DNA from: a virus
Strand: one strand, 5' to 3'
Virus record (IMG/VR): IMGVR_UViG_3300028800_000061
Location: 95,824-159,823 of that record
Length of the DNA stretch: 64,000 bases
In this document: piece by piece, positions 1-64,000 of the stretch
How the letters are laid out: every line of letters begins with the position of its first letter
Numbering within the stretch: the first letter of the stretch is position 1
Program-made: the position numbers and the translations under genes
Notes under the pieces: model-generated
What the model saw: the letters and a program-made list of their open reading frames with translations, nothing else
Told to the model about the DNA's origin: nothing
Database searches by the model: none

Positions 1-192
1 AGATCCGCTGCTCGCCGCGTTCCAAGTCACCGAAGGCCGGGTTGTCACACTCGAAACGTTGGCGGTGCCGTTCGCTCCCGGGGAACCTGTGTGAAGCTGC
101 ACGAATGTGGTCGCGATGCCGGTGAAGGTGGTGTTGTTGAGCACATTCAGCCAGGCGTTCGCCAAGTTGGTGGTCTGCAGGCCGTCAGCCAT
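1..192 (-). CDS. Minor tail protein, N-terminal part (cut by window edge)
   Basis: The product starts MADGLQTTNLANAWLN and continues open to the left edge, so only about 64 N-terminal residues are present. The composition (Asn/Thr/Ser/Gly-rich, with FVQLHTGSPGANGTAN) resembles actinobacteriophage minor tail or baseplate-associated proteins. It follows the tape measure gene on the same strand, where such genes normally lie. The ATG at 192 has an AGAAGGAT-type ribosome site just upstream. The family assignment is by resemblance only. Confidence 0.7.
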   Translation of the reverse strand, partial: MADGLQTTNLANAWLNVLNNTTFTGIATTFVQLHTGSPGANGTANVSSVTTRPSVTWNAASSGS

Positions 193-307
193 CTATCTCA
201 TCCTTCTTCTCATCAGCCACGTCAGATGCTTTGATCACCCGCGCGTCTGCTTCGATTTCGATGCGCATATCGACGGTCGGCGGGGTGCCGTGCTCGTTAT
301 CTGGCAT
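185..307 (-). CDS. Small hypothetical protein, 40 aa
   Basis: This short acidic frame (starts MPDNEHGTPPTVDMRIEIEA, ends DEKKDEIDG) lies between the tape measure gene and the next minor tail gene. It has a good upstream site (GGAGCAGGTG) and its stop overlaps the start of the following gene by 8 nt, which suggests translational coupling. The product is hydrophilic, with no membrane segment. The function is unknown. Confidence 0.55.
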   Translation of the reverse strand: MPDNEHGTPPTVDMRIEIEADARVIKASDVADEKKDEIDG

Positions 308-328
308 GCATCACCTGCTCCAGGGCGC

Positions 329-364
329 GCGAAAGCCCCAGCCCGGAAAGGCCAGGGCTTTCGC
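329..364 (-). terminator. Hairpin downstream of tape measure gene
   Basis: A perfect 10-bp inverted repeat (GCGAAAGCCC / GGGCTTTCGC) lies just past the tape measure stop codon. There is no clear T tract, so it may be a weak or attenuating terminator. Confidence 0.5.
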
Positions 365-376
365 TGTTCGTGGCGG

Positions 377-3300
377 CTATTTGGTTGCGAGCGTGAGACC
401 GTTAGTACCGTTCCTGCGGTTGTAACGCAGGGTGTACTTCTGGTCAGTAGCCTGAAGATTGCTGCCGGTCGGCCATTGCATCTTCAACGTCAAATTCAGT
501 GTCTGCTGGGAAGATGTGACACCGAACCCGCCCGCTCCTTGCGATGCGGCCAGGGCCACGCCTGTGGCCGGGTGCACAGTCCCAGGTGCAGTTGCGCTGC
601 TGAGCGCCCTCATGGCAGCAGTCACATGCGGCAGCCCGGCGATGATTCCTTGCGCGAGTCCTTGTGACACCATCATCCCGTGCTGGTACATCACCGTCGA
701 TGGCGACTTGATCCCCAGATCTTTCTTGATCTGGCTGACCATGCCTTTAGCGATCTTCGTCATTTCCTTCGTGATCGCTTTTTCTTGCGCTTCCAGCCCG
801 GATAGGAAACCCTTCCCGGCCTGGGCGCCCGAGTCATACATGGCGTTAGCGGCGGTTTGCCCAAGCGACTTAGACGCCGAAGTGATACCAGACTCGGCTT
901 TGTTGATCGCCTTAATGTTCCCCGGGACCTGCAATAGCGCCTTCGCGATGGCCAGGCCCTGCACGGGCCCGGCCTGGATGATCTGGTTGATGTAATCCTT
1001 GTTCAGCCCCAGTTTCGACAGTTGGCCGATCGCCGACTTGAACTGGTTTATCTGGGACAGGTCGGCCTGCAAGTTGGCCAGAATGTTCTGCGAGGTGATC
1101 GGCCCGCTACCCGCTGCCGACACGAGATCAAACGTGCCAGCGACGCTACTGGCCGTGTTCGTGGCGAACGTTTTCGCCTTGGAAATCGTTGACATGATCG
1201 CGGATCGTTTGGTGGCGAGGGCTTGCAGTTTGTTGTTGTCAGCCTCGATCCACTTGGTTACGTTGCTCTCCGTCTGAGAGGAGATATCGCCCGCGTCAAA
1301 CGCTTCCTTGATGTAGGTGACCAGTTTCCCGGCTGCCGATTTGACTTTCGACGCAGTTCCCTCAAGTCCCGCGACTATGCCGTTGCCGATTTCAACCGCA
1401 ATGTTCTGCATGACCTTCGACGGTGAGCTGATCCCGAGCACGCTCTTGATTGACGATATGGCCGCGCTGCCGATACTGCCTGCCGCGTCACGTACGGCCC
1501 CGAGGGACGCGGTGATTCCGTGAACGAAACCCATGATCAGGTTCTTGGCCAGGTCGTACAGCAACGTGACCGCACCGTTGAAAATGGTCCGCATCACGTT
1601 GAGGATGCCGTGGATCTCATCCGAGGTCAGTTTTTTCAGGTCGGTCCACGCTTTCGCCCAGTGCCCGGTGATGATGTCCAGGAACAGTGCGATGGCGTCG
1701 CGGATTATGGCCAGCTCGGCGCGGATTAGCGCGGCGACAGTATCCCAGACTAGTTTAACCGTGTCGCGTATCAGGCCCCACGCGATAGTCCATGCGGCTT
1801 TAATCACTGCCAGGTCGATTTTGATCGTCGCGATTATCTCGGCGAGATACGTCTTGACGATGAAACTTACAACCGCCCAGACGACCCGTGCGACCTCTTC
1901 GATTTCCTTGTGGTTCTGCTCCCACCACACCCTGAATGCTGCAATCTGCTGCTTCACAAACACAAGCGGGCCGTGAACGAACCAGTCGATCACGGCACCC
2001 GCGGCGCGCATCGCCACCGCCCAGGCGGATTTGAAAGCGTTCGCGACATCATGAACGATGTCACGGACCAGTTTGCTGTGCTCATACAGTTCGTACAGGC
2101 CAAGCGCGAGTGCGCCGATCGCAATGATCGCGACACCGACGGGGTTAGCTGAGAGAACTGCGCCAAGGCCCTCCACCGAGGCGGTGACCAGCTCCACCCC
2201 CACCGCGATAGCGATAACCGCCCCAGCGAACGCCGCCATCTTCTCGTGGTGGGAAATGAACTCCATGAACTTGTCAACCGCCCGCACGACTTTGGTGAAG
2301 ATGGGCAGCAGTTTCGTCCCGAAAGTGATGACCAGGTTCTCGACATCGGCGAGGAACTGAGTCCAGGCGAAGTGCGCTGTCTTCTCCGTCTCAGACCACG
2401 ACTTGCCGTATCCTGATACCGCCTTGCCTATGCCTTCGTACTTGGTTCTGATGTTGTCCAGATTCGACATCAGGGACAGCATGGCTTTGTCGGACCGGCC
2501 GCCGCCGAACAGTTTCGCCATGACCTGCGAGGCCTGGGCTGCTGACAGCCCGGACGCTTTGAAGGCTTTCTCCATGTCCGACAACGCGATGTAGATGCCG
2601 TCAGGTTTCCGCAGATCCGTGGCGATCTTGTTGACTGTCAGCCCGTAGGAATTCATCACATCGGCCAGCGACTTGTTTTTCAACGTGATATTGTCGGTCG
2701 CCAGTCCAAGTGACCGCAGGAACGTGTTCGCCTCCTTCGACCCTGATGTGACCATGGAAAGCCCCATGGTCAACCGGGTTGAAGCTGTCTCCGCAGTGTT
2801 ACCCCGGTCAGTCAGGTACGCCAAGGCCGCACCCATTGACCGGATCGAAATGCCCATGGCCGCGGCGGTAGGCGCCCAGTTCTTAATTGACTGGTTAAAG
2901 TTCTGGAAGCGCATGTCGCCCTGGCCGACGATCGCGTTCAGCAACCCGGCGGTCTTGGCGGCGTCACTGGTGTTCAGGTTGAACGCCTTCATCACCGATG
3001 ACAGGGCGTACGTTGTGTCTTCCAGATCGGCGCCGTGGATCTGCGCGAGCTTGGCCGAGTTGGCGACAGTCGCAAGCGAGTTACTCAGACTCAGGCCAGC
3101 GCTAATTGGGTGGTAGAGAGCCGTCGCGATGGCTGTGCCAGATTCCCCAGTCTGGTATCCGATCTGGAGGATCTTCTGGGACAGTGCGGCCATGCTTATA
3201 CCGGTCAAGTGCGCGGCGGTGTACAACTGGGTGACGGCAGCCTGAAACTTCATCGCTTTGTCGATGGAGTAACCCACGGCGACTGCGACTCCGGCGATGG

Positions 3301-4066
3301 CCAGCTTCGTTGCTGAGCCGAGTCCGGCCATCGCGCCGGCGTTCCGCTCGTTCGCGGCCGCTTCCTCGTTGGCCATATCCCGTGTCAGCCGCTCGTCCGC
3401 TGCCAGGGTCTGCTGAGCTTTCGCCGAGGTCGCCGCAGCCCGGGCGGACGCTATGTGGGCATCCCGGAGTGCCGCTTGCACCTCGAGGGCGCTCTTGGCC
3501 ATGTCCGCTTCGAGCGCCTCAGCTTCAGCGAGCTTGGATTCGGCGGCCGCCGCTTCAGCCGCCGACGCAGCCAGCGCTCTCTGCTCCTCCGCTGCTGCTG
3601 CGGCGGCGGCGCCGGCCCGCTCAGCTCCGGCAGCCGCCTCAGTTGTCGCCTCGCCGGCGGCCTGCGCACCGGCGGCGAGGCGCGCTTCCGCTGCGGCAGC
3701 CTCGGATGCGGCGTCGATTGCGCGGGCGAGCCCATCCACCAGCAGCCACTCGGCTGAGGTGAGATCTGTTTCGGCGGCGACGGTTTGCATGGCCGCGGTG
3801 GACAGTTCCTCTTGCGCCGCGGCCTGCTCGGTCGCGGCTGCTGTCGCAGCCTCGGATGCTGCGGTAGTGTCGGCGGCGCCGGTTGCGATCCCGCCCGCGC
3901 TGACCGCACCAGCGGTTGCCTCGGTTGATGCGCGAGCCAGATCTTGCACCTCAGCGATTGAGGCCATCAGCCGCTCGTTGCTGGCGATCATCTCGTCGAT
4001 GCCCGCAACCCATTTACTGGCATCCGCGACAAACTCTTCGATCGCTGGTGGCAGCAGTTCAGACAC
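377..4066 (-). CDS. Tail tape measure protein
   Basis: At 1229 aa this is the longest single reading frame of the window. It sits directly after the tail chaperone region, the standard position for the tape measure protein that sets tail length and helps DNA ejection. Residues 1-260 are Ala/Glu-rich and predicted coiled coil. The middle (about 260-600) resembles the phage minor tail/tape-measure core, with ALYHPISAG and SSVMKAFNL. A hydrophobic block near residues 600-660 (MAAFAGAVIAIAVGVEL region) may be a membrane-spanning segment. The C-terminus has two LGIxSPSxVM repeats typical of tape measure proteins. The start is a GTG 3 nt after the stop of the preceding gene. Confidence 0.93.
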   Translation of the reverse strand: MSELLPPAIEEFVADASKWVAGIDEMIASNERLMASIAEVQDLARASTEATAGAVSAGGIATGAADTTAASEAATAAATEQAAAQEELSTAAMQTVAAETDLTSAEWLLVDGLARAIDAASEAAAAEARLAAGAQAAGEATTEAAAGAERAGAAAAAAAEEQRALAASAAEAAAAESKLAEAEALEADMAKSALEVQAALRDAHIASARAAATSAKAQQTLAADERLTRDMANEEAAANERNAGAMAGLGSATKLAIAGVAVAVGYSIDKAMKFQAAVTQLYTAAHLTGISMAALSQKILQIGYQTGESGTAIATALYHPISAGLSLSNSLATVANSAKLAQIHGADLEDTTYALSSVMKAFNLNTSDAAKTAGLLNAIVGQGDMRFQNFNQSIKNWAPTAAAMGISIRSMGAALAYLTDRGNTAETASTRLTMGLSMVTSGSKEANTFLRSLGLATDNITLKNKSLADVMNSYGLTVNKIATDLRKPDGIYIALSDMEKAFKASGLSAAQASQVMAKLFGGGRSDKAMLSLMSNLDNIRTKYEGIGKAVSGYGKSWSETEKTAHFAWTQFLADVENLVITFGTKLLPIFTKVVRAVDKFMEFISHHEKMAAFAGAVIAIAVGVELVTASVEGLGAVLSANPVGVAIIAIGALALGLYELYEHSKLVRDIVHDVANAFKSAWAVAMRAAGAVIDWFVHGPLVFVKQQIAAFRVWWEQNHKEIEEVARVVWAVVSFIVKTYLAEIIATIKIDLAVIKAAWTIAWGLIRDTVKLVWDTVAALIRAELAIIRDAIALFLDIITGHWAKAWTDLKKLTSDEIHGILNVMRTIFNGAVTLLYDLAKNLIMGFVHGITASLGAVRDAAGSIGSAAISSIKSVLGISSPSKVMQNIAVEIGNGIVAGLEGTASKVKSAAGKLVTYIKEAFDAGDISSQTESNVTKWIEADNNKLQALATKRSAIMSTISKAKTFATNTASSVAGTFDLVSAAGSGPITSQNILANLQADLSQINQFKSAIGQLSKLGLNKDYINQIIQAGPVQGLAIAKALLQVPGNIKAINKAESGITSASKSLGQTAANAMYDSGAQAGKGFLSGLEAQEKAITKEMTKIAKGMVSQIKKDLGIKSPSTVMYQHGMMVSQGLAQGIIAGLPHVTAAMRALSSATAPGTVHPATGVALAASQGAGGFGVTSSQQTLNLTLKMQWPTGSNLQATDQKYTLRYNRRNGTNGLTLATK

Positions 4067-4069
4067 GGT

Positions 4070-4504
4070 TCACGGCCTGATCACGACAGATTTGAACCGG
4101 CTCCGGGCGGTTCGGCTCAGAGCGCCGGAGGCTTCGATCCGTTCCTTGGCCGGCCGGAGATATGGCCGCGCGGGCAGCGTTGAGCCGCGGCCCGCGGTCC
4201 CTCCCAGTTCCTGTATCCGCGCGTAGGGGACAGTGCCGCCGACAGCTACCGACGACCGCGCGCCACCTGCGGGGCCCTGCTTGATGGTGATCGAGGCGCG
4301 CAAGTTCCCGCTGATCCGCGCGGGCGGCTCACCAGGCGGCGACGGCGTCGGCGTGTGAGGTGCGTGCGACCGGCGGGACAACTCGTCCCGCTGCACCTCG
4401 GAAACCATCAGGGATGCCATGGCGAGCGCGGCCGCACGCGCCCCCCAGGGTGCCCGGTCGCGTATCCTCTGCAGTTTCTCGTTGATCTCGCGGATGCTTG
4501 CCAC
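4070..4504 (-). CDS. HK97 gp10-like head-tail/tail completion protein
   Basis: The 144-aa product has the layout of the HK97 gp10 family: a helical N-terminus, then PPARISGNLRASI, VPYARIQELGG and LPARPYLRPAKE, the recurrent signature of these small tail-completion proteins. It starts at a GTG and ends 3 nt before the tape measure start. Its place between the chaperones and the tape measure is unusual; gp10-like genes more often lie between the connector and the tail terminator. Confidence 0.75.
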   Translation of the reverse strand: MASIREINEKLQRIRDRAPWGARAAALAMASLMVSEVQRDELSRRSHAPHTPTPSPPGEPPARISGNLRASITIKQGPAGGARSSVAVGGTVPYARIQELGGTAGRGSTLPARPYLRPAKERIEASGALSRTARSRFKSVVIRP

Positions 4505-4526
4505 ACCAGGTCACCCGCTTCCTGGC

Positions 4527-5071
4527 TCATTTCGGGTTGGACATGATCTGGGTGGCGTAATCGCGGGCCTCAGCGATTACCGGTGCGACAGTCGCCCAAT
4601 CGGACGGGAGTGCGTCTACTTGCTCGGGAGTCCACCCGTATCGCTCGGCGAACCAGGACCACTCGATGTACTCGTCAGGGAGCGGGCAGGCGGCGCCGGG
4701 TCGCCTGAGGAAGTAGTCGGCAAGACGCTGCCTGAGATGGTCTGGGGTTTTGGGCCGTTCAGCACCCGGTCGTAGACCGGACGGACCGCCTGGTACAAGG
4801 CGTCCTGATCGTCCATGGAGAGGTTGTTCAGGATCGCGTCACCGTCAACCGCTTGCCCTGGCAGCGGCTGCGCCAGCGTCCAGCCGATGATCATGCGTTT
4901 CAGCAGGGCATACATGATGCGGTCTTCGAGTTCGGCGGTGAATACCCGCGACTCGTCCCCGTTGATGGTGATGGAGATCGCGCCGCGGGCAGCTCGCCGG
5001 TCTCCTCCGTTGGGCTCGTCACGCAGATCGGCGTGATTGCCGGCGGACAGTTGCACGCGCAAACCAGTCAC
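4527..5071 (-). CDS. Tail assembly chaperone, long (GT-type) frameshift product
   Basis: This is the predicted -1 frameshift product of the chaperone gene. Ribosomes read 108 codons in the zero frame to CCCAAAA (4754-4748), slip back one base and add 73 residues, giving 181 aa. The extension reads through ADYFLRRPG, EYIEWSWFAERYGW and APVIAEARDYATQIMSNPK. A G/GT chaperone pair just upstream of the tape measure gene is conserved in long-tailed phages, where both forms guide tail tube assembly. The -1 frame is open exactly from the heptamer to the stop at 4527. Confidence 0.8.
4616..5071 (-). CDS. Tail assembly chaperone, short (G-type) product
   Basis: This is the 151-aa zero-frame product, starting at GTG 5071 with AAAGGA upstream (MTGLRVQLSAGNHADL). 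It carries a conserved-looking central part (FTAELEDRIMYALLKRM, SMDDQDALYQAVRPVYDRVL) before the slippery site. The last 43 residues after the slip site are Ser/Thr/Pro-rich with no obvious fold, as usual for the short form. Confidence 0.85.
   Translation of the reverse strand: MTGLRVQLSAGNHADLRDEPNGGDRRAARGAISITINGDESRVFTAELEDRIMYALLKRMIIGWTLAQPLPGQAVDGDAILNNLSMDDQDALYQAVRPVYDRVLNGPKPQTISGSVLPTTSSGDPAPPARSLTSTSSGPGSPSDTGGLPSK
4748..4754 (-). other. -1 ribosomal slippery heptamer CCCAAAA (tail chaperone)
   Basis: The zero-frame codons are C CCA AAA, a canonical X XXY YYZ site. After slipping, the tRNAs re-pair as CCC AAA and the -1 frame continues for 73 codons. The same heptamer occurs at the portal/MuF junction. 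Confidence 0.75.
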
Positions 5072-5125
5072 AGTCCTTTCAGGCAGGTAGCTGAATACAG
5101 CAGATGGTTTGTTGAAGGCAGCCGG

Positions 5126-6373
5126 TCAGTAGTTGACGACCGCGTTTGTGACCTGCACGACCGCCGGTGAGTACCCGCCTGATGGGCCAGCGTTAGTGGT
5201 GTTAGCCACTGCCTGGACCGTCATGTTGTACCCGAAGGTCGTTTTCGAGTCCTCGATCTGGCCTGTGTCATACGCGGCGACTTGCGCGCTGATAACCACC
5301 TGGACCAGGTTCGCGCCGACCAGGCCGTTGGTTGTCGTGATGGCCAGTGTCGGCTGAGTGTTGTTCAGGTACTCAAGGAACGGCGACTCGTCAATAGCCG
5401 GGTCGTACATGAGCGAGAATGTCGCATCAAGCTCACCGCGTGGGATGGCGAACGGTGTCTGCTGCCCGGCGTTAGTGAACTTCGGGTCAACTTTCCGGAT
5501 GAACGTTGATTTCCATTCCATGATGTTGTTCACCGGGGAGCCGCCGACACTGATTGTTGTCTGCCAGTCCGCGTACGGCTTCACGGTCGAAATAGTCGCA
5601 GTCGGGGGCGCCCCGGCCACCGCTGACGAGAACGATGTGGCTTTCCCGTCCCACATCAGCAGCGCTGTTGCGGTACCTGTGAATGACACTTCCGAGAAGC
5701 ACGTGTACGCGTAAGCCCGTGCGCCCACTGATGCGGTGACCCCGGTGTAATCGGTGAACGTGTGCGTCGGTGGCTGCGCCGTCGACCAGCCACCTGCACC
5801 GAGCCCGTTGTTCAGCAGGGAGAAGTTGTGCACGTAGGTGGTGACCGCGCTGTACGGGGTGACCGCCGCTCCGGACAGGTGGTTCTGGTACAGGGGGCTG
5901 CTCAGCGTCACCGTGGTGGACACCACGTTGGTGACAGTCCGCACCTCCTCTGCGGTGGTCCCGAGGGCGCCGACCGCGATAGTGGTGCCGTTACTGATGC
6001 CAGTCGCCGACGTCACGGAGATGGTGGCCGCGCCGGCTGTGTAGCCGGAGGCGAGAGTGGTAGGGGTGGCGGAGGTGCCGTTAACAGCCTGCCAGTAATC
6101 CCCGAAAATGTTGACCAGTGGGTACCCGACACCGTCACCGAAAACCGGGGCTTCCATTTCGAGATCACCGATCTCAACGCCCTGGATCAGGTTGTACAGC
6201 CCGGCCATGGCGTTCCGCCATGCGGTGTCTTTCAGGTAGGTGATGTTGTCTTTGGGTGTGAATTTGGTCAACGGCATGGTTGCCGTGGGATCGACTGCGG
6301 TTCCCGGGGTGACCTCTTTCGCCACGCCGATAAACCTTCTGGTAACCGGGAAGACAGCACTTGCGGTGCTCAT
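5126..6373 (-). CDS. Major tail protein (tail tube)
   Basis: The 415-aa product lies between the tail terminator region and the chaperone pair, the usual place of the major tail subunit. The N-terminal half has a tail-tube character (RRFIGVAKEVTPGTAVDP, then IEWKST-like segments later). A Thr/Ser/Gly/Val-rich insertion around residues 105-180 (TTLASGYTAGAATISVTSAT) looks like a surface beta-sandwich. The start overlaps the stop of the upstream gene (ATGA). Confidence 0.85.
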   Translation of the reverse strand: MSTASAVFPVTRRFIGVAKEVTPGTAVDPTATMPLTKFTPKDNITYLKDTAWRNAMAGLYNLIQGVEIGDLEMEAPVFGDGVGYPLVNIFGDYWQAVNGTSATPTTLASGYTAGAATISVTSATGISNGTTIAVGALGTTAEEVRTVTNVVSTTVTLSSPLYQNHLSGAAVTPYSAVTTYVHNFSLLNNGLGAGGWSTAQPPTHTFTDYTGVTASVGARAYAYTCFSEVSFTGTATALLMWDGKATSFSSAVAGAPPTATISTVKPYADWQTTISVGGSPVNNIMEWKSTFIRKVDPKFTNAGQQTPFAIPRGELDATFSLMYDPAIDESPFLEYLNNTQPTLAITTTNGLVGANLVQVVISAQVAAYDTGQIEDSKTTFGYNMTVQAVANTTNAGPSGGYSPAVVQVTNAVVNY

Positions 6374-6624
6374 GCCTGCGCCCCCTTCTTAGTGCGCGCC
6401 GTGGAAACGGCTGGCTCGGGGGCATGCTCGACAGGATCAGGGTCGGTTTCTGGATCTGGTGACCACCGGCCGTCAGCTGGCGGCACCGGCAATTCCTCGT
6501 TACCGGGAGCGGGTGCTATCTCGTACGCGTGGCCAGGTGACGCTTCCAACGGCCTCCCGGCGCCGGCATCCATGTATTGCGTGTAAAACAAGTCAGTCGT
6601 GCCGAGGTACGGGTAACGCGCCAC
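6370..6624 (-). CDS. Hypothetical protein, tail module
   Basis: An 84-aa product with a GTG start (MARYPYLGTTDLFYTQYMD). The N-terminal third could fold; the rest is Pro/Glu/Asp-rich and probably disordered, ending in a basic tail (ARTKKGAQA). It overlaps the major tail start by 4 nt and is probably co-translated with it. The function is unknown, but conservation of position suggests a virion-assembly role. Confidence 0.75.
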   Translation of the reverse strand: MARYPYLGTTDLFYTQYMDAGAGRPLEASPGHAYEIAPAPGNEELPVPPADGRWSPDPETDPDPVEHAPEPAVSTARTKKGAQA

Positions 6625-6645
6625 ACGCCTCCGGGTGGATGAAAG

Positions 6646-7167
6646 TCAGGACTGGAAATACTCAATGACGTTGATTGTGAGCCGGGCGTCGTACCGCAAG
6701 TACGCCTGATCGGCCAGGGTGTGCAGAACAGCGAACTCGTAACTCATTTCCTCGCCGATGCCGAGCAGCAGGGAGGAAATGACTCCGGTAACCGGATCGG
6801 TGATCAGCACCTCATCCGTGGATGGGCGCAGTGCGGCCATCACCGCATCCACAACAGCGGGGAAATTTGTGTCCGCTTGCGGATCGTCAGCAGCACCAAC
6901 CCAGGCCAGGTACAGGTCAACTTTGTGGGTGATCTGCTTCCACCCGGGCGCGATCACGTTCGGGCCACCTGCCCGCGGTGGGGTCAGCCGTGTTTCCTCA
7001 CCAGATCCGGGCCACAGGTACGCCTTCGGTGCGTCCAGGTCACCCGGATCCGGTGGCGTGATCACGCACTCAAGTGCGCCCTGCTGGCCAGGTTCGGCTG
7101 GCAGCGGCAAGCCGTTCAGCAGGCCGGTCAAATAGGTTTGGACGGAGTTCACCGGCACAGGCACCAC
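6646..7167 (-). CDS. Probable tail terminator / minor tail-completion protein
   Basis: A 173-aa product (GTG start) between the connector and the major tail genes. The layout (YLTGLLNGLPLP, then WKQITHKVDLYLAWVG, then YLRYDARLTINVIEYFQS) resembles phage tail terminator-type proteins that cap the tail tube. Assignment rests on position and general similarity. Confidence 0.6.
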   Translation of the reverse strand: MVPVPVNSVQTYLTGLLNGLPLPAEPGQQGALECVITPPDPGDLDAPKAYLWPGSGEETRLTPPRAGGPNVIAPGWKQITHKVDLYLAWVGAADDPQADTNFPAVVDAVMAALRPSTDEVLITDPVTGVISSLLLGIGEEMSYEFAVLHTLADQAYLRYDARLTINVIEYFQS

Positions 7168-7189
7168 CCCCTGCCGGGCGACCTCGCGC

Positions 7190-8149
7190 TCAGATGACCC
7201 GCCGGTACGGCTGGACCAGCGCCTGAGCTTCTTTCATGTACCAGCCAGGCGTGTTCACCGAACTGTCCCCGTGACCCGGTACGGCCTGGATGGTGGTGGC
7301 CGTCGCCCCGCGCACCAGGGCCTGGGAGACAGCGAACAGGATGGCCGCTTGGATGACGGACTGCGGCAGGGTGGTGGCCATCACCCCCACCGGGTGCTTG
7401 TAGGCCAGCGGTGAGGACAGGGTGAGCAGGCCGGGCCCGGACAGTGCGGTCGCGTTGGTGACGGTGAACGTCTCCTGCGCGCCGGGGTCGTGCAAGGTGC
7501 CGGTGGCGCCGGAGACCATCCCCGGCGGCGGTCCCCACCCAGTGCAGTCGTCCACTTGAAGGGTGACGTCATCCTCTGCGGCTGCAGCGGCAAGTGACCC
7601 GTGCGGCCACCCGTTGATGTAGGTGGTTTCGACTTGGTAGCCGCTCCGGCCGCCCCACCACCACGACGCGTACCCGGGTGCGAGAAGGACCGCCGAGCCG
7701 CCATCACCGGAACCGCCAGGGCTGGTGGTGCCGTACACCCCGATGACCGGTTTCTCGATCTTGTAACCGGTCGCGGGGATCGGGTTCCACTCGGCCGGGA
7801 ATGTGACCGTCGCGGCTACCCGGCCGGAGAGCACCGCGGTTACCGGCGAGCGGGACAGCAGCAACCGTGCGATCCCGGGCCCGAACATCTGGAATCGCAG
7901 ATCTCCTGGCCCGAACAAGGTCTCGGTGTCCACCGTTGCGCGCAGCGGCTGGTTGCAGAACCCGTCGATCATCGAGGTAGCCCGGCGGCACAAGTTCAAC
8001 TGCTCATCGAATTGCTGCTGCTCGGTCGGCCTCGATCCGGCCCCCACGGTGTTCCACACCACACCTGTAGGGGCGGCGATCAGCATCGCCGGCAGTACGT
8101 ACGGGGTGCCCGGGCTGGCTGGGACACCGGCCGGGTTGTACTCATTCAC
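7190..8149 (-). CDS. Head-tail connector protein (gp6-like)
   Basis: The 319-aa product contains LCRRATSMIDGFCNQPLRATVDTE and VIQAAILFAVSQALVRGA. These are the helical parts of connector (adaptor) proteins that dock under the portal, with a long beta-rich insertion between them (residues about 90-230). The preferred start is GTG 8149, because it overlaps the upstream stop by 8 nt. An upstream in-frame start would overlap the previous gene by about 80 nt. Confidence 0.65.
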   Translation of the reverse strand: MNEYNPAGVPASPGTPYVLPAMLIAAPTGVVWNTVGAGSRPTEQQQFDEQLNLCRRATSMIDGFCNQPLRATVDTETLFGPGDLRFQMFGPGIARLLLSRSPVTAVLSGRVAATVTFPAEWNPIPATGYKIEKPVIGVYGTTSPGGSGDGGSAVLLAPGYASWWWGGRSGYQVETTYINGWPHGSLAAAAAEDDVTLQVDDCTGWGPPPGMVSGATGTLHDPGAQETFTVTNATALSGPGLLTLSSPLAYKHPVGVMATTLPQSVIQAAILFAVSQALVRGATATTIQAVPGHGDSSVNTPGWYMKEAQALVQPYRRVI

Positions 8150-8489
8150 CGCGGGCCACAGCCAGGTCCTCGGCTGGCAGCACGAGGATCTTGAATCCCA
8201 GGCCCTGATGTTCGGCAATCTCAGTGGCCCGCTGCTGGTATTCCTGCACTTGCGCCGGGGTGCAATCCGGGGAAATCCGGACGATCAGCGTTTCGCCAGG
8301 AGCGACTACGGTGACGCACTCGCGCAGCAGATCCCGCATCTCATCTGGGGTCAGGGATGACACTGGCGGGAGCACCATGAGCCGGTGCCTGTCCTGGGAA
8401 GCCATCTGCTCCTGAAACCGGTCACGCCACTCCTCTAGCTGCGGCTGAGTGAGCCGGGCGCCGTCATCCCAACTGTCCATCCTTGTCAC
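8142..8489 (-). CDS. Hypothetical protein, head-tail module
   Basis: A 115-aa product starting at GTG 8489, which overlaps the stop of the zinc-ribbon gene (GTGA) and has AAGGGC upstream. The core (DEMRDLLRECVTVVAPGETLIVRISPDCTPAQVQEY) looks like a small alpha/beta fold. In sequence it resembles anonymous proteins encoded next to actinophage capsid genes. The function is unknown. Confidence 0.7.
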   Translation of the reverse strand: MTRMDSWDDGARLTQPQLEEWRDRFQEQMASQDRHRLMVLPPVSSLTPDEMRDLLRECVTVVAPGETLIVRISPDCTPAQVQEYQQRATEIAEHQGLGFKILVLPAEDLAVARGE

Positions 8490-8677
8490 CGCCCTTGCTT
8501 GTGCTGGTCGCGGACGCATTTCGTGCACACCCATCCACCGGTGTCCGGGTCGCTGATCGCATGCTTGAGGCACACCAGGTCGCCGCACTCGCGGCAGTTG
8601 ATGGATGCGTCGGATGGGTGGCGTTTAGGGCCGCCGCAGCGGGCACAGTGCGGCCGGCCGTGGCGGCGGGCTCTCAC
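8486..8677 (-). CDS. Small zinc-ribbon protein
   Basis: The 63-aa product has six paired cysteines: CARCGG, CRECGDLVC and CTKC, with a His after the second set. This suggests one or two structural zinc sites. It starts at GTG 8677, 5 nt after the upstream stop. Zinc-ribbon orphans of this kind are frequent among actinophage virion genes; the role is not known. Confidence 0.7.
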   Translation of the reverse strand: MRARRHGRPHCARCGGPKRHPSDASINCRECGDLVCLKHAISDPDTGGWVCTKCVRDQHKQGR

Positions 8678-8681
8678 CCGG

Positions 8682-9221
8682 TCAGAGCGGGCGGGACCGC
8701 GGCCGGCCCGGCTTACGCGCTGGCGCAGCCACAGCAGGCGCTGTTCCGGCCGGCTTGTCCTCTGCCACAGGCGTCTCGGACGGCCCGGACAAGGCCTTGA
8801 GCAGTTCGGCGCGCTCGCTGGCTGGCAGTGCTGCCAGTTGCGCCGCAATAGTGGATGCGGACAGCACAGGCGCCTCCACTTGCTTCGGGGCCTGAACCAT
8901 CTCGGCGAGCTTCGTGGAGAAGGTCCGCATGGCGGCCTTCTGCATCAGCTGGCCCTCCCGCTCAGCGATCTCCACTTCGGAATGCTCATCGGGAGTGAGC
9001 GGAACACCGGCCGGGGTGGCAGCCCATCCGTACGCGCCGCCGATCAGGATCGGCACGCAGGCTGGGCACCGGACCACAGGGTGCCCGGTGTCGTCGATGG
9101 ACACGGTGTGGCTGTCACCGCACCCACCGCGGTCTGGTGGCACGTTGACGGTGCCCGGGCCGACCCGCCCGTCCGGTGTGGGCGCCAGGTCGGACATCCC
9201 GTACGCGATGGTGCTGGTCAT
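8682..9221 (-). CDS. Hypothetical protein with CxxC motif and coiled coil
   Basis: The 179-aa product begins MTSTIAYGMSDLAPTPDG at an ATG overlapping the upstream stop (ATGA). It carries RCPAC and a Cys/His pair (GGCGDSHTV) in the first third. A helical segment follows (EREGQLMQKAAMRTFSTKLAEMV), then a basic Pro-rich tail (ARKPGRPRSRPL) that could bind nucleic acid. The function is unknown. Confidence 0.65.
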   Translation of the reverse strand: MTSTIAYGMSDLAPTPDGRVGPGTVNVPPDRGGCGDSHTVSIDDTGHPVVRCPACVPILIGGAYGWAATPAGVPLTPDEHSEVEIAEREGQLMQKAAMRTFSTKLAEMVQAPKQVEAPVLSASTIAAQLAALPASERAELLKALSGPSETPVAEDKPAGTAPAVAAPARKPGRPRSRPL

Positions 9222-9499
9222 GTGTTCTCCTCGGTTGTTTCCGCCCCGCAGCGGGGGCACAGGAATGACCAGGCGTTCCATGTGCGCTTGCAGGGGATGC
9301 AGCGGCGGCCGCGCCTGGTGCCGAAAGCGAATTGGGGCCCGCCGCGCATCACGCCGGACTGGCCGTACCAGGACCGGTTGATGTACCGGGCGTCTTTCTC
9401 AGACACCTCGACTTGGCCGCCGGACCGGTCGGCGTCGTACTTGATGCCGTTGGCCATGTCGAGGCCTTTGCATCCGGTGGGCAGTTGCACAGTGGGCAC
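9218..9499 (-). CDS. Hypothetical zinc-binding protein
   Basis: The 93-aa product has a C-terminal CIPCKRTWNAWSFLCPRCG zinc-ribbon and a central RYINRSWYGQSGVM segment. It is the first of a chain of overlapping small genes (9499 to 8142) between the capsid and the connector. The function is unknown. Confidence 0.7.
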   Translation of the reverse strand: MPTVQLPTGCKGLDMANGIKYDADRSGGQVEVSEKDARYINRSWYGQSGVMRGGPQFAFGTRRGRRCIPCKRTWNAWSFLCPRCGAETTEENT

Positions 9500-9502
9500 A
9501 GG

Positions 9503-9781
9503 TCACGCACCTGTCTGCAGCACGGATACGGCTGCGGTGCTGGATGCGGCGATCGCGTAAATCTGATCGCCGGAGAACAGGTAGCCGGAGAATGTGCCGT
9601 TTGCGGCAACGGCGGCACCGTTGGATGCGGTGACTCCGGGTCCGCCCAGGTACACGACGATCGACCCGGAGCCGTTGGCGAAGTAGAACCAGCCCACAGG
9701 CCCGGGGGTCTGTGAGACCGGCGCCGCCGCTACCAGCACCGCGGTGCTGGCTCCGGCTGTGTACTGGGCGGACCCGGCCAT
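9503..9781 (-). CDS. Small beta-rich virion protein (possible decoration protein)
   Basis: The 92-aa product is Ala/Ser/Gly/Thr-rich with alternating hydrophobics (GWFYFANGSGSIVVYLGG, GYLFSGDQIYAIAASS). It lies just behind the capsid gene with a similar neighbour, the usual place for head decoration proteins. This is inference from composition and position. Confidence 0.55.
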   Translation of the reverse strand: MAGSAQYTAGASTAVLVAAAPVSQTPGPVGWFYFANGSGSIVVYLGGPGVTASNGAAVAANGTFSGYLFSGDQIYAIAASSTAAVSVLQTGA

Positions 9782-9782
9782 G

Positions 9783-10253
9783 TCAGCCGACCAGCCGGGC
9801 GACGACCGCTGCCGCGTACACCGATGAGGCGGTGGCGTTGGCGATCGCGGTGATGTTCACCGTGTCCGTGGCGGACAGGTTGAGGATGACCGGCCCGAAC
9901 TTCACATCACCGCTCGCGCCTGTTGTGGAGATCAGGCCAAACGGGATGGGGCTCAACCTGGCGGTGCTGGTCTGGTTGAGTGCCGTGTTGTGCGAGTCGG
10001 CAGCGACTGTTGTCGTGCCCGATATGGCGACGCTGCCGGTGATCTCCCACAGTCCGGCTGTGCCAGGTGTGCAGGTGGCCACGACGGTCGCCGCAGTGGG
10101 CGCCGTCTGCTTACCTGCACCCTGAACGGTGAGCTGGCCATCTTTGTAGAACGTGACACCCTGGACGACAACACCGGGTGATGGCTGGATATAAGCCCCG
10201 CCGCCGAGTGTCTGCTCGCCCGCTGGGGTTGGGTTAGCGGTGAGGTTAGTCAC
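9783..10253 (-). CDS. Beta-rich virion protein (possible head decoration or fibre protein)
   Basis: The 156-aa product (MTNLTANPTPAGEQTLGGG) is rich in Thr/Ala/Gly/Val and reads as a jelly-roll-like beta protein. It ends 1 nt before the next similar gene starts. It could be a decoration protein; no specific motif is visible. Confidence 0.55.
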   Translation of the reverse strand: MTNLTANPTPAGEQTLGGGAYIQPSPGVVVQGVTFYKDGQLTVQGAGKQTAPTAATVVATCTPGTAGLWEITGSVAISGTTTVAADSHNTALNQTSTARLSPIPFGLISTTGASGDVKFGPVILNLSATDTVNITAIANATASSVYAAAVVARLVG

Positions 10254-10295
10254 ATGCTCCTTAACCGGTAACTGATTGCTTTACGAACGGCGCGC

Positions 10296-10332
10296 GTGCG
10301 CCCGGCCAGGTGGTGAATCTGGCCGGGCGCAC
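10296..10332 (-). terminator. Terminator hairpin after the major capsid gene
   Basis: A perfect 14-bp GC-rich stem (GTGCGCCCGGCCAG / CTGGCCGGGCGCAC) lies just past the capsid stop. It probably attenuates transcription into the downstream small genes. Confidence 0.7.
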
Positions 10333-10341
10333 GCAGCTTTG

Positions 10342-12482
10342 TCAGGACCAGGTACCGGTCGCGCCGGAACGGTCAGACTTCTGAATTCCCTGCAGAAGAC
10401 CGCAGTAGAACGGGGCGTTCACGACGAGGCTTCCGAACAGGAACATGCTGTAACGGAACGAGGCGTCGATCACCGGCCACGAAATGCTCAGGTAATCCTG
10501 CACCGCGACGAATTCGACCACGTTGGAAACGTTGCTCCACGCGAAAGGCATCGTGTAAGACATCAGCATCGCTGTGCCTTGTGTCAGCCACGGGTGGACG
10601 ACGACTTTCAGCGGGTTGCGGGTGATCGGGTTCTGGAACTCCGAGACGGCAGCACCCAGCCGAACTCCCGGCACCTCAGCCTGCTCAACGAACAGGCGGT
10701 AAGCGCCGTTAGCGGAGCTTGAGTTGATGATGTCGTTCGACAACCGCATCACATCGCCACCTTCGGCGATGATCTCAGCCGGGTCGGCCCTGTAAGCCCC
10801 GTAGGTGTTGCCCGTTCCGTCCCACAACTGCTGCAGGGCGTTGTTCAGCACCGAGGTTTTCAGAGTGTCACCGATGGTGTTCGAGAAGTAGCCGGCTTGC
10901 CAGTTCGACGGGTAAATCGCACCACCAGTGGTTGCGGAGTGCCCCGACAGAACAGACAGCAGGCCCTCTTGGTCGTTGCTTGACGACGTTCCCGAGTCCA
11001 CCGTCGGCGCAACCGTTCCCGACACGGGCAGAGCGCCTTGCAGGGTGTAGTACTGGCCACCGACCTGCGTGACATCCAGGTAGTACGTTCCCGCGCTGGC
11101 CCCCGTGGTGACGTACAGGTTGTACCACTGGGCGCCCGCGACAGGGCTGATCTGGACATCCACAACCTGACCGGATGACCATGCGACTGACCCGCCCGTG
11201 CTGGCCGCGGTCTCACCGAAGTAGGTGTTAGCCGTGACCTTCACGAACACGTTTGTCGTCACACCGGTCAGCGGGCTCTCACCGGAGTTCGCGGAACGCG
11301 CGGTGAGCGTCGGAGTTCCCGGAGTGGAAACAGCGATCGAAGTAGCCCCAATATGCGCGGCCTCTTCGTTCAACATGAATTCCTGCAACAGCAGGAGGTT
11401 GGCGAGCGCGGAAATGTCTTCGAAGCCTTGACCTGAGAACTGTGCGCATTGATTGTTACTCGCCGTAAATGGCGGGACCGGTCATTTCTGCCGGTCTCTC
11501 ACGGTTTACCATCCCGTGAGATCGGACTGTCTCATAACCTGCGGCCGGTACCCCGTAATGCCCCGGGGTGTCGTCCATTGCACAGGTTCCGCACATACAG
11601 TCTCTACACGCCGGCGGGCATCGCCAGCGCTCGGGATTCCCCGTAGGTGGTGGGGTTCCCCGAACAGTGCAGTTTGCTCCGGCACCTCACGGCGCCGGGG
11701 GCCCGCTAGTTGAGCCAGGACAGGTTCTCAGACAGACCCCAGAACCGGTAAGGGATCTTGAGGTCAACTGCGTCCTGTGTGCCAGTGCCTGGCAGGTTGA
11801 GTGGCCAGTTGACACTGCCACTGTTACCGGAAATCGACCCCGATCCCTGAACAAGCTCGGGGATGGCCAGACGGACGAACTTGCCACCAGACGGGCCGGT
11901 TTGTGAACCGGAAACACCGGTGATGACTTTCCGCTGCCTTGCAACACCCTGGCCAGGTGTCCTGGCCAGCTTGTTGCGGATCGGCGAATACACCGGGTAG
12001 ATGAGAGAGCTCGGTGCAACCAAGTCGAAGGGCACGAAGCCGGACGACAACGGCGACGTGAGCGTAATGCTCTTGCCGAGCGCGTCGGAAAGCTGGGTGT
12101 TCAGCTGGCCGACGAGCTGCTGCACTGCCTGGTTTTGCGGGCTGGCGGCCATGAATGCGCCGAACTGGCCAGCAAATTCCGGGCTGAGGCCCTTAATGAC
12201 CTCGGCTGGGCTTTCGATGCCCTTTTTGATCGCTGAGCGGAACGACAGTTCCGCTTTCATGCTCCGGCGGAAGATCTGGTCGTCATCGTCCAGTGGACGG
12301 TTACCACCAGGGCGGCAATAGCCGACACCCTTGACAAGGGTCGGCATCTTGTCACTCAGCATCAGGTCCGGTGAGTGGTAATTCTTTGCGTCAGCGTCGG
12401 CGTACCACGACGGGTTCGCGTCCGCGCGCTCCAGCGCAGCCTGGCCGGCTGTGCCGTAGGGAAGAACGTCAGTGCTTGTCAC
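10342..12482 (-). CDS. Major capsid protein, gene split by a group I intron
   Basis: Exon 1 is 12482-11713 and exon 2 is 11446-10342. Spliced, they give an uninterrupted 624-aa product whose junction reads SENLSW-L-AQFSGQGFED. Unspliced, translation stops at a TAG five bases into the intron. Exon 1 begins MTSTDVLPYGTAG (GTG, with AGGAGG 3 nt upstream in a hairpin loop). Exon 2 carries an Ig-like insertion (Thr/Ser/Gly-rich, residues about 290-400 of the spliced form), then an HK97-like end (NPLKVVVHPWLTQG, MFLFGSLVVNAPFYCG). The position between the protease and the connectors fits the main shell protein. Confidence 0.85.
11447..11712 (-). ncRNA. Group I self-splicing intron in the major capsid gene
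   Basis: This 266-nt element has no reading frame. Exon 1 ends in GGCT, whose last U can pair with the G of an internal guide GGCC about 9 nt inside the intron (P1). A P7-like pair is visible as AGACTGT and ACAGTCC. Two perfect 3' hairpins (CTCACGG..CCGTGAG; GACCGG..CCGGTC) look like P9 elements. The intron ends in a G before CGCACAG. Exact junctions were chosen because they restore the capsid frame and satisfy the U.G and terminal G rules of the family. No homing nuclease is encoded inside. Confidence 0.8.
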
Positions 12483-12515
12483 ACGCCTCCTGTGCGTGTC
12501 GTTACTACTTTTTGC

Positions 12516-15425
12516 TCAGTTAGGAGGGACTGATGCCGCTCCCAGCTTGTCGAGGACCGAGAGGGCCCTTTCCCGGGTTCCCGGGTCAGATGATTTGGCG
12601 CGGTCCTCGATGTAGGCGCGGTAAGACAGTTCCTCGATAGATGCGCGTGTGCGGGCTTTCTCGGCGGCTTCTTCCACCAGGTTGCGGCGTTCCACGGGAA
12701 CGGCCGGCGTGGTGGCTTGCCGGGCCAGTGCGCCCCTGACGGGGGCCATCGCTGGGTCGGGCTTAGAGCCGAGCTCGTCGACCTGCTTGCGCAGTTCAGT
12801 GATCTGGGTGTCGTAACGCTCGGCGAGCGGCGCGATCTGCTCGGCGAGAAGTGATTTCAGCACGTCCGCTGTCAGCCCTGGTGCCGCAGCCGGCTGGGTG
12901 ACCGTTTCGGGTGCGGTGTGCGGGTTGCGGCGCTCGTACTTGGCAATGGCCTTCTTGAACGCCTTGGCCAGCTGCTCCTCAGTCAGCCCATCTGGGGCTT
13001 TCCCGACAGTGCTGATTCCTCCCTGCGCGGGTGGAGTGTGCGGTGTCGGGACATTCCTGGCACCAAGATCTGGTGGCAGGACACTCTTCGATGTGGCCAT
13101 CGGGCACAGGTCAGGGAACGTCGCCGCGATGTGGTCGTGCATGCTCTGCAGCGCCACCCTGGCCTGCTCACGGGAACTGTTGGAGTAGTAGGTGCGCGCC
13201 GCGCTCGGGCTCCCCGGTGCGACCCGGTTGTTGTCACCAGTGTTGGCCGGGCTTTCAGCTTCGTGCCCGGCCGTGATCAGCGGCCGGTCGAACTGCTCCG
13301 GCTCCGGAGTGTGGTGGGATGGCGGGATGTTCGGTGAGCCACGATCTGTGGCGTCCTCCGACGCAGTGGGCCCGGACAGGTACGGCCGTTGGAACTGGCC
13401 TGGCTTCACGCCATCACCCGGCTTGATGTGCTCAGTCGGGTACATGTCCTGGAAGGCCTTGTGCAGCAGCGCGCGGCCGTCCTCGACGGCGGCCGGGTGC
13501 ATGCTTTTCACCGCTTGCGCGGCACCCACCAGGGCGGTCAGGCGGCCCGCTTCGGTGGTCTTGCCCGCGGCCGCGGCCGCGGCCGCCAGCTCACCAAACC
13601 ACGACTCGTCGATGCCAGCGCCGATCGCTTTCAACGACGGGTAGCTGTCCATGACGGCCTGCGTGTCGAAGGCCGCGCAGGCCATGTCGTGCATCCGGCC
13701 GACCGTGTACGGCGCATCAGTTTTGACTGAGGACGGCACCTTGTCCGGTGTCCGGTCCGGGTCGGTTGGCAGGCCAGCATCCGGCTCGAACTGCTCGACG
13801 GTGGATGTGCCATCCGGCTCGCGGTGCTCACCGACTGGCTTGGTGTCACCTGGCAACGGCCGGCGTGCGGCTTTCTCCGTGCCCGCCTGGGCGAGGATCT
13901 CGTCGGCGGCAGCCTGGGAGATCATGCCCATCTCAACGGACTTGGCCAGGGTTGCGGTGAGCGCTTCCACTGCGGCACGCTTCGCTGCTTTGCCCATGCC
14001 GGGGAGCTTCTTGCCGCATCCGCCGCAGAACTTGGCATCGGTGTCGGCGTGGTAGTTCTTGCCGCATCCCTTGCAGGTGCGCCCGCCGGTCTTCGCTGTG
14101 TCCGCCTCGACCGGGGTGGTGCCGGTGTCCGCGGTGTCCTTCGCTGCGGCCTTGCCGGAGCCTTTGCAATCCGGGCAGTCCATCTTGCCGCCACGGATCT
14201 TCCCGTCACCCTTGCAGGTGCCGCATTTCATCCCGGAAGCATCAGGGTCACCGTCGCTAGATGGCGCCCCATTCGCTTTCACCAGGTCGAGATCGCTGTC
14301 GATCTCGCCGGCTCCGCTGGCCTTCCACGTGTCGGGGATCTTGTCTTCCATCCCGAGCGCAGATGCGCGGCGTTTGATGTGCGAGCGGGCCGCAGCCGGG
14401 TCCTTGGCGTTGCCGGCCAGGTGAATGGCGTTATCCAGGTCCTCCCCGTTCTTGATCGGGAACGATCCGTCGGGCATCGCTGCACCCGTGTCCGCTGCGG
14501 CGTCACGCTGCGACTGAGTGAAGTCGCGCTTCGCCAGCCACCGCTCGGCGCCGTCGCGGTCACCGCCGAGACCTTCGGCGTTGCCCTCGGCGTGCCAGCG
14601 CATCCAGTCGGCGCGCTTGGCCAGGTACTCGGTACCGCCGGCGATGCCCTTGACTGATGGCTCCCGCGAGAGCCACTGGCGGCGGGCGGCCTTATATGCG
14701 GTGCGGGTTGGCTCATCGGCTTTGGCGACGGCATCAGCGTCGTCATCGTCCGGGTCGTCAGTGCTGGCGTCCTCGCCGGCGGCGGGCAGGTTTGGTGGCG
14801 GCTCCTCTGCGTCCTCACCGCCGTCCGGGTTCTGCCCTTGATCGGCGGGAACAGGGCCGGCTTTGGTCAGCAGGTCCTCCGTGTCGGCCGACTCGTACTC
14901 ACCGAACATTTCCCCGACCAGCTCCATGGATCCGCCGTCGGCCGACTTGGCCAGGACCAGCCCGCAGTTTTTGTTAGCGGGCCTGTCAACAAGTGACAGC
15001 TCAGCCAGTTCGCCGCCGTTGATGATCCCACCGCGGGCTTTCCCGCTCGGATCACGGGAAATGACCGGCCGGGCGACACCGATGCTGTACGCGGTGAGGA
15101 CACCTTTTTCCACCAGCCGCTTTGCGACCGGCTCGACTACGAGCGATTTGACGTAATGCCCGCCGTCGCCGTCCCGGTCGATTTCGATGGACAGCGCCTT
15201 GCCGGCGGGGTCGCGGCGGGACTGGTGCTGAACCCTGACGTTGCCGCCAGTGTCCCGCCACTCCTGCAGCGCTTTCGCCGACCAGACCGGGTCGACGATC
15301 TGCTCGTCAGTGTCAACGCTGCCGTCCGTGGCCTTGCCGTACACGACAAGGTCCCCGTCAGCGTCCTTCACGAATTTGACAATTGGGAAGCTGACATAGG
15401 TCAGTTCGGAAACGGCTGTTGCCAC
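12516..15425 (-). CDS. Prohead protease fused to zinc-finger linker and scaffold-like domain
   Basis: This 969-aa product precedes the capsid gene. Residues 1-165 match the prohead protease pattern: a substrate-like start (VVYGKATDGSVDTDEQIVD), then GVLTAYSIGVARPVI and GELAELSLVDRPANKN. Residues about 240-370 carry a FPIKNGEDLDNAIHLAG / HIKRRASALGMEDKIPDTW block known from other phage capsid-maturation proteins. Residues about 395-480 hold two DnaJ-like or zinc-ribbon modules (CGTCKGDG, CPDCKGSG; CKGCGKNY, CGGCGKK). The C-terminal third is Ala/Pro/Glu-rich with a coiled coil (YDTQITELRKQVDELG), as in scaffolds. A protease-scaffold fusion assembles and then matures the procapsid. Confidence 0.85.
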   Translation of the reverse strand: MATAVSELTYVSFPIVKFVKDADGDLVVYGKATDGSVDTDEQIVDPVWSAKALQEWRDTGGNVRVQHQSRRDPAGKALSIEIDRDGDGGHYVKSLVVEPVAKRLVEKGVLTAYSIGVARPVISRDPSGKARGGIINGGELAELSLVDRPANKNCGLVLAKSADGGSMELVGEMFGEYESADTEDLLTKAGPVPADQGQNPDGGEDAEEPPPNLPAAGEDASTDDPDDDDADAVAKADEPTRTAYKAARRQWLSREPSVKGIAGGTEYLAKRADWMRWHAEGNAEGLGGDRDGAERWLAKRDFTQSQRDAAADTGAAMPDGSFPIKNGEDLDNAIHLAGNAKDPAAARSHIKRRASALGMEDKIPDTWKASGAGEIDSDLDLVKANGAPSSDGDPDASGMKCGTCKGDGKIRGGKMDCPDCKGSGKAAAKDTADTGTTPVEADTAKTGGRTCKGCGKNYHADTDAKFCGGCGKKLPGMGKAAKRAAVEALTATLAKSVEMGMISQAAADEILAQAGTEKAARRPLPGDTKPVGEHREPDGTSTVEQFEPDAGLPTDPDRTPDKVPSSVKTDAPYTVGRMHDMACAAFDTQAVMDSYPSLKAIGAGIDESWFGELAAAAAAAGKTTEAGRLTALVGAAQAVKSMHPAAVEDGRALLHKAFQDMYPTEHIKPGDGVKPGQFQRPYLSGPTASEDATDRGSPNIPPSHHTPEPEQFDRPLITAGHEAESPANTGDNNRVAPGSPSAARTYYSNSSREQARVALQSMHDHIAATFPDLCPMATSKSVLPPDLGARNVPTPHTPPAQGGISTVGKAPDGLTEEQLAKAFKKAIAKYERRNPHTAPETVTQPAAAPGLTADVLKSLLAEQIAPLAERYDTQITELRKQVDELGSKPDPAMAPVRGALARQATTPAVPVERRNLVEEAAEKARTRASIEELSYRAYIEDRAKSSDPGTRERALSVLDKLGAASVPPN

Positions 15426-15468
15426 ATGCCTCCACGGCCGGGGTGCTGGATTAGTTCTGGGGTTGATG

Positions 15469-16140
15469 TCAGGCGGGCATGCAGAAGGGCCGCCCGCGGA
15501 GGACGGCCCTTCTGTCAGTTGCTGGCGGGTGGGTTAATCTCTCACCCTCGGATTGCCGCATCCGTTTATGTATGCCGTCGCGGCTGTAGCGGGTGGTGCA
15601 GGGCGGGCATGCGGGGGCGATGTTGGTGATATCGACGTTCAGGTAGTTGCCGTCGAGTTGGACGGCGAACAGTTCAGCGGTGCCGCCGATGGTCCGGCCC
15701 CACGATGCGAGCTGCCCGCACCAGTGGCACGGGTGCGGGCCCGGGCCGATCGCGTCATACAGCACTTTGCGGTGCATGTAGACGTCGCCGTTGGCGTCGG
15801 CCAGCGGGTGGGTGCGGGCTTTGACCCGGATCCGGCCGTTGAGCATGATGGCTCCGGCGCCGTTCGGGCGGCGCAGGACGATCGCAGGGTCTCCGTGTTT
15901 GCGCCAGCGGCCGTAGTGGGTGCTGCACCAGCCCAGCGATCGCGCTCGCTGGGTGCATTCCGGGAACTTGCACACAGGTGCAGGGGCTTGCCTGGGCGGA
16001 GCGATTGGGTCACCTGTGCGCCGCCACTGCTGGTAGTGCCGCCAGCAGTAGCGCATGGCAACCCAGCGTTCGGGGCATTCCGGTACGCGGCAGATCTTGT
16101 CCCCTGCTGGCAAAGTCAGAAGGCCGGGCTGGTCTGTCAC
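15469..16140 (-). CDS. HNH endonuclease with tandem Cys-rich DNA-binding motifs
   Basis: The 223-aa product starts at GTG 16140, which overlaps the upstream stop (GTGA). Two tandem motifs of about 30 residues (CRVPECPERW..CWRHYQQWRRTGDP and CKFPECTQRA..CSTHYGRWRKHGDP) look like DNA-binding modules. They are followed by an HNH core: YMHRKVLYDAIG, CHWCG, LDGNYLNVDITNIAPACPPC. Such free-standing HNH enzymes are common phage mobile genes and nick or cut specific DNA sites. It lies between the portal/MuF genes and the protease gene, so it could also act in intron homing. Confidence 0.8.
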   Translation of the reverse strand: MTDQPGLLTLPAGDKICRVPECPERWVAMRYCWRHYQQWRRTGDPIAPPRQAPAPVCKFPECTQRARSLGWCSTHYGRWRKHGDPAIVLRRPNGAGAIMLNGRIRVKARTHPLADANGDVYMHRKVLYDAIGPGPHPCHWCGQLASWGRTIGGTAELFAVQLDGNYLNVDITNIAPACPPCTTRYSRDGIHKRMRQSEGERLTHPPATDRRAVLRGRPFCMPA

Positions 16141-16517
16141 GGTCCTGTCTGATCTTCTGTAGGCACAGGTGCCTGGTCCCGGCTGGCTGCGGCGTTGAAG
16201 GTGGCGAGGGCCTGTTTGGCGGCACGGTGCTGCATGTGGTCCACTCCCCGCTCGGTGAGGCACCAGCCGGTTGTGGTTACGACATCACCGCCGGGGGTCG
16301 CTTCGGCCATGAACCAGGCCCAGGACCCAATGGCTGCTTTTCTGCGCATGGTGACGGTGGCGTTCACCCGGATCGCCTGCTCACGTGCGTGAGATTGCGC
16401 GCGGGCGCTGAAAAGGTTGCAGATGGCACGTCTGCGCCGTCTCGCGATTATCATCGCGATCATGCCAAAACCGCCCGTGAGGGCCACTATGGTAACGAAT
16501 AGCCACGCAATTGTCAC
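16137..16517 (-). CDS. Small membrane protein with one N-terminal TM segment
   Basis: The 126-aa product starts MTIAWLFVTIVALTGGFGMI (a clear membrane helix), then a basic stop-transfer (ARRRRRA) and a soluble tail. It overlaps both neighbours by 4 nt, so it belongs to a coupled chain of small genes at 17101-15469. The tail motif TTTGWCLTERGVDHMQHRAA resembles small winged-helix-like pieces, but no family is recognised. Confidence 0.65.
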   Translation of the reverse strand: MTIAWLFVTIVALTGGFGMIAMIIARRRRRAICNLFSARAQSHAREQAIRVNATVTMRRKAAIGSWAWFMAEATPGGDVVTTTGWCLTERGVDHMQHRAAKQALATFNAAASRDQAPVPTEDQTGP

Positions 16518-16657
16518 GCCTGGTAGTGTACCTTTTGTCCTCGGCGGTGCGGATCATGGAAACGGGGGCGAACCCCAGCGGGGAGTACCTCACCTGGGGA
16601 TCTGCAAATCCAGAGCCTGAGCGGGCGGTCCGCACCGCCGGGTGCCCGGCACGGCAC
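16514..16657 (-). CDS. Small hypothetical protein, 47 aa
   Basis: This frame starts at GTG 16657, 1 nt after the preceding stop, and its TGA overlaps the next start. It fills an otherwise empty gap in a tightly packed chain. The product (VPCRAPGGADRPLRLWI, ending QKVHYQA) is basic. There is no strong ribosome site, so support is mostly positional. Confidence 0.45.
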   Translation of the reverse strand: MPCRAPGGADRPLRLWICRSPGEVLPAGVRPRFHDPHRRGQKVHYQA

Positions 16658-16658
16658 G

Positions 16659-16919
16659 TCAACCAGGGCAAGGGCAGCTTTCGTCGCACATCTCGCCGAC
16701 GGCGGCCGCAAGGTACCCGGCAGCGAATCCGTGAGTAAGCCCGATTACCACCGCCGCTGCGAGCTGCACACCCATGGCGAGCAGCAACCGGACGAAGAAC
16801 GCACCATGGCCCGCTTCGAGGATGGTCAGTGCGGCCATCCCGCCGGCCATCTCAAGCTCTGAAATCTCACCGCGAGTGGCTATCTCGGCCCAACGTGCCG
16901 CCTTCATGCCGTGTTTCAT
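16659..16919 (-). CDS. Small membrane protein
   Basis: An 86-aa product with one long hydrophobic stretch (FFVRLLLAMGVQLAAAVVIGL) and a C-terminal CDESCPCPG cysteine cluster. It is coupled by 4-nt overlap to the gene before it. The function is unknown; it could be a membrane-active accessory protein. Confidence 0.6.
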   Translation of the reverse strand: MKHGMKAARWAEIATRGEISELEMAGGMAALTILEAGHGAFFVRLLLAMGVQLAAAVVIGLTHGFAAGYLAAAVGEMCDESCPCPG

Positions 16920-17101
16920 GCCGGACTGCCACCATCAGAGCGGGCGGCGCCCCACTCCAGCCGTACCAGCTCAACGTTCGGCCGGGTGATGATGTACAGC
17001 GATTCAAGCCGGCTGAACCCGGCCTCCCGTAGTGAGGTGAACCACTCATGGCAGCCGGCTGCGCTCGCCGCCATTGGGGACAGACCGGGCATGGAGTCCA
17101 T
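16916..17101 (-). CDS. Small hypothetical protein, 61 aa
   Basis: The product (MDSMPGLSPMAASAAGCHEW, then REAGFSRLESLYIITRPNVE) is soluble and mixed alpha/beta in pattern. It has an AGGAACGAGACGGA upstream site and overlaps the following membrane-protein gene by 4 nt. The function is unknown. Confidence 0.6.
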   Translation of the reverse strand: MDSMPGLSPMAASAAGCHEWFTSLREAGFSRLESLYIITRPNVELVRLEWGAARSDGGSPA

Positions 17102-17189
17102 TCCGTCTCGTTCCTCCTGATCGGTGCAGGTTCCCTCACGGGCCGTGAGCTAAGATGCGTGCGCCCTTGAACCTCGCAGTCAGGAACTC

Positions 17190-18383
17190 GTGCGCACTGT
17201 GGACGATGCGGAACTCAAAACCAGGTACTTGCACGGTGAGGCAGTCGGTGTCATAGCTGCTGCCGCCGGGATGAGCAGAAAGAAGCTGCGGCACAGGCTG
17301 ATAAGCCTCGATGTACCTCTCCGTGCCAGGACCGAGCTGATCGTGCAGCGTGCCCGGCAACTCGACGGGACTGATACCGACGCCCGCTATACCGCCGGAG
17401 CGGGAATCGCCGAGCTTGCTGTCGATCTCACCGCCGAGCTCGGCGTGCACATCAGCGAAGGGGTTGTCCGCACATGGCTTGAAATGCGGGATGTTCCCCT
17501 CCGGGGCCGGTCAGCAGCAGCGAAACTTGCCTCCACTGCCCGGACCCGTGAGCAGCGCATGGAAATGACCGCCGCGGCGCGTGCGAGCACCCGGGGAATC
17601 CCCGTGCCGATCGAACGGCGACTGGCGGCCGCTATCGGCAGGGAGAACCCGCGGCCGGGAAGCTTGCCTCCCGCGAACCGGGATCTGGCGCAAATCCTGC
17701 AGCGGTCCGGCCGGAGAGTTACCACGCTCAAAGCCGCTGGGCCGTACAGCATTCCCGTTGCGACCGGCACCACGGGCATCGACCTGACCGCCAAAAGCAC
17801 CGAGTGGATGCTGCGCGTACGCGGCCCGCGCTTGAGGTACCTGCTCGAAACCGGATGGGATGTCCTGTTCCTCCGCGTCATGTCGACCAGGTTCCCGATC
17901 CCGCCCGCGATGGCAGATCTGGTTTTCGACCGGCTCGCATGGCGCGACGGGCACCCGGACTCCCCACGCCGGTTCATGGTGATCGACCGGAACGGCCAGA
18001 TCATCCGGCAAGGATTCGCAGACGACTTGCCGCCATCCAACCTGGGTGCCACATCACGGATGATGCGTAAGCAGGACTGCGGCAGCCAGTTAGATGACAT
18101 CCGCCGGCATCATCGACTGCCCGGTGTCTCCCGGGTACAAGGAGCACCGGCAGTTCGGGTGAGCCGGCGGCTGATCATCACCGGAGGGAAACTCATCCCC
18201 TACCGGGATCAGCCCGGCCGCCTCGTTGCCATCGCACACGGCGCACACCGTTGCGTCCCCAGCGGTGGCCCATCCGACCGCCGCGATCCTGGCCTGCTGG
18301 TAGTACGCCAGCGCCGCCAAGGACATCGACCAGGTCACCTCGGTCTGGGTCACGACCAGGGCGGCAGGCTCATTTCCGAGTAG
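17190..18383 (+). CDS. Putative free-standing homing endonuclease (HTH + VSR-like fold), rightward insertion
   Basis: This is the only rightward gene in the structural block. The 397-aa product starts at GTG 17190 (AGGAAC upstream). Residues 1-130 hold HTH-like repeats (YLHGEAVGVIAAAAGMSRKKLRHRL; LTAELGVHISEGVVRTWLEM). Residues about 165-290 follow the layout of VSR-like (EDxHD-type) homing enzymes: AAGPYSIPVATG, then GIDLTAKSTEW, then RLRYLLETGWDVLFLRV. The usual catalytic His positions are not obvious, so it may be inactive or divergent. The last 98 codons run antisense through the end of the MuF region, so the true C-terminus may be an accidental read-through. Confidence 0.55.
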   Translation: MRTVDDAELKTRYLHGEAVGVIAAAAGMSRKKLRHRLISLDVPLRARTELIVQRARQLDGTDTDARYTAGAGIAELAVDLTAELGVHISEGVVRTWLEMRDVPLRGRSAAAKLASTARTREQRMEMTAAARASTRGIPVPIERRLAAAIGRENPRPGSLPPANRDLAQILQRSGRRVTTLKAAGPYSIPVATGTTGIDLTAKSTEWMLRVRGPRLRYLLETGWDVLFLRVMSTRFPIPPAMADLVFDRLAWRDGHPDSPRRFMVIDRNGQIIRQGFADDLPPSNLGATSRMMRKQDCGSQLDDIRRHHRLPGVSRVQGAPAVRVSRRLIITGGKLIPYRDQPGRLVAIAHGAHRCVPSGGPSDRRDPGLLVVRQRRQGHRPGHLGLGHDQGGRLISE

Positions 18384-18830
18384 CCCATCGAGTACGCCAG
18401 TGAGTTGCCCTGCGGTGAGCCCACCCGCAACCGCAGCGAGAAGGGCTTGCTCCAGCCGTGTCACCCGCGTTGCCACCAGGCCGCCCACCCGCCGGTCACC
18501 CTCGTCAAGGATCGACTGCAGTGAGCTGTCCGGCGCGTCCAGGTCGATGCTGGTGATCTGGACGGCCGAGTTCCGGCCGAGCCGCCAGCCGTCCGCCCAC
18601 AACTCCCGCATGATCCTGGTGAGCGCCACAGTTAGCGCTGCGGTAACCCCGGTTCGTTGCAGGTACCGTTTCGGGCCACGCGGCCGCGCTGCTGCACCTG
18701 CCCCGTTGCCGCTAGCCAGCCACCCGGCAGCGAAATCGGCGGGCAAAACGCCCTGCAGTTCCCTGGCGAGCCGGCCAGCGTACTGGGCTGCTAGCTGCCG
18801 GTCCCGCTCCCACCCGGGCCAGTCAGGGCT
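18090..18830 (-). CDS. MuF-like minor head protein domain, read by -1 frameshift from the portal gene
   Basis: This frame (246 codons) has the MuF / SPP1 gp7 character: a helical start (WERDRQLAAQYAGRLAREL), then VVTQTEVTWSMSLAALAYY, then CAVCDGNE and FPSGDDQPPAHPNCRCSL, the usual C-terminal metal-binding signature. It has no plausible start before a TTG at 18746, well inside the conserved region. It opens exactly at CCCAAAA in the portal gene, so it is most likely made as a portal-MuF fusion (823 + 246 residues). MuF proteins ride in the head with the portal. Confidence 0.75.
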   Translation of the reverse strand, partial: SPDWPGWERDRQLAAQYAGRLARELQGVLPADFAAGWLASGNGAGAAARPRGPKRYLQRTGVTAALTVALTRIMRELWADGWRLGRNSAVQITSIDLDAPDSSLQSILDEGDRRVGGLVATRVTRLEQALLAAVAGGLTAGQLTGVLDGLLGNEPAALVVTQTEVTWSMSLAALAYYQQARIAAVGWATAGDATVCAVCDGNEAAGLIPVGDEFPSGDDQPPAHPNCRCSLYPGDTGQSMMPADVI

Positions 18831-21298
18831 TTTGGGCTGCCATCATCCCCGCCACCCTTGTTGAGCTTGGCCCGGTTCATCGCCCCGTCCCACGGCCCGG
18901 TGTCCGTGCCCACAACACCGACCCATGCGAGGGTGCTTGTTTTGCCTGCCCGTTTGAGAGCGAGAGTCCGGTGCCAGCCGTCAGCGATCTCGTACTTCGC
19001 CTGGCCGGGTACTTTCACCAGCACGACCGGCGCGAGTTGCGTCCCGGCCCGGATGGATGCGGCGATCGCTTCTACTTTCGCCGGGTTGCGTGCACCGCCC
19101 GGGCGGCGGGCCATCTCGATCCGGGACAGTGCCACGGATACCGGCCCATGCCACCGTGCATCTTTGACCCACTCCAGCACGGCGGCCGGGTAGTGCCGTG
19201 CCAGGTACGCGTACACCTCATGTGTCAGATCGGCGTGGCTGGTCTGCGCCGCGATCTCTGCTGTGCTCTTGGTGCTCAGCATCGACCGGGCTACATCGCA
19301 CACCTGATCGGCGGTCAAGCCCTTGCCCAGGTCCTCCTCGATGCTGGCGAGCAGTGCAGCGGGCAGATCTTGCGGCGCCCACCCGGTGACTGTGCCGCCT
19401 TTGCGCAGGTGATTGCGCAGCAGATCCAGTTCTCGCAGTTGCCCTTTCCTCGCGGAGGTTGGAGTGGCGTTCGCGGAGCCGACCGCACCGGAGCGCGCAC
19501 CGGAGTGCGCCGGGGTGCCCCGGCCGGACTGGCTGACCGCGCCGCCGATTGCCCGCGGTGCCGGCTGCTGGGCGACCGTGGCGGGCCCCGCTGGTGGCGC
19601 CTGCTGCGGGGCGGTCGACGGGCCGCTTGTTCCTGCGATCTGCGCTGGATCCAGCGGTGCAGGTGTGGGCCGGGAGCCGGTGACCTGCGGTGCGGTCGGC
19701 GCACCAGCGAACGGGACGAAACCCTCGCGGACAGTCGCCCATCCAGGGTCGGAGGTGACAGGAAGGTTCCACGGGTCGCGGCCCAGCTCGACACGGGCCT
19801 CATCGACGGAGCACAATCCTGCGCTAATCTGCTCCACAAGAAGGGTTGTCAGAGTGGCGGCGTCTTCATCTTCTTCCAATCCTTCCCATTGCCACTCAAG
19901 GTCTTCCTGCCCGCACACATCTTGCAAGATCCTGTCGAATACCGCGGCCTTCAGCCACATTAGCAAGGGGACGGTTCCCTTGCGCTCCTGAATGTCCTGC
20001 CCGGCTTTCGCCATCTGGTTCGCCGCACCGACACTCTGGGTCGCGGAGACACGCGGTGAGATGCCCAGTTCCATGGGCATGACGGAGAACGCCATGCACA
20101 CCTGGGTCATGATGATCTCATCGAACTGGTCGGCCAGGCTCGCGGGCTTCTGCGGGTCCACTTTCGACCCGCCTGGGAGAACAATGATTTTGTGCTTCCA
20201 TGCTTGATCACCGGCAAGGGCATTCAGCGCGTCTTGAAGCTCCCGGATCTGCTGCGGGGTCATGTTCGTGTCACCCGGCGAAACGAACAGGCCAGGAATG
20301 GATCCCTCTTGGAAAAAGTTCAGCTGATACTGCTGCCGGTTCAACCCAGCCATGACCGGGATAATCGCCCGCTCAATGGGCGCCTGACCGTACGGTGTCC
20401 ACGTGCGGGCGGTGTACGGCAGGTACATCAGCTGATCGCCCCGGTACTCCGCGATGAGCCCGTCATCTGCGGTTTCCTCAACCAGCAGCGTCATCAGGTC
20501 CACACGCGGGACACCGTATTCGTATTGCTGATAGGCTGGGTTGGGCGGTGCTGGCACTCCGCCAAGCACATCCACCAGTGGCCGGATAAGTGTCCCGTCG
20601 ATAAGATCTAGCGCGGCCACGTTTGATCCGAGCAGGCCCTTGTTCCGCACTTTCGACGGGTGCACGTACAGCGCCAGGGCGTCGGTAACGAACACTTCCT
20701 CAAGCAACGCGTCGAACCATGAGGAAAAATCGCCGTAGCGCGGATCGGGCTGGCGGAAGAACTTGACAGCCTGCGCCCTGCGCTCCGCGAAGTCGGCCAT
20801 GCCGCTGTGCGAGCCCCGCAACGATTTCGCGGCGTCCCTTGTCAGGGCAATGTTCCACCCGACGCCACGCAACTCCGATTTGCGCAATTCGATGCACGCA
20901 CGGGCGACACTGTACAGGTCCGCGAGAGTCCGCAGAGTCTGGAAGTCGGCGAGCTTTCCAAGGCCTTCCGTGCCGGGCATGCCCATAGGCATGTCCCAGC
21001 CGATCGGGTACTGGAAGCGCCTTATCGGCGGCCTTTCCTCACCCGGTTCCGGAGTGTCAATCGGGACTGGCTCTATGGGGGCGAGCGGCCCGAACATGCC
21101 GGACAGGAATGTTCGCCAGTCTCGTGGCAGCCCGCCGTGCTGGCCGGCTGACCGGCCGGAGGTCCACTCGTTGTAAGAGGCAACGAGCGGGGACGGGCCC
21201 GGGCTGATCGACGGCGGTGTGACCGTGGCGAATCCGCCTGACCGGCCAGCGGCTGTCGCTTTCAGGGTGCGGGTGATGGCGCGCAGGTCCGTGGGCAC
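18791..21298 (-). CDS. Portal protein with ParB-like C-terminal domain
   Basis: The 835-aa product (GTG 21298) has an HK97-type portal core: YSVARACIELRKSELRGVGW, FSSWFDALLEEVFVTDALA, YGQAPIERAIIPVMAGLNRQ and FFQEGSIPGLFVSPG. Portals form the dodecameric DNA gate of the head. After a Pro/Ala-rich linker (about 550-640) the C-terminus carries a ParB/sulfiredoxin-like fold (PAKVEAIAASIRAGTQLAP, then YEIADGWHRTLALKRAG). This is unusual for a portal. The zero frame stops 12 codons after the slippery site CCCAAAA; a fraction of ribosomes probably continues into the MuF frame. Confidence 0.9.
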   Translation of the reverse strand: MPTDLRAITRTLKATAAGRSGGFATVTPPSISPGPSPLVASYNEWTSGRSAGQHGGLPRDWRTFLSGMFGPLAPIEPVPIDTPEPGEERPPIRRFQYPIGWDMPMGMPGTEGLGKLADFQTLRTLADLYSVARACIELRKSELRGVGWNIALTRDAAKSLRGSHSGMADFAERRAQAVKFFRQPDPRYGDFSSWFDALLEEVFVTDALALYVHPSKVRNKGLLGSNVAALDLIDGTLIRPLVDVLGGVPAPPNPAYQQYEYGVPRVDLMTLLVEETADDGLIAEYRGDQLMYLPYTARTWTPYGQAPIERAIIPVMAGLNRQQYQLNFFQEGSIPGLFVSPGDTNMTPQQIRELQDALNALAGDQAWKHKIIVLPGGSKVDPQKPASLADQFDEIIMTQVCMAFSVMPMELGISPRVSATQSVGAANQMAKAGQDIQERKGTVPLLMWLKAAVFDRILQDVCGQEDLEWQWEGLEEDEDAATLTTLLVEQISAGLCSVDEARVELGRDPWNLPVTSDPGWATVREGFVPFAGAPTAPQVTGSRPTPAPLDPAQIAGTSGPSTAPQQAPPAGPATVAQQPAPRAIGGAVSQSGRGTPAHSGARSGAVGSANATPTSARKGQLRELDLLRNHLRKGGTVTGWAPQDLPAALLASIEEDLGKGLTADQVCDVARSMLSTKSTAEIAAQTSHADLTHEVYAYLARHYPAAVLEWVKDARWHGPVSVALSRIEMARRPGGARNPAKVEAIAASIRAGTQLAPVVLVKVPGQAKYEIADGWHRTLALKRAGKTSTLAWVGVVGTDTGPWDGAMNRAKLNKGGGDDGSPKALTGPGGSGTGS
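18830..18836 (-). other. -1 slippery heptamer CCCAAAA at the portal/MuF junction
   Basis: The zero-frame codons are AGC CCA AAA GCC, which gives the canonical C CCA AAA site. The -1 frame is closed by a TGA a few codons upstream and open for 246 codons downstream. It is identical to the chaperone heptamer at 4748-4754. Confidence 0.65.
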
Positions 21299-21352
21299 AG
21301 GTCACCCCCCGCCCCTGTGCGTGCGTTGTTGCTGGTTTCGCGGGCAGGGGAG

Positions 21353-21392
21353 CTGGCAGGGCCTGCCGGTCAGCGGCGGCGGGCCCTGCCAG
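21353..21392 (-). terminator. Terminator hairpin between virion gene and portal
   Basis: An 11-bp stem (CTGGCAGGGCC / GGCCCTGCCAG) follows the stop of the 21402-21830 gene and precedes the portal gene. No T tract is seen. Confidence 0.55.
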
Positions 21393-21401
21393 GTCGTCAG
21401 G

Positions 21402-21830
21402 TCAGAGCGAGAGCATCCAGGAGATGCCGTACACCGTGTTGGCCTGCGAGTCGGACGGTGATGTGATCGACACCGAGAACCCGGTCGCGGAGACGACAGT
21501 CACCGCCGGGCTCTTAGCGGCGACAGCTGAGGTGGTCGACGCGATGACCACGATTGGCACTGCGGGCAGTGTGGTGCCGAACGTGACCGCGACCAGTACG
21601 CCGGTCGCTGACGATGTGCCCGTGCCAGCGGTCAGGCTGCCCCTGGTGATCGTTGAGCCTGCCGCCACGACTGGGGATGGCGGGGCTGAGCCCGCTCCCG
21701 CGCCCGCGGCCGCGGTGACAGTGGTTGAGTCCCATGGGGAGTAGCCCCACTCGGCGGCGGTCGTACTGGTCGCAACAAGGTACTGGCCTTGTGCGGGAAC
21801 TCCGTAGGGGACGGCTACTGCGGTGCCCAT
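21402..21830 (-). CDS. Beta-rich virion protein (possible fibre or decoration protein)
   Basis: The 142-aa product (MGTAVAVPYGVPAQGQYLVA) is Ser/Thr/Ala/Val-rich with a C-terminal GFSVSITSPSDSQANTVYGISWMLSL. That end resembles receptor-binding or fibre-tip domains (H-type lectin-like) more than a soluble enzyme. It lies upstream of the portal gene, unusually far from other tail genes. Confidence 0.55.
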   Translation of the reverse strand: MGTAVAVPYGVPAQGQYLVATSTTAAEWGYSPWDSTTVTAAAGAGAGSAPPSPVVAAGSTITRGSLTAGTGTSSATGVLVAVTFGTTLPAVPIVVIASTTSAVAAKSPAVTVVSATGFSVSITSPSDSQANTVYGISWMLSL

Positions 21831-21925
21831 ATGACTCCTTCTGCCCGCGCGCTCGCGGGCGGGATGGTTGACCTGATTTGGTGATCACAGTGGGCATGCA
21901 GGTGAGAGCGGTCGGCAGCCTGTGG

Positions 21926-22150
21926 CTACGCGGTAGCGAGGATGAGCCCGCCGAGGCACGTTTCGGCGTGGTGGCGGCGCTCGGCGAGCAGCTCGGTGAA
22001 CTGGCGTTTGCTGTTGGCTGTGCGCTGCCATCCGCACCACCGCTGCCCCTCGTGGCAGAGCAGGACGAACGGCAGCCGGATCGGCGGGCCGGCGACTTGC
22101 CCGTCCGTAAGCGATGCCGGGCTGATAGTGATATCGGAAGGTGCCGTCAT
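21926..22150 (-). CDS. Small hypothetical protein, 74 aa
   Basis: The product (MTAPSDITISPASLTDGQVA, then LPFVLLCHEGQRWCGW) contains paired Cys/His/Trp residues that might form a small metal site. It starts at an ATG overlapping the upstream stop. The function is unknown. Confidence 0.6.
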   Translation of the reverse strand: MTAPSDITISPASLTDGQVAGPPIRLPFVLLCHEGQRWCGWQRTANSKRQFTELLAERRHHAETCLGGLILATA

Positions 22151-22422
22151 CGTGGCATCCCGCACCCGTCAGTGAACTTGATTGTCGTGCCGTACTCGGG
22201 ATGGCCGTGGACCGCATAGAAATCATCCCAGCAGGCCCACACCGAGTGGCTTTTGAACTGGGTGCACCACCGGAGGACCACAGTGCCGTCCGAGAAGATG
22301 GCACCCTCGTAGTCGGGTGAGTGCCCGCTGTTGGTGATGCCCGCGGCCTCGTATTCGGGGGGCGGCTCGGGCCGGTAACCGGCGAACGATCGCGGGTACG
22401 TGTATGTCCTGGTGTAGGTCAC
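22147..22422 (-). CDS. Small hypothetical protein, 91 aa
   Basis: The product begins VTYTRTYTYPRSFAGY (GTG, overlapping the previous stop as GTGA). It has a central FSDGTVVLRWCTQFKSHSVW strand-rich part. This pattern (GTVVLRW) recurs in small actinophage orphans. The function is unknown. Confidence 0.6.
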   Translation of the reverse strand: MTYTRTYTYPRSFAGYRPEPPPEYEAAGITNSGHSPDYEGAIFSDGTVVLRWCTQFKSHSVWACWDDFYAVHGHPEYGTTIKFTDGCGMPR

Positions 22423-22664
22423 GCTGTCTCTTCCGGTTCGGGTGGGAGGGCGTCGGGCCACATGAGGCCGTCTTGCGGCCACCGGCCGTCTGGCCAGAAC
22501 TCGACGGCTGCGAGGGTGCCGTTCTGGTGGAATTCGATCCGGCGGATTCTGGGGCAGGCCCGGGCGTGCGCGGCGCCGCAGTGATCGCACCTGCTGGCCC
22601 GGTACTGGGCCCACATGGCGCGGATCTCATCGGGTGCATATGACTGCCCGGTATCAGCCGCCAC
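22419..22664 (-). CDS. Small Cys-containing hypothetical protein, 81 aa
   Basis: The GTG-started product (MAADTGQSYAPDEIRAMW) has CDHCGAAHARAC, a likely zinc site, then RIRRIEFHQNGTLAAVEFW. It is the first gene of the leftward module and starts back to back with the operator-controlled rightward gene at 22727. The function is unknown. Confidence 0.6.
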   Translation of the reverse strand: MAADTGQSYAPDEIRAMWAQYRASRCDHCGAAHARACPRIRRIEFHQNGTLAAVEFWPDGRWPQDGLMWPDALPPEPEETA

Positions 22665-22678
22665 AACTTCAAATGGTG

Positions 22679-22727
22679 TTGACAGTGTCCGCCAGTTTCG
22701 GTAGGTTTGTCCGTATGACTAGGACAA
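22679..22727 (+). promoter_or_regulatory. Promoter with 21-bp operator dyad
   Basis: TTGACA (22679-22684), 17-nt spacer, TAGGTT (22702-22707), then operator TTGTCC-N9-GGACAA (22707-22727) overlapping the -10 end and the expected start of transcription. This is the cleanest copy of an element found at twelve places in the window. Confidence 0.8.
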
Positions 22728-23182
22728 TGTTGGATATGAGGTCAGCGCTGGTCCCACTCACGCAACTCCGCGAGATCCAGGGCTGCGCCGGCTCTGGCGG
22801 CATGGTCCGCTCGGAGTGGCGTAACCAAAGCAGACTGCGGGCGGGGCAGCTTGTCCGCCGGGACGGCTGGTGGCAGGTCATCACCGGCATGAGCCTGGAC
22901 AAGCTGGGCGGCGGCCACCGTGTCCAGTTGCTCAGCGCGGACGGCGAGCGGACCAGCGTCCGCCTGCTGCGCTGCGACGGCCTTGAGGTCCGCACCGACA
23001 CCCGCATCGACCGGGCGACCCTGCAGCTCGCTGAGCGCGGCACGGATACCCGTGGCGTCTTCCACCGCTCCCGCAGCCGGGAGCGCGCCCGGGCAGTCCG
23101 CATTGAACGGCGGCAGAAGCCCTGGCGGAACGGTCACAGGGAGCGCGATCCGGGTCCGTGGCTGTGGGATATGTCAGCCTGA
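22727..23182 (+). CDS. Hypothetical protein under operator control
   Basis: The 151-aa product starts at ATG 22727 (MLDMRSALVPLTQL) or ATG 22736. No ribosome site precedes either, and the promoter start point is only about 13 nt upstream, so the mRNA may be nearly leaderless. The core (LVRRDGWWQVITGMS, GGHRVQLLSADGERTSVRLLR) looks like a small beta-barrel. The C-terminus is strongly basic (RSRSRERARAVRIERRQK). The function is unknown. Confidence 0.6.
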   Translation: MLDMRSALVPLTQLREIQGCAGSGGMVRSEWRNQSRLRAGQLVRRDGWWQVITGMSLDKLGGGHRVQLLSADGERTSVRLLRCDGLEVRTDTRIDRATLQLAERGTDTRGVFHRSRSRERARAVRIERRQKPWRNGHRERDPGPWLWDMSA

Positions 23183-23230
23183 CATCCTGGGACTATTCCC
23201 CAGCCCCCGACCGCAGAGGAAACACGCTAA

Positions 23231-23548
23231 GTGACGTTCATCGAGTGCTCGTGGGATACGACTGTCAAGTCGACACTCCGCATCGATCTGAGCGATGCCC
23301 GGGATGTCATTGAGCAGTTGCCCGGCGGGGGATCCGGCAGCGTGGAGCGCAAAGCCATGCTGCTACGGGTGATCGACAGGATGCTCACCCCCGGCACATT
23401 CATCGCTCCCAGCGATGTCCGGTTCGTCGCCCGAGCTATTGCTGACGCAAAGGATGCGATGATCGCGCACTTGCGCGATCCCGGCCGCTACCGCAGTGAA
23501 GTAACTTTCGGCCCTCACGCCCTGGCCGCAGAACTGATCGAAGAGTAA
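23231..23548 (+). CDS. Hypothetical protein, 105 aa
   Basis: The GTG-started product (MTFIECSWDTTVKSTLRIDL) is soluble, with a helical DVRFVARAIADAKDAMIAHL segment. It follows the operator-controlled gene and is probably co-transcribed, ending before a strong hairpin. No family is recognised. Confidence 0.6.
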   Translation: MTFIECSWDTTVKSTLRIDLSDARDVIEQLPGGGSGSVERKAMLLRVIDRMLTPGTFIAPSDVRFVARAIADAKDAMIAHLRDPGRYRSEVTFGPHALAAELIEE

Positions 23549-23563
23549 CGCTCGCCGGGGAGC

Positions 23564-23618
23564 ATGGAAGGCGCCAGCCTGAGTGGCCTGGATTTACCAG
23601 GCAGGCGGCGCCTTCCAT
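23564..23618. terminator. Bidirectional terminator between convergent gene groups
   Basis: A perfect 12-bp stem (ATGGAAGGCGCC / GGCGCCTTCCAT) separates the rightward pair at 22.7-23.5 kb from the leftward genes ending at 23767. Confidence 0.65.
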
Positions 23619-23639
23619 GTTGCGGGGTCACGTGGCCGG

Positions 23640-23745
23640 GGACCTGGCAGAGATGGTCAAGTAAGGGGGAACCAGCCCTGCCAGTGTGCGAGCCCCCGGT
23701 TAAAACCTTGGTAGGAGATGGTGCGCCGGCTCGCACTGCCCACCC
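23640..23745. other. Structured intergenic segment without a gene
   Basis: Between the terminator and the next gene lie two inverted repeats: CTGGCAG/CTGCCAG and GTGCGAGCC/GGCTCGCAC (9 bp, large loop). No reading frame or tRNA fits. It may encode a small RNA or simply be a second terminator region. Confidence 0.3.
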
Positions 23746-23766
23746 ATATGTGCCGTTAATACCCGT

Positions 23767-23886
23767 TCAGTGGTGATGTGTAAACACGGTGACCACCAGC
23801 AGGATGAACGTGATGGCCAGCCACAGCAACGCCAGCCACAGAAACCACGATCCCAGCCGGGACAAAATGCGGCCCAGATCTCTCAC
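23767..23886 (-). CDS. Single-pass membrane peptide, 39 aa
   Basis: The GTG at 23886 overlaps the preceding stop (GTGA). The product reads VRDLGRILSRLGSWFLWLAL then a long hydrophobic run ending TVFTHHH. One transmembrane helix with a basic inside end is clear. It could be a holin-like or other membrane peptide; there is no lysis context in this window. Confidence 0.55.
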   Translation of the reverse strand: MRDLGRILSRLGSWFLWLALLWLAITFILLVVTVFTHHH

Positions 23887-24158
23887 TGCTTCTCACCTGG
23901 CACAGGCGGCGGCACCCACCCCATCGCTTTCAGCGCTTTCTCAGTTGCCTTATCCACCACGACCCGGGATTGAACGCCGATGTCGAACGCGTCGAGCGGA
24001 AGCAGCGCCACCTTCAGTACCGGCACCTCATCCGCTGCGAGCGTCAACGACGCCTTCACCACGGTGCGCAACTCGAAACCGTCCACCCGGATCACCGGGT
24101 GCGCGGCCTGGCCGGAGATCTCCACCTTGTGCGCGGGCATCTCGTGCTGGGATATCAC
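23883..24158 (-). CDS. Hypothetical protein, 91 aa
   Basis: Start GTG 24158 overlaps the upstream stop. The product (VISQHEMPAHKVEI, then VIRVDGFELRTVVKASLTLA, ending KALKAMGWVPPPVPGEKQ) looks like a small beta-rich protein followed by a tail. An alternative ATG lies 6 codons downstream. The function is unknown. Confidence 0.6.
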   Translation of the reverse strand: MISQHEMPAHKVEISGQAAHPVIRVDGFELRTVVKASLTLAADEVPVLKVALLPLDAFDIGVQSRVVVDKATEKALKAMGWVPPPVPGEKQ

Positions 24159-24415
24159 GCTGGCGCAACCCACGGCTTGTCGACCGGGATGTGCGGGCGC
24201 AGCCCGCACCACTGCCCGTACGGCGCGCTGATCTCCTGCGGATCCAGCCGGGCCAGGGACCAGCCCGCCTGAAAGTACGCCGAGGTGTCCTTGGTGAATT
24301 GCTCAAGATGCTCCGCGCTCTCCGGCTCGAACGCCGGGATCACCTTGACCACGGATCTCGTGATCGGATTGACGATCCGTGTCACGGGGGTACCGGGGAT
24401 GAAATCGAGAAGCAC
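24155..24415 (-). CDS. Hypothetical protein, 86 aa
   Basis: The GTG at 24415 has AAAGGA upstream. The product begins VLLDFIPGTPVTRIVNPITR and ends GQWCGLRPHIPVDKPWVAPA. It is coupled by overlap to its neighbour. No known family. Confidence 0.6.
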   Translation of the reverse strand: MLLDFIPGTPVTRIVNPITRSVVKVIPAFEPESAEHLEQFTKDTSAYFQAGWSLARLDPQEISAPYGQWCGLRPHIPVDKPWVAPA

Positions 24416-24450
24416 GCGCCAGTCCTTTCGTGGTGTAGGAAACCGGAGGG

Positions 24451-24771
24451 TCACGTGATGGTGAGGGTGCCGCCCTGCAGCACCGGTGTTTCCGGGGATG
24501 CCGAAATCTGGACCCAGATGTCGTACGTCCCTGTTGCGAGCGTCACAGTTCCGGCCGGACCGACAAGGCACTGCGCCAGGTAAATCCCAGGAGCTGTCGA
24601 TGTGTCCCACACAGCGGTTTTCCAGTCGCCGCTGCCGGGCGGGGCCCACGCCGCCATGAACGCCATCTTCACCGTGTCTGATGTCGGGTCGATTGCCGCA
24701 CCGGATTCGATTGCCTCAATCGGGACCTGGACGTACACAGTGGAGAGCACGGAGATAGTCACATTGGCCAC
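24451..24771 (-). CDS. Beta-rich hypothetical protein, 106 aa
   Basis: The start at GTG 24771 has AGGGGGGC upstream. The product (VANVTISVLSTVYVQVPIEA, then GTVTLATGTYDIWVQI, ending LQGGTLTIT) has the alternating pattern of an Ig-like or tail-associated beta-sandwich. It may be a minor virion protein. Confidence 0.6.
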   Translation of the reverse strand: MANVTISVLSTVYVQVPIEAIESGAAIDPTSDTVKMAFMAAWAPPGSGDWKTAVWDTSTAPGIYLAQCLVGPAGTVTLATGTYDIWVQISASPETPVLQGGTLTIT

Positions 24772-25119
24772 GCCGCGCCCCCCTGCTGGTGCCTGGTTTA
24801 AGCGGGACGAGCGCAGGACGCGGTAGCTGATGTGCGGGACCACCGAAAGGACGCAGTCCCTCCCGTGACCTTGGCTCCCTGCTGGCCCATGCCCATGGCG
24901 CAGCTGGGTGGCTTTAACGCCCGTCCCGGGTTGTGGTGGGGGGTCTTGGCGGGGGGTCGTGTGGGCGTCGCCCGGCACCAGATTTTGACGGCATAAGCCT
25001 GATGTGGTCGGCCCGAAGTGCAAAATTCAGGAAAGTTGCTCTAAGTAGCGAAATGGTTTGGCCGGTTACGGACAGTGGCCGGACACTGTGTGTAGTGGCC
25101 GGCCACTGTCCGTGATTGG

Positions 25120-25734
25120 CTACTTGCCGTTGCGACGGTTGCGGCGTGCCGTTGCCGGCGTGGTGGCCGGAACGGTGGCCGGAACGGTCTCCGTGTCCGT
25201 GGCCGGAACGGTCTCCGTGTCCGTGGCAACGGTGGCCGGAACGGTCTCCGTGTCTCCGGCCGGAACGGTCTCCGTGTCGTTACCCTCGGACGGCCCTGTA
25301 GTGGACTCTGCGCTGTCCGGAACGGTCTCCGTGTCTCCGGCCGGAACGGTGGCCGGAACGGTCTCCGTGGCCACTACAGTCACGGGCAGGGACTCTGCCA
25401 TGCGGAGCGACTGATTGGCCGGCCGTCCGGCTGCGGCATTGGCGTGCTGGCGTTTGTCGCATGCGTTCTGCACACGGCAGTTTGGGCGGGTCTGAATGGC
25501 CTGGAACGGGAAGCCGCAATTGACACAGTGCGCGTATCCGGGCCGCAACGGCTGTCCGTTGCTGCCGGTCCGCAGGATGGCGCTTCCGGTGAGCGCGTCC
25601 AATCCGGCCTGATTGGCGACGGGGTAGGTGAGTCCGGCTGCGGACAGTATGGCCATGGCGGCCGCTACCGCATCGGGGGTGGCATTGGCCTGTACAGCGC
25701 TGTCTGTGGCCGGGGGGCTAATGGTGTCGGTCAT
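25120..25734 (-). CDS. Zinc-site protein with repetitive Thr/Glu/Val/Pro tail
   Basis: The 204-aa product (ATG with GGAGACC upstream) has a central CVNCGFPFQAIQTRPNCRVQ module with four cysteines. A C-terminal tail of about 85 residues is built of TETVPAT/GDTETVP repeats and ends in a basic RRNRRNGK. The central module matches the one at 46440-47012 (HCQACGFPFSKQQKRP), so the two genes are distant paralogues with different disordered tails. It is driven by the promoter at 25776-25803. The function is unknown; a nucleic-acid-binding role is possible. Confidence 0.65.
   Translation of the reverse strand: MTDTISPPATDSAVQANATPDAVAAAMAILSAAGLTYPVANQAGLDALTGSAILRTGSNGQPLRPGYAHCVNCGFPFQAIQTRPNCRVQNACDKRQHANAAAGRPANQSLRMAESLPVTVVATETVPATVPAGDTETVPDSAESTTGPSEGNDTETVPAGDTETVPATVATDTETVPATDTETVPATVPATTPATARRNRRNGK
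25150..25375. repeat. Coding minisatellite (TETVPAT-type repeats)
   Basis: Units related to GGCCGGAACGGTCTCCGTGT occur about ten times with small spacers, encoding the repetitive tail of the gene above. Copy number probably varies between related phages. Confidence 0.7.
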
Positions 25735-25775
25735 TGTCCTGGTCTCCGATCGGTTGGGATTTGCTTACATTCACC

Positions 25776-25803
25776 AACCTAGTGGAGTGCGGACGCCTGT
25801 CAA
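25776..25803 (-). promoter_or_regulatory. Leftward promoter without a recognisable operator
   Basis: Read on the minus strand: TTGACA (25803-25798), 16-nt spacer, TAGGTT (25781-25776). It matches the phage promoter consensus, but the 21 bases where the operator should lie do not fit TTGTCC-N9-GGACAA, so it may escape the common control. Confidence 0.6.
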
Positions 25804-25834
25804 CACGTTTCGACCATACCGTTATGGACCTGTT

Positions 25835-26637
25835 ATAAATGGTTGACGGTTAGCGGATCGCCGTTCGCCTGTCAACATGTTACGGAGCCTGTTACCGTAC
25901 CGTTATGCGGTTACCGTGTGTGACATACTGTTGTCAATACCGGCCCAGCCATTGTTACCGCATCGTTACTGCTATACCTGCTATGCGGAGCACTAGCAGC
26001 AGTGTGAGCCGCCCCGCCGTGGGCTCGCGGCTCGGACGAACCTCCTGCCCGAGCCCGCCCGCACATCCGATCATGATTAGAATTTTTTTTTCTGTTCCGA
26101 ACCCGCTCGGTCTCGGCTCGGCGGCTCACCCGGGCGAGATCGGAGCGCGATCCAGCTCCGCGACCCGAGCGGGCTCTCGAGGCGGCCCGCCGCCCTGGAG
26201 CGATCCTCCGAGCAGGCCGCGATACCGGGATCGGCCCTCCGAGCGTGATCGCCCGATCGGGAACGATCCTCAGGGCAGGCTCCCCGACCGAGACCAGCTC
26301 TCCCAGGCGGGCTCGCCGATCCCGGTCCGATCACCGAGCGGGATCGCGCTCCGATCGCGGACCTATCTCACGGCCGCCCGCGAGCGCGCACCCATTCATG
26401 ATTAGAATTTCTTTTTCTGTTCTAACTCGGATCTGAGATCGCGCTCGGATCGCGGCCGAGTGCGACTGGGGTGCTCCACTCGGCGGGCTCTGCGCGGTTC
26501 GCCGCAGTGTGCGATCGTGTCCAGATCGCGGGCCCGGGCAGATCGCGCTCAGATCGTGCTCAGGTGTGGCGGGTGAGCTGCGGCCGCGAGCGGGATCGTG
26601 TCCCGATCGGGGATCGTGCTCCGATCGGGGTTGCGGT
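25835..26637. repeat. Gene-free region with GATC-rich iteron-like repeats
   Basis: I see no convincing gene here on either strand. From about 26100, and most regularly at 26330-26637, the sequence consists of degenerate units of about 18-20 bp centred on GATCGCGCTCCGATCG (variants GATCGTGCTCCGATCG, GATCGTGTCCAGATCG). Two copies of TCATGATTAGAA followed by a T run (26071-26082, 26396-26407) are embedded. This could be a replication origin, centromere-like site or protein-binding array. Confidence 0.55.
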
Positions 26638-26638
26638 G

Positions 26639-26681
26639 TGTGAGCGCGACCGCACAGGTGGTTCGTGCGGTCGCGCTCACA
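26639..26681 (-). terminator. Strong terminator hairpin
   Basis: A perfect 17-bp stem (TGTGAGCGCGACCGCAC / GTGCGGTCGCGCTCACA) lies 33 nt past the stop of the leftward cassette 27072-26714. Confidence 0.75.
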
Positions 26682-26713
26682 TCCCCAGGGCTCGCATACC
26701 CAGGGAGCATGGT

Positions 26714-26902
26714 CTACCCCCAGGCGTTCCACTCCCGGGGGTAGATGGTGGAGGTGAACCCGCACCCGGGGGTACGGCAGGTGCACGGGGCGAACACGAT
26801 GATCGGGTCGCGGCCGATGATGGTTGCCACGTGGGTATCGGGGTTGTGCTCGGCGGTGGGCCGGGTGCCGCCGGCCAGCGGGGTCACCTGCCCGCTTGCC
26901 AT
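26714..26902 (-). CDS. Small Cys-containing hypothetical protein, 62 aa
   Basis: The product starts MASGQVTPLAGGTRPTAEHN and has PCTCRTPGCGF, a compact three-cysteine motif. The start has AGGTGAGCC upstream and overlaps the previous gene by 19 nt. Last gene of the operator-controlled cassette. The function is unknown. Confidence 0.6.
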   Translation of the reverse strand: MASGQVTPLAGGTRPTAEHNPDTHVATIIGRDPIIVFAPCTCRTPGCGFTSTIYPREWNAWG

Positions 26903-27072
26903 GACAGGCTCACCTGGTGGCCCTGGATGTACAGGTCGACGTAGGCGGTGTCGGTGCCCACCGCGATGTCGCGCCATCCGTGAGCGTGGATCAGCTGGGT
27001 GCCCAGGAGCATAAGGGCGCCCAGGGCGAGCAGGCTTAGGGCGGCGGCGAGGGTAGCGCGGGTCTTTGGCAT
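26884..27072 (-). CDS. Small membrane or secreted protein, 62 aa
   Basis: The ATG at 27072 has a strong CAGGAGG site. The product starts MPKTRATLAAALSLLALGAL, a signal-anchor-like helix, then a short outer part (HAHGWRDIAVGTDTAYVDLY). It is expressed from the promoter-operator just upstream. The role is unknown; such small early membrane proteins are often superinfection or host-takeover factors. Confidence 0.65.
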   Translation of the reverse strand: MPKTRATLAAALSLLALGALMLLGTQLIHAHGWRDIAVGTDTAYVDLYIQGHQVSLSWQAGR

Positions 27073-27096
27073 GGGGTGCCTCCTGTAGCTGGTAGT

Positions 27097-27143
27097 TTGT
27101 CCTGGCGTGCAAGACAAACATACCAGCTACGCGCGCGTGTCAA
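27097..27143 (-). promoter_or_regulatory. Promoter with 21-bp operator dyad
   Basis: On the minus strand: TTGACA (27143-27138), 16-nt spacer, TATGTT (27121-27116), operator TTGTCT-N9-GGACAA (27117-27097). Confidence 0.75.
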
Positions 27144-27204
27144 CACGTTTTGCGGGTGTTTTCTGCGAACGTTTCCGCAGCTCAGGCGGCGTCGCCGACT
27201 GTGG

Positions 27205-27282
27205 TCACCAGCCGAGCGGCATGCTCACCGCGAGAGCAAACGCCACGTAGGCAAGTCCGGCCAGAACAAGAATTACGCGCAT
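27205..27282 (-). CDS. Membrane peptide, 25 aa
   Basis: A very short frame, MRVILVLAGLAYVAFALAV and six more residues, is almost entirely one hydrophobic helix. Only a weak GGAAC site precedes it. It fills the gap behind the gene ending at 27362. Real or chance cannot be decided from sequence. Confidence 0.4.
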   Translation of the reverse strand: MRVILVLAGLAYVAFALAVSMPLGW

Positions 27283-27361
27283 TGCGAGTTCCAATCTGTT
27301 CGTGAGCCCGTGCGGGCTAGGGGGTTCGTGTCAGCACGTTCCGCGGGGTGTTTTCTGCAGG

Positions 27362-27688
27362 TCAAACCCCCGCAATCGCCTTCTCTGCGAAATCGCGGAT
27401 CGCCGCCGGCAAATCCAGGTCGTACGAGCCGCCACCACCGGTCCACCCGGCCTCGCCGTACCCCACCACATGGGTGCTGTACGTCACCTGCCCGCCGCGG
27501 TCGTGCTCGACCACGATCGCGTGCCGGCGCGGGTGCAAACTCGCATCGGGACGGAGCGCGAACGCGGCGATCACCGCACCACCCTCAAACCGCTGCGGCG
27601 GATCCAGCTGGGGGCCCATGGCGTCGTAGGCGGCGCGCAGCCGCCCGCCGATGACCACCAGGCCGTCCGAGCTCGACTGCCCGCTCAT
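27362..27688 (-). CDS. Hypothetical protein, 108 aa
   Basis: The ATG at 27688 overlaps the preceding stop (ATGA). The product (MSGQSSSDGLVVIGGRLRAA, then EGGAVIAAFALRPDASL, YSTHVVGYGEAGWTGGGGSY) is a soluble alpha/beta protein. It is co-transcribed with the gene before it from the operator at 28019. No family recognised. Confidence 0.6.
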   Translation of the reverse strand: MSGQSSSDGLVVIGGRLRAAYDAMGPQLDPPQRFEGGAVIAAFALRPDASLHPRRHAIVVEHDRGGQVTYSTHVVGYGEAGWTGGGGSYDLDLPAAIRDFAEKAIAGV

Positions 27689-27993
27689 GCGAGATCGGGG
27701 CACTGCCGGCAGGGATAGTGACCCTGGTGAACTGTTATGTCCGGGTGACGGTGAGTGGGACGGACGTTCTGCACGCTGTCGGCCACGATGAAATCGCCTG
27801 ACGTCATGTCGTCGTAGACCTTGGCGGCCAGGTAGGCGCTGAGCCTGTAGACCTCGCTTATGGCGGTGAGCAGCAAACGCTGCGATGCCTTGTAAACGGG
27901 CTGGTTGCTCTGCGCGAGGCGGTGATCCTCCGCGCAGGACAAAGCGTAGTGCGTGTCCGCGACTTGCTGGCAGAGCTTCTGCTGGGGAGTCAT
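27685..27993 (-). CDS. Hypothetical protein, 102 aa
   Basis: The product (MTPQQKLCQQVADTHYALSC) is mainly helical (QRLLLTAISEVYRLSAYLAAKVY) and ends HQGHYPCRQCPDLA, a CxxC that may bind zinc. It has a GGAGG site and is the first gene behind the operator at 28019-28039. The function is unknown. Confidence 0.65.
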   Translation of the reverse strand: MTPQQKLCQQVADTHYALSCAEDHRLAQSNQPVYKASQRLLLTAISEVYRLSAYLAAKVYDDMTSGDFIVADSVQNVRPTHRHPDITVHQGHYPCRQCPDLA

Positions 27994-28018
27994 GCCTGTT
28001 GCCTCCGTGCCGTTTGGC

Positions 28019-28039
28019 TTGTCCTACCTACAAGGACAA
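28019..28039 (-). promoter_or_regulatory. Operator dyad TTGTCC-N9-GGACAA
   Basis: A perfect copy lies 26 nt before the start of the gene at 27993. The minus-strand -10 is TGGATT (28043-28038); a good -35 is not clear, so the promoter may be weak or activated. Confidence 0.7.
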
Positions 28040-28129
28040 TCCAACCAGCCGCAGCAGTGCAACGGCAACCAACTCAACAGAATTGTTAGCGAACGTTTTT
28101 GCCGTTCAGATCGTGTTCGCGGCTCTTCG

Positions 28130-28350
28130 AATCAGCCCCGCGATCCCGTTCCGATCGGGGATGGTGACCATCCCCGGCCCCGATCACGTTCCGATCCCGG
28201 ATCGCGCTCCGATCTGCCCTCGGAACGTGATCCCCGATCCGCCGATCGCACTCAGATCGCCCGCGGCGAGCGAGCACCACCGGTCCACGACCACCCGCGG
28301 CCCGCCCGCCCAATCATGATTAGAACTTTTTCAACCCGGATCGCGTTCAG
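28130..28350. repeat. Second GATC-rich iteron-like array
   Basis: Units like those at 26330-26637 recur (GATCCCGTTCCGATCGG, GATCACGTTCCGATCCC, GATCGCGCTCCGATCTG, GATCGCACTCAGATCGC, GATCGCGTTCAGATCTG). One TCATGATTAGAA copy lies at 28314-28325. No gene is visible in this stretch. Confidence 0.55.
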
Positions 28351-28368
28351 ATCTGCCCCCGAATGCCC

Positions 28369-28405
28369 GTGCGGCTCGCGAGCCGGCGTGACCCGCGAGC
28401 CGCAC
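28369..28405 (-). terminator. Terminator hairpin
   Basis: A perfect 12-bp stem (GTGCGGCTCGCG / CGCGAGCCGCAC) directly follows the stop at 28414. Confidence 0.7.
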
Positions 28406-28413
28406 AAACCCGG

Positions 28414-28908
28414 TCAGGACCGCTTGTCCTCCATGCGGTTCAAGAGCGCCAGGCCGGCACCGACCGGGTTCTGCTCCTGAAACGCGCCGATGACCGCCGC
28501 CAGCATGTGGTTGTACTCACGATCGAACAGCTCCCGCTCCAGTGAGGTGCCGAAATCCACCGGGGAGCCGCCGGCGAGCGCTTCCTCCTGGTCCCACCGG
28601 GTGAACAGCAACTCCGCGGTGGCGGTGTTGAAGAACCACCAGTCGAGGTCCTCGTGGATAACCTGCGTGCGCTGCCGGGCCCCTTCGACCAGCGCTGCCG
28701 CCAACTCCGCGACCGGACCCTCATGCGCGCTCCGCACCTGGAAAGAGAGCCACTGCGCCCGCAGATTGTAAGCGCGAGCCAACGATTCGCTGACCCGCTC
28801 CAGGCGGATGACTCTATCGTTCACCGCATCCCGGAACCGCTTATCCGCCGCCTCCAAGATCTCCGACACCGTACGCTCCGCCTGCGTACCTGACTGCGCA
28901 CCACTCAT
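28414..28908 (-). CDS. Helical hypothetical protein, 164 aa
   Basis: The ATG at 28908 has GGAGGTAG upstream. The product is almost wholly alpha-helical (AERTVSEILEAADKRFRDAV, VSESLARAYNLRAQWLSFQV, LERELFDREYNHMLAAVIGA) and acidic. Single-gene cassette with its own operator and terminator, so expression is probably tightly set. The function is unknown. Confidence 0.65.
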   Translation of the reverse strand: MSGAQSGTQAERTVSEILEAADKRFRDAVNDRVIRLERVSESLARAYNLRAQWLSFQVRSAHEGPVAELAAALVEGARQRTQVIHEDLDWWFFNTATAELLFTRWDQEEALAGGSPVDFGTSLERELFDREYNHMLAAVIGAFQEQNPVGAGLALLNRMEDKRS

Positions 28909-28928
28909 CGAACTACCTCCCACTAGGT

Positions 28929-28954
28929 TTGTCCTACTTCCAAGGACAAACCTA
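28929..28954 (-). promoter_or_regulatory. Promoter with extended operator palindrome
   Basis: The operator TTGTCC-N9-GGACAA (28929-28949) is extended by CTAGGT on each side to 12-bp arms. The minus-strand -10 is TAGGTT (28954-28949). Confidence 0.75.
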
Positions 28955-29225
28955 GCAGCCACACACACCGCACAAGCAAACTCAACAGAACTGTAAACAA
29001 CCAGGCACACCGCCCAGATCCGAGCGCGGTCACCCGCCCGTTCGCCACCCCATACGTTCGCCGAACAACCCCCCACGAGGACGAAAGCGAAAACCCTTCA
29101 GGGCGGGTGAGAGGCGCCGGGTACTCGGGGAACTACACCGGAACTCCTGAGGGAGCCTGCGGGAACGCTGATCGCCTGTGAGTCGCCGCAGATGGCCCTT
29201 CGCGGGGCGGGACTGCCGCACCCAT
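28955..29225. other. Gene-free spacer
   Basis: About 270 bases upstream of the single-gene cassette. I see promoter-side sequence (TTGAGT on the minus strand near 28980) but no gene, repeat array or strong hairpin in the rest. Confidence 0.4.
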
Positions 29226-29237
29226 TCATGATTAGAA
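29226..29237. repeat. TCATGATTAGAA dispersed repeat
   Basis: One of five copies in gene-free spacers (26071, 26396, 28314, 29226; 32044 with 11 matching bases). This copy is preceded by CACCCAT, shared with the copy at 26396; the copy at 32044 is preceded by CGCCCAT. Confidence 0.7.
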
Positions 29238-29267
29238 CTGCTCGGCGGGTTTTCGCACATTCTTGCG

Positions 29268-29311
29268 CATCCAGGTACCCCCAGGGCGGGGGAATCGGGG
29301 GTACCTGGATG
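29268..29311 (-). terminator. Strong terminator hairpin
   Basis: A perfect 15-bp stem (CATCCAGGTACCCCC / GGGGGTACCTGGATG) ends the four-gene cassette 31228-29318. Confidence 0.75.
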
Positions 29312-29317
29312 GGGGTG

Positions 29318-29803
29318 CTACCAGCCTGCTTCTGACCGGAACCGCATTCTGGTGACTTGCGTGACCGGGCCAGTAGCGCGGAGCGGCTGCGACGTAATCT
29401 CGAATGTGTCGATGTCTATGATCCGCAGTGCCGCCGGATCTCTTGCCGGGAGAACGAACAGCGAGTTGGTGCCCGCGTATACCTCCCGGTAGTAAACCGT
29501 GTTCCCGGCCATGCCCGTGACTCGCCGGATCGCCGCCGGTGGGCGGACAGGGCAATCGTGGGGCCGGATGACCTCAAGCTCGGTGCCGACAGTGATCCGG
29601 AGCTTGACGTCTCCCACGGTTACCATGCGGCCGCGGCGGGCGTCTGCTTGCCCGGTAGCGGTTATGTACACGGTGTAGGCCGCTCGGTCGGCGCAGTGGC
29701 GGCAATTATCGTCAGGGTGCTCGGCGGGATGCCACAGGCAGGTCGCGTGGTCCCTCAACCTTGCAGCGAGCGAGCCGGCGATCTCACGCCAGTTGGCGCT
29801 CAC
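29318..29803 (-). CDS. Hypothetical protein with Cys/His cluster, 161 aa
   Basis: The GTG-started product (MSANWREIAGSLAARLRDHA) has CLWHPAEHPDDNCRHCADRA, a plausible zinc site. A beta-rich part follows (MVTVGDVKLRITVGTELEVI, then LRIIDIDTFEITSQ). It is the last gene of a four-gene coupled cassette. The function is unknown. Confidence 0.65.
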   Translation of the reverse strand: MSANWREIAGSLAARLRDHATCLWHPAEHPDDNCRHCADRAAYTVYITATGQADARRGRMVTVGDVKLRITVGTELEVIRPHDCPVRPPAAIRRVTGMAGNTVYYREVYAGTNSLFVLPARDPAALRIIDIDTFEITSQPLRATGPVTQVTRMRFRSEAGW

Positions 29804-30237
29804 CGGGAGCGACTCCTGTTAGTGCGCCGGCGGACAAGCTCCGCAGTGCAGGCAAGGTAGGCGTTCTTTGCGTAAGGGCCGATGATGATGCCGAACTGGG
29901 AGAAGTCGGATCCGAGGATGTCCCGGACCTCGCCAAGGTCATCGTCGGTCAGTTTCGCGATCACCCCTGCGACAGGGCCTTCCATCTCGTCAGCGGATGC
30001 GAGCTCTTTGGCGACTTCCATCGCGATGAGTAGCCGCAACTTGGCGAGATCCGGGACATCGCCCGGGACGCAGGGCTGGTCCTCGTCGATCACCGCGAGG
30101 AGGGCCTGCGTGTGACGTCGCAGCTCGTAGTACCACTTCACGAGGACGCGCGCCGGGAGTAGCAGATCTTCGCGGGGCTGGATGTTGCTGGTCACGTAAG
30201 CGCGGGCTGCGATCACCCTCGGGTCGCCGGCGTTCAT
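29800..30237 (-). CDS. Helical hypothetical protein, 145 aa
   Basis: The ATG at 30237 overlaps the upstream stop. The product (MNAGDPRVIAARAYVTSNIQ, LVKWYYELRRHTQALLAVID, KLTDDDLGEVRDILGSDFSQ) is mostly helical and acidic with a basic tail (RRRTNRSRSR). No family recognised. Confidence 0.65.
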   Translation of the reverse strand: MNAGDPRVIAARAYVTSNIQPREDLLLPARVLVKWYYELRRHTQALLAVIDEDQPCVPGDVPDLAKLRLLIAMEVAKELASADEMEGPVAGVIAKLTDDDLGEVRDILGSDFSQFGIIIGPYAKNAYLACTAELVRRRTNRSRSR

Positions 30238-30698
30238 GACTGCGCCGGGCCAAGCTCGGCCACCATGACGTTCGCGGCGGCGACAGCTTCGGTGAGGATC
30301 AGCATGGCGAGCGGGGCGCCGGTCTGGTGCTGTGTGCGGCCGCCGATGGCCGCCCAGTCCGACCACGTGTCCTGCGCGACTATGCCTGGTGGTTCGGTGA
30401 TGTCGTGGTCGTACTCGATGGCCCACCGGTACTCGCCGGGGTGACCGTAACCGCGGCCGTCTTGGACGGTGATGGTGATGTTGGGCGGGCTGGTGAGCCA
30501 GCCACCATCGGCCACAGCTCCGATGAGAGTGTCGATGTCGTCACTGCCGATGGGGGCACCGGACGCGGGCCATGTGGCGCCGAGCATCAAGCCTGTCGTA
30601 GGGCCGTAGGTCCCCAGGGCGAAACCCTCGACCTGGGACATCGACAGGTACGTTTCGGTCTGCGGGTTCAGGATGAACTGGCCATCTGGGGCGGTCAT
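30234..30698 (-). CDS. Hypothetical protein, tandem paralogue A
   Basis: The 154-aa product (MTAPDGQFILNPQTETYLSM) shares its frame with the next gene: a YRWAIEYDHD core and a PLAMLILTEAVAAANVMV end. The two genes overlap by 4 nt and look like a tandem duplication. Small enzyme or binding domain; the function is unknown. Confidence 0.65.
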   Translation of the reverse strand: MTAPDGQFILNPQTETYLSMSQVEGFALGTYGPTTGLMLGATWPASGAPIGSDDIDTLIGAVADGGWLTSPPNITITVQDGRGYGHPGEYRWAIEYDHDITEPPGIVAQDTWSDWAAIGGRTQHQTGAPLAMLILTEAVAAANVMVAELGPAQS

Positions 30699-31228
30699 GG
30701 CTTCACCAGCACTTCGGTGAGCGCACGCAGCAGGGCGTCGGTTTCCTCGGCCGCTTCGACCAGGATCAGCATGGCGAACTCGGCAGTATCCGCCGGGCGT
30801 TTGCCATCACCGTCCATGCCGATTTCATCCAGGGGCCTGGGCGCGGTGGACACGATGTACGGATCCGCCATCCAGGTTGGCGGGCTGAACTGGATGAACC
30901 AGGCGTAGCGGGGATCGCCGTCCGCGAGAGTGTGCTCCTCGTTGGTGGTGATCCCGATGGTCAGATGGTCCGGAACCCGGATGATTTCCTTGGCGGCGGC
31001 CCAGTGGATCAGGTCGGAAACATCTTGGCCATCCATGTAGTCATCGGAGGCCCAGCCGCGGCCGAGGGACAGCTCCGGCGGCAAATGCTCCGCGTGGGCT
31101 TCTACGCTCGTGCTCACTGTGCCGTGCTCGTCGGTCAGTGCTGCGGTGAGCAGTTTCATGCCGGGATCGTGGTCGTACTCGATGCGCACGGCCGGTTGCG
31201 GGACCGGCCGTAGTCGTTGGGCTGCCAT
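30695..31228 (-). CDS. Hypothetical protein, tandem paralogue B
   Basis: The 177-aa product (MAAQRLRPVPQPAVRIEYDH) starts at ATG 31228 with a strong AGGAGG site. It shares RYAWFIQF and EFAMLILVEAAEETDALLRA with its downstream neighbour. It is the first gene behind the operator at 31249-31269. The function is unknown. Confidence 0.65.
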   Translation of the reverse strand: MAAQRLRPVPQPAVRIEYDHDPGMKLLTAALTDEHGTVSTSVEAHAEHLPPELSLGRGWASDDYMDGQDVSDLIHWAAAKEIIRVPDHLTIGITTNEEHTLADGDPRYAWFIQFSPPTWMADPYIVSTAPRPLDEIGMDGDGKRPADTAEFAMLILVEAAEETDALLRALTEVLVKP

Positions 31229-31248
31229 GGGACGCGCCTCCTGGTAGG

Positions 31249-31273
31249 TTGTCTCTATTACTAGGACAACCTT
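31249..31273 (-). promoter_or_regulatory. Operator dyad with -10 box
   Basis: TTGTCT-N9-GGACAA (31249-31269) inside a longer palindrome with CTGGTA / TACCAG ends. It controls the four-gene cassette 31228-29318. Confidence 0.7.
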
Positions 31274-31326
31274 ACCAGTTAGCGCGTGCGTGCGGCGTGC
31301 CTGCGTGCCAGTTCTGCGAGTGCGTT

Positions 31327-31764
31327 CTACCTGCGGGACAGCCACGCCGCGGGGATCGGCGCTCCGCTCACGAACCCGGTTTCCGCCGCGGCCTCCAGGA
31401 AGTCCTGGGCGCCCGCGGCCTCGTTGACCGCAGCGGCGCGGTCGTCGGAGTTGAGGTTGTGATCGAGCAGGACCCGCGGCAGTTCGACCAGTGCGTCGAT
31501 CGCGTCGCGGTACACGGCCATCACCGCGTTCCGCACGCCGTGGCCGTTGTTGACGCGCTCGAGCACGTTGGCTGGCCAGATTGCCCGGCCGGCGGCCCGG
31601 ATCGCTGACGGGCTGAGATAGCGGGATCGCTCGCGCTCACGGTCGTAGCGAGCTGTGCCGTCGAGGCATTCGTTCATGTACTCGCCGAGAGCGCGGCCGG
31701 GAGCCGTTTTGAGCGTGGCCAGGTCGAATCTGCGATGCGCGGTGGCCTGTGTGGTGGTGGGCAT
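31327..31764 (-). CDS. Hypothetical protein, 145 aa
   Basis: The ATG at 31764 has ACGGAGGCACC upstream. The product (MPTTTQATAHRRFDLATLKT) is rich in helices (RAALVEL-like segment DAIDALVELPRVLLDHNLNS, DDRAAAVNEAAGAQDFLEAA). Single-gene cassette behind its own operator. The function is unknown. Confidence 0.6.
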   Translation of the reverse strand: MPTTTQATAHRRFDLATLKTAPGRALGEYMNECLDGTARYDRERERSRYLSPSAIRAAGRAIWPANVLERVNNGHGVRNAVMAVYRDAIDALVELPRVLLDHNLNSDDRAAAVNEAAGAQDFLEAAAETGFVSGAPIPAAWLSRR

Positions 31765-31780
31765 GGTGCCTCCGTTTACG

Positions 31781-31805
31781 TTGTCCTTACTGTCAGGACA
31801 ACGTA
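31781..31805 (-). promoter_or_regulatory. Operator dyad with -10 box
   Basis: TTGTCC-N9-GGACAA (31781-31801), extended by TTACG/CGTAA. The minus-strand -10 is TACGTT (31805-31800). Confidence 0.7.
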
Positions 31806-32043
31806 ACATTGCGGGGCTGCACACGGGCATATTTCGGGGGTGTATTCGGTGTGTCGCGGGACTGTGCGCCCTTGCGGCATAACCGGAGGGCGCGAGGCGG
31901 GCCGGTTGTTGCCGGCCGGTGAGCGACCACAAGAATGATCATGGGTCGGGCTGGTCAGCGGGTAGCAGGCCTAACCGGAGGATTCGCGTGTGGTGCCCGC
32001 GAGCGCCGTGCAGTTCCACCGGCGGCAGCCCGAGTGCGCCCAT

Positions 32044-32054
32044 TCATGATTAGA
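32044..32054. repeat. TCATGATTAGA dispersed repeat in gene-free spacer
   Basis: Fifth copy of the dispersed element, in the 31806-32101 spacer. The spacer also has a GGCCGG/CCGGCC hairpin near 31902-31921 and no gene. Confidence 0.55.
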
Positions 32055-32101
32055 GCCCCGCCACTCGCGGCCGTGCTCTTGTGCTGGTTGTGAGCCAGGT
32101 C

Positions 32102-32151
32102 TGGACAGTGCCTTGTACGTACAATAAGGTATGTCTAGACAGTGTTGACAA
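32102..32151 (+). promoter_or_regulatory. Promoter with several overlapping palindromes
   Basis: TGGACA (32102-32107), 17-nt spacer, TAAGGT (32125-32130). The spacer contains the 12-bp palindrome TTGTACGTACAA (32113-32124). Downstream lie TGTCTAGACA (32132-32141) and a diverged operator TGTCT-N9-TGACAA (32131-32151). The extra palindromes suggest a second regulator or an autoregulated gene. Confidence 0.65.
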
Positions 32152-32179
32152 CGTCCCCGGCACCCCGCAGGAGGCTCAG

Positions 32180-32560
32180 ATGCGTAAAGCAGACGCACCG
32201 CAGGCAGCACAAGCGATCATCATCGTCAGGCGCCACCAGGCGCACGCCGGGCACCTCACCATGACCGACGCGGTGCACGAGGTCCTCGGCGGGCGAGAAG
32301 TTCAGGTCATCGGCACGATCGGCGGCGAGCACATAGGTGAGACCACCGTCGACGTGATCCCGCGCATCCCGCCCACATACCGGACAGACCCCGAAGTCGC
32401 AGGTGTCGCATGGGAGCACCCGAAGATCATGCCGCCGGCGCTGGTGCCGTTGCTTATGAAAGCACTGCTCGAAGCGGGCGGCATCGCAACCTCGGTGAAC
32501 CGGGCCAGGGCGACCCAGAGGATAACGAGCGCCCAAGAAGGGGCAAAGATACCTGCATGA
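32180..32560 (+). CDS. Hypothetical protein behind a multi-palindrome promoter, 126 aa
   Basis: The ATG at 32180 has GCAGGAGGCTC upstream. The product (MRKADAPQAAQAIIIVRRHQ) has a helical N-terminus and a C-terminal segment (ALVPLLMKALLEAGGIATSV). It is the first of three coupled genes. The unusual promoter makes it a candidate for regulation-related function, but no HTH is clear. Confidence 0.6.
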   Translation: MRKADAPQAAQAIIIVRRHQAHAGHLTMTDAVHEVLGGREVQVIGTIGGEHIGETTVDVIPRIPPTYRTDPEVAGVAWEHPKIMPPALVPLLMKALLEAGGIATSVNRARATQRITSAQEGAKIPA

Positions 32561-32919
32561 GCACAAAACACGGTGAGCGAGCACCCGCCCCGTACCAGTA
32601 CAAGATCCGCACAAACGCAGCCGACCGCAGCGAGGACATCAAGTTCGCCCACGCCCAGGTCATCCTGCGCCGCGGAACACCCATCCAAGCATGCGTCGTC
32701 TACCCGGCTGATGGCACCGGAATCGACGGGCATCCGGTGCACCGCGGTGACCCGGTACCCGGGATGACCGTCACAATCAGCAGCGACGGCGCCATCACCT
32801 GGCCAGAAGCGTCCCGGCCGGTGAACTCTGAGGTTGCCCGCGAGTTCGCCGGCGTGATCCGGTGGGCCGCATCGCTCATCGACACCGCTGTCGGCCGGCT
32901 GGCAGGGTTAACCGCATGA
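32557..32919 (+). CDS. Hypothetical protein, 120 aa
   Basis: Coupled by ATGA overlap. The product (MSTKHGERAPAPYQYKIRTN) has a beta-rich core with GDPVPGMTVTISSDGAITW and a helical end (VAREFAGVIRWAASLIDTAV). No family recognised. Confidence 0.6.
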   Translation: MSTKHGERAPAPYQYKIRTNAADRSEDIKFAHAQVILRRGTPIQACVVYPADGTGIDGHPVHRGDPVPGMTVTISSDGAITWPEASRPVNSEVAREFAGVIRWAASLIDTAVGRLAGLTA

Positions 32920-33248
32920 ACAGGGACACCGGAGAGCCCACCACGGTAAGCGCTGAGAGTAGATCCCTGTCGGGAACAAGGCTCCGGCCAAATCTGACAA
33001 CAGATCAAGCTGTCGCCATACTCAACCACGGGCAGCAGATCACGGTCACGCTTCAAATCCCGGGACACGAGCCGTACACCGTCGCCGAGCTCTCACCTGT
33101 CACCCTCGCCTCAAACCGGGCGAACATCGAGTTCGACTTCACCCCGTTTGAGACCAGCGACATCGCTGACGCCCGCGCTTACCGTGACGCAGTCGAGCAA
33201 GCCGTAGCAATTGCCGATGAGTGGACAGCTCAGCGGCGCGGGAAGTAG
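32916..33248 (+). CDS. Hypothetical protein, 110 aa
   Basis: Coupled by ATGA overlap. The product (MNRDTGEPTTVSAESRSLSG) contains TTDQAVAILNHGQQITVTLQ and ADARAYRDAVEQAVAIADEW. Last gene before a strong bidirectional terminator. The function is unknown. Confidence 0.6.
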   Translation: MNRDTGEPTTVSAESRSLSGTRLRPNLTTDQAVAILNHGQQITVTLQIPGHEPYTVAELSPVTLASNRANIEFDFTPFETSDIADARAYRDAVEQAVAIADEWTAQRRGK

Positions 33249-33261
33249 CTTCCCTGCCACT

Positions 33262-33308
33262 CATGGATGAAGCCCTGCCGCGGGAGCCGTGGCAGGGCTT
33301 CATCCATG
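33262..33308. terminator. Bidirectional terminator
   Basis: A perfect 18-bp stem (arms CATGGATGAAGCCCTGCC and its complement) with an 11-nt loop separates the convergent rightward cassette and the terminase operon. Confidence 0.8.
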
Positions 33309-33329
33309 GACAGAACGCGCGCCTGCTGA

Positions 33330-33608
33330 TCATGACCATACCCCGTCCGGGCCCGGGCCTGGCAGCGGGCCGCGGCGTTCCTCCGTGCCGGTGTACCGGT
33401 ACTCATAGACGGAGATCTCAACCGGCTGGTACATGACATACCGGGCCAGGATCACCCTCGGGCCGGCGCGATCGGCGCGGGTGGCGTAGAACCGCACCGC
33501 CGGCGGGATCGGGTGCTCCAGTACGCAACGCAGCCCATCCGCCGGGCCGCCAGCGTGGATCACCGTGGGAAAGCGCCCTGGTGGCGTGTACGTGCTGGCC
33601 CACTTCAT
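33330..33608 (-). CDS. Hypothetical protein after terminase, 92 aa
   Basis: The ATG at 33608 overlaps the terminase stop (ATGA). The product (MKWASTYTPPGRFPTVIHAG) ends in a beta-rich stretch (VILARYVMYQPVEISVYEYR). Co-translated with the large terminase; its role is unknown. Confidence 0.6.
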   Translation of the reverse strand: MKWASTYTPPGRFPTVIHAGGPADGLRCVLEHPIPPAVRFYATRADRAGPRVILARYVMYQPVEISVYEYRYTGTEERRGPLPGPGPDGVWS

Positions 33609-35086
33609 GCGGCCGCCTCCGGCACCACCCCAGCGGGTGTGCCACAGAACGGGCAGACGTCGTGGCCCTCGACGATGTACGGCTCCCGGCACACGCCGCA
33701 AGCCGTGACGCCGTATGCGCCGAGCCAAGAGCCCTGCGACAGGCCGCGCAGCTCAGTGACCGCCCACACCAGCGCGTCCACCCGGTCCGGGCTGAACGGC
33801 GAATCGGGCACCCACGCGCACATCTGGTCCTCGAGCTGCGGGAAGCACCCGACATGGTGCATCCGGCGTTGCTCGTACAGGGAGGACACCGGCTCGGCCC
33901 GGACCCGCTTGCCGCGAGACGCGCGAACCGATTTGTACGGCACCAGCGGATCGACAGCGCGCAGCAGCGAGCGGATGTAATCGCCGCCGTTGTTCACCTC
34001 AGCGACAATCGAGTCCGCCTCGTAAGTGTGGTACGCGCGGACCGCGGCGCGCATGCACGCATCAGGCGTGCCGCGCATCGTAAGGTCAGCCAGGACGTAC
34101 CCGTGGCCGTCCGGGCCCTCGCCGACGACCACAAGGCCGGTTTCGTCAGCCTCCTCACCGGATGTGACAGCTGGATCGATCGCCACCACGACACGGTGCA
34201 GATCTGGGACCTGGTTGAGGGTGATGCGGGTTTCGTCGATATCCGCCCTGGCCCACAGTGCGCCGTCGACGTCCTCAAGCAGCTCGCCCTCTAGCTCCTG
34301 GCGGCCGAGGCGGGTGCCGCCGTACCGGCGCCGGAGTTCTTCAAGGGCCGCCGGTGCCAGGTTGTCCGAGTTCTCCCAGGTGGATCCTCTGGTGATGTGG
34401 ACGGATCCGTCGTTGCGGGTGGCCAGATCGCGGATCAGCGGGACCACCCGCGGTGTGGTGGTCACCACGACACGCGGGAACTGCCCGACCCGCAGAGCGG
34501 GGATCAGGCCCTCGTACCAGGCGGCCGGGTAACGCCACGAGCCGACCTCATCGCACCAGGCGCCGTGCAAGTTCGCGCCACGGAGCCGCTCCGGCTGATC
34601 AGCGGAGTACCCGTATATCACCGATCCGCCGGCCAGCACGATCTGCATCTCGTTACGCCGGTACGCGGTCAGCTCACCCGGCCGCAGCGCCTGCAAAATG
34701 CCAGTGGTGCCCTCCACGCAGGTTTTACGGACATCACGGAACGTCGGGGCGATCACCGCCCACTCCGAGCCGGGTGTGCCCATGGCCTGCTCGACAAGCC
34801 AGTTGGAGCCGGTGAACGTTTTCCCGGTTCCACGGCCAGCGAGCAGCAGCCAGACGTGCCACGACTGGTCGTGGCGGTCGCAGCCGCAGGAGAACCCGTT
34901 GCGGTCGGGCTCGTGGTGCCGCGGGTCGTCAGGCGGAAGTTGCTTCGGCCTTGCCGTCGCTCGCCACGGCCTGGGCCCGTGAGCTTGACGCAACGCGAGC
35001 TCGGCCGCCAGGCGGTCCTTCAGGCGTTGTTTCTGCTCCGGCTCCAGATCGCGCCAGCTCTGCAACAAGGCGCTCGATTTCGGCAT
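33605..35086 (-). CDS. Terminase large subunit
   Basis: The 493-aa product has a Walker A (GRGTGKT, residues 84-90) and a Walker B with catalytic acid (HGAWCDE, about 174-180), giving the DNA-packaging ATPase. A C-terminal RNase H-like nuclease domain begins at VVVAIDPAVTSGEEADETGL. The protein ends in a zinc-ribbon (CGVCREPYI..CPFCG). A CGCDRHD insertion precedes the Walker A. The chosen ATG 35086 overlaps the small subunit by 158 nt; longer in-frame starts would overlap more. It packages the genome through the portal. Confidence 0.92.
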   Translation of the reverse strand: MPKSSALLQSWRDLEPEQKQRLKDRLAAELALRQAHGPRPWRATARPKQLPPDDPRHHEPDRNGFSCGCDRHDQSWHVWLLLAGRGTGKTFTGSNWLVEQAMGTPGSEWAVIAPTFRDVRKTCVEGTTGILQALRPGELTAYRRNEMQIVLAGGSVIYGYSADQPERLRGANLHGAWCDEVGSWRYPAAWYEGLIPALRVGQFPRVVVTTTPRVVPLIRDLATRNDGSVHITRGSTWENSDNLAPAALEELRRRYGGTRLGRQELEGELLEDVDGALWARADIDETRITLNQVPDLHRVVVAIDPAVTSGEEADETGLVVVGEGPDGHGYVLADLTMRGTPDACMRAAVRAYHTYEADSIVAEVNNGGDYIRSLLRAVDPLVPYKSVRASRGKRVRAEPVSSLYEQRRMHHVGCFPQLEDQMCAWVPDSPFSPDRVDALVWAVTELRGLSQGSWLGAYGVTACGVCREPYIVEGHDVCPFCGTPAGVVPEAAA

Positions 35087-35510
35087 CCAAGCCGTCCTGG
35101 ATTTCGACTTTCGCCTGAACTGGTGCATCCAGGCCGAGAAGTTTCGCGCGGCGCTCACTGATTTTCAGCAGGCGGTCAAGGGCGTGCAGTTTCGGCATGT
35201 CGTCGGTGAGGACATCACCGGTTACCGGGTGAACGACCGCGCGGCCCTGGGAGACGGATATGTGCTCACGGGCGACTACCCGCCATGCGATACGCGCCAT
35301 GTCGTCGAGCCGGTCGAGTTCCATTTGGCGGACTTCGCCGACCATCTCTTTGGATTGGTCGCGGATCGCGCGGGTGATCGCGTCGTACGCCGATGATGGT
35401 GACCGGTAACCGAGCTGGGTAGCGATCTGCCGGTGGTTGAGGCCGCGGCGGCGCAGCTCTACGGCCTGGTTGTCGCGTTCACGGTCGGCGACGCTACGGC
35501 GGCGCGGCAT
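34929..35510 (-). CDS. Terminase small subunit
   Basis: The 193-aa product (MPRRRSVADRERDNQAVELR) begins with an HTH (RRRGLNHRQIATQLGYRSPS) that recognises the packaging site. A helical oligomerisation region follows (VRQMELDRLDDMARIAWRVV; LHALDRLLKISERRAKLLGL), then a Gly/Ala/Arg-rich tail. ATG 35510 has AAGGGGGG upstream. It is coupled to the large subunit. Confidence 0.85.
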   Translation of the reverse strand: MPRRRSVADRERDNQAVELRRRGLNHRQIATQLGYRSPSSAYDAITRAIRDQSKEMVGEVRQMELDRLDDMARIAWRVVAREHISVSQGRAVVHPVTGDVLTDDMPKLHALDRLLKISERRAKLLGLDAPVQAKVEIQDGLDAEIERLVAELARSGAGAETTPEGPPGGRARVASSSRAQAVASDGKAEATSA

Positions 35511-35558
35511 AACTCGCCCCCCTTCATGATGATCGGGCGAGCGGTGCCCGCGAAACGT

Positions 35559-35606
35559 TTTAGTACTGGTAGCCAGCGTGCTAGCTTGTCTATACGGCAA
35601 GGACAA
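35559..35606 (+). promoter_or_regulatory. Promoter with operator dyad
   Basis: TTTAGT (-35, weak, 35559-35564), TAGCTT (-10, 35582-35587), operator TTGTCT-N9-GGACAA (35586-35606). It starts the rightward early-type region. Confidence 0.7.
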
Positions 35607-35624
35607 TCTAAGGAGGCGGGCGTG

Positions 35625-35864
35625 ATGGACTCAGCGGCCGGGCCCGGGGTGCCGGTGGAGAAGCAAATCGAGGAACTCATGACCGACATCGACACGGCCG
35701 AGCGGGATGCCGCCCGGGACCTGGGCGCGGAAGCGGTCGAAGCGGGCGGGTGGACCGAACTGATCCGCAGCGTCATCGGCTGCGCCGGACCGCACATCGG
35801 TGACGAGGCCAAACGTGAGGTGCTCCGCATGACAGGGCTGGCGGAACACCCCAGCCAGCTCTGA
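35625..35864 (+). CDS. Small acidic helical protein, 79 aa
   Basis: The ATG at 35625 has AGGAGGCGG upstream. The product (MDSAAGPGVPVEKQIEELMT) is helical and strongly acidic (DIDTAERDAARDLGAEAVEA), a composition often seen in small early regulators or DNA mimics. No family recognised. Confidence 0.6.
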   Translation: MDSAAGPGVPVEKQIEELMTDIDTAERDAARDLGAEAVEAGGWTELIRSVIGCAGPHIGDEAKREVLRMTGLAEHPSQL

Positions 35865-35900
35865 CCACTACCCGGGGAATGGCGAAAGGGAGAACAGGCA

Positions 35901-36185
35901 ATGCGAATGCGACCGATCAACTACCGGGGCGCGCTGAGGACTGCTGGCAGGTTCGTGATCTGCGTTTTGGCTGCCGGGTACGTGCTGACGTTGACGTTGG
36001 GCTTTTTCCGGCACGAACCGCCGCGGCCGCCGGCGAACCGGATCCTGCCATCGTGGACGTTCATTCAGCAGGTGCCGCCTGCGGTGCAGAACAGTTTCAC
36101 CCCGCCTCTTCCGGAAGGGTGCATCGCGATCGTTGGTGACACGACCATCATCATGTGCCGGAACGGTCAGACCGAAGAGTCCTAG
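35901..36185 (+). CDS. Small membrane-anchored protein, 94 aa
   Basis: The product has one N-terminal membrane helix (GRFVICVLAAGYVLTLTLGF) and an outside part with two cysteines (CIAIVGDTTIIMC). It follows the acidic gene behind the same operator. The function is unknown. Confidence 0.6.
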   Translation: MRMRPINYRGALRTAGRFVICVLAAGYVLTLTLGFFRHEPPRPPANRILPSWTFIQQVPPAVQNSFTPPLPEGCIAIVGDTTIIMCRNGQTEES

Positions 36186-36193
36186 ACCGGCCT

Positions 36194-36233
36194 GTGAACG
36201 CCTTCGCCGGGTCGATCGGGCGGGGGCGTTCAC
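36194..36233 (+). terminator. Terminator hairpin
   Basis: A 9-bp stem (GTGAACGCC / GGCGTTCAC) follows the stop at 36185. Confidence 0.6.
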
Positions 36234-36260
36234 GTGTTCCGGACACGCAAACGAAACGTA

Positions 36261-36308
36261 TTGACAGTGTCCCAACGCGTGGTAAGTTTGTCCGCATAGT
36301 AAAGACAA
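36261..36308 (+). promoter_or_regulatory. Promoter with operator dyad
   Basis: TTGACA (36261-36266), 16-nt spacer, TAAGTT (36283-36288), operator TTGTCC-N9-AGACAA (36288-36308). It drives the largest early gene run. Confidence 0.8.
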
Positions 36309-36327
36309 TCTACCGAAGGTGGCACGC

Positions 36328-36843
36328 ATGACACTCACCGATACCAGCAGCGCACCCGCGCCGGTTACCGACGACAAAATCGAAACACCGGATGACGCCT
36401 GCATCACGATCCCCGAGATCGGGCAGAAAATCCTCACCCGCGACATGGCCACAGTCACCGTCACCGAAATCCACGACGGCGGCCGGCGCCTCACAGTCAC
36501 CGGTGACACCGGTGAACCCGCGCAAATCGAGCGGATCCGCACCGGGTACTGGGTCCTCGCATCAGTCCTCGACCCGGCGAACATCCCCCCCGGAGACACC
36601 GGGGACTGGCCCGGCGAGGACGCAGACCCGGCGTACCTCCTGTACTCCTGGCTCCGCGAAGTTGACTACGGGCTGCGCGGGCCGATCGCAGACGCCCCCG
36701 ACACCATGCACTGCTACGCGTGCGGCGGCTACGACGGCATCACCTACAAGGAGCAGGCGGTCATCGAGTTCGGCGGCGTCGCCGAAGCGCACCGCGACCC
36801 CACCCAGGTGTACCTGCTCGAATGCGGCCACATGGCCATCTGA
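36328..36843 (+). CDS. Hypothetical protein with TVTVTEIHDG module, 171 aa
   Basis: The ATG at 36328 has CGAAGG upstream; a GTG three codons earlier is possible. The N-terminal half holds a small beta-domain (MATVTVTEIHDGGRRLTVTG, IRTGYWVLASV) that recurs in the next gene. The C-terminal half has CYACGGYDGI and CGHMAI, a possible zinc site. The function is unknown. Confidence 0.6.
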   Translation: MTLTDTSSAPAPVTDDKIETPDDACITIPEIGQKILTRDMATVTVTEIHDGGRRLTVTGDTGEPAQIERIRTGYWVLASVLDPANIPPGDTGDWPGEDADPAYLLYSWLREVDYGLRGPIADAPDTMHCYACGGYDGITYKEQAVIEFGGVAEAHRDPTQVYLLECGHMAI

Positions 36844-36944
36844 TCGTCGCGGCGCACGACGGCGATGCGCGTCCCCGGCCCACCCTGCTGCCGGGTTACG
36901 CGCACCGCCGCCGCCCACCGTGGGCGAATCGGAAGGAGACACCG

Positions 36945-37436
36945 ATGAAAGAGTGGCACGGGCTCGCCAACGGGCCCGGGTACGAGATCGCAGAGAAACG
37001 CGTCGCCCGCCGCGGCGACGACAAGATGCCGGCCTGGGTCACAGCTGGGATCGCCAGAACGTTCGGCGTGAACCGGGCGGTGGTGCACGCCGCCTGGCGT
37101 GACGGCACCCTCGACCTGGCCGCCGAGGACACTCCCGCGGGCACGATGATCGTGTTCTTCACCAACAGCGAGCAAGCCGGTGAACTGCCGGGACGCCTGC
37201 GACCCGGACGGCACGCCAGGCCCGCGCCGATGTCCGCTGACCGGCTGATCCAGAAACCGGTCAGCGGGCAGACCCTGGAAACTTCCCGGTACGGCACCGT
37301 CACTGTCGTCGAGGTGCACGACGGCACCGGGCTGACGATCAGCGTTCAGGACCGCCTGAACCGGGTGTGGGATCTGGAGCGCGACGAGGACGGCTGGTGG
37401 GTCCTCGCGCTCGGCCAGTTGCCGGTGGCGTCATGA
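36945..37436 (+). CDS. Hypothetical protein with TVTVVEVHDG module, 163 aa
   Basis: The ATG at 36945 has GGAAGGAGACACC upstream. The C-terminal 60 residues (GTVTVVEVHDGTGLTISVQD, EDGWWVLAL) repeat the beta-domain of the previous gene. The N-terminal part (ARTFGVNRAVVHAAWRDGTL) has an HTH-like look. It starts a chain of coupled genes. Confidence 0.6.
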   Translation: MKEWHGLANGPGYEIAEKRVARRGDDKMPAWVTAGIARTFGVNRAVVHAAWRDGTLDLAAEDTPAGTMIVFFTNSEQAGELPGRLRPGRHARPAPMSADRLIQKPVSGQTLETSRYGTVTVVEVHDGTGLTISVQDRLNRVWDLERDEDGWWVLALGQLPVAS

Positions 37437-37828
37437 GCGCAGATCCGGTAGCACAGGACAAAGCCGACCGCTGGCTGCCGACCGGGGCCGCTGTCCGTCA
37501 CGCCCAAGCGCTACTCGCTGCCGAGCCGCTGGCCGACCTGGCCGCCATCCCCATGATCCAGCCCGGTAAAACGTACGGCTGGTGGCGGCTCGGTCAGCAA
37601 GTCGAAACCGTGGCCGGTGTCGTGTTCATCGGCATAAACGGTGACGCACCCGCCGGTTCGGCGGTGCCCGACTACGCGTGGGCGCGCGATATGGCATCCA
37701 TGGTCGCGGCGACAGTACTCGGCGCTGACCGCGAGGGAACAGTCGGATGGGCCACCGTTGACCGGGATGGCTACGTCACCGTGACCGAAGACTGCATCGA
37801 GCGCGGGCACCGGCGGCGGACATCATGA
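37433..37828 (+). CDS. Hypothetical protein, 131 aa
   Basis: Coupled by ATGA. The product (MSADPVAQDKADRWLPTGAA) has an alpha/beta layout (GKTYGWWRLGQQVETVAGVV, ATVDRDGYVTVTEDC). No family recognised. Confidence 0.6.
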   Translation: MSADPVAQDKADRWLPTGAAVRHAQALLAAEPLADLAAIPMIQPGKTYGWWRLGQQVETVAGVVFIGINGDAPAGSAVPDYAWARDMASMVAATVLGADREGTVGWATVDRDGYVTVTEDCIERGHRRRTS

Positions 37829-38193
37829 GCGGTGAGCTACGCAAGATCCTGGTCAACGAAGCCGACTGGGATGAGCGCCCGCCCAACGCGATCCCGGAGT
37901 TCTGGCTGATCGTGAACGCGCCCCGGCCGCTAGCCGGCCCGATCACCTGGACCGGGCAGTTCCGCCACGGCATCTTCTACGCGGCCGCACCGGAGATTCT
38001 CCCCGGCACGTTCGGGTGGGCCGCCGATGACGCCTGGCTCATCCAGTTCATCACCAACGACCAGATCGAGAAACTCGTTCTCGCCAAGTTCGCTGAGTAC
38101 GGGTACGACAGCGCGGCGGCCGCAGGAGTCACCATCGCCGAGCAGGCTTACTGCATGGGCCTACCCTGGCATGAGAAAGAAGGATCGCAATGA
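37825..38193 (+). CDS. Hypothetical protein, 122 aa
   Basis: Coupled by ATGA. The product (MSGELRKILVNEADWDERPP) is rich in aromatics (EFWLIVNAPRPLAGPITWTG, WLIQFITNDQIEKLVLAKFA). Soluble alpha/beta pattern; unknown. Confidence 0.6.
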   Translation: MSGELRKILVNEADWDERPPNAIPEFWLIVNAPRPLAGPITWTGQFRHGIFYAAAPEILPGTFGWAADDAWLIQFITNDQIEKLVLAKFAEYGYDSAAAAGVTIAEQAYCMGLPWHEKEGSQ

Positions 38194-38432
38194 GCGTGGA
38201 ACCAACGCGGCCGCGGAGGGATCCCAGCGAGCACTCAGAGCGGGATGTCGCTGATATCCCGCTCGCCGCGATCGGCCGGATTGTGGAATACAACTGGGCC
38301 GACGAGGAGCGTGACCACGAGGAGTGCGCGGGTAACGGCAACAGTCAGGAGCACCACATCTTCAACGATCTGCGGGTCGTCCGGGACTGGCTTAACGCCG
38401 CTGGCTCAACGGGAGCGGAGGCCCGGCTATGA
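38190..38432 (+). CDS. Small acidic hypothetical protein, 80 aa
   Basis: Coupled by ATGA. The product (MSVEPTRPRRDPSEHSERDV) has a central EYNWADEERDHEECAGNG and a helical end. The acidic character and size suggest a small regulatory or binding protein; unknown. Confidence 0.55.
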   Translation: MSVEPTRPRRDPSEHSERDVADIPLAAIGRIVEYNWADEERDHEECAGNGNSQEHHIFNDLRVVRDWLNAAGSTGAEARL

Positions 38433-38737
38433 GCGAGGCGGCCGAAGGTCCGGGCGCTGTCGTTGTGGAAGTGGACATCATCCGCTGCCCGTGCTGCGGC
38501 GGCCAGTCCGTCCCCTGGACGACCGATTCTGTTACCGGCCAGTGCACGATCTGCGTCAAAGACGGCTGCGAGCCGGACAGCACTGAGTGTGCCCGGCAGG
38601 ACTTCCACGAGGACGAGGGCGACCGCACTCACTGCACGTTCTGCGGCAGCTCGCCGGCACCGCGGCTCGTCGGCGCCGCCAGCCCCGAAGAGAACCCTCG
38701 CTGCTGCGAGGACTGCTGGGATGAGAGGCTCCGATGA
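38429..38737 (+). CDS. Cys-rich zinc-binding protein, 102 aa
   Basis: Coupled by ATGA. The product has CPCCGGQ, CTIC, CTFCG and CCEDCW, suggesting two treble-clef or ribbon zinc sites. It may bind nucleic acid or protein. No family recognised. Confidence 0.65.
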   Translation: MSEAAEGPGAVVVEVDIIRCPCCGGQSVPWTTDSVTGQCTICVKDGCEPDSTECARQDFHEDEGDRTHCTFCGSSPAPRLVGAASPEENPRCCEDCWDERLR

Positions 38738-39066
38738 GCGAAAAAGTCAGTCAACATCCTGGCGGCATCAGCCAGGAGGTCACGGTCGAAACCCAGGAGT
38801 GGATGGTCACCCAGACTGTCCCGGTTGTGGCCCGCACACCGTACGAGGCCGCCTGGGAAGCCCGGAAATCGCAGCGCGACCGGGACTCGGACATGGATGT
38901 GTTCAGCGTCGCCACGATGGACGGCCCGGTCCTGGTTGATCTGGGTGAGTTCCCAGACGGGAAGCCGTGCCGCGCCTGCGGTGAGTGCACCGGTGGCGGT
39001 GAGGGCTACGGCGGGCTCTGCGGTGTGTGCGCCGACCGGGCCGAGAGCCAGAGGCGGCCGTCATGA
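38734..39066 (+). CDS. Hypothetical protein with C-terminal zinc motif, 110 aa
   Basis: Coupled by ATGA. The product (MSEKVSQHPGGISQEVTVET) ends in CRACGECTGGGEGYGGLCGV, a Gly-rich cysteine cluster. The N-terminal part looks like a small beta/alpha unit (VARTPYEAAWEARKSQRDRD). Unknown. Confidence 0.6.
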   Translation: MSEKVSQHPGGISQEVTVETQEWMVTQTVPVVARTPYEAAWEARKSQRDRDSDMDVFSVATMDGPVLVDLGEFPDGKPCRACGECTGGGEGYGGLCGVCADRAESQRRPS

Positions 39067-39377
39067 CACAGGAACCGATGATCGCTGTCAGCTGGGAGCG
39101 CCTGATCAGCTTCGAGGCCAACCTGCCTGTATCTGAGGTCCGGGCGGCCCTGGCCAGATGCCCGCGGCTCAGCCAGTCCGAGCTCGATCAGGCACTCAAA
39201 GACCTTGACCATGTTCTTGCCGGGCACCAGTTGGATGAGGGCGCGGCGGGCGGACTCGCTGAGTTCCTCCCGGAGGCTGTTCCTCTTGGTGACCGGGAGG
39301 AACGGAACCGGCAGGACACATCATGGCCGGAGGTCACTCACATCGAGGTGGCGGGCAATGGCCCGGCAGCCGGGTGA
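39063..39377 (+). CDS. Hypothetical protein, 104 aa
   Basis: Coupled by ATGA. The product (MTQEPMIAVSWERLISFEAN) has a helical SQSELDQALKDLDHVLAGHQ. Unknown. Confidence 0.55.
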   Translation: MTQEPMIAVSWERLISFEANLPVSEVRAALARCPRLSQSELDQALKDLDHVLAGHQLDEGAAGGLAEFLPEAVPLGDREERNRQDTSWPEVTHIEVAGNGPAAG

Positions 39378-39552
39378 GGGCCGGTGGGCCTATGAGGATA
39401 TCCGTGAGGAAATGGGTGGCAGCCTGACGCTCGATGACCTTGAGCCGGAGATGGTTGAGAAGGCGCGCGCGTGGGCGAAGCGGTCGCATCAGAAGTGGCC
39501 GCCGAGGCCGTCCCGGCGCGAGTGGCAAGTTCGGATCATCAAACTCCGGTAA
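39358..39552 (+). CDS. Small basic protein, 64 aa
   Basis: The ATG at 39358 follows GAGGTGGCGG and overlaps the previous gene by 20 nt. The product (MARQPGEGRWAYEDIREEMG, then MVEKARAWAKRSHQKWPPRP) has a short HTH-like acidic-basic layout. Unknown. Confidence 0.5.
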   Translation: MARQPGEGRWAYEDIREEMGGSLTLDDLEPEMVEKARAWAKRSHQKWPPRPSRREWQVRIIKLR

Positions 39553-39674
39553 CCGGATCACTGGTGCCGGTGGTGGTGCCGCCCGATGCGCGGAAAAGAG
39601 GGCGGGTCAATGCTGCGACAACGTCGATCCCGGATACCGCGACAAGGGCCCTGGCGGGCTTAGTGGGACGTTAA
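39471..39674 (+). CDS. Uncertain small frame, 67 aa
   Basis: A GTG-started frame (MGEAVASEVAAEAVPARVAS) overlaps most of the previous gene's end and runs on to 39674. Codon use in the non-overlapping part is plausible, but no ribosome site or motif supports it. Confidence 0.3.
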   Translation: MGEAVASEVAAEAVPARVASSDHQTPVTGSLVPVVVPPDARKRGRVNAATTSIPDTATRALAGLVGR

Positions 39675-39695
39675 CCGCACCAGCCACCGTTCGCA

Positions 39696-39730
39696 GCCCC
39701 GTAGCGCGCTGTGCGCAGCGCCTACGGGGC
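39696..39730 (+). terminator. Terminator hairpin
   Basis: Stem GCCCCGTAG / CTACGGGGC with inner GCGC pairs. It ends the early run and opens a GC-rich island. Confidence 0.6.
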
Positions 39731-39865
39731 TGCGGTGTTGCTGCGCATGGTTGCTGCGCTGCGCTTTGGTCGCCCCGCAGGTGCGCGTACAGCGCTGCCT
39801 AGCGTGCTGCGGCAGTGTGCTGGCCAGCGCGTGCAGCATGCCAGACGGGGGATGCCAGATCATAA
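39731..39865. repeat. GCAGCGC-rich island 1
   Basis: The spacer before the helicase promoter is packed with TGCTGCG, GCGCTGC, GCGCGTACAGCGC and similar words, unlike the neighbouring coding DNA. Two related islands lie at 44390-44510 and 49353-49638. Confidence 0.5.
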
Positions 39866-39876
39866 CGCGAAACGTG

Positions 39877-39925
39877 TAGACACTGTCCGCACGCATGGGT
39901 TAGGTTGTCTATATTGAGTAGATAA
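39877..39925 (+). promoter_or_regulatory. Promoter with diverged operator (helicase)
   Basis: TAGACA (39877-39882), 18-nt spacer, TAGGTT (39901-39906), operator TTGTCT-N9-AGATAA (39905-39925), imperfect on the right arm. Confidence 0.7.
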
Positions 39926-39942
39926 TCTAAGGAGGTGTTCAC

Positions 39943-41469
39943 ATGGCATACGCAAGGCAGTACACAGGCGGGCGGTACAACGGGCAGGGCTCGCAGCGCA
40001 GCGCGCCGCAACGGCCGCGGGTGCTCAGCCCGGTACGGCAGATCACCCCAACCGCCGAGCAGCAGGCCATCATCGACGCTTACCGGACCGGTGCCGATCT
40101 GGTGATCAACGCCGGCGCCGGGAGCGGGAAGACCAGCACGCTGCGGTTGCTGGCCAACGCGACCCCCGGCAAGCAGATCCTTTACCTCGCCTACAACGGG
40201 GACACGAAGCGGGCCGCGTACGACACGTTCCCCCGGCAGGTCACCTGCAAGACCACTCACGGGCTGGCCTGGACCCCAATCGGGCCGGCGTTCACCGGCC
40301 GGACCAAAGCCGCCCGGATGAAAAGCACGGAGATCGCCCGGCTGCTCAAACTGCACGGGCCGACCAAGTTCTCCGAGCGCACCCTCGCCCCAGCGCAAAT
40401 CGCATCAATCGTGATGCAGACGATCAAGAAGTTCACGCACACCGCAGACCTGGCGATCAGCGACCGGCACGTGCCCCGCGACGTTAAAGGGCTCGAAAGC
40501 CGCGACGATCTCGACCAGTTGCGGGCGGTGGTCACGCCGATCGCCCGCCGGGCCTGGGCCGGGGATATCACCTCAGAGCACGGCAAGCTGCCGTTCGATC
40601 ACGACTGCTACCTGAAGATGTTCGCCCTGCAGCGGCCGCGGCTCGGGTACGACGTGATCTTGCTGGATGAAGCGCAGGACACCAACCCGTGCGTTGAGGC
40701 CATGATCGAAGATCAGCGGCAGCACGGCACCCAGCTGATCCTCGTCGGCGACCAGTACCAGTCGCTGTACGGGTGGCGCGGTGCAACCAACGCGATGGTC
40801 AACTTCAACGGGCAGCGGTTCATCCTGTCCCAGTCGTTCCGGTTCGGGCCCAAGATTGCCGAGCAGGCCAACATCTGGCTGGGGATCCTCGGCGCCGATC
40901 TACGGCTCACCGGATTCGACAAGATCCCCTCACGGGTTGAGGCGCTCACCCAGCCGTCGGCCATCCTGTGCCGTACCAACGCCGAGGCGCTCTCCCAGGC
41001 GATCCGCGAGCTCGGCGACGGCCGGCGGGTGTGCATGGCCGGCGGCACCAAAGACCTGAAATCAATGGCATACGGTGCGATCGACCTGAAAGAAGGCCGT
41101 CCCGCAGATCACCGTGACCTGTGCGCTTTCAGCACCTGGGGTGAAGTGCAGGATTACGTCGAGGATGATCCGGCCGGGGCCGACCTGAAAGTGTTCGTCA
41201 AGCTGATCGACAGTTACGACCCGTGGGTCATCCTGGACATCCTCAACCAGCTCACCGATAAAGCGGATCACGCCGATGTGGTGATCTGCACCGTGCACAA
41301 ATCCAAGGGCCTTGAGTACCGCACGGTGCTTCTCGCCAGCGATTTCGCTGAACCGCGGGAGGGTGAGCCCATTTCGGAGGAGATGGCGATGGTCATCTAC
41401 GTGGCGGTGACCAGGGCGAAACTTGTCCTCGATCCGGCTGGGGTGGCCTGGGTCAAGAACCACCTGTGA
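39943..41469 (+). CDS. SF1 DNA helicase (UvrD/Rep-like)
   Basis: The 508-aa product has motif I AGAGSGKTS (57-65), motif Ia ILYLAYNGDTKRAA, motif II LDEAQD (241-246), motif III VGDQYQSLYGWRG (268-280), and late motifs VVICTVHKSKGLEY and YVAVTRAK. It is an ATP-dependent 3'-5' DNA helicase. It lacks the long 1B/2B insertions of host UvrD. It has its own promoter-operator and a strong AAGGAGG site. It probably acts in phage DNA replication or recombination. Confidence 0.92.
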   Translation: MAYARQYTGGRYNGQGSQRSAPQRPRVLSPVRQITPTAEQQAIIDAYRTGADLVINAGAGSGKTSTLRLLANATPGKQILYLAYNGDTKRAAYDTFPRQVTCKTTHGLAWTPIGPAFTGRTKAARMKSTEIARLLKLHGPTKFSERTLAPAQIASIVMQTIKKFTHTADLAISDRHVPRDVKGLESRDDLDQLRAVVTPIARRAWAGDITSEHGKLPFDHDCYLKMFALQRPRLGYDVILLDEAQDTNPCVEAMIEDQRQHGTQLILVGDQYQSLYGWRGATNAMVNFNGQRFILSQSFRFGPKIAEQANIWLGILGADLRLTGFDKIPSRVEALTQPSAILCRTNAEALSQAIRELGDGRRVCMAGGTKDLKSMAYGAIDLKEGRPADHRDLCAFSTWGEVQDYVEDDPAGADLKVFVKLIDSYDPWVILDILNQLTDKADHADVVICTVHKSKGLEYRTVLLASDFAEPREGEPISEEMAMVIYVAVTRAKLVLDPAGVAWVKNHL

Positions 41470-41557
41470 CCGCCGGGCCAGGGCCGCGGGCGGCGCCGAG
41501 CTTCCGCCCGCTGGCCCTGGTTCCACGGCAACAGCACATCAACGAAAGGGAACTGTT

Positions 41558-41917
41558 ATGCCACCCAGCACAAGCACCCTGTGGAATGCCACCAGGTACG
41601 TGCTCAACCACGCACGCGACCTGCTCACCGATGACAGCGCGGCTATCTACCACGAGGCGATCAGCGTTGACATGCTCGACGATCTCGCCGGGCTCGCCTG
41701 CAAAGTGTGGCTGACGGACGAGCCGCGGCAGTGGGCACAAGTTCAGGCGATGGTCCGCCGCTACCTGACCCAGGCGTGCGGTTACGAGCCGCTCGACGCG
41801 CTCGACCCTCTGATTGAGCGGGCCGCCGGGGATTTCGATCGCGCGGACCGGCAGTTGCAGGCCCAGCTGCTCAAGTACGCCCTGCTGCGGTGCCGGAACG
41901 CCGAGCGATCCGCGTGA
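41558..41917 (+). CDS. Helical hypothetical protein, 119 aa
   Basis: The ATG at 41558 has GAAAGGGAA upstream. The product (MPPSTSTLWNATRYVLNHAR) is mostly helical (SVDMLDDLAGLACKVWLTDE, RADRQLQAQLLKYALLRCRN). It follows the helicase and is probably in the same transcript. Unknown. Confidence 0.6.
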   Translation: MPPSTSTLWNATRYVLNHARDLLTDDSAAIYHEAISVDMLDDLAGLACKVWLTDEPRQWAQVQAMVRRYLTQACGYEPLDALDPLIERAAGDFDRADRQLQAQLLKYALLRCRNAERSA

Positions 41918-42189
41918 CCAGGATCGAGTTCGGGGAGCCGGAGCAGACCACCATCCGCGATCTGACCATAGGTGACTTCGTGGTGGTGATCCCCACCCAG
42001 GAACGGTTGCGCGGGGTGCGGGTCAACAGCGCGGTCCAAACCATCACCGGGCGTGCCCGCGGCTGGCGGCTCGGCCAGGGCGCCAGCAGGCGGGTTGTGC
42101 CATCGCGGGTGCTCACATTCGTGAGCGCCGGCGAGGTGGACCGGCCTTCGCATTTCACGGTCACAGTGCGCAGGCCGATAGCACCGTAA
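41914..42189 (+). CDS. Hypothetical protein, 91 aa
   Basis: GTG 41914 overlaps the previous stop (GTGA). The product (VTRIEFGEPEQTTIRDLTIG) has a beta-barrel pattern (DFVVVIPTQERLRGVRVNSA, FTVTVRRPI). Unknown. Confidence 0.6.
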   Translation: MTRIEFGEPEQTTIRDLTIGDFVVVIPTQERLRGVRVNSAVQTITGRARGWRLGQGASRRVVPSRVLTFVSAGEVDRPSHFTVTVRRPIAP

Positions 42190-42204
42190 TCGCACCCAAA
42201 CGTA

Positions 42205-42253
42205 TTGCCGTTGGCGTATTGCGGCTGCTAGTTTGTCCATGTTACATTGACAA
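42205..42253 (+). promoter_or_regulatory. Promoter with operator dyad
   Basis: TTGCCG (-35, 42205-42210), TAGTTT (-10, 42229-42234), operator TTGTCC-N9-TGACAA (42233-42253). Confidence 0.7.
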
Positions 42254-42272
42254 TATTAAGGGGTTGATGGCA

Positions 42273-42638
42273 ATGCCTGACACAGCGACCGTCCCAGGCG
42301 ATGGAACGCTCGCCCTGTACACGTGGCTCCTGGAGCACGACCGCGAAAGCAGCCATGCCGAGGCAGCCCGCATCCGCGACGAGGAGATCGGGCAGGCGCG
42401 TGATCTCGAAACCGGAGCGCTGCAGCGGGCGTTCGACGACTACATGGCTGACATCCGGGCCGCCCGCAAGGACGCCGACCGGCGCCGCGCCGGCGCCAAC
42501 CGCGCCTACGTCGCCTCGGCTGAGGCGCTCAACCTCTGGTACGACGTGCGGTTCACCGGCACACCGGAGGAAGTCCGGGCTGCGTTCGCCGCTTTCGTCC
42601 GCGCGCACCGCAACACCGGAGAGGACCTGGCGGCATGA
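42273..42638 (+). CDS. Helical hypothetical protein, 121 aa
   Basis: The ATG at 42273 lies 9 nt after AAGGGG; ATG 42267 is possible but close to it. The product (MPDTATVPGDGTLALYTWLL) is helical and charged (SHAEAARIRDEEIGQARDLE, DDYMADIRAARKDADRRRAG), perhaps a coiled coil. Unknown. Confidence 0.6.
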   Translation: MPDTATVPGDGTLALYTWLLEHDRESSHAEAARIRDEEIGQARDLETGALQRAFDDYMADIRAARKDADRRRAGANRAYVASAEALNLWYDVRFTGTPEEVRAAFAAFVRAHRNTGEDLAA

Positions 42639-42952
42639 CCGATTTCGCGCTCAAAGTCCTCGACAGCGACGGCGGCGAGATGACCGGCTCCGCGGCCGTG
42701 GAAGCGCTTAGGGCTGGCCGGGCAGTGCGGATTGTCCCGGTGTACGCAGCCCGCCCGAGCCGGGCAGTGGACGGGGTGGATGTTGAGGTCCTGCCGTGGC
42801 GGCGGCGGCCGGGTAACCAGTTCGACCCGCCCGGGCTCGCCTGGGCGGGCAACCGCCGGCCGACAGATGACGAAGTGGAGATGTTCCTCCAGGCGGTTCG
42901 CGCTGGGGCGCTACTCATCCGCCTGGCCATCGAGAAAGGACACGGATCATGA
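42635..42952 (+). CDS. Hypothetical protein, 105 aa
   Basis: Coupled by ATGA. The product (MTDFALKVLDSDGGEMTGSA) has a beta/alpha layout and WAGNRRPTDDEVEMFLQAVR. Unknown. Confidence 0.6.
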   Translation: MTDFALKVLDSDGGEMTGSAAVEALRAGRAVRIVPVYAARPSRAVDGVDVEVLPWRRRPGNQFDPPGLAWAGNRRPTDDEVEMFLQAVRAGALLIRLAIEKGHGS

Positions 42953-43233
42953 ACGCCGTAGCCGCCCGGGACCGGGTGTACGTGCCGATCGGTGAGCCGG
43001 TGCGGGTGATCCTGCCGGCATCCGAGGTGTGCATGCACATGCGGGTGACCGGCAAGGTCATGCAGGTGGCGCTGGTCAAGGACCGGCCGGGTGCGCCAGC
43101 GTACACGGTGAGCGCGCAGATCCTCCGTGAGGACGGCGGCAGGTTCGGTGCGCCGGTCCTGCCGGGTGAGGCCGGGTTCTACCAGGACGGGAGCATCTGG
43201 TACTGCTACCCGGCTGTGGGAGCCCGGCCATGA
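42949..43233 (+). CDS. Hypothetical protein, 94 aa
   Basis: Coupled by ATGA. The beta-rich product (DRVYVPIGEPVRVILPASEV, GKVMQVALVKDRPGAPAYTV) resembles small barrel proteins. Unknown. Confidence 0.6.
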   Translation: MNAVAARDRVYVPIGEPVRVILPASEVCMHMRVTGKVMQVALVKDRPGAPAYTVSAQILREDGGRFGAPVLPGEAGFYQDGSIWYCYPAVGARP

Positions 43234-43349
43234 GCCTCATTCACAGTGCGCAGTTCTGGTGGGGCTGCCTGTCCGGCGGCGGCGGGGTGGCCGCCGTCGT
43301 GATCTTCACCAAGCTGGCCAGGGATCTGCGGGGCAGGCGGTACGGGTGA
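43230..43349 (+). CDS. Membrane peptide, 39 aa
   Basis: Coupled on both sides (ATGA start; GTGA into the next gene). The product (MSLIHSAQFWWGCLSGGGGV then AAVVIFTKLARDLRGRRYG) has one membrane helix and a basic tail. Unknown. Confidence 0.6.
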   Translation: MSLIHSAQFWWGCLSGGGGVAAVVIFTKLARDLRGRRYG

Positions 43350-43585
43350 GCGCCGCCACCGGTCAGCGGGCTGCAGCGCAGCGGACCTGGCGGAAGCACT
43401 CTGCATCTCTCACCAGGGCGATTAACAGCGGCGACCCGGACCGGATCGTCACCGCGTGCCGGGCAGCGATCCGGGCTTGGGATCAGCCTGGTTGCGGGTG
43501 GCCGGATAACTGGTCGAAGTGGCAGCGGGCTCTCGACGACTCAAGGCCGTGGAACAAGCAGATCGCCCTGGAGGATCTGCGCTGA
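43346..43585 (+). CDS. Hypothetical protein, 79 aa
   Basis: GTG 43346 overlaps the previous stop. The product (VSAATGQRAAAQRTWRKHSA) is helical with several Trp (IRAWDQPGCGWPDNWSKWQR). Last of a five-gene coupled chain. Unknown. Confidence 0.6.
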   Translation: MSAATGQRAAAQRTWRKHSASLTRAINSGDPDRIVTACRAAIRAWDQPGCGWPDNWSKWQRALDDSRPWNKQIALEDLR

Positions 43586-43670
43586 GCATTGACCGGGTCA
43601 CTCGCCGGATGTGCGGCCGGTAATGGCGAGTGGTCCCGGTGAAAGCTCAACCCGAACAGGAGGAGACACC

Positions 43671-44255
43671 ATGTTGCACCAGATCAAACTGATCCAGCTC
43701 AGTGCGGGGCACCGGATCGGTGGCACGCTCACGGATGCGCAGTCGCGGGAGTTGTTCCGGGTGCGCGGCCGCGGCGTGCACAACCCGGAGTTCTGGCACC
43801 GGATCATCCGGATGGGCAGCGACCTGCAGCTGATGGCGCAGCCCGGCGTGATCAGCAACGGCCGGATGGCCAGCGATCAGCAATTCGTCGCCGCGCCGGT
43901 GCACATCGGCTCGTACATGCTGGTCGACGGCACCGGGTACAAAATCACGGCCCGGACGCTTGCCGATCCTGAGCTTGTACCGGTCGATGGACTGGTCGTC
44001 GAGGCGCTGCTCATCGACGGCACGTGGTCAGTTCACAACGCCGGGTGCGCGGACGTGGCCCGCAAGGCCCCGTTCTCGGCGCACGGGCAGAGCCTGATCA
44101 CCGCCGGGCCCGATCAGCAGAGTGTCGGTGAGTGGCTGAACTCCGACTTCATCGCCGAGGGCGCCATCACTCCGGCGCACGCGCTAGATGATGTGTCGTT
44201 CGCGCCGTGCCTGGCCGGGCTGCCGATGAACGCGGGCCGGGCCGGCAATGGATGA
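43671..44255 (+). CDS. Hypothetical protein, 194 aa
   Basis: The ATG at 43671 has AGGAGGAGACACC upstream. The product (MLHQIKLIQLSAGHRIGGTL) has a mixed alpha/beta layout (DLQLMAQPGVISNGRMASDQ, VEALLIDGTWSVHNAGCADV). No family recognised. Confidence 0.6.
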   Translation: MLHQIKLIQLSAGHRIGGTLTDAQSRELFRVRGRGVHNPEFWHRIIRMGSDLQLMAQPGVISNGRMASDQQFVAAPVHIGSYMLVDGTGYKITARTLADPELVPVDGLVVEALLIDGTWSVHNAGCADVARKAPFSAHGQSLITAGPDQQSVGEWLNSDFIAEGAITPAHALDDVSFAPCLAGLPMNAGRAGNG

Positions 44256-44511
44256 CGAACTGGAAGTGCTGGCGGACCGGGCCGAGCTGGTGCTCGAGTC
44301 GGGCGGCCGTTGGTCACCGCGGCGGCTGGCCGCGGTGTGCGGGGCCCATCCAGCGGATGTTCAAGCTGCGTTGCTGCATGCTGCCGGAACTGGCAGCCAC
44401 AGCGCGCTGCAAACCACGCCGCAGGGTTTGCGGTGTGCGCACGTAACACTGCGCGCTGCGCACCGCAACGGTGGAGGCGCGCAGCGTAGCGCCGAGCGTG
44501 CCGCCCTATGA
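44248..44511 (+). CDS. HTH-like small protein, 87 aa
   Basis: The product (MDDELEVLADRAELVLESGG) has a winged-helix-like start (RWSPRRLAAVCGAHPADVQA). Its last 35 codons lie in GC-rich island 2, whose repeat words shape the tail (HRNGGGAQRSAERAAL). The overlap start is TTG/ATG-coupled with the previous gene. Possible DNA-binding role. Confidence 0.5.
   Translation: MDDELEVLADRAELVLESGGRWSPRRLAAVCGAHPADVQAALLHAAGTGSHSALQTTPQGLRCAHVTLRAAHRNGGGAQRSAERAAL
44390..44510. repeat. GCAGCGC-rich island 2
   Basis: Contains GTGCGCACGTAACA (shared with island 3 as GTGCGCACGTAGCA), CGCGCTGC, GCGCAGCG. It overlaps the 3' part of the HTH-like gene. Confidence 0.45.
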
Positions 44512-44864
44512 CCGGGGAGATCGGGGTTGTTTACCTGATCTGCTTCCGCCGGCGGTACAAGCACGCCGGGCATTACATCGGGTGGACCAACAGCCTTCTG
44601 CGGCGTCTCCGGACACACGCGCGAGGTAACCCGTGCGGTAAGGCGGCCCGGTTGATGGTTGTCATTCATGAGGCCGGGATCGAATGGGATCTTGTGTGCG
44701 CGTGGGAGGGCACACGTGATGATGAGCGACGGCTGAAGAACCGGCATGGGGCGAACAAGTTCTGCCCGCGGTGCAACACCAATCCGCAGCGGGTCAGCCT
44801 ACCCCGCGTAGATGAGAGGGAGATTGAGCGTGCGCAGACAGCGCTTGCCAAAGCAGCAGCCTGA
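44508..44864 (+). CDS. GIY-YIG family nuclease-like protein
   Basis: The 118-aa product has a compact GIY-YIG domain: VVYLICFRRRYKHAGHYIGW, then NSLLRRLRTHARG with the usual Arg, and an EWDLVCAWEG strand with a candidate Glu. The tail has CPRCNTNP. GIY-YIG domains make single-strand cuts in DNA; free-standing phage copies are homing enzymes or repair-type nucleases. Confidence 0.75.
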   Translation: MTGEIGVVYLICFRRRYKHAGHYIGWTNSLLRRLRTHARGNPCGKAARLMVVIHEAGIEWDLVCAWEGTRDDERRLKNRHGANKFCPRCNTNPQRVSLPRVDEREIERAQTALAKAAA

Positions 44865-45129
44865 CATCATCCGGCGACTGTCGGAGGCCTATCACGTCCC
44901 GGAGACAGTGGCCGCCTATGAGCCGTGGTCGAACGGGTGGGCGATCGGTTTCAAAGTCACTCACCCCGATGGGCGGGTGGAGTTCGTTTACCTGAACCCG
45001 TCCACCCTTGAGGATCCAGAGCACGAGACTCCGAACGTGTTCCTGTACCACGGCACGACTGGCGATCCGTCTGATGACGGGACTGTCTGCTACGTCGACC
45101 TGTTCAGGGGGGATGGCCGGGATGGCTGA
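44830..45129 (+). CDS. Hypothetical protein, 99 aa
   Basis: GTG 44830 lies inside the end of the previous gene (35-nt overlap). The product (VRRQRLPKQQPDIIRRLSEA) continues with WAIGFKVTHPDGRVEFVYLN. Unknown. Confidence 0.5.
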   Translation: MRRQRLPKQQPDIIRRLSEAYHVPETVAAYEPWSNGWAIGFKVTHPDGRVEFVYLNPSTLEDPEHETPNVFLYHGTTGDPSDDGTVCYVDLFRGDGRDG

Positions 45130-45415
45130 GGTTCTGAGTGCAACCCAGGCGAACGCGATCCGGTACGCGGCGGAGGCTACCGGAGCTGATCCAGCTGAGG
45201 TTCTGATCAGTTACTCCGGCCGCGGCATGTTCGGTGAACAGTGCCTTGGGCTCAAAGTCAGCTTCTTCTTGCAAACGTGCGTTTTCTTCAACACCCTGGC
45301 GGATGCCGATAAAGCACTGTCCTCAGCTCTGTACGACGATCACCGATCAGAATCACTGGGGATGGGGACCATTGTGTACTTCCCCCGGTACCAGTTGCCC
45401 GATCTGGAGGGCTGA
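45122..45415 (+). CDS. Hypothetical protein, 97 aa
   Basis: The ATG at 45122 has AGGGGGGAT upstream. The product (MAEVLSATQANAIRYAAEAT) resembles small alpha/beta orphans (KVSFFLQTCVFFNTLADADK). Unknown. Confidence 0.6.
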   Translation: MAEVLSATQANAIRYAAEATGADPAEVLISYSGRGMFGEQCLGLKVSFFLQTCVFFNTLADADKALSSALYDDHRSESLGMGTIVYFPRYQLPDLEG

Positions 45416-45418
45416 ACG

Positions 45419-45607
45419 GTGGATAGCCCGATCATCAATGCGGACGAGATCCCCGACGATCTCGCACCGGGCACGTACTGCTGCCGTGTCGACGACAGCA
45501 CGACCTGGGCTGGGTTCCGGTACCGGTTTGTCGTCCCGCCTCGTGTCCATGTCCCAGGTGACTGCCTAGTACAGATCGTCAAGGCTGCCCCAGGTACGGA
45601 GGGCTGA
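45419..45607 (+). CDS. Small hypothetical protein, 62 aa
   Basis: GTG-started product (MDSPIINADEIPDDLAPGTY) with a CCRVDDSTTWAGFRYRFVVP strand region. Unknown. Confidence 0.55.
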   Translation: MDSPIINADEIPDDLAPGTYCCRVDDSTTWAGFRYRFVVPPRVHVPGDCLVQIVKAAPGTEG

Positions 45608-45610
45608 CCC

Positions 45611-45856
45611 GTGCCGTTCACGGTGATCGGCTTGCCCGGTGGGATGGTGCGCGTGGAGAACGCGGCCACCGGGCGTGTTGCCGCGAAGTGCACGACCCCG
45701 GCTCGGGCGCGGGCGCAGCTCCGCGTGCTGCACGCTGTTGATCAGCGGGCCGGGCACGGGTTGTGCTCGTGCCCGTGCTTGTGCTGGCAAGGCGGCGATG
45801 GTGACGGCGGATGGTGCCTGGATTGCCGGGGTGGGCGGCACAGTGGATCCAGGTAA
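45611..45856 (+). CDS. Small Cys-rich protein, 81 aa
   Basis: GTG-started product (MPFTVIGLPGGMVRVENAAT) with CSCPCLCW and CLDCRGGR clusters, a likely zinc site. Unknown. Confidence 0.55.
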   Translation: MPFTVIGLPGGMVRVENAATGRVAAKCTTPARARAQLRVLHAVDQRAGHGLCSCPCLCWQGGDGDGGWCLDCRGGRHSGSR

Positions 45857-45932
45857 CACGCCTGAGCCGGCTCTGCGTAAATGGGAGATGGCCTGGTGAT
45901 CGCGGGCCGGGCGCGCACGGTGGCGACGTCGG

Positions 45933-47012
45933 ATGCTCGGGTGTGCGCGGGCGGATCCGGGCTGGTACTACCTGGCCAGGTGCGCGCTGCCTGAGGATGG
46001 CGGCCCGGGCGGGTGGTATCTGCGCGATGCGGAAGATGCCGGCCGCCTGGATTTCATGGGTGCGCTGAAACCGGTGGCGTTCCGTGCGGCGAACATGGAG
46101 ATATACCACCGTCAGGATGAGGTGGACGGCCGGGCGGCTTACTTCTCGATCGCGATGGAGATGGTGACTGGTTTCAGCGACCGGGATGCCATTGATGCCG
46201 CGCCGTGGTGGCATGCCGCTGATGTGATGCCGCGGCGGTTTCTCATGGGCCCGGTTCGTGATGCGCGGCGGTGGGCGGTGTCGCAGCAGATGCAGTGGCC
46301 GCCGGAGTGCGTGACTGGCGGGATTATGCGGGCCGAATGTTATTGGAAACGTGTTGACACTGTTCCGCCGCGGCTGCTAGTTTGTCCATGTAATAAGGAC
46401 CGGCTGTGCGGCCGGGCCATCGACACGAAGGAGACACCAGTGGAAACCACCACCGCGCCGGACCCCGCCGGCACCGAGACCACGCAGACCGGGAGCGAGG
46501 CGAGCGAGGCGAGCGAGGCGCAGCCGGCCCGCGTGTTCAACAACGGGCTCACCCCCGGGCACGACAAGACCGGCGCACCCTTGCAGGCCGGTTACGTGGG
46601 CCACTGCCAGGCGTGCGGGTTCCCGTTCTCCAAGCAGCAGAAGCGGCCGATCTGCCAATCCACGGTGGCCTGCAAGAAGCGGCTGGGCGACGGCACCTAC
46701 ACCGGCGGCGCTTCCTCCCCGGAGAGCACCCCGCCCGCGCCGGCGGGTGAGAGCCCGCAGCCGGAGAGCACCCCACCGGGCGGTGCCAGTGCCATCCCCG
46801 GGCCCGCCCCGGTGCCCGGTCCCAGGCCGGCGGGACGGAACCGGCGTGAGCCGGTGCCCACCCCGCGGCCCCCGGCCGGACGCAAGGGCAGCAGGCTCGC
46901 CCGGGCGGCGGAACTCGCCGAGCGGGACCACGCCGCTATCACCACCGGCGAGGACGCCGAGGCCGCGCAGTTGCGGCAGGAAGCCGAGCAGGCGCAGGCC
47001 GACGCCGCCTGA
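45933..47012 (+). CDS. Long frame that reads through a promoter into the next gene, 359 aa
   Basis: The frame starts MLGCARADPGWYYLARCALP and codes a plausible protein to about 46320 (MEIYHRQDEVDGRAAYFSIA, PWWHAADVMPRRFLMGP). It then passes without a stop through the promoter-operator at 46354-46402 and into the gene starting at 46440. Two products are possible: a 359-aa fusion from the upstream transcript and a 190-aa form from the internal promoter. Alternatively, the first gene has lost its stop. Confidence 0.45.
   Translation: MLGCARADPGWYYLARCALPEDGGPGGWYLRDAEDAGRLDFMGALKPVAFRAANMEIYHRQDEVDGRAAYFSIAMEMVTGFSDRDAIDAAPWWHAADVMPRRFLMGPVRDARRWAVSQQMQWPPECVTGGIMRAECYWKRVDTVPPRLLVCPCNKDRLCGRAIDTKETPVETTTAPDPAGTETTQTGSEASEASEAQPARVFNNGLTPGHDKTGAPLQAGYVGHCQACGFPFSKQQKRPICQSTVACKKRLGDGTYTGGASSPESTPPAPAGESPQPESTPPGGASAIPGPAPVPGPRPAGRNRREPVPTPRPPAGRKGSRLARAAELAERDHAAITTGEDAEAAQLRQEAEQAQADAA
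46354..46402 (+). promoter_or_regulatory. Promoter with diverged operator
   Basis: TTGACA (46354-46359), 18-nt spacer, TAGTTT (46378-46383), operator TTGTCC-N9-GGACCG (46382-46402). Confidence 0.7.
46440..47012 (+). CDS. Zinc-site protein with disordered tail, paralogue of the 25.1-kb gene
   Basis: GTG 46440 has GAAGGAGACACC upstream. The 190-aa product has a Thr/Glu/Ala-rich start and the module HCQACGFPFSKQQKRPICQS..ACKKR. That module matches the Cys module of the gene at 25120-25734. A long Pro/Ala/Gly/Arg-rich tail follows (PRPAGRNRREPVPTPRPPAG), then an acidic helix. The conserved module with variable tails suggests a nucleic-acid or protein-binding role. Confidence 0.65.
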   Translation: METTTAPDPAGTETTQTGSEASEASEAQPARVFNNGLTPGHDKTGAPLQAGYVGHCQACGFPFSKQQKRPICQSTVACKKRLGDGTYTGGASSPESTPPAPAGESPQPESTPPGGASAIPGPAPVPGPRPAGRNRREPVPTPRPPAGRKGSRLARAAELAERDHAAITTGEDAEAAQLRQEAEQAQADAA

Positions 47013-47032
47013 CCGGCCGGGAGGCCCAGACA

Positions 47033-47068
47033 GGGTGCACATGCCGCCCCGCCGTGGCATGTGCACCC
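47033..47068 (+). terminator. Terminator hairpin
   Basis: A perfect 13-bp stem (GGGTGCACATGCC / GGCATGTGCACCC) follows the stop at 47012. Confidence 0.75.
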
Positions 47069-47133
47069 ATCCGGGTAACAGCCCGGCCGGGACATGTGCG
47101 ACACCCGGATCCTCATCAAGGAGGCACCAGATC

Positions 47134-47877
47134 ATGACCGTCACCACTGACAACCCGCTGCTCGGCAGGGTCCGCAAGCTGCTGGCCAAAGCGGAAGCCG
47201 TGGGCGTCACGCCACCGGAAGCGCAAGCGCTGACCGCGAAAGCCGCTGAGCTGATGGCCAAGTACGGAATCGACCGGGCGCTGCTCGCCGCCGACCGGCC
47301 GGACACCGACCGGCCCGCCGACCGGATCATCGACGTCGACAACCCGTGGGCGCGGATCCAAGCTCACCTGCTGTGCGGTCTCGCCGCGGCGATGCGCTGC
47401 CAGTGCGTTGTCCTGCCCACCAGCACGCCGGGCTCCCGGATTCACATGTTCGGCTTCGCTTCCGACATCGAGCGGGCTGACATCCTGTACACCTCAGTGC
47501 TGGTGCAGATGTGGATGGCCCTGGCCGTGGCGGAAGTGCCCGAGTGGTCGCGCAGCCCGCGGGCGTGGCGGCGCAGCTTCCTGCTCGGATTCGCCACTGC
47601 CGTGGTTTCCCGTGTGCGAGCTGCCGAGAAGGAAGCCGCTGACGAGGCCACTGCGCCCGCGGCCGCCACCAGCTCGAAGGCGACGATCGTGCTGGCCGAC
47701 CGGCGGCAGGTCATCCGCCGCAACATTGAGCAGGCCTATCCGCTGACGCGCAAGACCCGCCTGACCTACAGCGGCAACGGCTACGGCGCCGGCTACACGG
47801 AGGGGCAGAAGGCGGACATCGGCGGCGGCGCGGCGCCGGTCCGCGGCGGCCGGGCCGGGCAGGGGGCGATCGGCTGA
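47134..47877 (+). CDS. DUF2786-domain protein
   Basis: The 247-aa product (ATG 47134, AAGGAGG site) starts LLGRVRKLLAKAEAVGVTPP EAQALTAKAAELMAKYGID in two adjoining segments, the DUF2786 signature. It continues with PWARIQAHLLCGLAAAMRCQ, a zinc-less peptidase-like or binding domain, and ends in a Gly-rich tail. DUF2786 proteins are common in actinophages; the biochemical role is not established. Confidence 0.8.
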   Translation: MTVTTDNPLLGRVRKLLAKAEAVGVTPPEAQALTAKAAELMAKYGIDRALLAADRPDTDRPADRIIDVDNPWARIQAHLLCGLAAAMRCQCVVLPTSTPGSRIHMFGFASDIERADILYTSVLVQMWMALAVAEVPEWSRSPRAWRRSFLLGFATAVVSRVRAAEKEAADEATAPAAATSSKATIVLADRRQVIRRNIEQAYPLTRKTRLTYSGNGYGAGYTEGQKADIGGGAAPVRGGRAGQGAIG

Positions 47878-47961
47878 ACCATGCGGCACGGGTGACCCTC
47901 GCCGGGCGGGCCGGCATCGGACTTCGAGGTCCGGGAGGGTGCGGAAGGAAAGGAGTTCGCT

Positions 47962-48318
47962 ATGAGCGCTAGCAAAGGCATAGTCGCAAAGATCTACCGG
48001 AGCCACGAGGTCCCGGCCGGGGTGACCCCTGATTTCATACATCTCGTGCTGGTGGTCGGCACTACCGACGAAGCTGGCAAGGTTGTCGAGCCGGTTGAGC
48101 CTGAGCACCAGGTGCAGGCGCCGCACGGGGTGCCTGCACCTGAGGTAGTCGTCGTCCGCCACTTCGACCACGGTCGGCCCGCATACTACGCCCGGCCGCG
48201 CGGAGTGCCTGGTGTGTGGGTTTGGGGTGGCACGTTCATCTACACCAGCGCCACCGGTTTCGCGAACCTGACCGGGATCGCGGGTGCCGTCCCGTTCCAC
48301 GACCAAGTCGAGCGGTAA
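47962..48318 (+). CDS. Hypothetical protein, 118 aa
   Basis: The ATG has GGAAAGGAGTT upstream. The product (MSASKGIVAKIYRSHEVPAG) is beta-rich (FIHLVLVVGTTDEAGKVVEP, PGVWVWGGTFIYTSATGFAN). Unknown. Confidence 0.6.
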   Translation: MSASKGIVAKIYRSHEVPAGVTPDFIHLVLVVGTTDEAGKVVEPVEPEHQVQAPHGVPAPEVVVVRHFDHGRPAYYARPRGVPGVWVWGGTFIYTSATGFANLTGIAGAVPFHDQVER

Positions 48319-48333
48319 AGGAAAGCTGACATC

Positions 48334-48681
48334 ATGCGACCAAGAACTAATCGTCCTGGCCCTGGGCGTACTGTCTCTGAGTCGGACAGCGACTGGCGTC
48401 ACGACTGGGAGACCACGCAGAATCTCGGAGCCGAGTTCATGCCTGCCATTCCCGGGGAAACCGGGCGGCGGCACGCCCACTATCCGGATGTGGATCCGGC
48501 GGCGGTTCGCATCGCTGGCGTTCTCGTGTCCGTGTACATCAAGGATGGGGCACTGTGCCTCTCCGCTGACCTGGAAGCAGCCGACCCGGGCCTCTACCCT
48601 GAGGGAGCGGTCCCGGTGAAGTTGTTCGTCCAGGCTGCGCGGTTGTATGCGATCGACGGCACCGGGAAGGAACTGACATGA
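48334..48681 (+). CDS. Hypothetical protein, 115 aa
   Basis: The product (MRPRTNRPGPGRTVSESDSD) has a basic N-terminus and a C-terminal alpha/beta part (VRIAGVLVSVYIKDGALCLS). Unknown. Confidence 0.55.
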   Translation: MRPRTNRPGPGRTVSESDSDWRHDWETTQNLGAEFMPAIPGETGRRHAHYPDVDPAAVRIAGVLVSVYIKDGALCLSADLEAADPGLYPEGAVPVKLFVQAARLYAIDGTGKELT

Positions 48682-48899
48682 TCGACAGTCACACGTTTGT
48701 GGATGCGCTCGCCCAGGTGATAGCCGACGCGGATATGCGTGTCTGGCCGGCCGCGGGCGAGGAGGAGACGGTGACTGGCGTGATCCCGTACGGCGGGACC
48801 GGGGTGCTTGTCACCATGTCCGGCGGGCAGGTAGTTCACCTGCTGGTCGAGTCGATTCTCGCCGCGGCTGCCACCGGGCCTGCCTCGAAGGGAGGTTAG
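48678..48899 (+). CDS. Small hypothetical protein, 73 aa
   Basis: Coupled by ATGA. The product (MIDSHTFVDALAQVIADADM) ends QVVHLLVESILAAAATG. Unknown. Confidence 0.55.
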   Translation: MIDSHTFVDALAQVIADADMRVWPAAGEEETVTGVIPYGGTGVLVTMSGGQVVHLLVESILAAAATGPASKGG

Positions 48900-48902
48900 A
48901 CG

Positions 48903-49352
48903 ATGGCAGAGAGGAAACCGCTGCCTGCTCCTCGGCTCGTGGAGGGGCAGATCGGTGGTGTGCACGAGATCGTCGAGGCGTTTGGTGGTGCGCTGAGCAA
49001 GCAGCGGATCAGTATCCTCATGTCGCACCCGGACGCGCCGGAGGCTATTAGCGATACAGCGGGCGGCGGCTCGCAGTGGTTCCTTGACGACGCCGCCAGG
49101 CATGTCGCGAAGGTGCGGGAGTTGCCGTTGCCGTCTGGTCCGTTGCCGCATGTGCTGGCCAGCGCGAGCGACATTGTGGCCGTTTTCGGGGGTGCGATCA
49201 GCCGCGGGCAGGTGGGCCGCGCGATGCTGGTTGAGGGTGCTCCACGGGCGGTGGGTGAGACCGAGGGCGGCGGCCGCAAATGGCTGCTCGATGCGGCTGT
49301 CGAGCACATCCAGACGGTACGGGCGCCAGGTCGCCCGCGTAACGAGAAGTGA
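48903..49352 (+). CDS. Tandem-repeat HTH-like protein, 149 aa
   Basis: The product consists of two copies of a unit of about 68 residues: VHEIVEAFGGALSKQRISIL..APEAISDTAGGGSQWFLDDA and ASDIVAVFGGAISRGQVGRA..APRAVGETEGGGRKWLLDAA. The unit looks like a small helix-turn-helix with a C-terminal wing. An internal duplication of a DNA-binding domain would suit binding of a two-part site. It is a candidate regulator in this region. Confidence 0.6.
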   Translation: MAERKPLPAPRLVEGQIGGVHEIVEAFGGALSKQRISILMSHPDAPEAISDTAGGGSQWFLDDAARHVAKVRELPLPSGPLPHVLASASDIVAVFGGAISRGQVGRAMLVEGAPRAVGETEGGGRKWLLDAAVEHIQTVRAPGRPRNEK

Positions 49353-49638
49353 CCGGGAGTGCGCAGCGCTACGTTGCGCGCCGCAGGGCTAGTTCTGGCA
49401 GTGCATGCTGCATAGCGCAGTAGCAGCGACTGGCCCGGAGGCGTGCAACGTAGCGCTTTATGCTGCCCAAGCGGCAGCGCTGGCCAGCGCTGTAAGCCAC
49501 ACCGCAACGCGTCGGGTGCGCACGTAGCATGGTTACCAGCGCGCGTGCCCCAATGCCTGTAGGCGCGCGTACAGCGCGCCGCAGGGCGCATGCGGCAGCA
49601 ACGTTGCGCAGCAACGCGGATGGCCAGCCGGGGGGCAT
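49353..49638. repeat. GCAGCGC-rich island 3, gene-free
   Basis: About 285 bases without a credible gene, dense in GCGCAGCG, GCAACGT, TGCTGC, GCGCGTACAGCGC (shared with island 1) and GTGCGCACGTAGCA (shared with island 2). Several short hairpins are possible (GCAACGTTGC; GCAGCGCTGGCCAGCGCTG). Confidence 0.55.
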
Positions 49639-49836
49639 GTGGCCGACACTGAGATCCGGCCCGGCCAGGTTGTGTGGTGCTGGGGTGATGACACCTGCGA
49701 TCACACTTACCGAGGCCTGGTGATCGAGGCCGAACCGCCGCGGTGGTACCGGGTGCGATTCACGTTCGGGACGGTGTGGGTGCCGGGCGGGTGGCTACTG
49801 GTGGATGCCAGCCAGCTCGTACGCCTGCCGGACTGA
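49639..49836 (+). CDS. Small beta-rich protein, 65 aa
   Basis: The GTG-started product (MADTEIRPGQVVWCWGDDTC) continues WYRVRFTFGTVWVPGGWLLV, an SH3-like pattern. Its end overlaps the convergent gene by 42 nt. Unknown. Confidence 0.5.
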   Translation: MADTEIRPGQVVWCWGDDTCDHTYRGLVIEAEPPRWYRVRFTFGTVWVPGGWLLVDASQLVRLPD

Positions 49837-50175
49837 TACCCCCAGCGAGCGGACCACCTCAGCTTGATCACGCAATGTCCGCAGGTGGTCTTGCGCGGAC
49901 TCGCGGATCACTGTCGCCCGGTCGTAGGCGAACTCCAGGTCGGAGACTTGCTCGTCAACCCACGCGTCCCGCTCGGCGGTAGTCGTGCCGCCGCGGGCTA
50001 CCTTTGGGGCCTGGCCGGCGAGGAGTGCGCGGCGGCGGGCCCGCTTGTACTCGTGCTTCGCGTTGACCTCAAGGTCGCGGGCTTGGGCGAGTGCGACGCG
50101 GGCCCGGCCGAGCTCGTTGACCAGGGTGCGCAGCTTGGACTCAATCTCGACGGGGGTGAGCGCGTCACCGTTCAT
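49795..50175 (-). CDS. Coiled-coil protein, 126 aa
   Basis: The product (MNGDALTPVEIESKLRTLVN) is helical with a basic stretch (HEYKRARRRALLAG). It is the last gene of the leftward PAPS-reductase/ParB block, 3 nt behind the ParB-like gene. It may be an accessory factor of that system. Confidence 0.6.
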   Translation of the reverse strand: MNGDALTPVEIESKLRTLVNELGRARVALAQARDLEVNAKHEYKRARRRALLAGQAPKVARGGTTTAERDAWVDEQVSDLEFAYDRATVIRESAQDHLRTLRDQAEVVRSLGVSVRQAYELAGIHQ

Positions 50176-50178
50176 GAT

Positions 50179-50688
50179 TTACGTCGTCCAGCCCTCGGAG
50201 AACCCGTCGCCGGCGCCGCGTTTCGTCATCTGGCCCCGGTCGGCCAGGCGGGATACTTCTTCCTGGTCCATTTCCAGGCGGGCGCCGATCTCATGCGGGT
50301 CCATGCCAAGATCGAGCAGGTCCGCGATGATGTCGGCCATCGCGAGGACGTAGTGGGTGCCGCGGGCCCGGTTGTGGCGGATGGTGGCCATGCGCGCGAC
50401 ATCGGGCGGGCACTCGGCGAGGGTGACGATCGGGACCAGGCCGCCGGTGAGTGCAGCGATCTGCTTGTCCTCGGCGACAAGCCAACGGTGGTAGCCGTCA
50501 ACAATTTCTAGGCGCTCACCGCCGTCGTGCTCACGGACAACGATCGGCTGTGTCCACCCGTTCTCGAGGATGGAGATTTTCAGCAGCCGTTTCTCCGGCG
50601 GGGCTTGCCGGTTGGGATTCCAGTCGTTGCTGCTCAGGGCATCGCGGGGCACCCATCGCACAGCGGAGATGGGTTGCGTTTCGATCAA
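50179..50688 (-). CDS. ParB-like protein (IbrB-like), PAPS-reductase partner
   Basis: The 169-aa product starts at TTG 50688, which overlaps the previous stop (TTGA) and has GAAGGAA upstream. It has a ParB/sulfiredoxin N-domain: SAVRWVPRDALSSNDWNPNR, LLKISILENGWTQPIVVREH, and IVDGYHRWLVAED (the DGYHR box). An HTH-like helical end follows (DPHEIGARLEMDQEEVSRLA). A PAPS-reductase-like gene directly followed by a ParB-like gene is the arrangement of IbrA/IbrB pairs. Confidence 0.8.
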   Translation of the reverse strand: MIETQPISAVRWVPRDALSSNDWNPNRQAPPEKRLLKISILENGWTQPIVVREHDGGERLEIVDGYHRWLVAEDKQIAALTGGLVPIVTLAECPPDVARMATIRHNRARGTHYVLAMADIIADLLDLGMDPHEIGARLEMDQEEVSRLADRGQMTKRGAGDGFSEGWTT

Positions 50689-52001
50689 GGGAGTTCCTTC
50701 GCATACGGCGGGATCAGCGCGTACGGGTCCGGTGGTGGCGGTGTGGGGGCGGCCAACTCGACGTAGGTGCCGTCGGCGATGATCTGGGTGAGTTCGGCGG
50801 CGTACTTGTGCCAGATGTGCGGGGCTGGGATGCCTTTGCCGATGACTGGGACGCGGGCGGCTGCGGTCGCGGAGCGGCGGTCTTTGAAATCGCCGCGCAT
50901 CGCGATCGACAGCAGGTAATCCCACGACACCCCCGATTCGGGGTGGGGGGTGCGGATCACCATCGGGTCACTGGTTTTGCGGTAGTGACGGCCTAGTGCG
51001 TCGCGGACCCTTTTGATGACGATCGGCCGGTCAGCCGGGCCGAATTTCTGGATGTACCTGGTCAGGAAATCGGGCCACAGCATGCCCTCTGGTTTCTGGG
51101 GGCGTTTGTGGTAGCCGTACAGTTCGGTGAGCGCGTACCTGACTGCGGATCCTGCACCGGGTACCCGTTCGGCCATCTTGCCCCAGACATCGGGGAAGCA
51201 GGAGGCGAAGGTGTGCAGTTTCTGCAGTGGTTCCTCACCGAACGCGGGTGAGCACCGCTGGCTGCTGTGCGGGATGCCGGCCATTTCGAACCGGTCGTAG
51301 GCCCGGTTGTAATCCCAGCCCTTGATGGCAGGTGCGGTCCACACGTCTTCTGTGGTCCAGTCGTACACCGGGTACGCTTTCCAGATGTTTCCGGCGGACT
51401 CACCCTCGGTGTATTTGATCATGTAGTTTTCGGATGCGTGCCGCAGCAGCGCCCATGTGCGGGTCCGCGATTCCTGGGCGCGGATGCCCATAAGGGTTGC
51501 GCAGTTGCCCTGGCCGGCAGTGAACATGAGCCCATCCGATTGCGGGATCGTCAACCTGGCTGCTGCCGGTTCGGCGGGAAACCCGGCCAGGACCGTGATC
51601 GCTTCCGGTGGCAGGGGCCGGCACCATTTGTCGCGGGACTCCGGCGCCCACGGCCACCAGTACGGGAACTCCCGCGAGCACGCGTTGCGGTGCTTCACCG
51701 GCAGGCAGTACCACTCCAAGGCGATGTCGTCGCGCTGGCCCATCCGGCGGACGTACTCTTCGGTTTCGAGCGGGATCGCTTCCTCGTCGAAGAAGCAGGC
51801 GCGCAACGGCAGGTGCCGTTCAAAACGGGGATCGGAGTGCGCGACCTCTAGGGCGATGTTGAGTACCGCGGTGGAATCCTTGCCGCCGGAGAACGCGACC
51901 CTGATGTTGTCGAACCGTTCCATGATGGTGGCGGTCCGCTCCAGGGCGAGGGTGTAAACGTCCTGTTCTGCTGGCCTTCGGGACAGCAGGTGGTAGGACA
52001 A
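50685..52001 (-). CDS. PAPS-reductase-like PP-loop protein 1 (IbrA/DUF3440-like)
   Basis: The 438-aa product (TTG start) has the PP-loop SGGKDS (38-43) used to bind ATP or a related nucleotide. It also has the PAPS-reductase family layout, with a Cys/Trp-rich insertion (WYCLPVKHRNACSREFPYWW, DKWCRPLPPEAI). The C-terminal half (CSPAFGEEPLQKLHTFASCF) resembles DUF3440. It is about 60 percent identical by eye to PP-loop protein 2. It pairs by overlap with the ParB-like gene. Substrate unknown; DNA or RNA modification or regulation has been proposed for relatives. Confidence 0.85.
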   Translation of the reverse strand: MSYHLLSRRPAEQDVYTLALERTATIMERFDNIRVAFSGGKDSTAVLNIALEVAHSDPRFERHLPLRACFFDEEAIPLETEEYVRRMGQRDDIALEWYCLPVKHRNACSREFPYWWPWAPESRDKWCRPLPPEAITVLAGFPAEPAAARLTIPQSDGLMFTAGQGNCATLMGIRAQESRTRTWALLRHASENYMIKYTEGESAGNIWKAYPVYDWTTEDVWTAPAIKGWDYNRAYDRFEMAGIPHSSQRCSPAFGEEPLQKLHTFASCFPDVWGKMAERVPGAGSAVRYALTELYGYHKRPQKPEGMLWPDFLTRYIQKFGPADRPIVIKRVRDALGRHYRKTSDPMVIRTPHPESGVSWDYLLSIAMRGDFKDRRSATAAARVPVIGKGIPAPHIWHKYAAELTQIIADGTYVELAAPTPPPPDPYALIPPYAKELP

Positions 52002-52075
52002 CGTGGCCCCCTGCCGGGTTACAGTCGGAAGCTAAGACGCTGTTCCTGTCGCGGCTTGCAGGGCCGGGGATGGTG

Positions 52076-53404
52076 TCAGGGCCGGGCTGGCGGGCTAACG
52101 CCGGCCCGGCCTGCTGCCCAGGCGTACGGCGGTATGAGCGAGTACGGGTCTGCGGGCGGCGGAACTGGGGCGGCCAGCTCGGCGTAGGTGCCGTCGATCA
52201 TGATTTGATGCAGTTCGTCTGCGTACTTGTGCCAGTACCCGGGCAGCGGACGGCGCTGGGCGTCGTTGAGGATCCGGCCGCCGGCGTGCTTACGTGATTT
52301 GAAATCGCCGCGCATCGCGAGCATGAGCAGCCAATCCCACGACAGGCAGGTGTCCGGGTGTGGTGCGTGGACGACGATCGGGTCTGCGGTCATCTGGTAG
52401 TGGCGGGCGAGCAGCAGCTTGATCTTCCCCGCGATAGTGGCAGCGTCACCGGGGCGGAACTGGCGCAGGTAGTGGCCGATGAAATCGGGCCACGCCAGGC
52501 CGGGTGGTTTGGCCGGGCGGCCGTGGTAGGAGTAGAGCTCGGTGCGCGCGTAGCGGACTGCGGCGCCGACACCTGGTACCCGCTCGGTCATCTTGGACCA
52601 CACATCAGGGAAGCACGCCGCGTAGGTGTGGATTTTCTGCAACGGTTCCTCACCGAACGCTGGGGAGCACCGTTGGATGGAGTGGGAGACGCCAGCCATC
52701 TCCATCCGGTCATACGCCCGGTTGTAATCCCAGCCTTTCACCGCTGGTGCGGTCCACACATCCTCAGTAGTCCAGTCGTACACCGGGTACGCTTTCCACA
52801 GGTTGCCCTGGCTTGTGCCATCATCAGATTTGACCAGGTAGTTGTCAATTTTGCGGGCGGTCACCGCCCGGCGGCGGGTCAACGATTCCTGCGCCCGGAT
52901 ACCCATGAATATCGCGGTGTTGCCGCGCTCGACGGGAGCGAGCAGCCCGTTCATCTCCGCTGTGGTCAGCCGGCTCTCGACAGGCCAGATCGGGAACCCT
53001 GGCAGCTCGGTGATGGCTTCCGGTGGGAGGGGGCGGCACCATTTGTGCTTGTCCTCCGGGGCCCACGGGTACCACCAGGGGTGCGTGCGGGAGCACGCGT
53101 TGCGGTGCTTCACCGGCAGGCAGTACCACTCGCAGTTGATGTCGTCGCGGGCGGCGATCCGCCGTACGTACTCCTCGGTTTCGACCGGGATCGCTTCCTC
53201 GTCCTGGAAGACGGTACGCAACGGCAGATGCCGGGCGTACTTCGGATCGGAGTGGGCGACATCGAGGATGACGTTCAAGGTGGCGGTGGAATCTTTGCCG
53301 CCGGAGAACAGGACAAACACCCGGTCGAAGCGGGCCAGCACAGAGGCGGTACGTTCCATCGCCAGGGTGTAGACGTCCTGCCCGGCTGGCCGTTTCGGCA
53401 GCAT
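52076..53404 (-). CDS. PAPS-reductase-like PP-loop protein 2
   Basis: The 442-aa product (ATG 53404) has SGGKDS (34-39). It shares long blocks with PP-loop protein 1 (KHRNACSR, AYPVYDWTTEDVWTAPA, KGWDYNRAYDR, RCSPAFGEEPLQK), so the two arose by duplication. It differs in the loop before the DUF3440-like half and at the C-terminus. Two non-identical copies suggest a heteromer or two substrates. Confidence 0.85.
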   Translation of the reverse strand: MLPKRPAGQDVYTLAMERTASVLARFDRVFVLFSGGKDSTATLNVILDVAHSDPKYARHLPLRTVFQDEEAIPVETEEYVRRIAARDDINCEWYCLPVKHRNACSRTHPWWYPWAPEDKHKWCRPLPPEAITELPGFPIWPVESRLTTAEMNGLLAPVERGNTAIFMGIRAQESLTRRRAVTARKIDNYLVKSDDGTSQGNLWKAYPVYDWTTEDVWTAPAVKGWDYNRAYDRMEMAGVSHSIQRCSPAFGEEPLQKIHTYAACFPDVWSKMTERVPGVGAAVRYARTELYSYHGRPAKPPGLAWPDFIGHYLRQFRPGDAATIAGKIKLLLARHYQMTADPIVVHAPHPDTCLSWDWLLMLAMRGDFKSRKHAGGRILNDAQRRPLPGYWHKYADELHQIMIDGTYAELAAPVPPPADPYSLIPPYAWAAGRAGVSPPARP

Positions 53405-53430
53405 GGTGGCCAACCGCCGGACCCCTTCTC

Positions 53431-54030
53431 TCAGATGGTGACGATCTGCCCGGGCGGGAGTTCGGCAGCAGCGGGCCCGGCTGGCCAGGAGCACAAGTAG
53501 GTGCCGTTCCCGTGCTCCCAGGTCCACAGCGGGTGGTAGTGGCGGGTGGCGTACAGGTGCCCGTCCTGGTCGGCGATGACGATCGCCCACGCTTCCTGAA
53601 CGGCTCCCGCGGTGAGGTCAGCTAGCGCACCCAAAGGTGATTTGACCTGCCGGGCGGCGGCGTACGCGACCGCGAAAGCGATCGTGTCGGTGGCTTGCGA
53701 GACGGCGAAGGTGTCCGCGTTGTAGATGCAGCCGTTGTGCGCGACACCGTGGCCGCCGCGCAGGACCGGCTGCAGCTGGGTCAGGTCCTGCCAGTCACCG
53801 AACGAGGCCAGGCGGGTGTGCCCGAGGATCTGGTGCGCGCCGAGGGCACGGATATCTTTCGCGCTGACCGCGATCGGGCCCGCGCGGTGCACCGTGCTGT
53901 ACCCGCCGTCCGGGTCGCGGGTCATCCACCCGTGGCCGTGTGGCCCGCGGCGGCCAGCCGCGATAGCGGCCCGCTCGAGCATGCCAGGATCAGGTGGGCC
54001 CGTGCCGTTGTAGGCGAAAATTCCGCACAC
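53431..54030 (-). CDS. Class II glutamine amidotransferase-like protein
   Basis: The 199-aa product starts at GTG 54030 directly followed by Cys (VCGIFAYNG). An N-terminal Cys nucleophile after Met removal is the hallmark of class II Gln amidotransferases. GHTRLASFGD and VAHNGCIYNADTF match the substrate-site boxes of the family. There is no synthetase domain, so it must hand ammonia to a partner, perhaps the adjacent PP-loop proteins. It lies between PP-loop genes 2 and 3 in the same operon. Confidence 0.8.
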   Translation of the reverse strand: MCGIFAYNGTGPPDPGMLERAAIAAGRRGPHGHGWMTRDPDGGYSTVHRAGPIAVSAKDIRALGAHQILGHTRLASFGDWQDLTQLQPVLRGGHGVAHNGCIYNADTFAVSQATDTIAFAVAYAAARQVKSPLGALADLTAGAVQEAWAIVIADQDGHLYATRHYHPLWTWEHGNGTYLCSWPAGPAAAELPPGQIVTI

Positions 54031-54038
54031 GCCCGGCC

Positions 54039-54839
54039 TCAGTCGCGGCCGGTGCGCTGCATCCACTCCGCTGCCTGCGGGAGGACTGTGGCGGCGTGGC
54101 GGATGACATCCGGGTCGATCGACCAGCACTCGGAGAATCCGTGATCGGTGGAGTGGGTCCACTGGCGTGCTGGCCACGGGCCTGTGCCGACCTGGTAGCC
54201 GCGTGGCCAGTCGTAGCACGGTGGCAACGGCAGATTCTCGCGGGCGATCAGCGCCAGGGCATGCTCATGGGTCCAGTCGGCGAGCGGGGACCAGTAGGTG
54301 ACACCGCGGGAGTTGGTGTACCTGTCGGCTTCACCGGGGCCGACGTAGTTGCCGTCTTTGCGGCGGCGGCCGAGCAGGAGCATGTCCAGTTTCTGTGCGC
54401 GGAAGTAGTCGCGCTGGGCCCGGTGCTGCACCACGGAGAACCACCGTGAGCCGTGGCGGCCCTGGGGAAACAGCATGACCGGGCGGGCGGCGAGCCACGC
54501 CAGGTCGATGGGGACAGCGCCGATCTCGCAACCGGGTGGCATGTGGTCGGTCAGCCAGCGGAGCATCGCCGGCCACTCCAGGCCGGTGGTCATGCCGAGG
54601 ATGCATTCGGGGACGCCGGCCAGCTCTGCGACGTGCCGGAGAATCTGGGAGTCTTTCCCTCCGGACCAGCCGTATGCGAGCCGGCGGCCGCCGGCCAGTT
54701 CGCTGGTGATGCCGGTGACCGCTTTGTCGACGAGCGCGTCGAGTTCGCTGTCAGTGACGGTTTCGCGGGCCCACTTGGCGGCTTCCTGCCATGCGGCAGC
54801 GTCGGAGATGTGCTGCTTGCGGCCGAGTGCGCCGGTCAA
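54039..54839 (-). CDS. PAPS-reductase-like PP-loop protein 3
   Basis: The 266-aa product has SGGKDS (59-64) preceded by LAYGW, and a MRTG-like MTTGLEWPAMLRWL specificity region. It is closer to classical PAPS reductase/adenylyl-transferase size and only distantly related to PP-loop proteins 1 and 2. It overlaps the cupin gene start by 4 nt. Confidence 0.8.
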   Translation of the reverse strand: MTGALGRKQHISDAAAWQEAAKWARETVTDSELDALVDKAVTGITSELAGGRRLAYGWSGGKDSQILRHVAELAGVPECILGMTTGLEWPAMLRWLTDHMPPGCEIGAVPIDLAWLAARPVMLFPQGRHGSRWFSVVQHRAQRDYFRAQKLDMLLLGRRRKDGNYVGPGEADRYTNSRGVTYWSPLADWTHEHALALIARENLPLPPCYDWPRGYQVGTGPWPARQWTHSTDHGFSECWSIDPDVIRHAATVLPQAAEWMQRTGRD

Positions 54840-55267
54840 TCTGCCTGGTCCCCTGCGTAGATCGGGCGGTCGAGCAGTGTGCCGTCCCAGTCGGTGAACG
54901 CCATCCGCTCAGGTGAGTCGACTGGTTTGTGGGGTGCGCCGATGGCGATAAGCACGTGGCCGCGTGGCCCGGCGCCGACAGCGTGCGGGACCTGGCCGTC
55001 CACCATGTACAGGTCGCCGGGGATCACATCGTAGGTGATGCCCGCGACGCTGATGGTGCCGGTACCCGCGAGGCAGTACAGCAGGTGATCGCCGGGGTGC
55101 GTGTGGACGGGGAAGCTCCGGCCTGCTGGGACGCGGAGAATGTCAGCGCCGAGGTGCCCGTTGGTGTGCAGGCCAAGGCCGGTTGCGGGTGCCCCGTGGA
55201 CGGGGACACCTTCGGTGATGACTTTGAGCGACGCGTCGGCCAGGTTGATGATTTTCAGGTCGGTCAC
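54836..55267 (-). CDS. Cupin-fold protein
   Basis: The 143-aa product has the cupin metal site HTHPGDHLLY and the second box PGDLYMVDGQVPHAV. Cupins are small metal-binding barrels, often dioxygenases, isomerases or sensors. Its place between the ParB and PP-loop genes suggests a role in the same modification pathway. Substrate unknown. Confidence 0.8.
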   Translation of the reverse strand: MTDLKIINLADASLKVITEGVPVHGAPATGLGLHTNGHLGADILRVPAGRSFPVHTHPGDHLLYCLAGTGTISVAGITYDVIPGDLYMVDGQVPHAVGAGPRGHVLIAIGAPHKPVDSPERMAFTDWDGTLLDRPIYAGDQAD

Positions 55268-56010
55268 TGGGCCTCCCCGGGCTGCAGGTAGGCGCGGGCG
55301 ATCGCTGTTACTGCGTCAGCGGATGTTGGCAGGCCAAGGTTCTGCTTCGCGGTGGTGACTGCCCGCTGGATCAGGTCACGCTGGTATGTGGAGACCATCC
55401 AGGAGACTTGCACCCATCTGTGTGTGTCCTCGCCGGCTGGCGGGGCGGCCTGGCCATTGCCGCTGGGCGCCGGTGGCGGTGTCGTGTCCAGTGGCGGTGG
55501 CCCTGGTTGCGGTGGCCCGGGCGGGAGCGGGTCACCGGGCGGGCCCGGCCATTTTGAGGGGTCGTTGAAGTCGTTGAGGAAACCTGTGGCCTGGTCGGCG
55601 AGTGCGCCGCTGGTCCTCATGATTTCGGTGACCGCGCGCTCGTCGAACCCGGTGCCGGACAGGTCCTCGTCGAGGGCGGTGAGCAGGTCGGCTAGCAGCC
55701 GGTCGTCGTAGGCGCCCATGTCGGAGAGCCGGTTGTCGGCCAGGTTGATCCGGATGGCTTCATCATCTGTGCAGGTGATGATTTCGCAGCGTGCTGTCTC
55801 CTGGCCTTCGGCTTCGAGGGCGTCACGGGTGTGGTTGCCGGCGAGAATGATCAGGCCGTCCGGTCCATCCCGCACGACAAGGGACCGGTACTGGCCGTTC
55901 CGCCGGATGCTGCCCCTGATCTCGTCCGTGTTGCCGCGGCGCGGGTTGCCGGGGAATCTGGTGAGCTCGGCTAGCGGGATGTCGCGGACTGCGATCCAGG
56001 TGGCAGGCAT
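55264..56010 (-). CDS. ParB-like protein with Pro-rich linker
   Basis: The 248-aa product has a ParB N-domain (IPLAELTRFPGNPRRGNTDE, IRRNGQYRSLVVRDGPDGLI, ILAGNHTRDALEAEG) and a helical part with acidic motif (INLADNRLSDMGAYDDRLLA). A long Pro/Gly linker and a C-terminal helical unit (QRDLIQRAVTTAKQNLGL) follow. It heads the PP-loop/GAT/cupin operon. ParB-like phage proteins may act as CTP-linked or nuclease modules; the role here is unknown. Confidence 0.8.
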   Translation of the reverse strand: MPATWIAVRDIPLAELTRFPGNPRRGNTDEIRGSIRRNGQYRSLVVRDGPDGLIILAGNHTRDALEAEGQETARCEIITCTDDEAIRINLADNRLSDMGAYDDRLLADLLTALDEDLSGTGFDERAVTEIMRTSGALADQATGFLNDFNDPSKWPGPPGDPLPPGPPQPGPPPLDTTPPPAPSGNGQAAPPAGEDTHRWVQVSWMVSTYQRDLIQRAVTTAKQNLGLPTSADAVTAIARAYLQPGEAQ

Positions 56011-56022
56011 TGGCTCCTTCGC

Positions 56023-56268
56023 TTACTGGCCTCTGTTGTCAGGTGGGCGTCGCCCGGCCCGTTCACCAGGTCGCCCGTGATTTTGCGCGCGGCGGCGGCA
56101 GCATCTGCGTGCTGCTTCTTTGATCTGCTTCCATCGCCACTCGCGCCATGCTTCGCGGTTGCGTATCGCCTGCGGCGTGAACAGCCGGGTGACAATGCGG
56201 GTTATGAGCAGGTACCAGAAACCGAATGCGGCAGCCAGGACAAGGATTGCAACCGGATCGGATATCAC
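56023..56268 (-). CDS. Small membrane protein, 81 aa
   Basis: The product has a membrane helix (VAILVLAAAFGFWYLLITRI) and a long basic tail (REWRWKQIKEAARRCCRRRA). Start GTG 56268 or 56280 cannot be decided because both lie in a large hairpin. Unknown. Confidence 0.5.
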   Translation of the reverse strand: MISDPVAILVLAAAFGFWYLLITRIVTRLFTPQAIRNREAWREWRWKQIKEAARRCCRRRAQNHGRPGERAGRRPPDNRGQ

Positions 56269-56269
56269 G

Positions 56270-56329
56270 GTGATCCCCACCCGGGCGTAAGCCCGACCCC
56301 CCGGAAGGCTGCCCGGGCGGGGATCACCT
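56270..56329 (-). terminator. Large hairpin upstream of membrane-protein gene
   Basis: Arms GGTGATCCCCACCCGGGC and GCCCGGGCGGGGATCACC pair with one or two bulges. It lies between genes 56426 and 56268 and overlaps the start region of the latter, so it could terminate transcription or gate translation. Confidence 0.5.
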
Positions 56330-56425
56330 TTGCTCCGCGCGCACCCCATGGAAAGGATGGGGGGCGGAGCCAGCGCGGCAGATGAGGTGCATTCACCTGC
56401 TGCGCACACTTTACAAGTGCCCGGG

Positions 56426-56629
56426 TCACCAGCCTGCTTGCTCACGTGTGAGCATGCGGTGTTTCCCGGACGGCAGGAGCACCATCACTTTAGCGGGTGC
56501 CTGCGGCGATTTAGGGCCAGCCGGGCCGCGTTTCGCGGAGCGGATACCACCGGAGTTGTTGTGGCCGCTTTTCTGCTTCTTCGCTGAGGGGGTTACGTAC
56601 TTACGCCGAAGCTGGATCTCTTGAGCCAT
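56426..56629 (-). CDS. Small basic protein, 67 aa
   Basis: The product (MAQEIQLRRKYVTPSAKKQK) is very basic with a Pro/Ser/Gly middle (RSAKRGPAGPKSPQAPAKVM) and a folded-looking end (VLLPSGKHRMLTREQAGW). A nucleic-acid-binding role is possible. The stretch 56330-56425 behind it holds two small hairpins and no gene. Confidence 0.55.
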   Translation of the reverse strand: MAQEIQLRRKYVTPSAKKQKSGHNNSGGIRSAKRGPAGPKSPQAPAKVMVLLPSGKHRMLTREQAGW

Positions 56630-56630
56630 G

Positions 56631-56891
56631 TCACAGTTGCCCTACCGGATCGTATTTCGCTTTCAGCACAGCATCCGAGCAGGGATAGAACTCGCCGCGG
56701 ACACCTTTGATCACCCAGTGGCCGGGTGGGATCGGGATCCATGCACGTTCTTCTGTGTTTCGCAGCAGGACACTGCCTGACCTGTCGATTTTCAGATTGC
56801 CCGGGCCGGTGAAATCCAGTATCTCGCTCAGGTTCCTGCCATCCCAGCGTGCTGCGGTGATCTCAACTTCACGGGACCGGAAACAGTGCAC
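56631..56891 (-). CDS. Hypothetical protein, 86 aa
   Basis: The start is GTG 56891 or TTG 56897 (AAGGCGGTGA upstream). The product (VHCFRSREVEITAARWDGRN) continues IPIPPGHWVIKGVRGEFYPC. This resembles short phage proteins built around a PGxWVxKxxxGEFxPC motif seen in many bacteriophages. The role is unknown. Confidence 0.65.
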   Translation of the reverse strand: MHCFRSREVEITAARWDGRNLSEILDFTGPGNLKIDRSGSVLLRNTEERAWIPIPPGHWVIKGVRGEFYPCSDAVLKAKYDPVGQL

Positions 56892-56927
56892 AGGCAACGG
56901 CGATGTTCACCGCCTTCGGGTACGAGG

Positions 56928-56960
56928 TGGCCCCCGGCGAGTAGCCATCGCCGGGGGCCA
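56928..56960 (-). terminator. Terminator after the tRNA locus
   Basis: A perfect 13-bp stem (TGGCCCCCGGCGA / TCGCCGGGGGCCA), 7-nt loop. It separates the tRNA transcript from the gene at 56891. Confidence 0.75.
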
Positions 56961-57045
56961 GTAAGAGGATTCAGTTCCTCGTTGCGTGTATGAAACGCGA
57001 CATGGGTTGGGGCCAGCGGCGTTTAAAGCGCGGGTCAGGTTCTCG

Positions 57046-57116
57046 TCAGATGCTCTGCCTATTGAGCTACCGGGGCACGGGCGCCCCGGGCCGGGCTCGA
57101 ACCGGCAACCTTCTTA
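57046..57116 (-). tRNA. Permuted tRNA-like unit B
   Basis: Read on the minus strand, the 3' half comes first: partial anticodon/variable part, T-arm GCCGG-TTCGAGC-CCGGC (57106-57090), 3' acceptor CCGGGGC (57089-57083). After G and a 5-nt spacer follows the 5' half: acceptor GCCCCGG (57076-57070), T8, A9, D-arm GCTC-AATAGGCA-GAGC (57067-57052), A26 and TCTGA (57050-57046). All seven acceptor pairs are Watson-Crick across the spacer. The anticodon stem closes with TAAGA (57116-57112) with one mismatch. U33 and the anticodon cannot be placed. Confidence 0.65.
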
Positions 57117-57153
57117 TGCTTGCCTGCGCTTGGTTGATCCAGCCCAGTTTAAG

Positions 57154-57311
57154 AGTGAGCTTCGAGCGAGAATCTGAAGTTGGGTCGCGTCCGGGTTGCC
57201 TCTACCAGTTGGGCTACACGGGCCCGTTTGTGCCCGCAGAAGGAATCGAACCTTCACTGTGACCCTGGCCGCTTGATGAGATTGAATGTCAGATCTCAGC
57301 TTGCGCTCACT
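57154..57311 (-). other. Complementary flanks around permuted tRNA unit A
   Basis: The left flank (57311-57289) and right flank (57177-57154) can form about 19 pairs: AGTGAGC/GCTCACT (7 bp), AGC, GAGA and TCTGA segments, with small bulges. The helix would bring together the two outer ends of the permuted unit, as a splicing or trimming structure would require. Confidence 0.6.
57192..57266 (-). tRNA. Permuted tRNA-like unit A
   Basis: Minus-strand order: AGGGT (57266-57262), variable part, T-arm GAAGG-TTCGATT-CCTTC (57255-57239), 3' acceptor TGCGGGC (57238-57232), A73, spacer CAAACGG. Then come 5' acceptor GCCCGTG (57223-57217), T8, A9, D-arm GCCC-AACTGGTAGA-GGC (57214-57198), A26 and ACCCG (57196-57192). 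The acceptor stem has five Watson-Crick and two G.U pairs. ACCC/GGGT closes the anticodon stem with one further mismatch. The anticodon is not readable. It lies 50 nt downstream of the gene ending at 57319 and is probably co-transcribed. Confidence 0.65.
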
Positions 57312-57318
57312 GCTTATG

Positions 57319-58050
57319 TTACCGGAACAGCCACCCGAGGAACGCGTTTCCCACTTCAATGTCGCGGACTTCCATCGAGTTCGCTTCTTCACGTGCTTGC
57401 TTCACCGCGATTTGCAGACGGTCCACCCGGTCTAGTAGTTCCGCGATACGGGCTGGTGGCAGCGCACCTGAGTAATTGATGCGCGCCCATGACCCGACAG
57501 TGACATCTTCGAAGTACACGTCAACTTGCGCCGGGTGCTTGTCGGTGGCTGCGGCCTTGACGTGGTTGCGGGGGACTTTCTTCGTCCGGTGCGTGATAGC
57601 CGGGGCGGTGCGCCACCATCCGGTCGTCTGATCCATCTCCCACTGCTGGGACTGGTCGTGCGCGGGCAGTTTCGTGATGACCGCTCGCAAATCGGAGAGC
57701 TGCTTCTCAAGGAACAGCAGGAAAGTCGGCGGGGCCTGGCGGACGAGAAGCTCACCGTCGATGATCACATCGGCGCGGGCTTCGCAGTTCGCGTAGTCCT
57801 TGGTCGCTTGCACATCGAACAGCCGGGTCAGCGACCGGATGATGTCCTTGATGACATCCTCGATTTTGAGCTGCACCCTGGTGGACTCGGGGGGCAGCTC
57901 CTCGCCTTCCTCGTCGCGGGGAAGGTATGTGCGGGTCAGCCCTGTGACCATGCCGTCTTTCTGGATCTGCTTGTACAGGCCGGTCAGGTGCGCGTAGGTC
58001 TTGTTTTTGACGCCCGTGTCGACGGCGACGATCTGGCATAGCTTGGTCAC
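57319..58050 (-). CDS. Conserved actinophage hypothetical protein (DUF7873-like)
   Basis: The 243-aa product (GTG 58050, GGGGGAA upstream) begins MTKLCQIVAVDTGVKNKTYA and continues HLTGLYKQIQKDGMVTGLTR, TYLPRDEEGEELPPESTRVQ and LTRLFDVQATKDYANCEARA. I recognise this layout from many actinobacteriophage genomes as a conserved protein of unknown function. The C-terminus is helical. It lies just upstream of the permuted tRNA units on the same strand. Confidence 0.75.
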   Translation of the reverse strand: MTKLCQIVAVDTGVKNKTYAHLTGLYKQIQKDGMVTGLTRTYLPRDEEGEELPPESTRVQLKIEDVIKDIIRSLTRLFDVQATKDYANCEARADVIIDGELLVRQAPPTFLLFLEKQLSDLRAVITKLPAHDQSQQWEMDQTTGWWRTAPAITHRTKKVPRNHVKAAATDKHPAQVDVYFEDVTVGSWARINYSGALPPARIAELLDRVDRLQIAVKQAREEANSMEVRDIEVGNAFLGWLFR

Positions 58051-58144
58051 TGCGTTCCCCCTGCATCTAGCTCAGGGGCGTGAGATTAGCAGCGACAGGG
58101 AGGGGAATCTCAGCTTATTTCCGTGACCATCGGAGATCTGGTGT

Positions 58145-58450
58145 TCATGTCCGCTTCGCTGGCCAGTTCTGCCGGCTGGCACGCCGGCGGATCGATGGCT
58201 TCACCGCGGCATGGCTGACGCTGCGGCGCATGTCCCGCCACGGGATCCAGTCCTCGCACGGGCACTCAACAGGCCCCCACCCGCCTTGCACGCACCCGCA
58301 TTCGGGGCACAGGAGCTCACCGCAGTTGCCGTACTCGCATTCGCCGAGAGTCCACCAGCTCGCATAGTCCGGGCCGGTGACATCCTTGCCCAGGAACTCG
58401 ATGTACTCGGTTTTGATGGCCGGCGGCCGGTGGGTACAGCCTCGCCTCAC
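58145..58450 (-). CDS. Cys-rich hypothetical protein, 101 aa
   Basis: GTG 58450 overlaps the previous stop. The product has CEYGNCGELLCPECGCVQGG and CPCEDW, a zinc-binding cluster, and a basic tail (RRRASRQNWPAKRT). Unknown. Confidence 0.6.
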   Translation of the reverse strand: MRRGCTHRPPAIKTEYIEFLGKDVTGPDYASWWTLGECEYGNCGELLCPECGCVQGGWGPVECPCEDWIPWRDMRRSVSHAAVKPSIRRRASRQNWPAKRT

Positions 58451-58617
58451 CAGCAGTGCCCTTTCTCGGTGCTGCGGGTGTGCGCCGGATCAGGTTGCTG
58501 GCCGGCGGCCAGCTCCACGTTGGCGGCACGGCGAACCCGTTTCCACACCCGCCGCGAGCGCATCCACCGCCGCGAGAACGGGGAGAGACCGGGCGTGCGC
58601 CGGTCAGTTCTGGACAT
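58447..58617 (-). CDS. Small basic protein, 56 aa
   Basis: The product (MSRTDRRTPGLSPFSRRWMR) is strongly basic and helical (SRRVWKRVRRAANVELAAGQ). It overlaps both neighbours. It could bind DNA or RNA. Unknown. Confidence 0.55.
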   Translation of the reverse strand: MSRTDRRTPGLSPFSRRWMRSRRVWKRVRRAANVELAAGQQPDPAHTRSTEKGHCW

Positions 58618-58783
58618 AGGCCCGGCCAGCCGGCCGCATGCTGGGACGCTCAGGCGGTACTGTGTCCGGCTGCGGTGACGGTGGGACAGCGGGCAGGAAC
58701 CGGTCAACGGGGAGCCACCCGAGCATTGCGGCAGCTTCCGTTATCTGCCAGGTGGTTACTGGCGTATCAGGCCACATCGTCAC
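58604..58783 (-). CDS. Small HTH-like protein, 59 aa
   Basis: The frame starts at GTG 58783 (MTMWPDTPVTTWQITEAAAM) or the ATG two codons later. The segment VTTWQITEAAAMLGWLPVDR looks like an excisionase-type HTH. A Pro-rich tail follows. It overlaps the next gene's start and fills the gap behind the metallopeptidase. Confidence 0.55.
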   Translation of the reverse strand: MTMWPDTPVTTWQITEAAAMLGWLPVDRFLPAVPPSPQPDTVPPERPSMRPAGRAYVQN

Positions 58784-58794
58784 GGGCGGTGATT

Positions 58795-59559
58795 TTAGGC
58801 CGCCGGCTGCTGGTTCGGCAGCAAGACCGGGTCAGGCTGGGCGTCTCGGGCGCACTGTCCGGTTGCTGCCTGGCTGGCCGTTATACGGGCGAGCGCTTCC
58901 CGCCACCAGCCGCCCAGCCCGGGAACTGATTCAGGTCTCGGCACCCCAGGGTGCGGCCAGAACTCGGTTTCCACACCGCATGCCATGATCCGGAAATCGC
59001 AGGCGAAAATCTCTGTTGCAGCAGTGTGCCACCGACCGCCGGTCCCGTGCACGTTCGTGTCCTCGGGCAGGCCGCGGCGGCGCATGTAATCCTCGATGGT
59101 GTCCAGGTCATGCAAGTACCGGGTCCGGGCTGCGTAGTTGAGCATCCACTCGATGTGATGCCCGTACTCGTGCGCTACAAGGTACCGGGTCATCGCCGGA
59201 TGCGGCGGGATCCGCTTCCCGCACAGCATGATCACACCCAGCGGCGGGTCTTTCACCCACGACTGGAGCGGGCCGTCTCCCTCGTAGTGACCGGAATCGT
59301 GGACGTTCGCGAATCCGTTGGTCCGGCCGGCCGGCTCACGGTCGGCGGCGATCATCCCGATCTCCCATGAGGGCGGGCAGACGCCAACGACCACATCTAC
59401 AGCGGCGGCGATCGCATCGAGGTCGTGCGGGTACGCGGGGAACGGATCGAAGGTGGAGGACACGGTGTACCGGTGATGCGACCACGATGGTGCACCACGG
59501 TTGAAATCCCAGTTGGCTTCGGCCAGCACGTTAAGCGGCTGGATGGTGATCTGCGGCAT
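58795..59559 (-). CDS. Zinc metallopeptidase-like protein (HExxH)
   Basis: The 254-aa product (MPQITIQPLNVLAEANWDFN) has HEYGH (130-134) in VAHEYGHHIEW and a downstream ATEIFACDF that could supply the third ligand. This is the gluzincin-like arrangement of small zinc peptidases. The ATG at 59559 overlaps the stop of the preceding small gene (TGATG). No signal peptide is seen, so it would act inside the host or in the virion. Confidence 0.75.
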   Translation of the reverse strand: MPQITIQPLNVLAEANWDFNRGAPSWSHHRYTVSSTFDPFPAYPHDLDAIAAAVDVVVGVCPPSWEIGMIAADREPAGRTNGFANVHDSGHYEGDGPLQSWVKDPPLGVIMLCGKRIPPHPAMTRYLVAHEYGHHIEWMLNYAARTRYLHDLDTIEDYMRRRGLPEDTNVHGTGGRWHTAATEIFACDFRIMACGVETEFWPHPGVPRPESVPGLGGWWREALARITASQAATGQCARDAQPDPVLLPNQQPAA

Positions 59560-59678
59560 CAGGAAGGACCAGTTACCCATCGGATCGTCGGTGCGAGGGC
59601 GGTCCATCGCACGGTGGGTGCGCCGGCTGCCCACCGGGTCACCGGCGCCGAGGCGGCGAACGTGGCGGCCGGGCTCAT
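59559..59678 (-). CDS. Small peptide, 39 aa
   Basis: The frame (MSPAATFAASAPVTRWAAGA, then PTVRWTALAPTIRWVTGPS) has three VRW/IRW repeats. It overlaps the HTH gene's stop (ATGA) and the metallopeptidase start (TGATG), so it is translationally coupled both ways. It may serve only to couple translation. Confidence 0.5.
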   Translation of the reverse strand: MSPAATFAASAPVTRWAAGAPTVRWTALAPTIRWVTGPS

Positions 59679-59905
59679 GCTGTGCGGGCGAGGATGATGC
59701 GCCGGGCCCGCTCGCGGGTCGCAACCTCAGCCAGGGCCACCGCACGAGGTTCGAACAAGCTCCGGCCTTGCTCGTCAAGACCGGCTTTGGGAAGTTTCCC
59801 CCGGGCAACCCATTGCCGGATTGTGCCCGGTTTGACTTTCGCCAGGGCCGCAGCCTGATCGGTGGTGATAAGCCCATCGGCGCGGGTGATCCGCAATGCC
59901 GTCAC
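59675..59905 (-). CDS. HTH protein (excisionase/MerR-like), 76 aa
   Basis: GTG 59905 starts VTALRITRADGLITTDQAAA; LAKVKPGTIRQWVARGKLPK is a clear winged-helix HTH of the excisionase/MerR N-terminal type. The end is basic (ATRERARRIILARTA). It follows a strong terminator and heads a coupled chain with the peptide and the metallopeptidase, which it could regulate. Confidence 0.7.
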   Translation of the reverse strand: MTALRITRADGLITTDQAAALAKVKPGTIRQWVARGKLPKAGLDEQGRSLFEPRAVALAEVATRERARRIILARTA

Positions 59906-59918
59906 CCCCGGGGGAACG

Positions 59919-59953
59919 CAAAAAAGCCCCGAACCGGTGGGGGTCCGAGGCTT
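59919..59953 (-). terminator. Rho-independent terminator
   Basis: Minus strand: AAGCCTCGGACC / GGTTCGGGGCTT (12-bp stem with G.U pairs) followed by six T. It is the clearest intrinsic terminator of the window and ends the transcript of 60910-60038. Confidence 0.85.
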
Positions 59954-60037
59954 CGCTTGTTCGATCGCAGGCACACCTGTACTACTGGCACTTACGTTAC
60001 ACGTCACATACCCCCGGCCGCAAGGCGGACGTAAAGG

Positions 60038-60910
60038 TCAAGATGCCTCAAGAAGGACCGCTGTTGTCTGCGCTGCAACCCACTTCGAGTACCGGATGGT
60101 GTGAGTGCGGTACTCGTCCGGGGTGAGGATGTCACCACAGTTAGTGCACACCGATTTGTATTCCGGCTCGGGTGCCGCTTCAAGGCCGAGCGCGTCGCAG
60201 CGGCGGCATGGGATTCCGTCGAGCCGTTCCGGCGGCGGAAGCGTCTCGCCGAGCAGTGCGCGGGCGGTGTGATGCAGCCGGAGGATCTCCTGCCCGGCGC
60301 ACGCCCCGTCCAACGGCAACCGCACCTCGGCGTACCCGGCCTGGGCATGCACCACACCGTCGCTTTTAACCAGCAGCTTGGCGGCCGCGGGCAGCGACAG
60401 GTTGCGGGTCATCCTGGCCGTCGGCAAGGTGAGCAGCTTATCCATCCGGCCGGTGAGCAACCGCACCGCCGAGGACAACGCCCGCTCGTGCCGCCGGTAC
60501 CTGGCCAACTCCGGGTTCAATGATGTGCCCGCAGCTGCGGCGACCCGGATCTCCCACGAGCTCATGATCGCCACCATGTCCCGCAGCAGCGCATCAAAGT
60601 CGAGGCGGGGCGGCACGGGTGGGGTGCGGGAGCCGGACACCTTGTCATCCCATGATGGGGGTTTATCGCCGAGGCGGACCCACAGGCGGACGTACTGCTC
60701 GGGTAGCCGTCCGAGCGCGCGGGAGATTTTCAGCCTGCAACGGCGGCAGTACGGCTCGCCCCGGACAGCCCACCCTGCGAGCATCGGCCCATCCTCACCA
60801 GGGCTGGCGCCGGCGCACCGTTCACCGCGGGCACAGCGACGCCCGGCCGGTGATGGGCCGGGCGTGACTGGGACGATATCGGTTGGTGCAGAGTGAATCC
60901 AGTACGGCAC
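60038..60910 (-). CDS. Hypothetical protein with two zinc motifs, 290 aa
   Basis: The product has an N-terminal Cys cluster (CARGERCAG, YCRRCRLKISRALG) and a C-terminal one (CRRCDAL, CTNCGDIL), flanking helical parts (RRHERALSSAVRLLTGRMDK). The layout matches anonymous proteins frequent in streptomycete genomes and phages. A DNA-binding or packaging-accessory role is possible. Unknown. Confidence 0.65.
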   Translation of the reverse strand: MPYWIHSAPTDIVPVTPGPSPAGRRCARGERCAGASPGEDGPMLAGWAVRGEPYCRRCRLKISRALGRLPEQYVRLWVRLGDKPPSWDDKVSGSRTPPVPPRLDFDALLRDMVAIMSSWEIRVAAAAGTSLNPELARYRRHERALSSAVRLLTGRMDKLLTLPTARMTRNLSLPAAAKLLVKSDGVVHAQAGYAEVRLPLDGACAGQEILRLHHTARALLGETLPPPERLDGIPCRRCDALGLEAAPEPEYKSVCTNCGDILTPDEYRTHTIRYSKWVAAQTTAVLLEAS

Positions 60911-60957
60911 AGATCCCCCGATCCCCGGCGCGAACCCCGGGGATCATTATGCCGTTG

Positions 60958-61395
60958 CTAGCTGGCCAGCCTGTCCGGCTTCCGCACGGGAGCAGGCATG
61001 TTCACGTACTTGATGATGATCCGCGCCGCAGCGAGAATGTCTCTGGCGTGAACCATCGCCTTTGCGGTCCGGCAGACCATCGCCACGGCCAGCCGCCGCT
61101 GATACCCCTCGGTCTCGTCCTCGACATCCTGGAAGTACTCGAAGAACCTGTCCGCCAAGTCCTCCAGGCGGCGCTGGTGAGACTCCATCTCACGCAAGGT
61201 GAACCCGATGCCCAGCACCCGGCGGGCGCACTCCAGCGCGACCAGACGGTTCTCGAACACCGGTCCGCAAGGTGACTGCTCAGTCAGATCCAGGCCGGGC
61301 AGGCCTTCCCAATAGCGGAACGCCCCATCGTTCATGGTTGCGTCCACCCCCTCCGCAGGTTTAGTCAGTCGGCCCGGCAATCGTACAGCGGCCAT
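60958..61395 (-). CDS. Helical hypothetical protein, 145 aa
   Basis: The ATG at 61395 has GGAGACATTTTC upstream and overlaps the previous stop (TAATG). The product (MAAVRLPGRLTKPAEGVDAT) is helical (LREMESHQRRLEDLADRFFE, AVAMVCRTAKAMVHARDILA). Unknown. Confidence 0.6.
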   Translation of the reverse strand: MAAVRLPGRLTKPAEGVDATMNDGAFRYWEGLPGLDLTEQSPCGPVFENRLVALECARRVLGIGFTLREMESHQRRLEDLADRFFEYFQDVEDETEGYQRRLAVAMVCRTAKAMVHARDILAAARIIIKYVNMPAPVRKPDRLAS

Positions 61396-61532
61396 TAGAA
61401 AATGTCTCCATTCCAGTTGTGATCGTGCCCGCGACCTGCGATGCACTCTCCTGCGATCCGTTTAGCTTTCTGTGTCGCTTGTGCAGGATGTGGCGCGTGC
61501 CCGGTTAGGTTAGGTATTTCCCTGTTGACCAT
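61395..61532 (-). CDS. Small hypothetical protein, 45 aa
   Basis: The frame (MVNREIPNLTGHAPHPAQAT, then QKAKRIAGECIAGRGHDHNW) overlaps the previous gene by 23 nt and couples to the next start by TAATG. Its His/Cys-rich end could bind metal. Unknown. Confidence 0.5.
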   Translation of the reverse strand: MVNREIPNLTGHAPHPAQATQKAKRIAGECIAGRGHDHNWNGDIF

Positions 61533-62310
61533 TCCAGGCGCTGAGGATCTGGTCGGCTGCCCGGCGGCGGGCGACAGCGCGCGCGGCCCCCTTGGCCAGG
61601 CACTGCGGGGTGGCCAGCTCGGCCAGCGCGCCGACATCGAACACACCGGTTCCGGGTGGGACCGGTGCTGCGGAGAGAAACTCCCGGCCGTCGAGGATCA
61701 GCTTGAAGTAACCCAGGTCCGGGGCGGCAGTCAGCTTCCGCTTTCCGGCAGCCAGGTCCTCGTCGAGGCACCGCCACAGCCCGCCGTCCACTCCTCGCCA
61801 CAGTTCACGCACAGCCTGGTACGGCGTGGCGTACTGCTTGTCTAGGCGTCCGTCCAGGGTGAACATCCCAAGCCTGAAACGATCATCGTGCACTGCGGCT
61901 GTGCTGCACGTTTCGCTGTAGGCAATGCCGGTGACCTCCCCGTTCCGGAGGACGCACCCGTAGACAGACTCGGGCGGCGGCATCGGAATCGCCCGCTGGA
62001 TCTGCTTCAGGGTGTCCGCTGTGATGGTCCGGCGGCCGCCGCGGAGTCCGTCCCAGATCACATCAGGCTGATCTGGGCTCACTGTGTACCAGGCACCGGT
62101 CTTGAGCCAGTCACCGGAAATGCGGCCGTCGATCGCCTGGATGGTGATCGACCTGTCCTCGCCGCGGATGATCCGGGCGCTGATCCCCTCGCCGATCAGA
62201 TGCTTCTCCACTGCCCCGGACTGGGAGCCGTTGTCGACGGTGAAGGTGGAGTTGGTTTCCGGGCGCTCCTGCAGCTTGGCTACAAGCGCAATGAGCAGAT
62301 CACATTCCAT
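61510..62310 (-). CDS. Hypothetical protein, 266 aa
   Basis: The ATG at 62310 has AGGAGACCC upstream. The product (MECDLLIALVAKLQERPETN) has a beta-rich first half (GISARIIRGEDRSITIQAID) and an alpha/beta second half (YFKLILDGREFLSAAPVP). No motif recognised. It overlaps the upstream membrane-protein gene by 11 nt. Confidence 0.6.
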   Translation of the reverse strand: MECDLLIALVAKLQERPETNSTFTVDNGSQSGAVEKHLIGEGISARIIRGEDRSITIQAIDGRISGDWLKTGAWYTVSPDQPDVIWDGLRGGRRTITADTLKQIQRAIPMPPPESVYGCVLRNGEVTGIAYSETCSTAAVHDDRFRLGMFTLDGRLDKQYATPYQAVRELWRGVDGGLWRCLDEDLAAGKRKLTAAPDLGYFKLILDGREFLSAAPVPPGTGVFDVGALAELATPQCLAKGAARAVARRRAADQILSAWNGQQGNT

Positions 62311-62656
62311 GGCGGGTCTCCTGGTCTTCTTCATCGTTGAACGGCCGGCTGAGCTGGATACGGACGAGGAACAGCACGCCCGCAGTGGCGGTGATCGCGC
62401 AGATCGCCATCAGTGGTGTCTTGCCGAGCAACCCTCTGGCGATCAGGGCGAAGATCACCAGGAGTGCGGCGGCGAACGCGACGTTGGCGGTGGCTTGCCA
62501 GTGATCGGCTCGTCGCTGGGTGGACGCCGTGACACCGAGGATGACCACCCAGCGGGGGCGGGCGGCGGCGACTAGCTGATCTGCCCCCGTACGTGGCGCT
62601 GCCGCCGCTGGCGTCGGTGGCAGCGGCGGCGCCTGATCCAGGTCGGGTGCGGTCAT
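62300..62656 (-). CDS. Two-helix membrane protein, 118 aa
   Basis: The product has two membrane helices (NVAFAAALLVIFALIARGLL; PLMAICAITATAGVLFLVRI) after a Pro/Ala-rich start. Small two-helix proteins beside FtsK/Tra-like ATPases occur in mobile elements. Unknown. Confidence 0.6.
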   Translation of the reverse strand: MTAPDLDQAPPLPPTPAAAAPRTGADQLVAAARPRWVVILGVTASTQRRADHWQATANVAFAAALLVIFALIARGLLGKTPLMAICAITATAGVLFLVRIQLSRPFNDEEDQETRHGM

Positions 62657-62961
62657 GACGGTGGGATCACCGTGCCGGCCAGAGTTGTGCTCAACCCACG
62701 GTGCACGCCGACGACACCGCCAGTGTCATCGATGATTAGCACCTCCGGCATTTGGTGCAGGAACGGGCGGATCTCGGCACGGACCGCGGTCCAGATCGCC
62801 CGCAGCTTCCCTACGCGATCGGGAGAGGGCTCGGTGTCCCAGTCCACTTGCACATCAGCCGGATCGGCTGCGATCACTTTCTCCGGGCCGACACCCAGCA
62901 TGGCCATTGCGGTTTCCACTGTGAGGATCGCCCACACGGTTGGTTGCTGATCAGATTCCAT
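62653..62961 (-). CDS. Hypothetical protein, 102 aa
   Basis: Coupled by ATGA to the membrane-protein gene. The product (MESDQQPTVWAILTVETAMA) is alpha/beta (PEVLIIDDTGGVVGVHRGLS). Unknown. Confidence 0.6.
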   Translation of the reverse strand: MESDQQPTVWAILTVETAMAMLGVGPEKVIAADPADVQVDWDTEPSPDRVGKLRAIWTAVRAEIRPFLHQMPEVLIIDDTGGVVGVHRGLSTTLAGTVIPPS

Positions 62962-62979
62962 GTGCCTGGTTCCTTCCGG

Positions 62980-64000
62980 TTACGCGGCGGTGTTCCGGCC
63001 GCCGGCTACTGAGCGCGCCAGCGCCCGCTCGACATCTCCCAAACTCAGCCCGCTGCCGTCCGGCCGGCGGGCGTTGCACATCAGGTCGTACATGTCTGAG
63101 GTGGGCTGCTTGGCCAGCGCCGCCTGAACTGCTGCCACATCCTCATCCGCGCGGGCGGCCATCTCCGGGTCGGCATCAGCGGGGCTGCGGGTCAGCACGG
63201 CGGTCGCTGTGCCTGCCACCGCCGCCGCTTCCTGGCTGATGACAGGCATCCGGCCGTTCCACTCGGTGATCACCTGCTGGTGAACGAGCCCGAACTTCTT
63301 CATCGCCGCAGCGACCGGGGGGTCATACAAGATTGGGGTCTGGCTGATCACTCCTGCGACATGGCGGATGTCAAACCCCGTCTCGCCTTGCTCCAGGTTC
63401 TCCGGCGCCCACTTGGTGAACCACTTCGCGGATGGCCTGTTATCGACACCCTTGATGTAGCCGCCGCCCTGCTCCGTGGTCGGGATCTTCGTGGAGTCAC
63501 CTGTGACGCCGAACATGCTGCCGGTCAGCGAATCGGTGCGGAACGCCAGGGCCTGGAGGGAGATCAGCATTTCGCGGATTTCCCGCAAGCCCATCTGCGA
63601 CAAGTCACCGATCTGGGATGCGAGCAGCAGATGGAGTCCGAGTTTGCGGAATGTGGTGGCTGCGATCGCCAGGCAGGCGACAGCTTCCTCCCGCAAGTTC
63701 TTGTCCCGGCATGCGACCATCAGCGGGATCTCATCGATGTCGACCACGATCAGCGGCCGGCCGGGCGCCGGGTCAAACCAGCCTTTGCCCGTGTTGGTGC
63801 GCCGCTGGCCGGTGACCGGATCTTGGTCGTACCAGATTTCCTCGGACATGTGCTCTGAGCGTGCCGCCGCCGCGGTGACCGCGAGCTGCAGCAGCTCAAC
63901 GACACCTTCCGGACCCCAGCCGAGCAGATCTGCACGGTCACGCCACACACTGAACGGCTGACGTTGCGGATCACCCATCCACACGTCGATCATCCGCTGC
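62980..64000 (-). CDS. FtsK/SpoIIIE (TraB-like) ATPase, C-terminal part
   Basis: The frame is open to the right edge, so only about 340 C-terminal residues are seen. LIVVDIDEIPLMVACRDKNL is a Walker B region and LGLHLLLASQIGDLSQMGLR matches the following sensor region of FtsK/SpoIIIE translocases. The Walker A must lie beyond 64000. Actinophages and conjugative plasmids carry such double-stranded-DNA pumps (TraB/TraSA); here it could act in DNA segregation or transfer. Confidence 0.75.
   Translation of the reverse strand, partial: QRMIDVWMGDPQRQPFSVWRDRADLLGWGPEGVVELLQLAVTAAAARSEHMSEEIWYDQDPVTGQRRTNTGKGWFDPAPGRPLIVVDIDEIPLMVACRDKNLREEAVACLAIAATTFRKLGLHLLLASQIGDLSQMGLREIREMLISLQALAFRTDSLTGSMFGVTGDSTKIPTTEQGGGYIKGVDNRPSAKWFTKWAPENLEQGETGFDIRHVAGVISQTPILYDPPVAAAMKKFGLVHQQVITEWNGRMPVISQEAAAVAGTATAVLTRSPADADPEMAARADEDVAAVQAALAKQPTSDMYDLMCNARRPDGSGLSLGDVERALARSVAGGRNTAA

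Follow-up and report, generated by a model that had tools for sequence, protein, structure and literature searches.

What pathway is served by a phage operon that encodes two ParB-fold proteins, three PP-loop proteins, a glutamine amidotransferase and a cupin? The window analysed here covers the right-hand 64 kb of a virus record totalling 159,823 bases. It contains eight minus-strand genes with overlapping or nearly touching starts and stops, which form a single operon. The gene content and leftward order given in a preliminary description of this DNA are confirmed for all eight, and each has a family match:

55264..56010, minus strand: ParB2, a ParB-fold protein (phrog_723, 2.2e-40)
54836..55267, minus strand: single-domain cupin, GTG start overlapping the ParB2 stop (Cupin_2, 6.1e-12)
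54039..54839, minus strand: PP3, a small PP-loop ATP pyrophosphatase of the PAPS-reductase family, TTG start overlapping the cupin stop (PAPS_reduct, 1.8e-6; phrog_424, 2.5e-25)
53431..54030, minus strand: GAT, a stand-alone class II glutamine amidotransferase (Ntn hydrolase), GTG start (GATase_6, 1.5e-6)
52076..53404, minus strand: PP2, an IbrA-like PP-loop protein (PAPS_reduct and DUF3440; phrog_2302, 6.6e-76)
50685..52001, minus strand: PP1, a second IbrA-like PP-loop protein (phrog_2302, 6.8e-77)
50179..50688, minus strand: ParB1, an IbrB-like ParB-fold protein, TTG start overlapping the PP1 stop (ParB_N, 7.4e-7; phrog_2159, 1.9e-56)
49795..50175, minus strand: short coiled-coil protein at the operon end (phrog_1389, an uncharacterised phage family, as sole match, 3.8e-19)

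PP1 and PP2 are 64% identical and both match DUF3440 in addition to PAPS_reduct (4.5e-8 and 1.6e-10, respectively). PP1, followed by the ParB_N protein ParB1, constitutes an IbrA/IbrB-type pair. The YGWSGGKDS motif of PP3 is intact. The AF2 model of PP3 (pLDDT 95.7) matches the folds of PAPS reductase (2o8v) and CysD (1zun) with a Z score of 14.3, and the top fold match of the PP2 model (pLDDT 86.6) is the PAPS domain of FAD synthase (Z 16); TilS, TtuA and NcsA are also among the fold matches of the modelled PP-loop proteins. Fold and PP-loop are shared with PAPS reductase (CysH), but a conserved catalytic cysteine near the C terminus, a mark of that enzyme, is lacking in PP3 and in the IbrA family. 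No cysteine is invariant in either family, the best columns holding one in 13 of 22 PP3 and 24 of 28 IbrA sequences. Sulfur transfer is therefore unlikely, and the PP-loop enzymes of the operon look adenylating.

The two ParB proteins differ in type. In ParB1, the DG-HRW and NRARG motifs are invariant in an alignment of 17 relatives. ParB2 carries a proline-rich linker and a C-terminal helical part, and matches the N-terminal parts of the phrog_498 'DNA methyltransferase' family (7.6e-22) and of the PADLOC MTase_II model (8.3e-8). Judged by these matches, ParB2 is of the same type as the ParB domain that is fused to phage DNA methyltransferases. A ParB domain alone does not prove a DNA target, and ParB folds bind CTP, ATP or GTP (PMC12704722).

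The reading frame of GAT begins GTG-TGC, which bears out the earlier remark that a cysteine nucleophile directly follows the start codon. This Cys2 is invariant among the five sequences aligned, as are Arg73, His98-Asn99-Gly100 and Asp115, so that GAT has the cysteine after the initiator methionine, the arginine, the Asn-Gly oxyanion residues and the aspartate of class II glutamine amidotransferases. In the window, GAT starts 8 nt downstream of PP3, and it adjoins PP3 in all GAT relatives that possess PP3. Across the window and a further six contigs the spacing ranges from -16 to +8 nt, and the two genes remain neighbours even in locus L017, whose other cassette genes are rearranged. PP3 may not be the sole partner of GAT, since GAT is present without PP3 in one locus (L328) and many cassettes are without PP3.

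Do these genes belong together? The preliminary description had proposed a search for the same gene set in other phages, and had named independently scattered genes as the outcome that would speak against a cluster. The search recovered a conserved unit: across the 23 PP3 loci, ParB2, PP3, IbrA and ParB1 accompany one another in all but one of those whose contig is long enough to judge. Chance assembly of the gene set is excluded because the same set recurs in relatives, and the joint action of the operon genes in one pathway, as had been suggested, is strongly supported by an operon structure conserved across many phages. The coiled-coil protein had no homologue in the related cassettes searched. 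In one pair of close relatives, dN/dS was about 0.1-0.4, a value that rests on few changes. The PP3-bearing cassette is rare in a collection of 50,697 phage records, as tblastn searches of it with GAT gave no match and with PP3 a single fecal phage fragment; among 394 genomes of one class, the only PP3 found was the one already known. When viral contigs were scanned for GAT, a single-sequence query returned none and an alignment query returned six.

The genes beside this unit are exchanged. In 22 of the 23 loci a small-molecule gene lies next to PP3: GAT, a DegT aminotransferase with an inositol-phosphate synthase (MIPS), an SSF sodium:solute symporter, another membrane protein, an ABC permease with an SsuA-like binding protein, or an Ldh_2 dehydrogenase. 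The inositol synthase was identified with PF01658 and TIGR03450; PF07994 gave no matches and is insensitive to actinobacterial enzymes, the C. glutamicum control also being missed. The contigs examined for the symporter and for the other membrane protein are the best-scoring matches, not random samples, and related phages inflate their numbers (the 80 symporter contigs form 55 clusters at 90% identity). In these sets the cassette comes directly after the symporter in all 80 phage contigs and directly after the other membrane protein in 77 of 79, with a median overlap of 4 nt. The nearest solved relative of the symporter is the urea symporter DUR3 (7e-25), a likeness from which we claim no substrate. 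Close homologues of the window cupin adjoin the cassette in L017 and L028/L061. In a comparable position, a bicupin without a significant solved relative by sequence lies 4 nt upstream of IbrA in 52 of 80 ParB1 loci (again best-scoring matches, inflated by related phages), never together with a transporter. A candidate second cupin family (L030:12067-12792) was rejected; it has no Pfam match and, in phage PJN03, follows the portal gene. Strict mutual exclusivity of GAT and DegT was likewise dropped as evidence, chance being sufficient to account for it (p about 0.17). GAT and the cupin are recurrent members of these cassettes; the first suggestion had missed that GAT is one of several interchangeable small-molecule suppliers.

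PP1, PP2 and ParB1 belong by sequence (phrog_2302, phrog_2159, DUF3440) and gene order to the IbrA/IbrB pairs known from phages and E. coli, to which the window adds PP3, a second ParB, the amidotransferase and the cupin; by contrast, Streptococcus phage CHPC1230 has a plain IbrA/IbrB pair on its own. Mycobacterium phage Gaia resembles the window in gene content, as an IbrA-like protein (gp103) is followed by a cupin-ParB fusion (gp104), but its cupin belongs to the ectoine-synthase family and is part of the fusion, and no amidotransferase or PP3 is annotated nearby. Gaia, which grows on M. smegmatis, is one of several cultivable phages with IbrA/ParB cassettes; the others include Arthrobacter phages Salgado and Laroye, Microbacterium phage Hendrix and Faecalibacterium phage Taranis, the last representing a type with an importer. 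Three modification systems also resemble the operon. In the CmoA/CmoX/CmoY system, phage DNA is hypermodified to 5-carboxymethylcytosine amides; CmoY, a PP-loop ligase that forms AMP, acts on phage DNA and is often encoded near ParB genes, and a subset of its homologues has a glutaminase domain for ammonia while others use amines (PMC12783734). CmoY is of the asparagine-synthetase type, whereas the PP-loop proteins of the window are of the PAPS-reductase/IbrA type, and CmoA (TIGR00740), which together with a C5 carboxymethyltransferase defines the 5cxmC pathway, was absent from 19 records. As a separate observation, the same virus record contains, at another position, a divergent C5-methylase-like gene that bears an SPEC motif. 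In Gat-QueC, a glutamine amidotransferase is coupled to a PP-loop enzyme and a modified base is found in phage DNA (PMC6884629). That enzyme is a fusion of the QueC family, whereas GAT and PP3 are separate, and its 7-deazaguanine (archaeosine) pathway requires TGT/DpdA (PF01702), which was absent from all 24 records, many of them fragmentary. The Dnd and type 4 BREX operons contain a PP-loop protein of the PAPS-reductase family (DndC/BrxP), as does the window, and Dnd also includes a ParB-superfamily protein (DndB). Unlike Dnd, the window has an amidotransferase in place of a DndA desulfurase and lacks the invariant DndC cysteines; a host desulfurase could stand in for DndA.

Nucleic-acid modification is the function best inferred for the operon because of the type of ParB2, the adenylating look of the PP-loop proteins and the published precedent of a ligase and amidotransferases acting on phage DNA. 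The retention of the same core with a swapped supplier in relatives suggests that a small nitrogen compound is attached to phage DNA. We give a little less than an even chance to the reading that the operon is a phage hypermodification system, most likely for DNA, whose small-molecule supplier can be exchanged. The two ParB proteins would place the IbrA-like PP1 and PP2 as well as PP3 on the nucleic acid, where a PP-loop enzyme would adenylate a target oxygen, belonging either to a carbonyl of the base or to a carboxyl that the base already bears. AMP would then be displaced by a nitrogen nucleophile. In the window phage, GAT would free ammonia from glutamine and hand it to PP3, and the cupin may make or rearrange a further substituent or precursor. 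Ammonia is passed from glutamine to an adenylating partner in asparagine synthetase, GMP synthase and Gat-QueC. In relatives, the same core would be fed by the aminotransferase and inositol-phosphate synthase, by an imported solute or by an ABC importer.

Could the target be RNA instead? PP-loop adenylation with an amine donor at a base of host or phage tRNA would be in keeping with the fact that characterised PP-loop base modifiers mostly act on tRNA; TilS, a fold match like TtuA and NcsA, combines adenylation with lysine at a tRNA base. We nevertheless consider an RNA target unlikely, as the cassette contains two ParB proteins, one of the methyltransferase-fused type, and shows no recognisable tRNA-binding domain; the window is free of tRNA genes, and no TGT was detected in the 24 records. 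Thiolation of a base or of the DNA backbone by DndC-like proteins is somewhat less probable still. PP1 and PP2 do give short, weak matches to DndC (1.9e-8 over about 60 residues; PADLOC 2e-8), below the cut-off, and in two loci the ABC importer is similar to taurine/sulfonate systems, but the absence of an invariant cysteine and of a cysteine desulfurase (Aminotran_5) in 24 records speaks against it, and an amidotransferase has no role in thiolation. A similarly low probability attaches to a free nucleotide or small molecule as substrate (a modified dNTP, a nucleoside-like compound or a signal), with ParBs that only regulate or sense NTPs. The nucleotide binding of ParB folds would fit, and the accessory genes encode typical small-molecule enzymes and importers; yet the cassettes showed no recurring polymerase, kinase or nucleotide-pool enzyme, and two ParBs kept with PP-loop proteins fit a polymer target better.

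We regard two further explanations as very unlikely. GAT might be an EgtC-like amidohydrolase that cleaves a gamma-glutamyl group off an intermediate rather than donating ammonia; it stands alone and weakly matches TIGR03442 (7e-4) and the EgtC structure in the PDB (6e-8), but its profile matches PurF/GlmS glutaminase domains better (3e-12), and its overlap or near contact with the PP-loop gene in all PP3-linked relatives fits an ammonia-using partner. The IbrA/IbrB-type proteins might alternatively be transcription co-activators of prophage genes, with the extra genes serving another purpose. Phage records label homologues as 'co-activator of prophage gene expression', and this activity is attributed to E. 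coli IbrAB by Sandt et al. 2002, as cited in PMC10434257. Such a role would leave the intact ATP-pyrophosphatase motifs, GAT, the cupins, the aminotransferase and inositol enzymes and the linked transporters unexplained, and gene activation could itself follow from DNA modification.

The papers searched contained no description of this ParB/PP-loop/GAT/cupin system, and no chemistry for the IbrA/IbrB-like pairs that are common in phages. Returning to DNA hypermodification, we propose, tentatively, that the operon represents a large undescribed class in which ParB-guided, paired adenylating PP-loop enzymes without a catalytic cysteine link a nitrogen small molecule to DNA, the molecule coming from a plug-in supplier that draws on a cupin, glutamine, inositol phosphate with an aminotransferase, or import through a phage-encoded transporter. 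The identity of the supplier would then predict the DNA product, with 15N from glutamine appearing in the window phage and, among its relatives, either an amino-cyclitol or an imported solute. If this is true, phages modify their DNA with imported metabolites, and these cassettes would yield new modified bases as well as ways of evading restriction.

As the preliminary description had proposed, the window carries a cluster of eight minus-strand genes, which run from 56010 down to 49795 with ends that overlap or nearly touch, and each of the gene assignments was backed by profile-library matches. PP1 and PP2 share 64% identity and are duplicates within the IbrA family. The class II glutamine amidotransferase GAT is a stand-alone protein of 199 residues, and the cysteine nucleophile expected right after the start is indeed encoded there (GTG-TGC, giving Cys2). 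The virus record from which the window derives has 159,823 bases and contains a phage terminase at 33605-35158. Other genes in this record are listed here (L numbers denote loci on related contigs or in other parts of the record):

L006:16286-17338, a fourth PAPS-reductase-family PP-loop protein, unlinked to the operon
L006:6355-8364, far from the operon, a divergent C5-cytosine-methylase-like protein (SPEC motif vs SPPC in CmoX enzymes), possibly a base-modifying enzyme
L009:4054-5598, an IS605 OrfB/TnpB-like transposon protein within the phage genome

Scans with PP3, the small PAPS-reductase-family protein, identified 24 loci on viral contigs, and a GAT alignment query yielded six viral loci, two of them new. 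In bacterial genomes, PP3 had only two matches (Actinomadura and Streptomyces), and a search of 394 genomes from this class found it in one. The same gene set was also found in other phages: by profile annotation, ParB2, PP3, IbrA and ParB1 co-occur on every sufficiently long contig except L018, usually ordered ParB2-(module)-PP3-IbrA-ParB1 or (module)-PP3-ParB2-IbrA-ParB1. These loci are best-scoring matches from metagenomic virus contigs, and their counts represent non-independent events. For all cassette genes, dN/dS was ~0.1-0.4, based on the few changes between two loci that are 98% identical. Two related contigs encode SET-domain proteins close to the cassette (L013:6784-7293 and L015:9712-10254). 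On contig L011, a putative LAGLIDADG-type homing endonuclease, recognised by eye, lies between IbrA and ParB1 (2861-3472), and an aldehyde dehydrogenase (PF00171, 6e-158) directly 3' of ParB1 (3841-5367).

Among 23 non-redundant loci, L013 alone had no recognisable module gene beside PP3, and therefore 22 of 23 have one, in many cases joined to PP3 by a 4-nt ATGA-type overlap. The distance from the PP3 end to the GAT start ranges from a 16-nt overlap to a gap of 8 nt (window, L011, L017, L018, L021, L056/L057). The remaining genes of L017 are rearranged with the PP3-GAT pair kept, which points to GAT as the partner of PP3. The other modules are:

DegT-type PLP aminotransferase (2.5e-54) and myo-inositol-phosphate synthase (1.6e-31), without GAT: L027, L028, L030, L031, L034
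sodium:solute symporter: L010, L016, L031
330-residue membrane protein, probably a distant symporter relative (hhalign probability 89%): L012, L014, L019/20, L022/23, L024, L026
ABC permease and SsuA/taurine-type binding protein: L029, L032
Ldh_2 dehydrogenase: L015

The closest viral-contig relatives of the myo-inositol-phosphate synthase are confined to its five loci, some of which also encode GT25-like glycosyltransferases. In the PP3 tree, GAT and DegT carriers occupy separate parts, and each group fits a single origin. Stenotrophomonas phage Moby encodes an inositol-3-phosphate synthase (L072; NC_048802.1, 28981-30231), whose neighbours in Menderavirus phages are the 7-deazaguanine DNA-modification genes folE, queC-like, TGT-like and queE-like; this location suggests an inositol-containing modification in these phages too.

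The linkage was also evident from the transporter side. A phage symporter alignment query retrieved 151 viral contigs, and in all of the best 80 (L087-L166) the symporter lies directly 5' of the cassette with a median gap of -4 nt; 65 of these cassettes start with PP3 (nearly all PP3-ParB2-IbrA-ParB1) and 15 are ParB2-IbrA-ParB1. The 330-residue membrane family directly precedes the cassette in 77 of 79 loci (L167-L243); the two exceptions are short contigs whose ends lie close by. At 90% identity, the symporter and membrane-protein sets form 55 and 61 clusters, respectively, and locus GC across both ranges from 0.33 to 0.63. Against 50,697 phage records, the sole match of the symporter query was the one record also carrying PP3. 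In Faecalibacterium phage Taranis, the membrane protein of this 330-residue family is followed by ParB-IbrA-IbrB and the terminase genes. The symporters form a dedicated phage-encoded sodium:solute symporter subfamily; among solved structures, the urea symporter DUR3 is its closest relative.

A bicupin, with weak matches to Cupin_2/AraC_binding, is located ~4 nt before IbrA in 52 of 80 loci in a ParB1 census. No locus of this census combines it with a transporter (p 3.7e-4, ignoring relatedness), nor was it found in 159 transporter loci. As they behave as alternatives, this suggests that cupin enzyme and importer both supply a small molecule. The window cupin occupies a comparable slot and is only weakly related to the bicupin. 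An ectoine-synthase cupin (1.3e-32) is fused to the ParB that comes after IbrA in Mycobacterium phage Gaia, and in Microbacterium phage Hendrix the genes 5' of IbrA encode a GT25-like protein, enzymes annotated as glucosyl- and methyltransferases, and a GNAT acyltransferase. The cupin at L017:9286-10395 is extended at its C terminus by a segment without Pfam matches, which on visual inspection resembles a uracil-DNA-glycosylase-like domain.

The linked genes have intact active sites. PP3 has kept the YGWSGGKDS motif, and no cysteine is among its 24 invariant residues; likewise, no invariant cysteine was found in the IbrA family alignment. CysD and FAD synthase catalyse adenylyl transfer without a catalytic cysteine. 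Fold comparison paired the PP3 model (pLDDT 95.7) with PAPS reductase and CysD (Z 14.3) as well as the GMP synthase ATPPase (Z 12.5), and the PP2 model (pLDDT 86.6) with the PAPS domain of FAD synthase (Z 16) and CysD (14.2). These matches would fit CysD/FAD-synthase-like adenylyl transfer, a common fold alone being no proof of function. Cysteine desulfurase, TGT and CmoA were each sought in related records and not found.

We infer that a ParB-directed PP-loop enzyme adenylates an oxygen of a nucleic acid, and that a nitrogen nucleophile would then attack the adenylated position. In the window phage this nucleophile would be ammonia transferred from GAT, and in relatives an amino-cyclitol or an imported compound. 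DNA is favoured as the target because ParB2 belongs to a ParB type that occurs in fusions with phage DNA methyltransferases, and because there are precedents in phage DNA, namely CmoY and homologues of it that carry a glutaminase and are encoded near ParB genes (PMC12783734), and Gat-QueC (PMC6884629).

What the first reader, a model, noticed from the sequence alone, without database searches (positions are those of the whole stretch)
57046..57266. Two adjacent circularly permuted tRNA-like genes in a phage
Seen in sequence: on the minus strand, two units each show T-arm plus 3' acceptor strand, a 5-7 nt spacer, then 5' acceptor strand plus D-arm. The invariant positions T54 T55 C56 A58, G18 G19, T8 and A14 are present. 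Acceptor strands match across the spacer in both units (7/7 Watson-Crick in B; 5 plus 2 G.U in A). Linear pairing of unit A's 5' half with unit B's 3' half fits worse (5/7) and leaves two orphan halves. Established knowledge: permuted tRNA genes are known in Cyanidioschyzon, other algae and Thermofilum, processed through a circular intermediate. I know of no phage case. Inference: these are functional or once-functional permuted tRNAs.
Basis: partly seen in the sequence, partly recalled or inferred. Interest (0 to 1): 0.95.

Follow-up and report, generated by a model that had tools for sequence, protein, structure and literature searches.

The report
Permuted tRNA-mimic RNAs beside DUF7873
The two back-to-front tRNA-shaped sequences in this phage are real, but they look like a pair of small tRNA-mimicking RNAs (Y RNA type) that accompany an uncharacterised protein across many phages and about half of sampled Streptomyces, not tRNA genes for translation.

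Summary
Both units are real: T-arm, 3' acceptor strand, 6-8 nt spacer, 5' acceptor strand and D-arm, at the stated coordinates on the minus strand. They are not chance and not a tRNA-array junction. They lie 15 nt downstream of a DUF7873 gene (57319-58050, minus). In 169 DUF7873 loci from phages of Actinobacteria, Vibrio, Rhizobium, Klebsiella and cyanobacteria and from bacterial chromosomes, at least 159 (94%) have one or, usually, two such units just downstream on the same strand, with compensatory changes in the acceptor stem. A covariance model separates 16 Streptomyces genomes with DUF7873 (15 at 109-133 bits, one at 58) from 16 without (at most 56 bits).

They do not look like permuted tRNA genes. 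U33 is not conserved, no anticodon identity is conserved, and the ends continue into covarying helices. That is the architecture of bacterial YrlA Y RNAs, whose effector module is a tRNA mimic with this strand order. Unit B matches Rfam YrlA (E = 3e-10, below the curated cut-off). YrlA normally partners Rsr/Ro60. Here the adjacent protein is DUF7873, which has no Ro-like fold and which no held paper mentions.

Verdict: a new, self-contained DUF7873 plus two Y-like RNAs cassette. Protein-RNA binding and function are inferred.

The parts
57319..58050 (-). DUF7873 (PF25283) gene, 243 aa; GTG start; candidate protein partner
   Evidence: Pfam E = 2e-97; confident AlphaFold2 model, pLDDT 91; no convincing match to a solved structure
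57166..57303 (-). Unit A (unit 1): Y-like RNA with permuted tRNA-like core, including its basal stem
   Evidence: YrlA partial match 17.5 bits at 57198-57256; orthologues aligned in A4
57276..57302 (-). Upstream arm of unit A with 6-nt periodic YTSA-like repeats (CTGA GA TCTGA CA TTCA AT CTCA), conserved in orthologues
   Evidence: recurs in nearly all aligned units 1; function unknown
57232..57255 (-). Unit A T-arm plus 3' acceptor strand
   Evidence: T-stem and acceptor covariation in A4
57224..57231 (-). Unit A spacer (acceptor loop) ACAAACGG
   Evidence: most spacers are 6-10 nt
57198..57223 (-). Unit A 5' acceptor strand plus D-arm
57010..57145 (-). Unit B (unit 2): Y-like RNA with permuted tRNA-like core and outer helices P0, P1
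   Evidence: Rfam YrlA 49.6 bits, E 3.1e-10 at 57022-57132; 35-sequence covariation
57139..57145 (-). Unit B outer helix P0, 5' strand GGGCTGG (pairs with 57016-57010, with two G.U pairs)
   Evidence: sequence; P0 supported across orthologues
57132..57138 (-). Conserved internal-loop strand ATCAACC (consensus ATCGACC), candidate protein-binding site
   Evidence: nearly invariant ATC in A3
57126..57131 (-). Unit B helix P1, 5' strand AAGCGC (pairs with 57031-57026)
   Evidence: all 8 aligned P1 pairs show double compensatory changes
57083..57106 (-). Unit B T-arm plus 3' acceptor strand
57077..57082 (-). Unit B spacer (acceptor loop) GCCCGT
57052..57076 (-). Unit B 5' acceptor strand plus D-arm
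57017..57031 (-). Unit B P1 3' strand GCGCTT (57031-57026) and conserved loop TAAACG (consensus CTTAAACG)
   Evidence: A3 near-invariant A/A/G columns

Best explanation
The two units encode small non-coding RNAs of the bacterial Y RNA (YrlA) type. Each has a basal stem made by its own 5' and 3' flanks, then a short helix in the place of the anticodon stem, then a tRNA-mimicking module whose T-arm precedes its D-arm because the acceptor stem is closed by a short loop instead of being open. They form one cassette with the DUF7873 gene just upstream. Shown: the structure, its covariation and the tight link to DUF7873. Inferred: DUF7873 binds the basal stem and conserved internal loop (ATCGACC/CTTAAACG), as Rsr/Ro60 binds the basal stem of Y RNAs. 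Also inferred: the tRNA-like head recruits or decoys a tRNA-binding enzyme or nuclease, as YrlA-type heads are proposed to do, so the RNP redirects RNA turnover or shields tRNAs during infection. Co-transcription with DUF7873 and processing are inferred.
For: Permuted units occur immediately downstream of DUF7873 in 152 of 169 loci by motif. A covariance model adds 7 more on the same strand at over 60 bits. Units are far rarer elsewhere: 240 relaxed hits in 116 kb downstream against 96 in 989 kb. Acceptor, T, D and P1 helices: 93.9% of cells paired against 65% in shuffles and at most 49% when slid; 228 cells with double changes against 64 in shuffles. P0: at least 5 of 6 pairs in 89% against 27% for shuffled partners. 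Anticodon-position stem 5/5 in 46-54% against 11-13%. Unit B is a full-length RF02553 match with E 3e-10, against at most 33 bits at tRNA junctions of the same phage. In Streptomyces, 16 of 16 genomes with DUF7873 have the RNA next to it, and 16 of 16 without have only background. One phage (L140) has DUF7873 with its 2 units and, separately, a TROVE/Rsr gene with its own 3 permuted units.
Against: No transcript, binding or phenotype data. No unit reaches the YrlA gathering score of 69 bits. DUF7873 has no detectable relation to Ro60/Rsr in sequence or fold, and its overall pI is near neutral, so RNA binding is only inferred. Single-sequence folding energies are weak for several units (z about 0 to -2.5). 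The acceptor search rule favours paired acceptors, although a search without that rule agrees. About 6% of loci show no unit.
Confidence: 0.74

Rival explanations
1. True circularly permuted tRNA genes: the anticodon ends are spliced (by DUF7873 or host enzymes) to a circle, RNase P and 3' processing remove the spacer, and a decoding tRNA results.
For: Acceptor, T and D arms are tRNA-perfect; rotated sequences are called tRNAs by ARAGORN in 181 of 186 cases, though the loop was constructed. Position 73 is A in 63 of 76 distinct unit 1 spacers and an encoded NCCA follows the acceptor in 29 of 76.
Against: No conserved U33 or anticodon. The ends extend into covarying P1/P0 helices with a conserved internal loop, and the roughly 6-9 by 10-12 nt internal loop (inspection) does not resemble the 3-4-3 bulge-helix-bulge of permuted tRNAs (PMC3978253). 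Several spacers carry UUCG loops.
Confidence: 0.1
2. An RNA-neutralised toxin or defence cassette (type III toxin-antitoxin-like): DUF7873 acts on RNA or tRNA and the tRNA-mimic RNAs inhibit or direct it.
For: Stand-alone cassette, patchy (50 of 101 Streptomyces, single copy), with little shared flanking gene content, shared by phages and hosts.
Against: No PADLOC match, no nuclease-like fold. In known type III systems the RNA repeats precede the toxin (own knowledge). Present in virulent phages without an obvious partner.
Confidence: 0.1
3. Remnants or junctions of a decayed linear tRNA array (T-arm of one tRNA, D-arm of the next).
For: tRNA-array junctions do give weak hits with both RF02553 and R1, up to 33 and 51 bits in this phage; the phage carries 37 linear tRNA calls elsewhere.
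Against: Junctions rarely pair (2 of 40 with 6 or more) while these units do (227 of 240). Conserved next to DUF7873 in chromosomes with no tRNA array there; outer helices covary.
Confidence: 0.02
4. A permuted two-piece tmRNA.
For: Two-piece tmRNA genes are permuted in the same sense (PMC3978253).
Against: No tmRNA family matches the window; a proper D-stem is conserved; two units per locus; Phendrix (L020) has a separate ordinary tmRNA.
Confidence: 0.02

Closest known systems
YrlA / bacterial Y RNAs (Rfam RF02553) with Rsr (TROVE, PF05731)
   Same: Same strand order of the tRNA-like module (T-arm, acceptor hairpin, D-arm), basal stem from the 5' and 3' ends, internal loops, similar length; present in phages.
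   Different: Below the Rfam gathering score; adjacent protein is DUF7873, not Rsr; two RNAs downstream rather than upstream of the protein gene (compare the Rsr locus in L140); different conserved basal internal loop (ATCGACC/CTTAAACG).
Circularly permuted tRNA genes (Cyanidioschyzon, green algae, Thermofilum)
   Same: 3' half encoded before 5' half with a short spacer; some spacers carry CCA.
   Different: No bulge-helix-bulge seen, no conserved U33 or anticodon, termini embedded in covarying stems.
Permuted two-piece tmRNA
   Same: Permuted tRNA-like domain.
   Different: No tag region, D-stem present, no Rfam match.

Membership tests
YrlA / bacterial Y RNA | tRNA-like module with T-arm, acceptor hairpin, D-arm order | tested here: met
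YrlA / bacterial Y RNA | Basal stem formed by 5' and 3' ends, separated from the module by internal loops | tested here: met
   P0, P1 and anticodon-position stem covary across orthologues of unit 2; less clear for unit 1
YrlA / bacterial Y RNA | Reaches the Rfam RF02553 gathering score | tested here: not met
   49.6 of 69 bits for unit B, 17.5 for unit A
YrlA / bacterial Y RNA | Encoded with an Rsr/Ro60 (TROVE) protein | tested here: not met
   No TROVE in the held 159.8 kb contig or in 14 other DUF7873 phage records; found in the YrlA-type phages BRock and Sixama, which lack DUF7873. Not mutually exclusive: 2 DUF7873 phages and 8 of 13 bacterial genomes have both
YrlA / bacterial Y RNA | Binds Rsr and tethers or gates PNPase | not testable with these tools
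   needs biochemistry
Circularly permuted tRNA gene | 3' half precedes 5' half with matching acceptor strands | tested here: met
Circularly permuted tRNA gene | U33 and a conserved anticodon | tested here: not met
Circularly permuted tRNA gene | Bulge-helix-bulge splice motif at the joined ends | tested here: inconclusive
   judged from the sequences and folds only; no formal motif search was run
Circularly permuted tRNA gene | Circular intermediate and mature tRNA | not testable with these tools
   needs circular-RNA and small-RNA sequencing
tmRNA (permuted) | Matches tmRNA models, tag reading frame | tested here: not met
   no Rfam tmRNA match; ARAGORN none

The most novel reading that the evidence does not exclude
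DUF7873 and its two RNAs form a non-Ro RNP in which the acceptor loop (often with encoded CCA after the discriminator base) is cleaved, giving a permuted tRNA mimic with a chargeable 3' end held together by the basal stem: a tRNA-like molecule used for something other than decoding.
Probability: 0.1. Interest if true: 0.95.

Novelty: new variant of a known kind. Interest (0 to 1): 0.78.

Why it matters
Known bacterial Y RNAs are defined by their Ro60/Rsr partner. Here a widespread protein family of unknown function and unrecognised fold, in about half of sampled Streptomyces and in phages of very different hosts, appears to have its own pair of tRNA-mimic RNAs. That gives DUF7873 a first testable function, suggests that the permuted tRNA mimic is a reusable module fitted to different protein partners, and offers a compact cassette for asking what the mimic does in infection. 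It also warns that permuted tRNA-like signals in phages should be tested as Y RNAs before being called permuted tRNA genes.

Tried and rejected
Group I or other permuted introns: no Rfam intron match above background and only about 80 nt between the units. Linear pairing of A 5' half with B 3' half: fits 5 of 7; the NiceHouse equivalent scores 20.9 bits as an intron-bearing tRNA, below the cut-off of 29. tRNA-array junctions: measured as a control and rejected. Two-piece tmRNA: rejected. DUF7873 as a TROVE relative: no sequence or fold support. Synteny in Streptomyces: genes beside DUF7873 in L030 recur in only 2-4 of 80 loci, so no conserved neighbour points to function. RNAalifold on unit 1 did not resolve its basal stem. 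The primary YrlA papers (Chen 2014, Wang 2018, Sim and Wolin 2018) are not held.

Full report
WHAT IS THERE. The window is G000:C1:95824-159823, the right part of a 159,823-nt virus contig. ARAGORN finds no tRNA in the window, and Rfam finds nothing at curated cut-offs. With an open threshold, unit B is a full-length match to RF02553 YrlA, the bacterial Y RNA-like family: 49.6 bits, E 3e-10, cut-off 69. Unit A matches the core only, at 17.5 bits. Tandem linear tRNAs can imitate this pattern. In the same phage such junctions reach 33 bits, so the score alone was not taken as proof.

RELATIVES. A blastn search found Rhodococcus phage NiceHouse with the same arrangement in an unannotated gap of its tRNA region. 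In both phages the gene just upstream is DUF7873 (PF25283, E 2e-97 and 2e-99). DUF7873 homologues occur in phages of Gordonia, Arthrobacter, Rhodococcus, Vibrio, Rhizobium, Klebsiella/Serratia and cyanobacteria, in 396 IMG/VR stretches and in at least 568 stretches of GTDB genomes, the listed ones mainly Streptomyces and other Actinobacteria.

ASSOCIATION. A script looked for permuted units in the first loci fetched. It found them just downstream of DUF7873, and also beside the Ro-like gene of phage BRock. Over 169 DUF7873 loci, 152 have at least one T-arm/D-arm pair on the coding strand within 700 nt downstream and 85 have two. That search did not require acceptor pairing. Of its 240 hits, 227 pair 6-7 of 7 acceptor positions, against 2 of 40 linear tRNA-array junctions and 9% of swapped partners. 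The covariance model R1 adds L058, L094, L097, L098, L118, L123 and L147 at 66-129 bits on the same strand, giving at least 159 of 169. It also finds L172 (opposite strand) and L180 (upstream). In 32 Streptomyces genomes chosen by presence or absence of DUF7873, all 16 with it have a hit beside it (15 at 109-133 bits, one at 57.8), while all 16 without stay at or below 56.3 bits. DUF7873 is present in 50 of 101 Streptomyces species, single-copy, and in 7 of 296 genomes drawn across the phylum. Neighbouring genes are not conserved. The cassette is therefore stand-alone and patchy.

ANATOMY. The 35-sequence alignment of unit 2 gives T, acceptor, D and a basal helix P1. The cells are 93.9% paired, against 65% in shuffles and at most 49% when slid. 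Double-changed cells number 228 against 64. All 8 P1 pairs and all 7 acceptor pairs show compensatory change. An outer helix P0 has at least 5 of 6 pairs in 89% of 35 cases, against 27% for shuffled partners. Between P0 and P1 lies the most conserved non-tRNA sequence, ATCGACC opposite CTTAAACG. A 5-bp helix in the anticodon-stem position is perfect in 46% (unit 1) and 54% (unit 2), against 11-13%. Unit 1 has a less clear basal stem. Its upstream arm carries YTSA-like repeats every 6 nt, and its downstream arm reads CTCAGACTCTCGCTC. Single-sequence folding energies are only modestly better than shuffles, so the case rests on covariation.

NOT A DECODING tRNA. U33 is not conserved (14 of 61 and 18 of 57). 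Rotated into linear order with a constructed loop, 181 of 186 units are accepted by ARAGORN as tRNAs, but with identities scattered over all amino acids. The ends that a permuted tRNA would splice instead run into covarying stems. A point in favour of a tRNA-like 3' end must be stated: position 73 is A in 63 of 76 distinct unit 1 spacers, and NCCA follows in 29 of 76. Cleavage in the spacer therefore cannot be excluded.

PARTNER. YrlA RNAs carry a tRNA-like domain, a basal stem bound by Rsr (the Ro60 orthologue), and a head that binds PNPase (PMC8394870). Published proposals include degradation of structured RNA and decoy inhibition of an anticodon nuclease (PMC7790460). Here no TROVE protein is found in the held contig or in 14 other DUF7873 phage records, whereas BRock and Sixama, with YrlA-type signals, have TROVE and lack DUF7873. 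The two systems can coexist. Phage L140 carries DUF7873 with its two downstream units and, about 1 kb away, three further permuted units directly upstream of a TROVE gene, with a different basal sequence. Eight of 13 bacterial genomes also have both. DUF7873 gives a confident AlphaFold2 model: long helices plus a long beta-hairpin whose tip is the conserved basic stretch KKVPRNHVKAEATDKHPAQV. It has no convincing structural match (PDB best E 0.025, probability 0.57), no match in PADLOC or NCBIfam, and no mention in the held literature.

MECHANISM. Shown: permuted tRNA-mimic fold, outer helices, co-inheritance with DUF7873. Inferred: co-transcription, DUF7873 binding to the basal internal loop, and use of the tRNA-like head to recruit or decoy a tRNA-binding enzyme. 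The Y RNA analogy is about how it works. Membership in YrlA proper fails on two tested features, the curated score and the Rsr neighbour, so it is filed as a new variant.

LIMITS. Window unit B is one of the sequences used to build R1, so its R1 score is not independent; the Rfam match, NiceHouse and Racecar are. The primary papers on YrlA were not readable here, so the statement that YrlA's own module is permuted rests on the Rfam model's order and on own knowledge.

Noticed in passing
L140:5088-5577 with TROVE ORF from about 5643: A phage carrying both systems side by side: DUF7873 with two units, and a TROVE/Rsr gene preceded by three other permuted tRNA-like units with different basal stems (CACTCGCG motif).
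   Followed up: partly
window 57276-57302 (-) and L030-L184 upstream of unit 1: Repeats of the type YTSA every 6 nt, about four in a row, before unit 1 in nearly all DUF7873 loci; could be multiple protein contacts or part of an irregular stem.
   Followed up: partly
unit 1 spacers of DUF7873 loci: Discriminator A in 63 of 76 and encoded CCA in 29 of 76 distinct unit 1 spacers; less in unit 2 (16 of 77).
   Followed up: partly
L006:18970 to L007:13437 (contig about 38,970-53,240): The phage carries 37 linear tRNA calls in this region (one of them with an undetermined anticodon on the opposite strand), none in the window.
   Followed up: no
L006:19208-19352: Junction of two tRNA-Ala genes scores 51 bits with the unit 2 model: a useful false-positive yardstick for permuted-tRNA or YrlA searches.
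   Followed up: yes
downstream of unit 2 in Streptomyces and other actinobacterial loci: A further conserved stretch (about GTGNGCAATTGGGCGGCAA...CAGGGGCCCGGGAG) follows unit 2; it may extend its outer stem or be a third element.
   Followed up: no
L180:2647-2919: Both permuted units lie upstream rather than downstream of the DUF7873 match; a rearrangement or a second, truncated copy.
   Followed up: no
L028:6260-6423: manA-like RNA (49.7 bits, cut-off 55.2) between the two tRNA-Lys genes of Streptomyces phage BRock.
   Followed up: no
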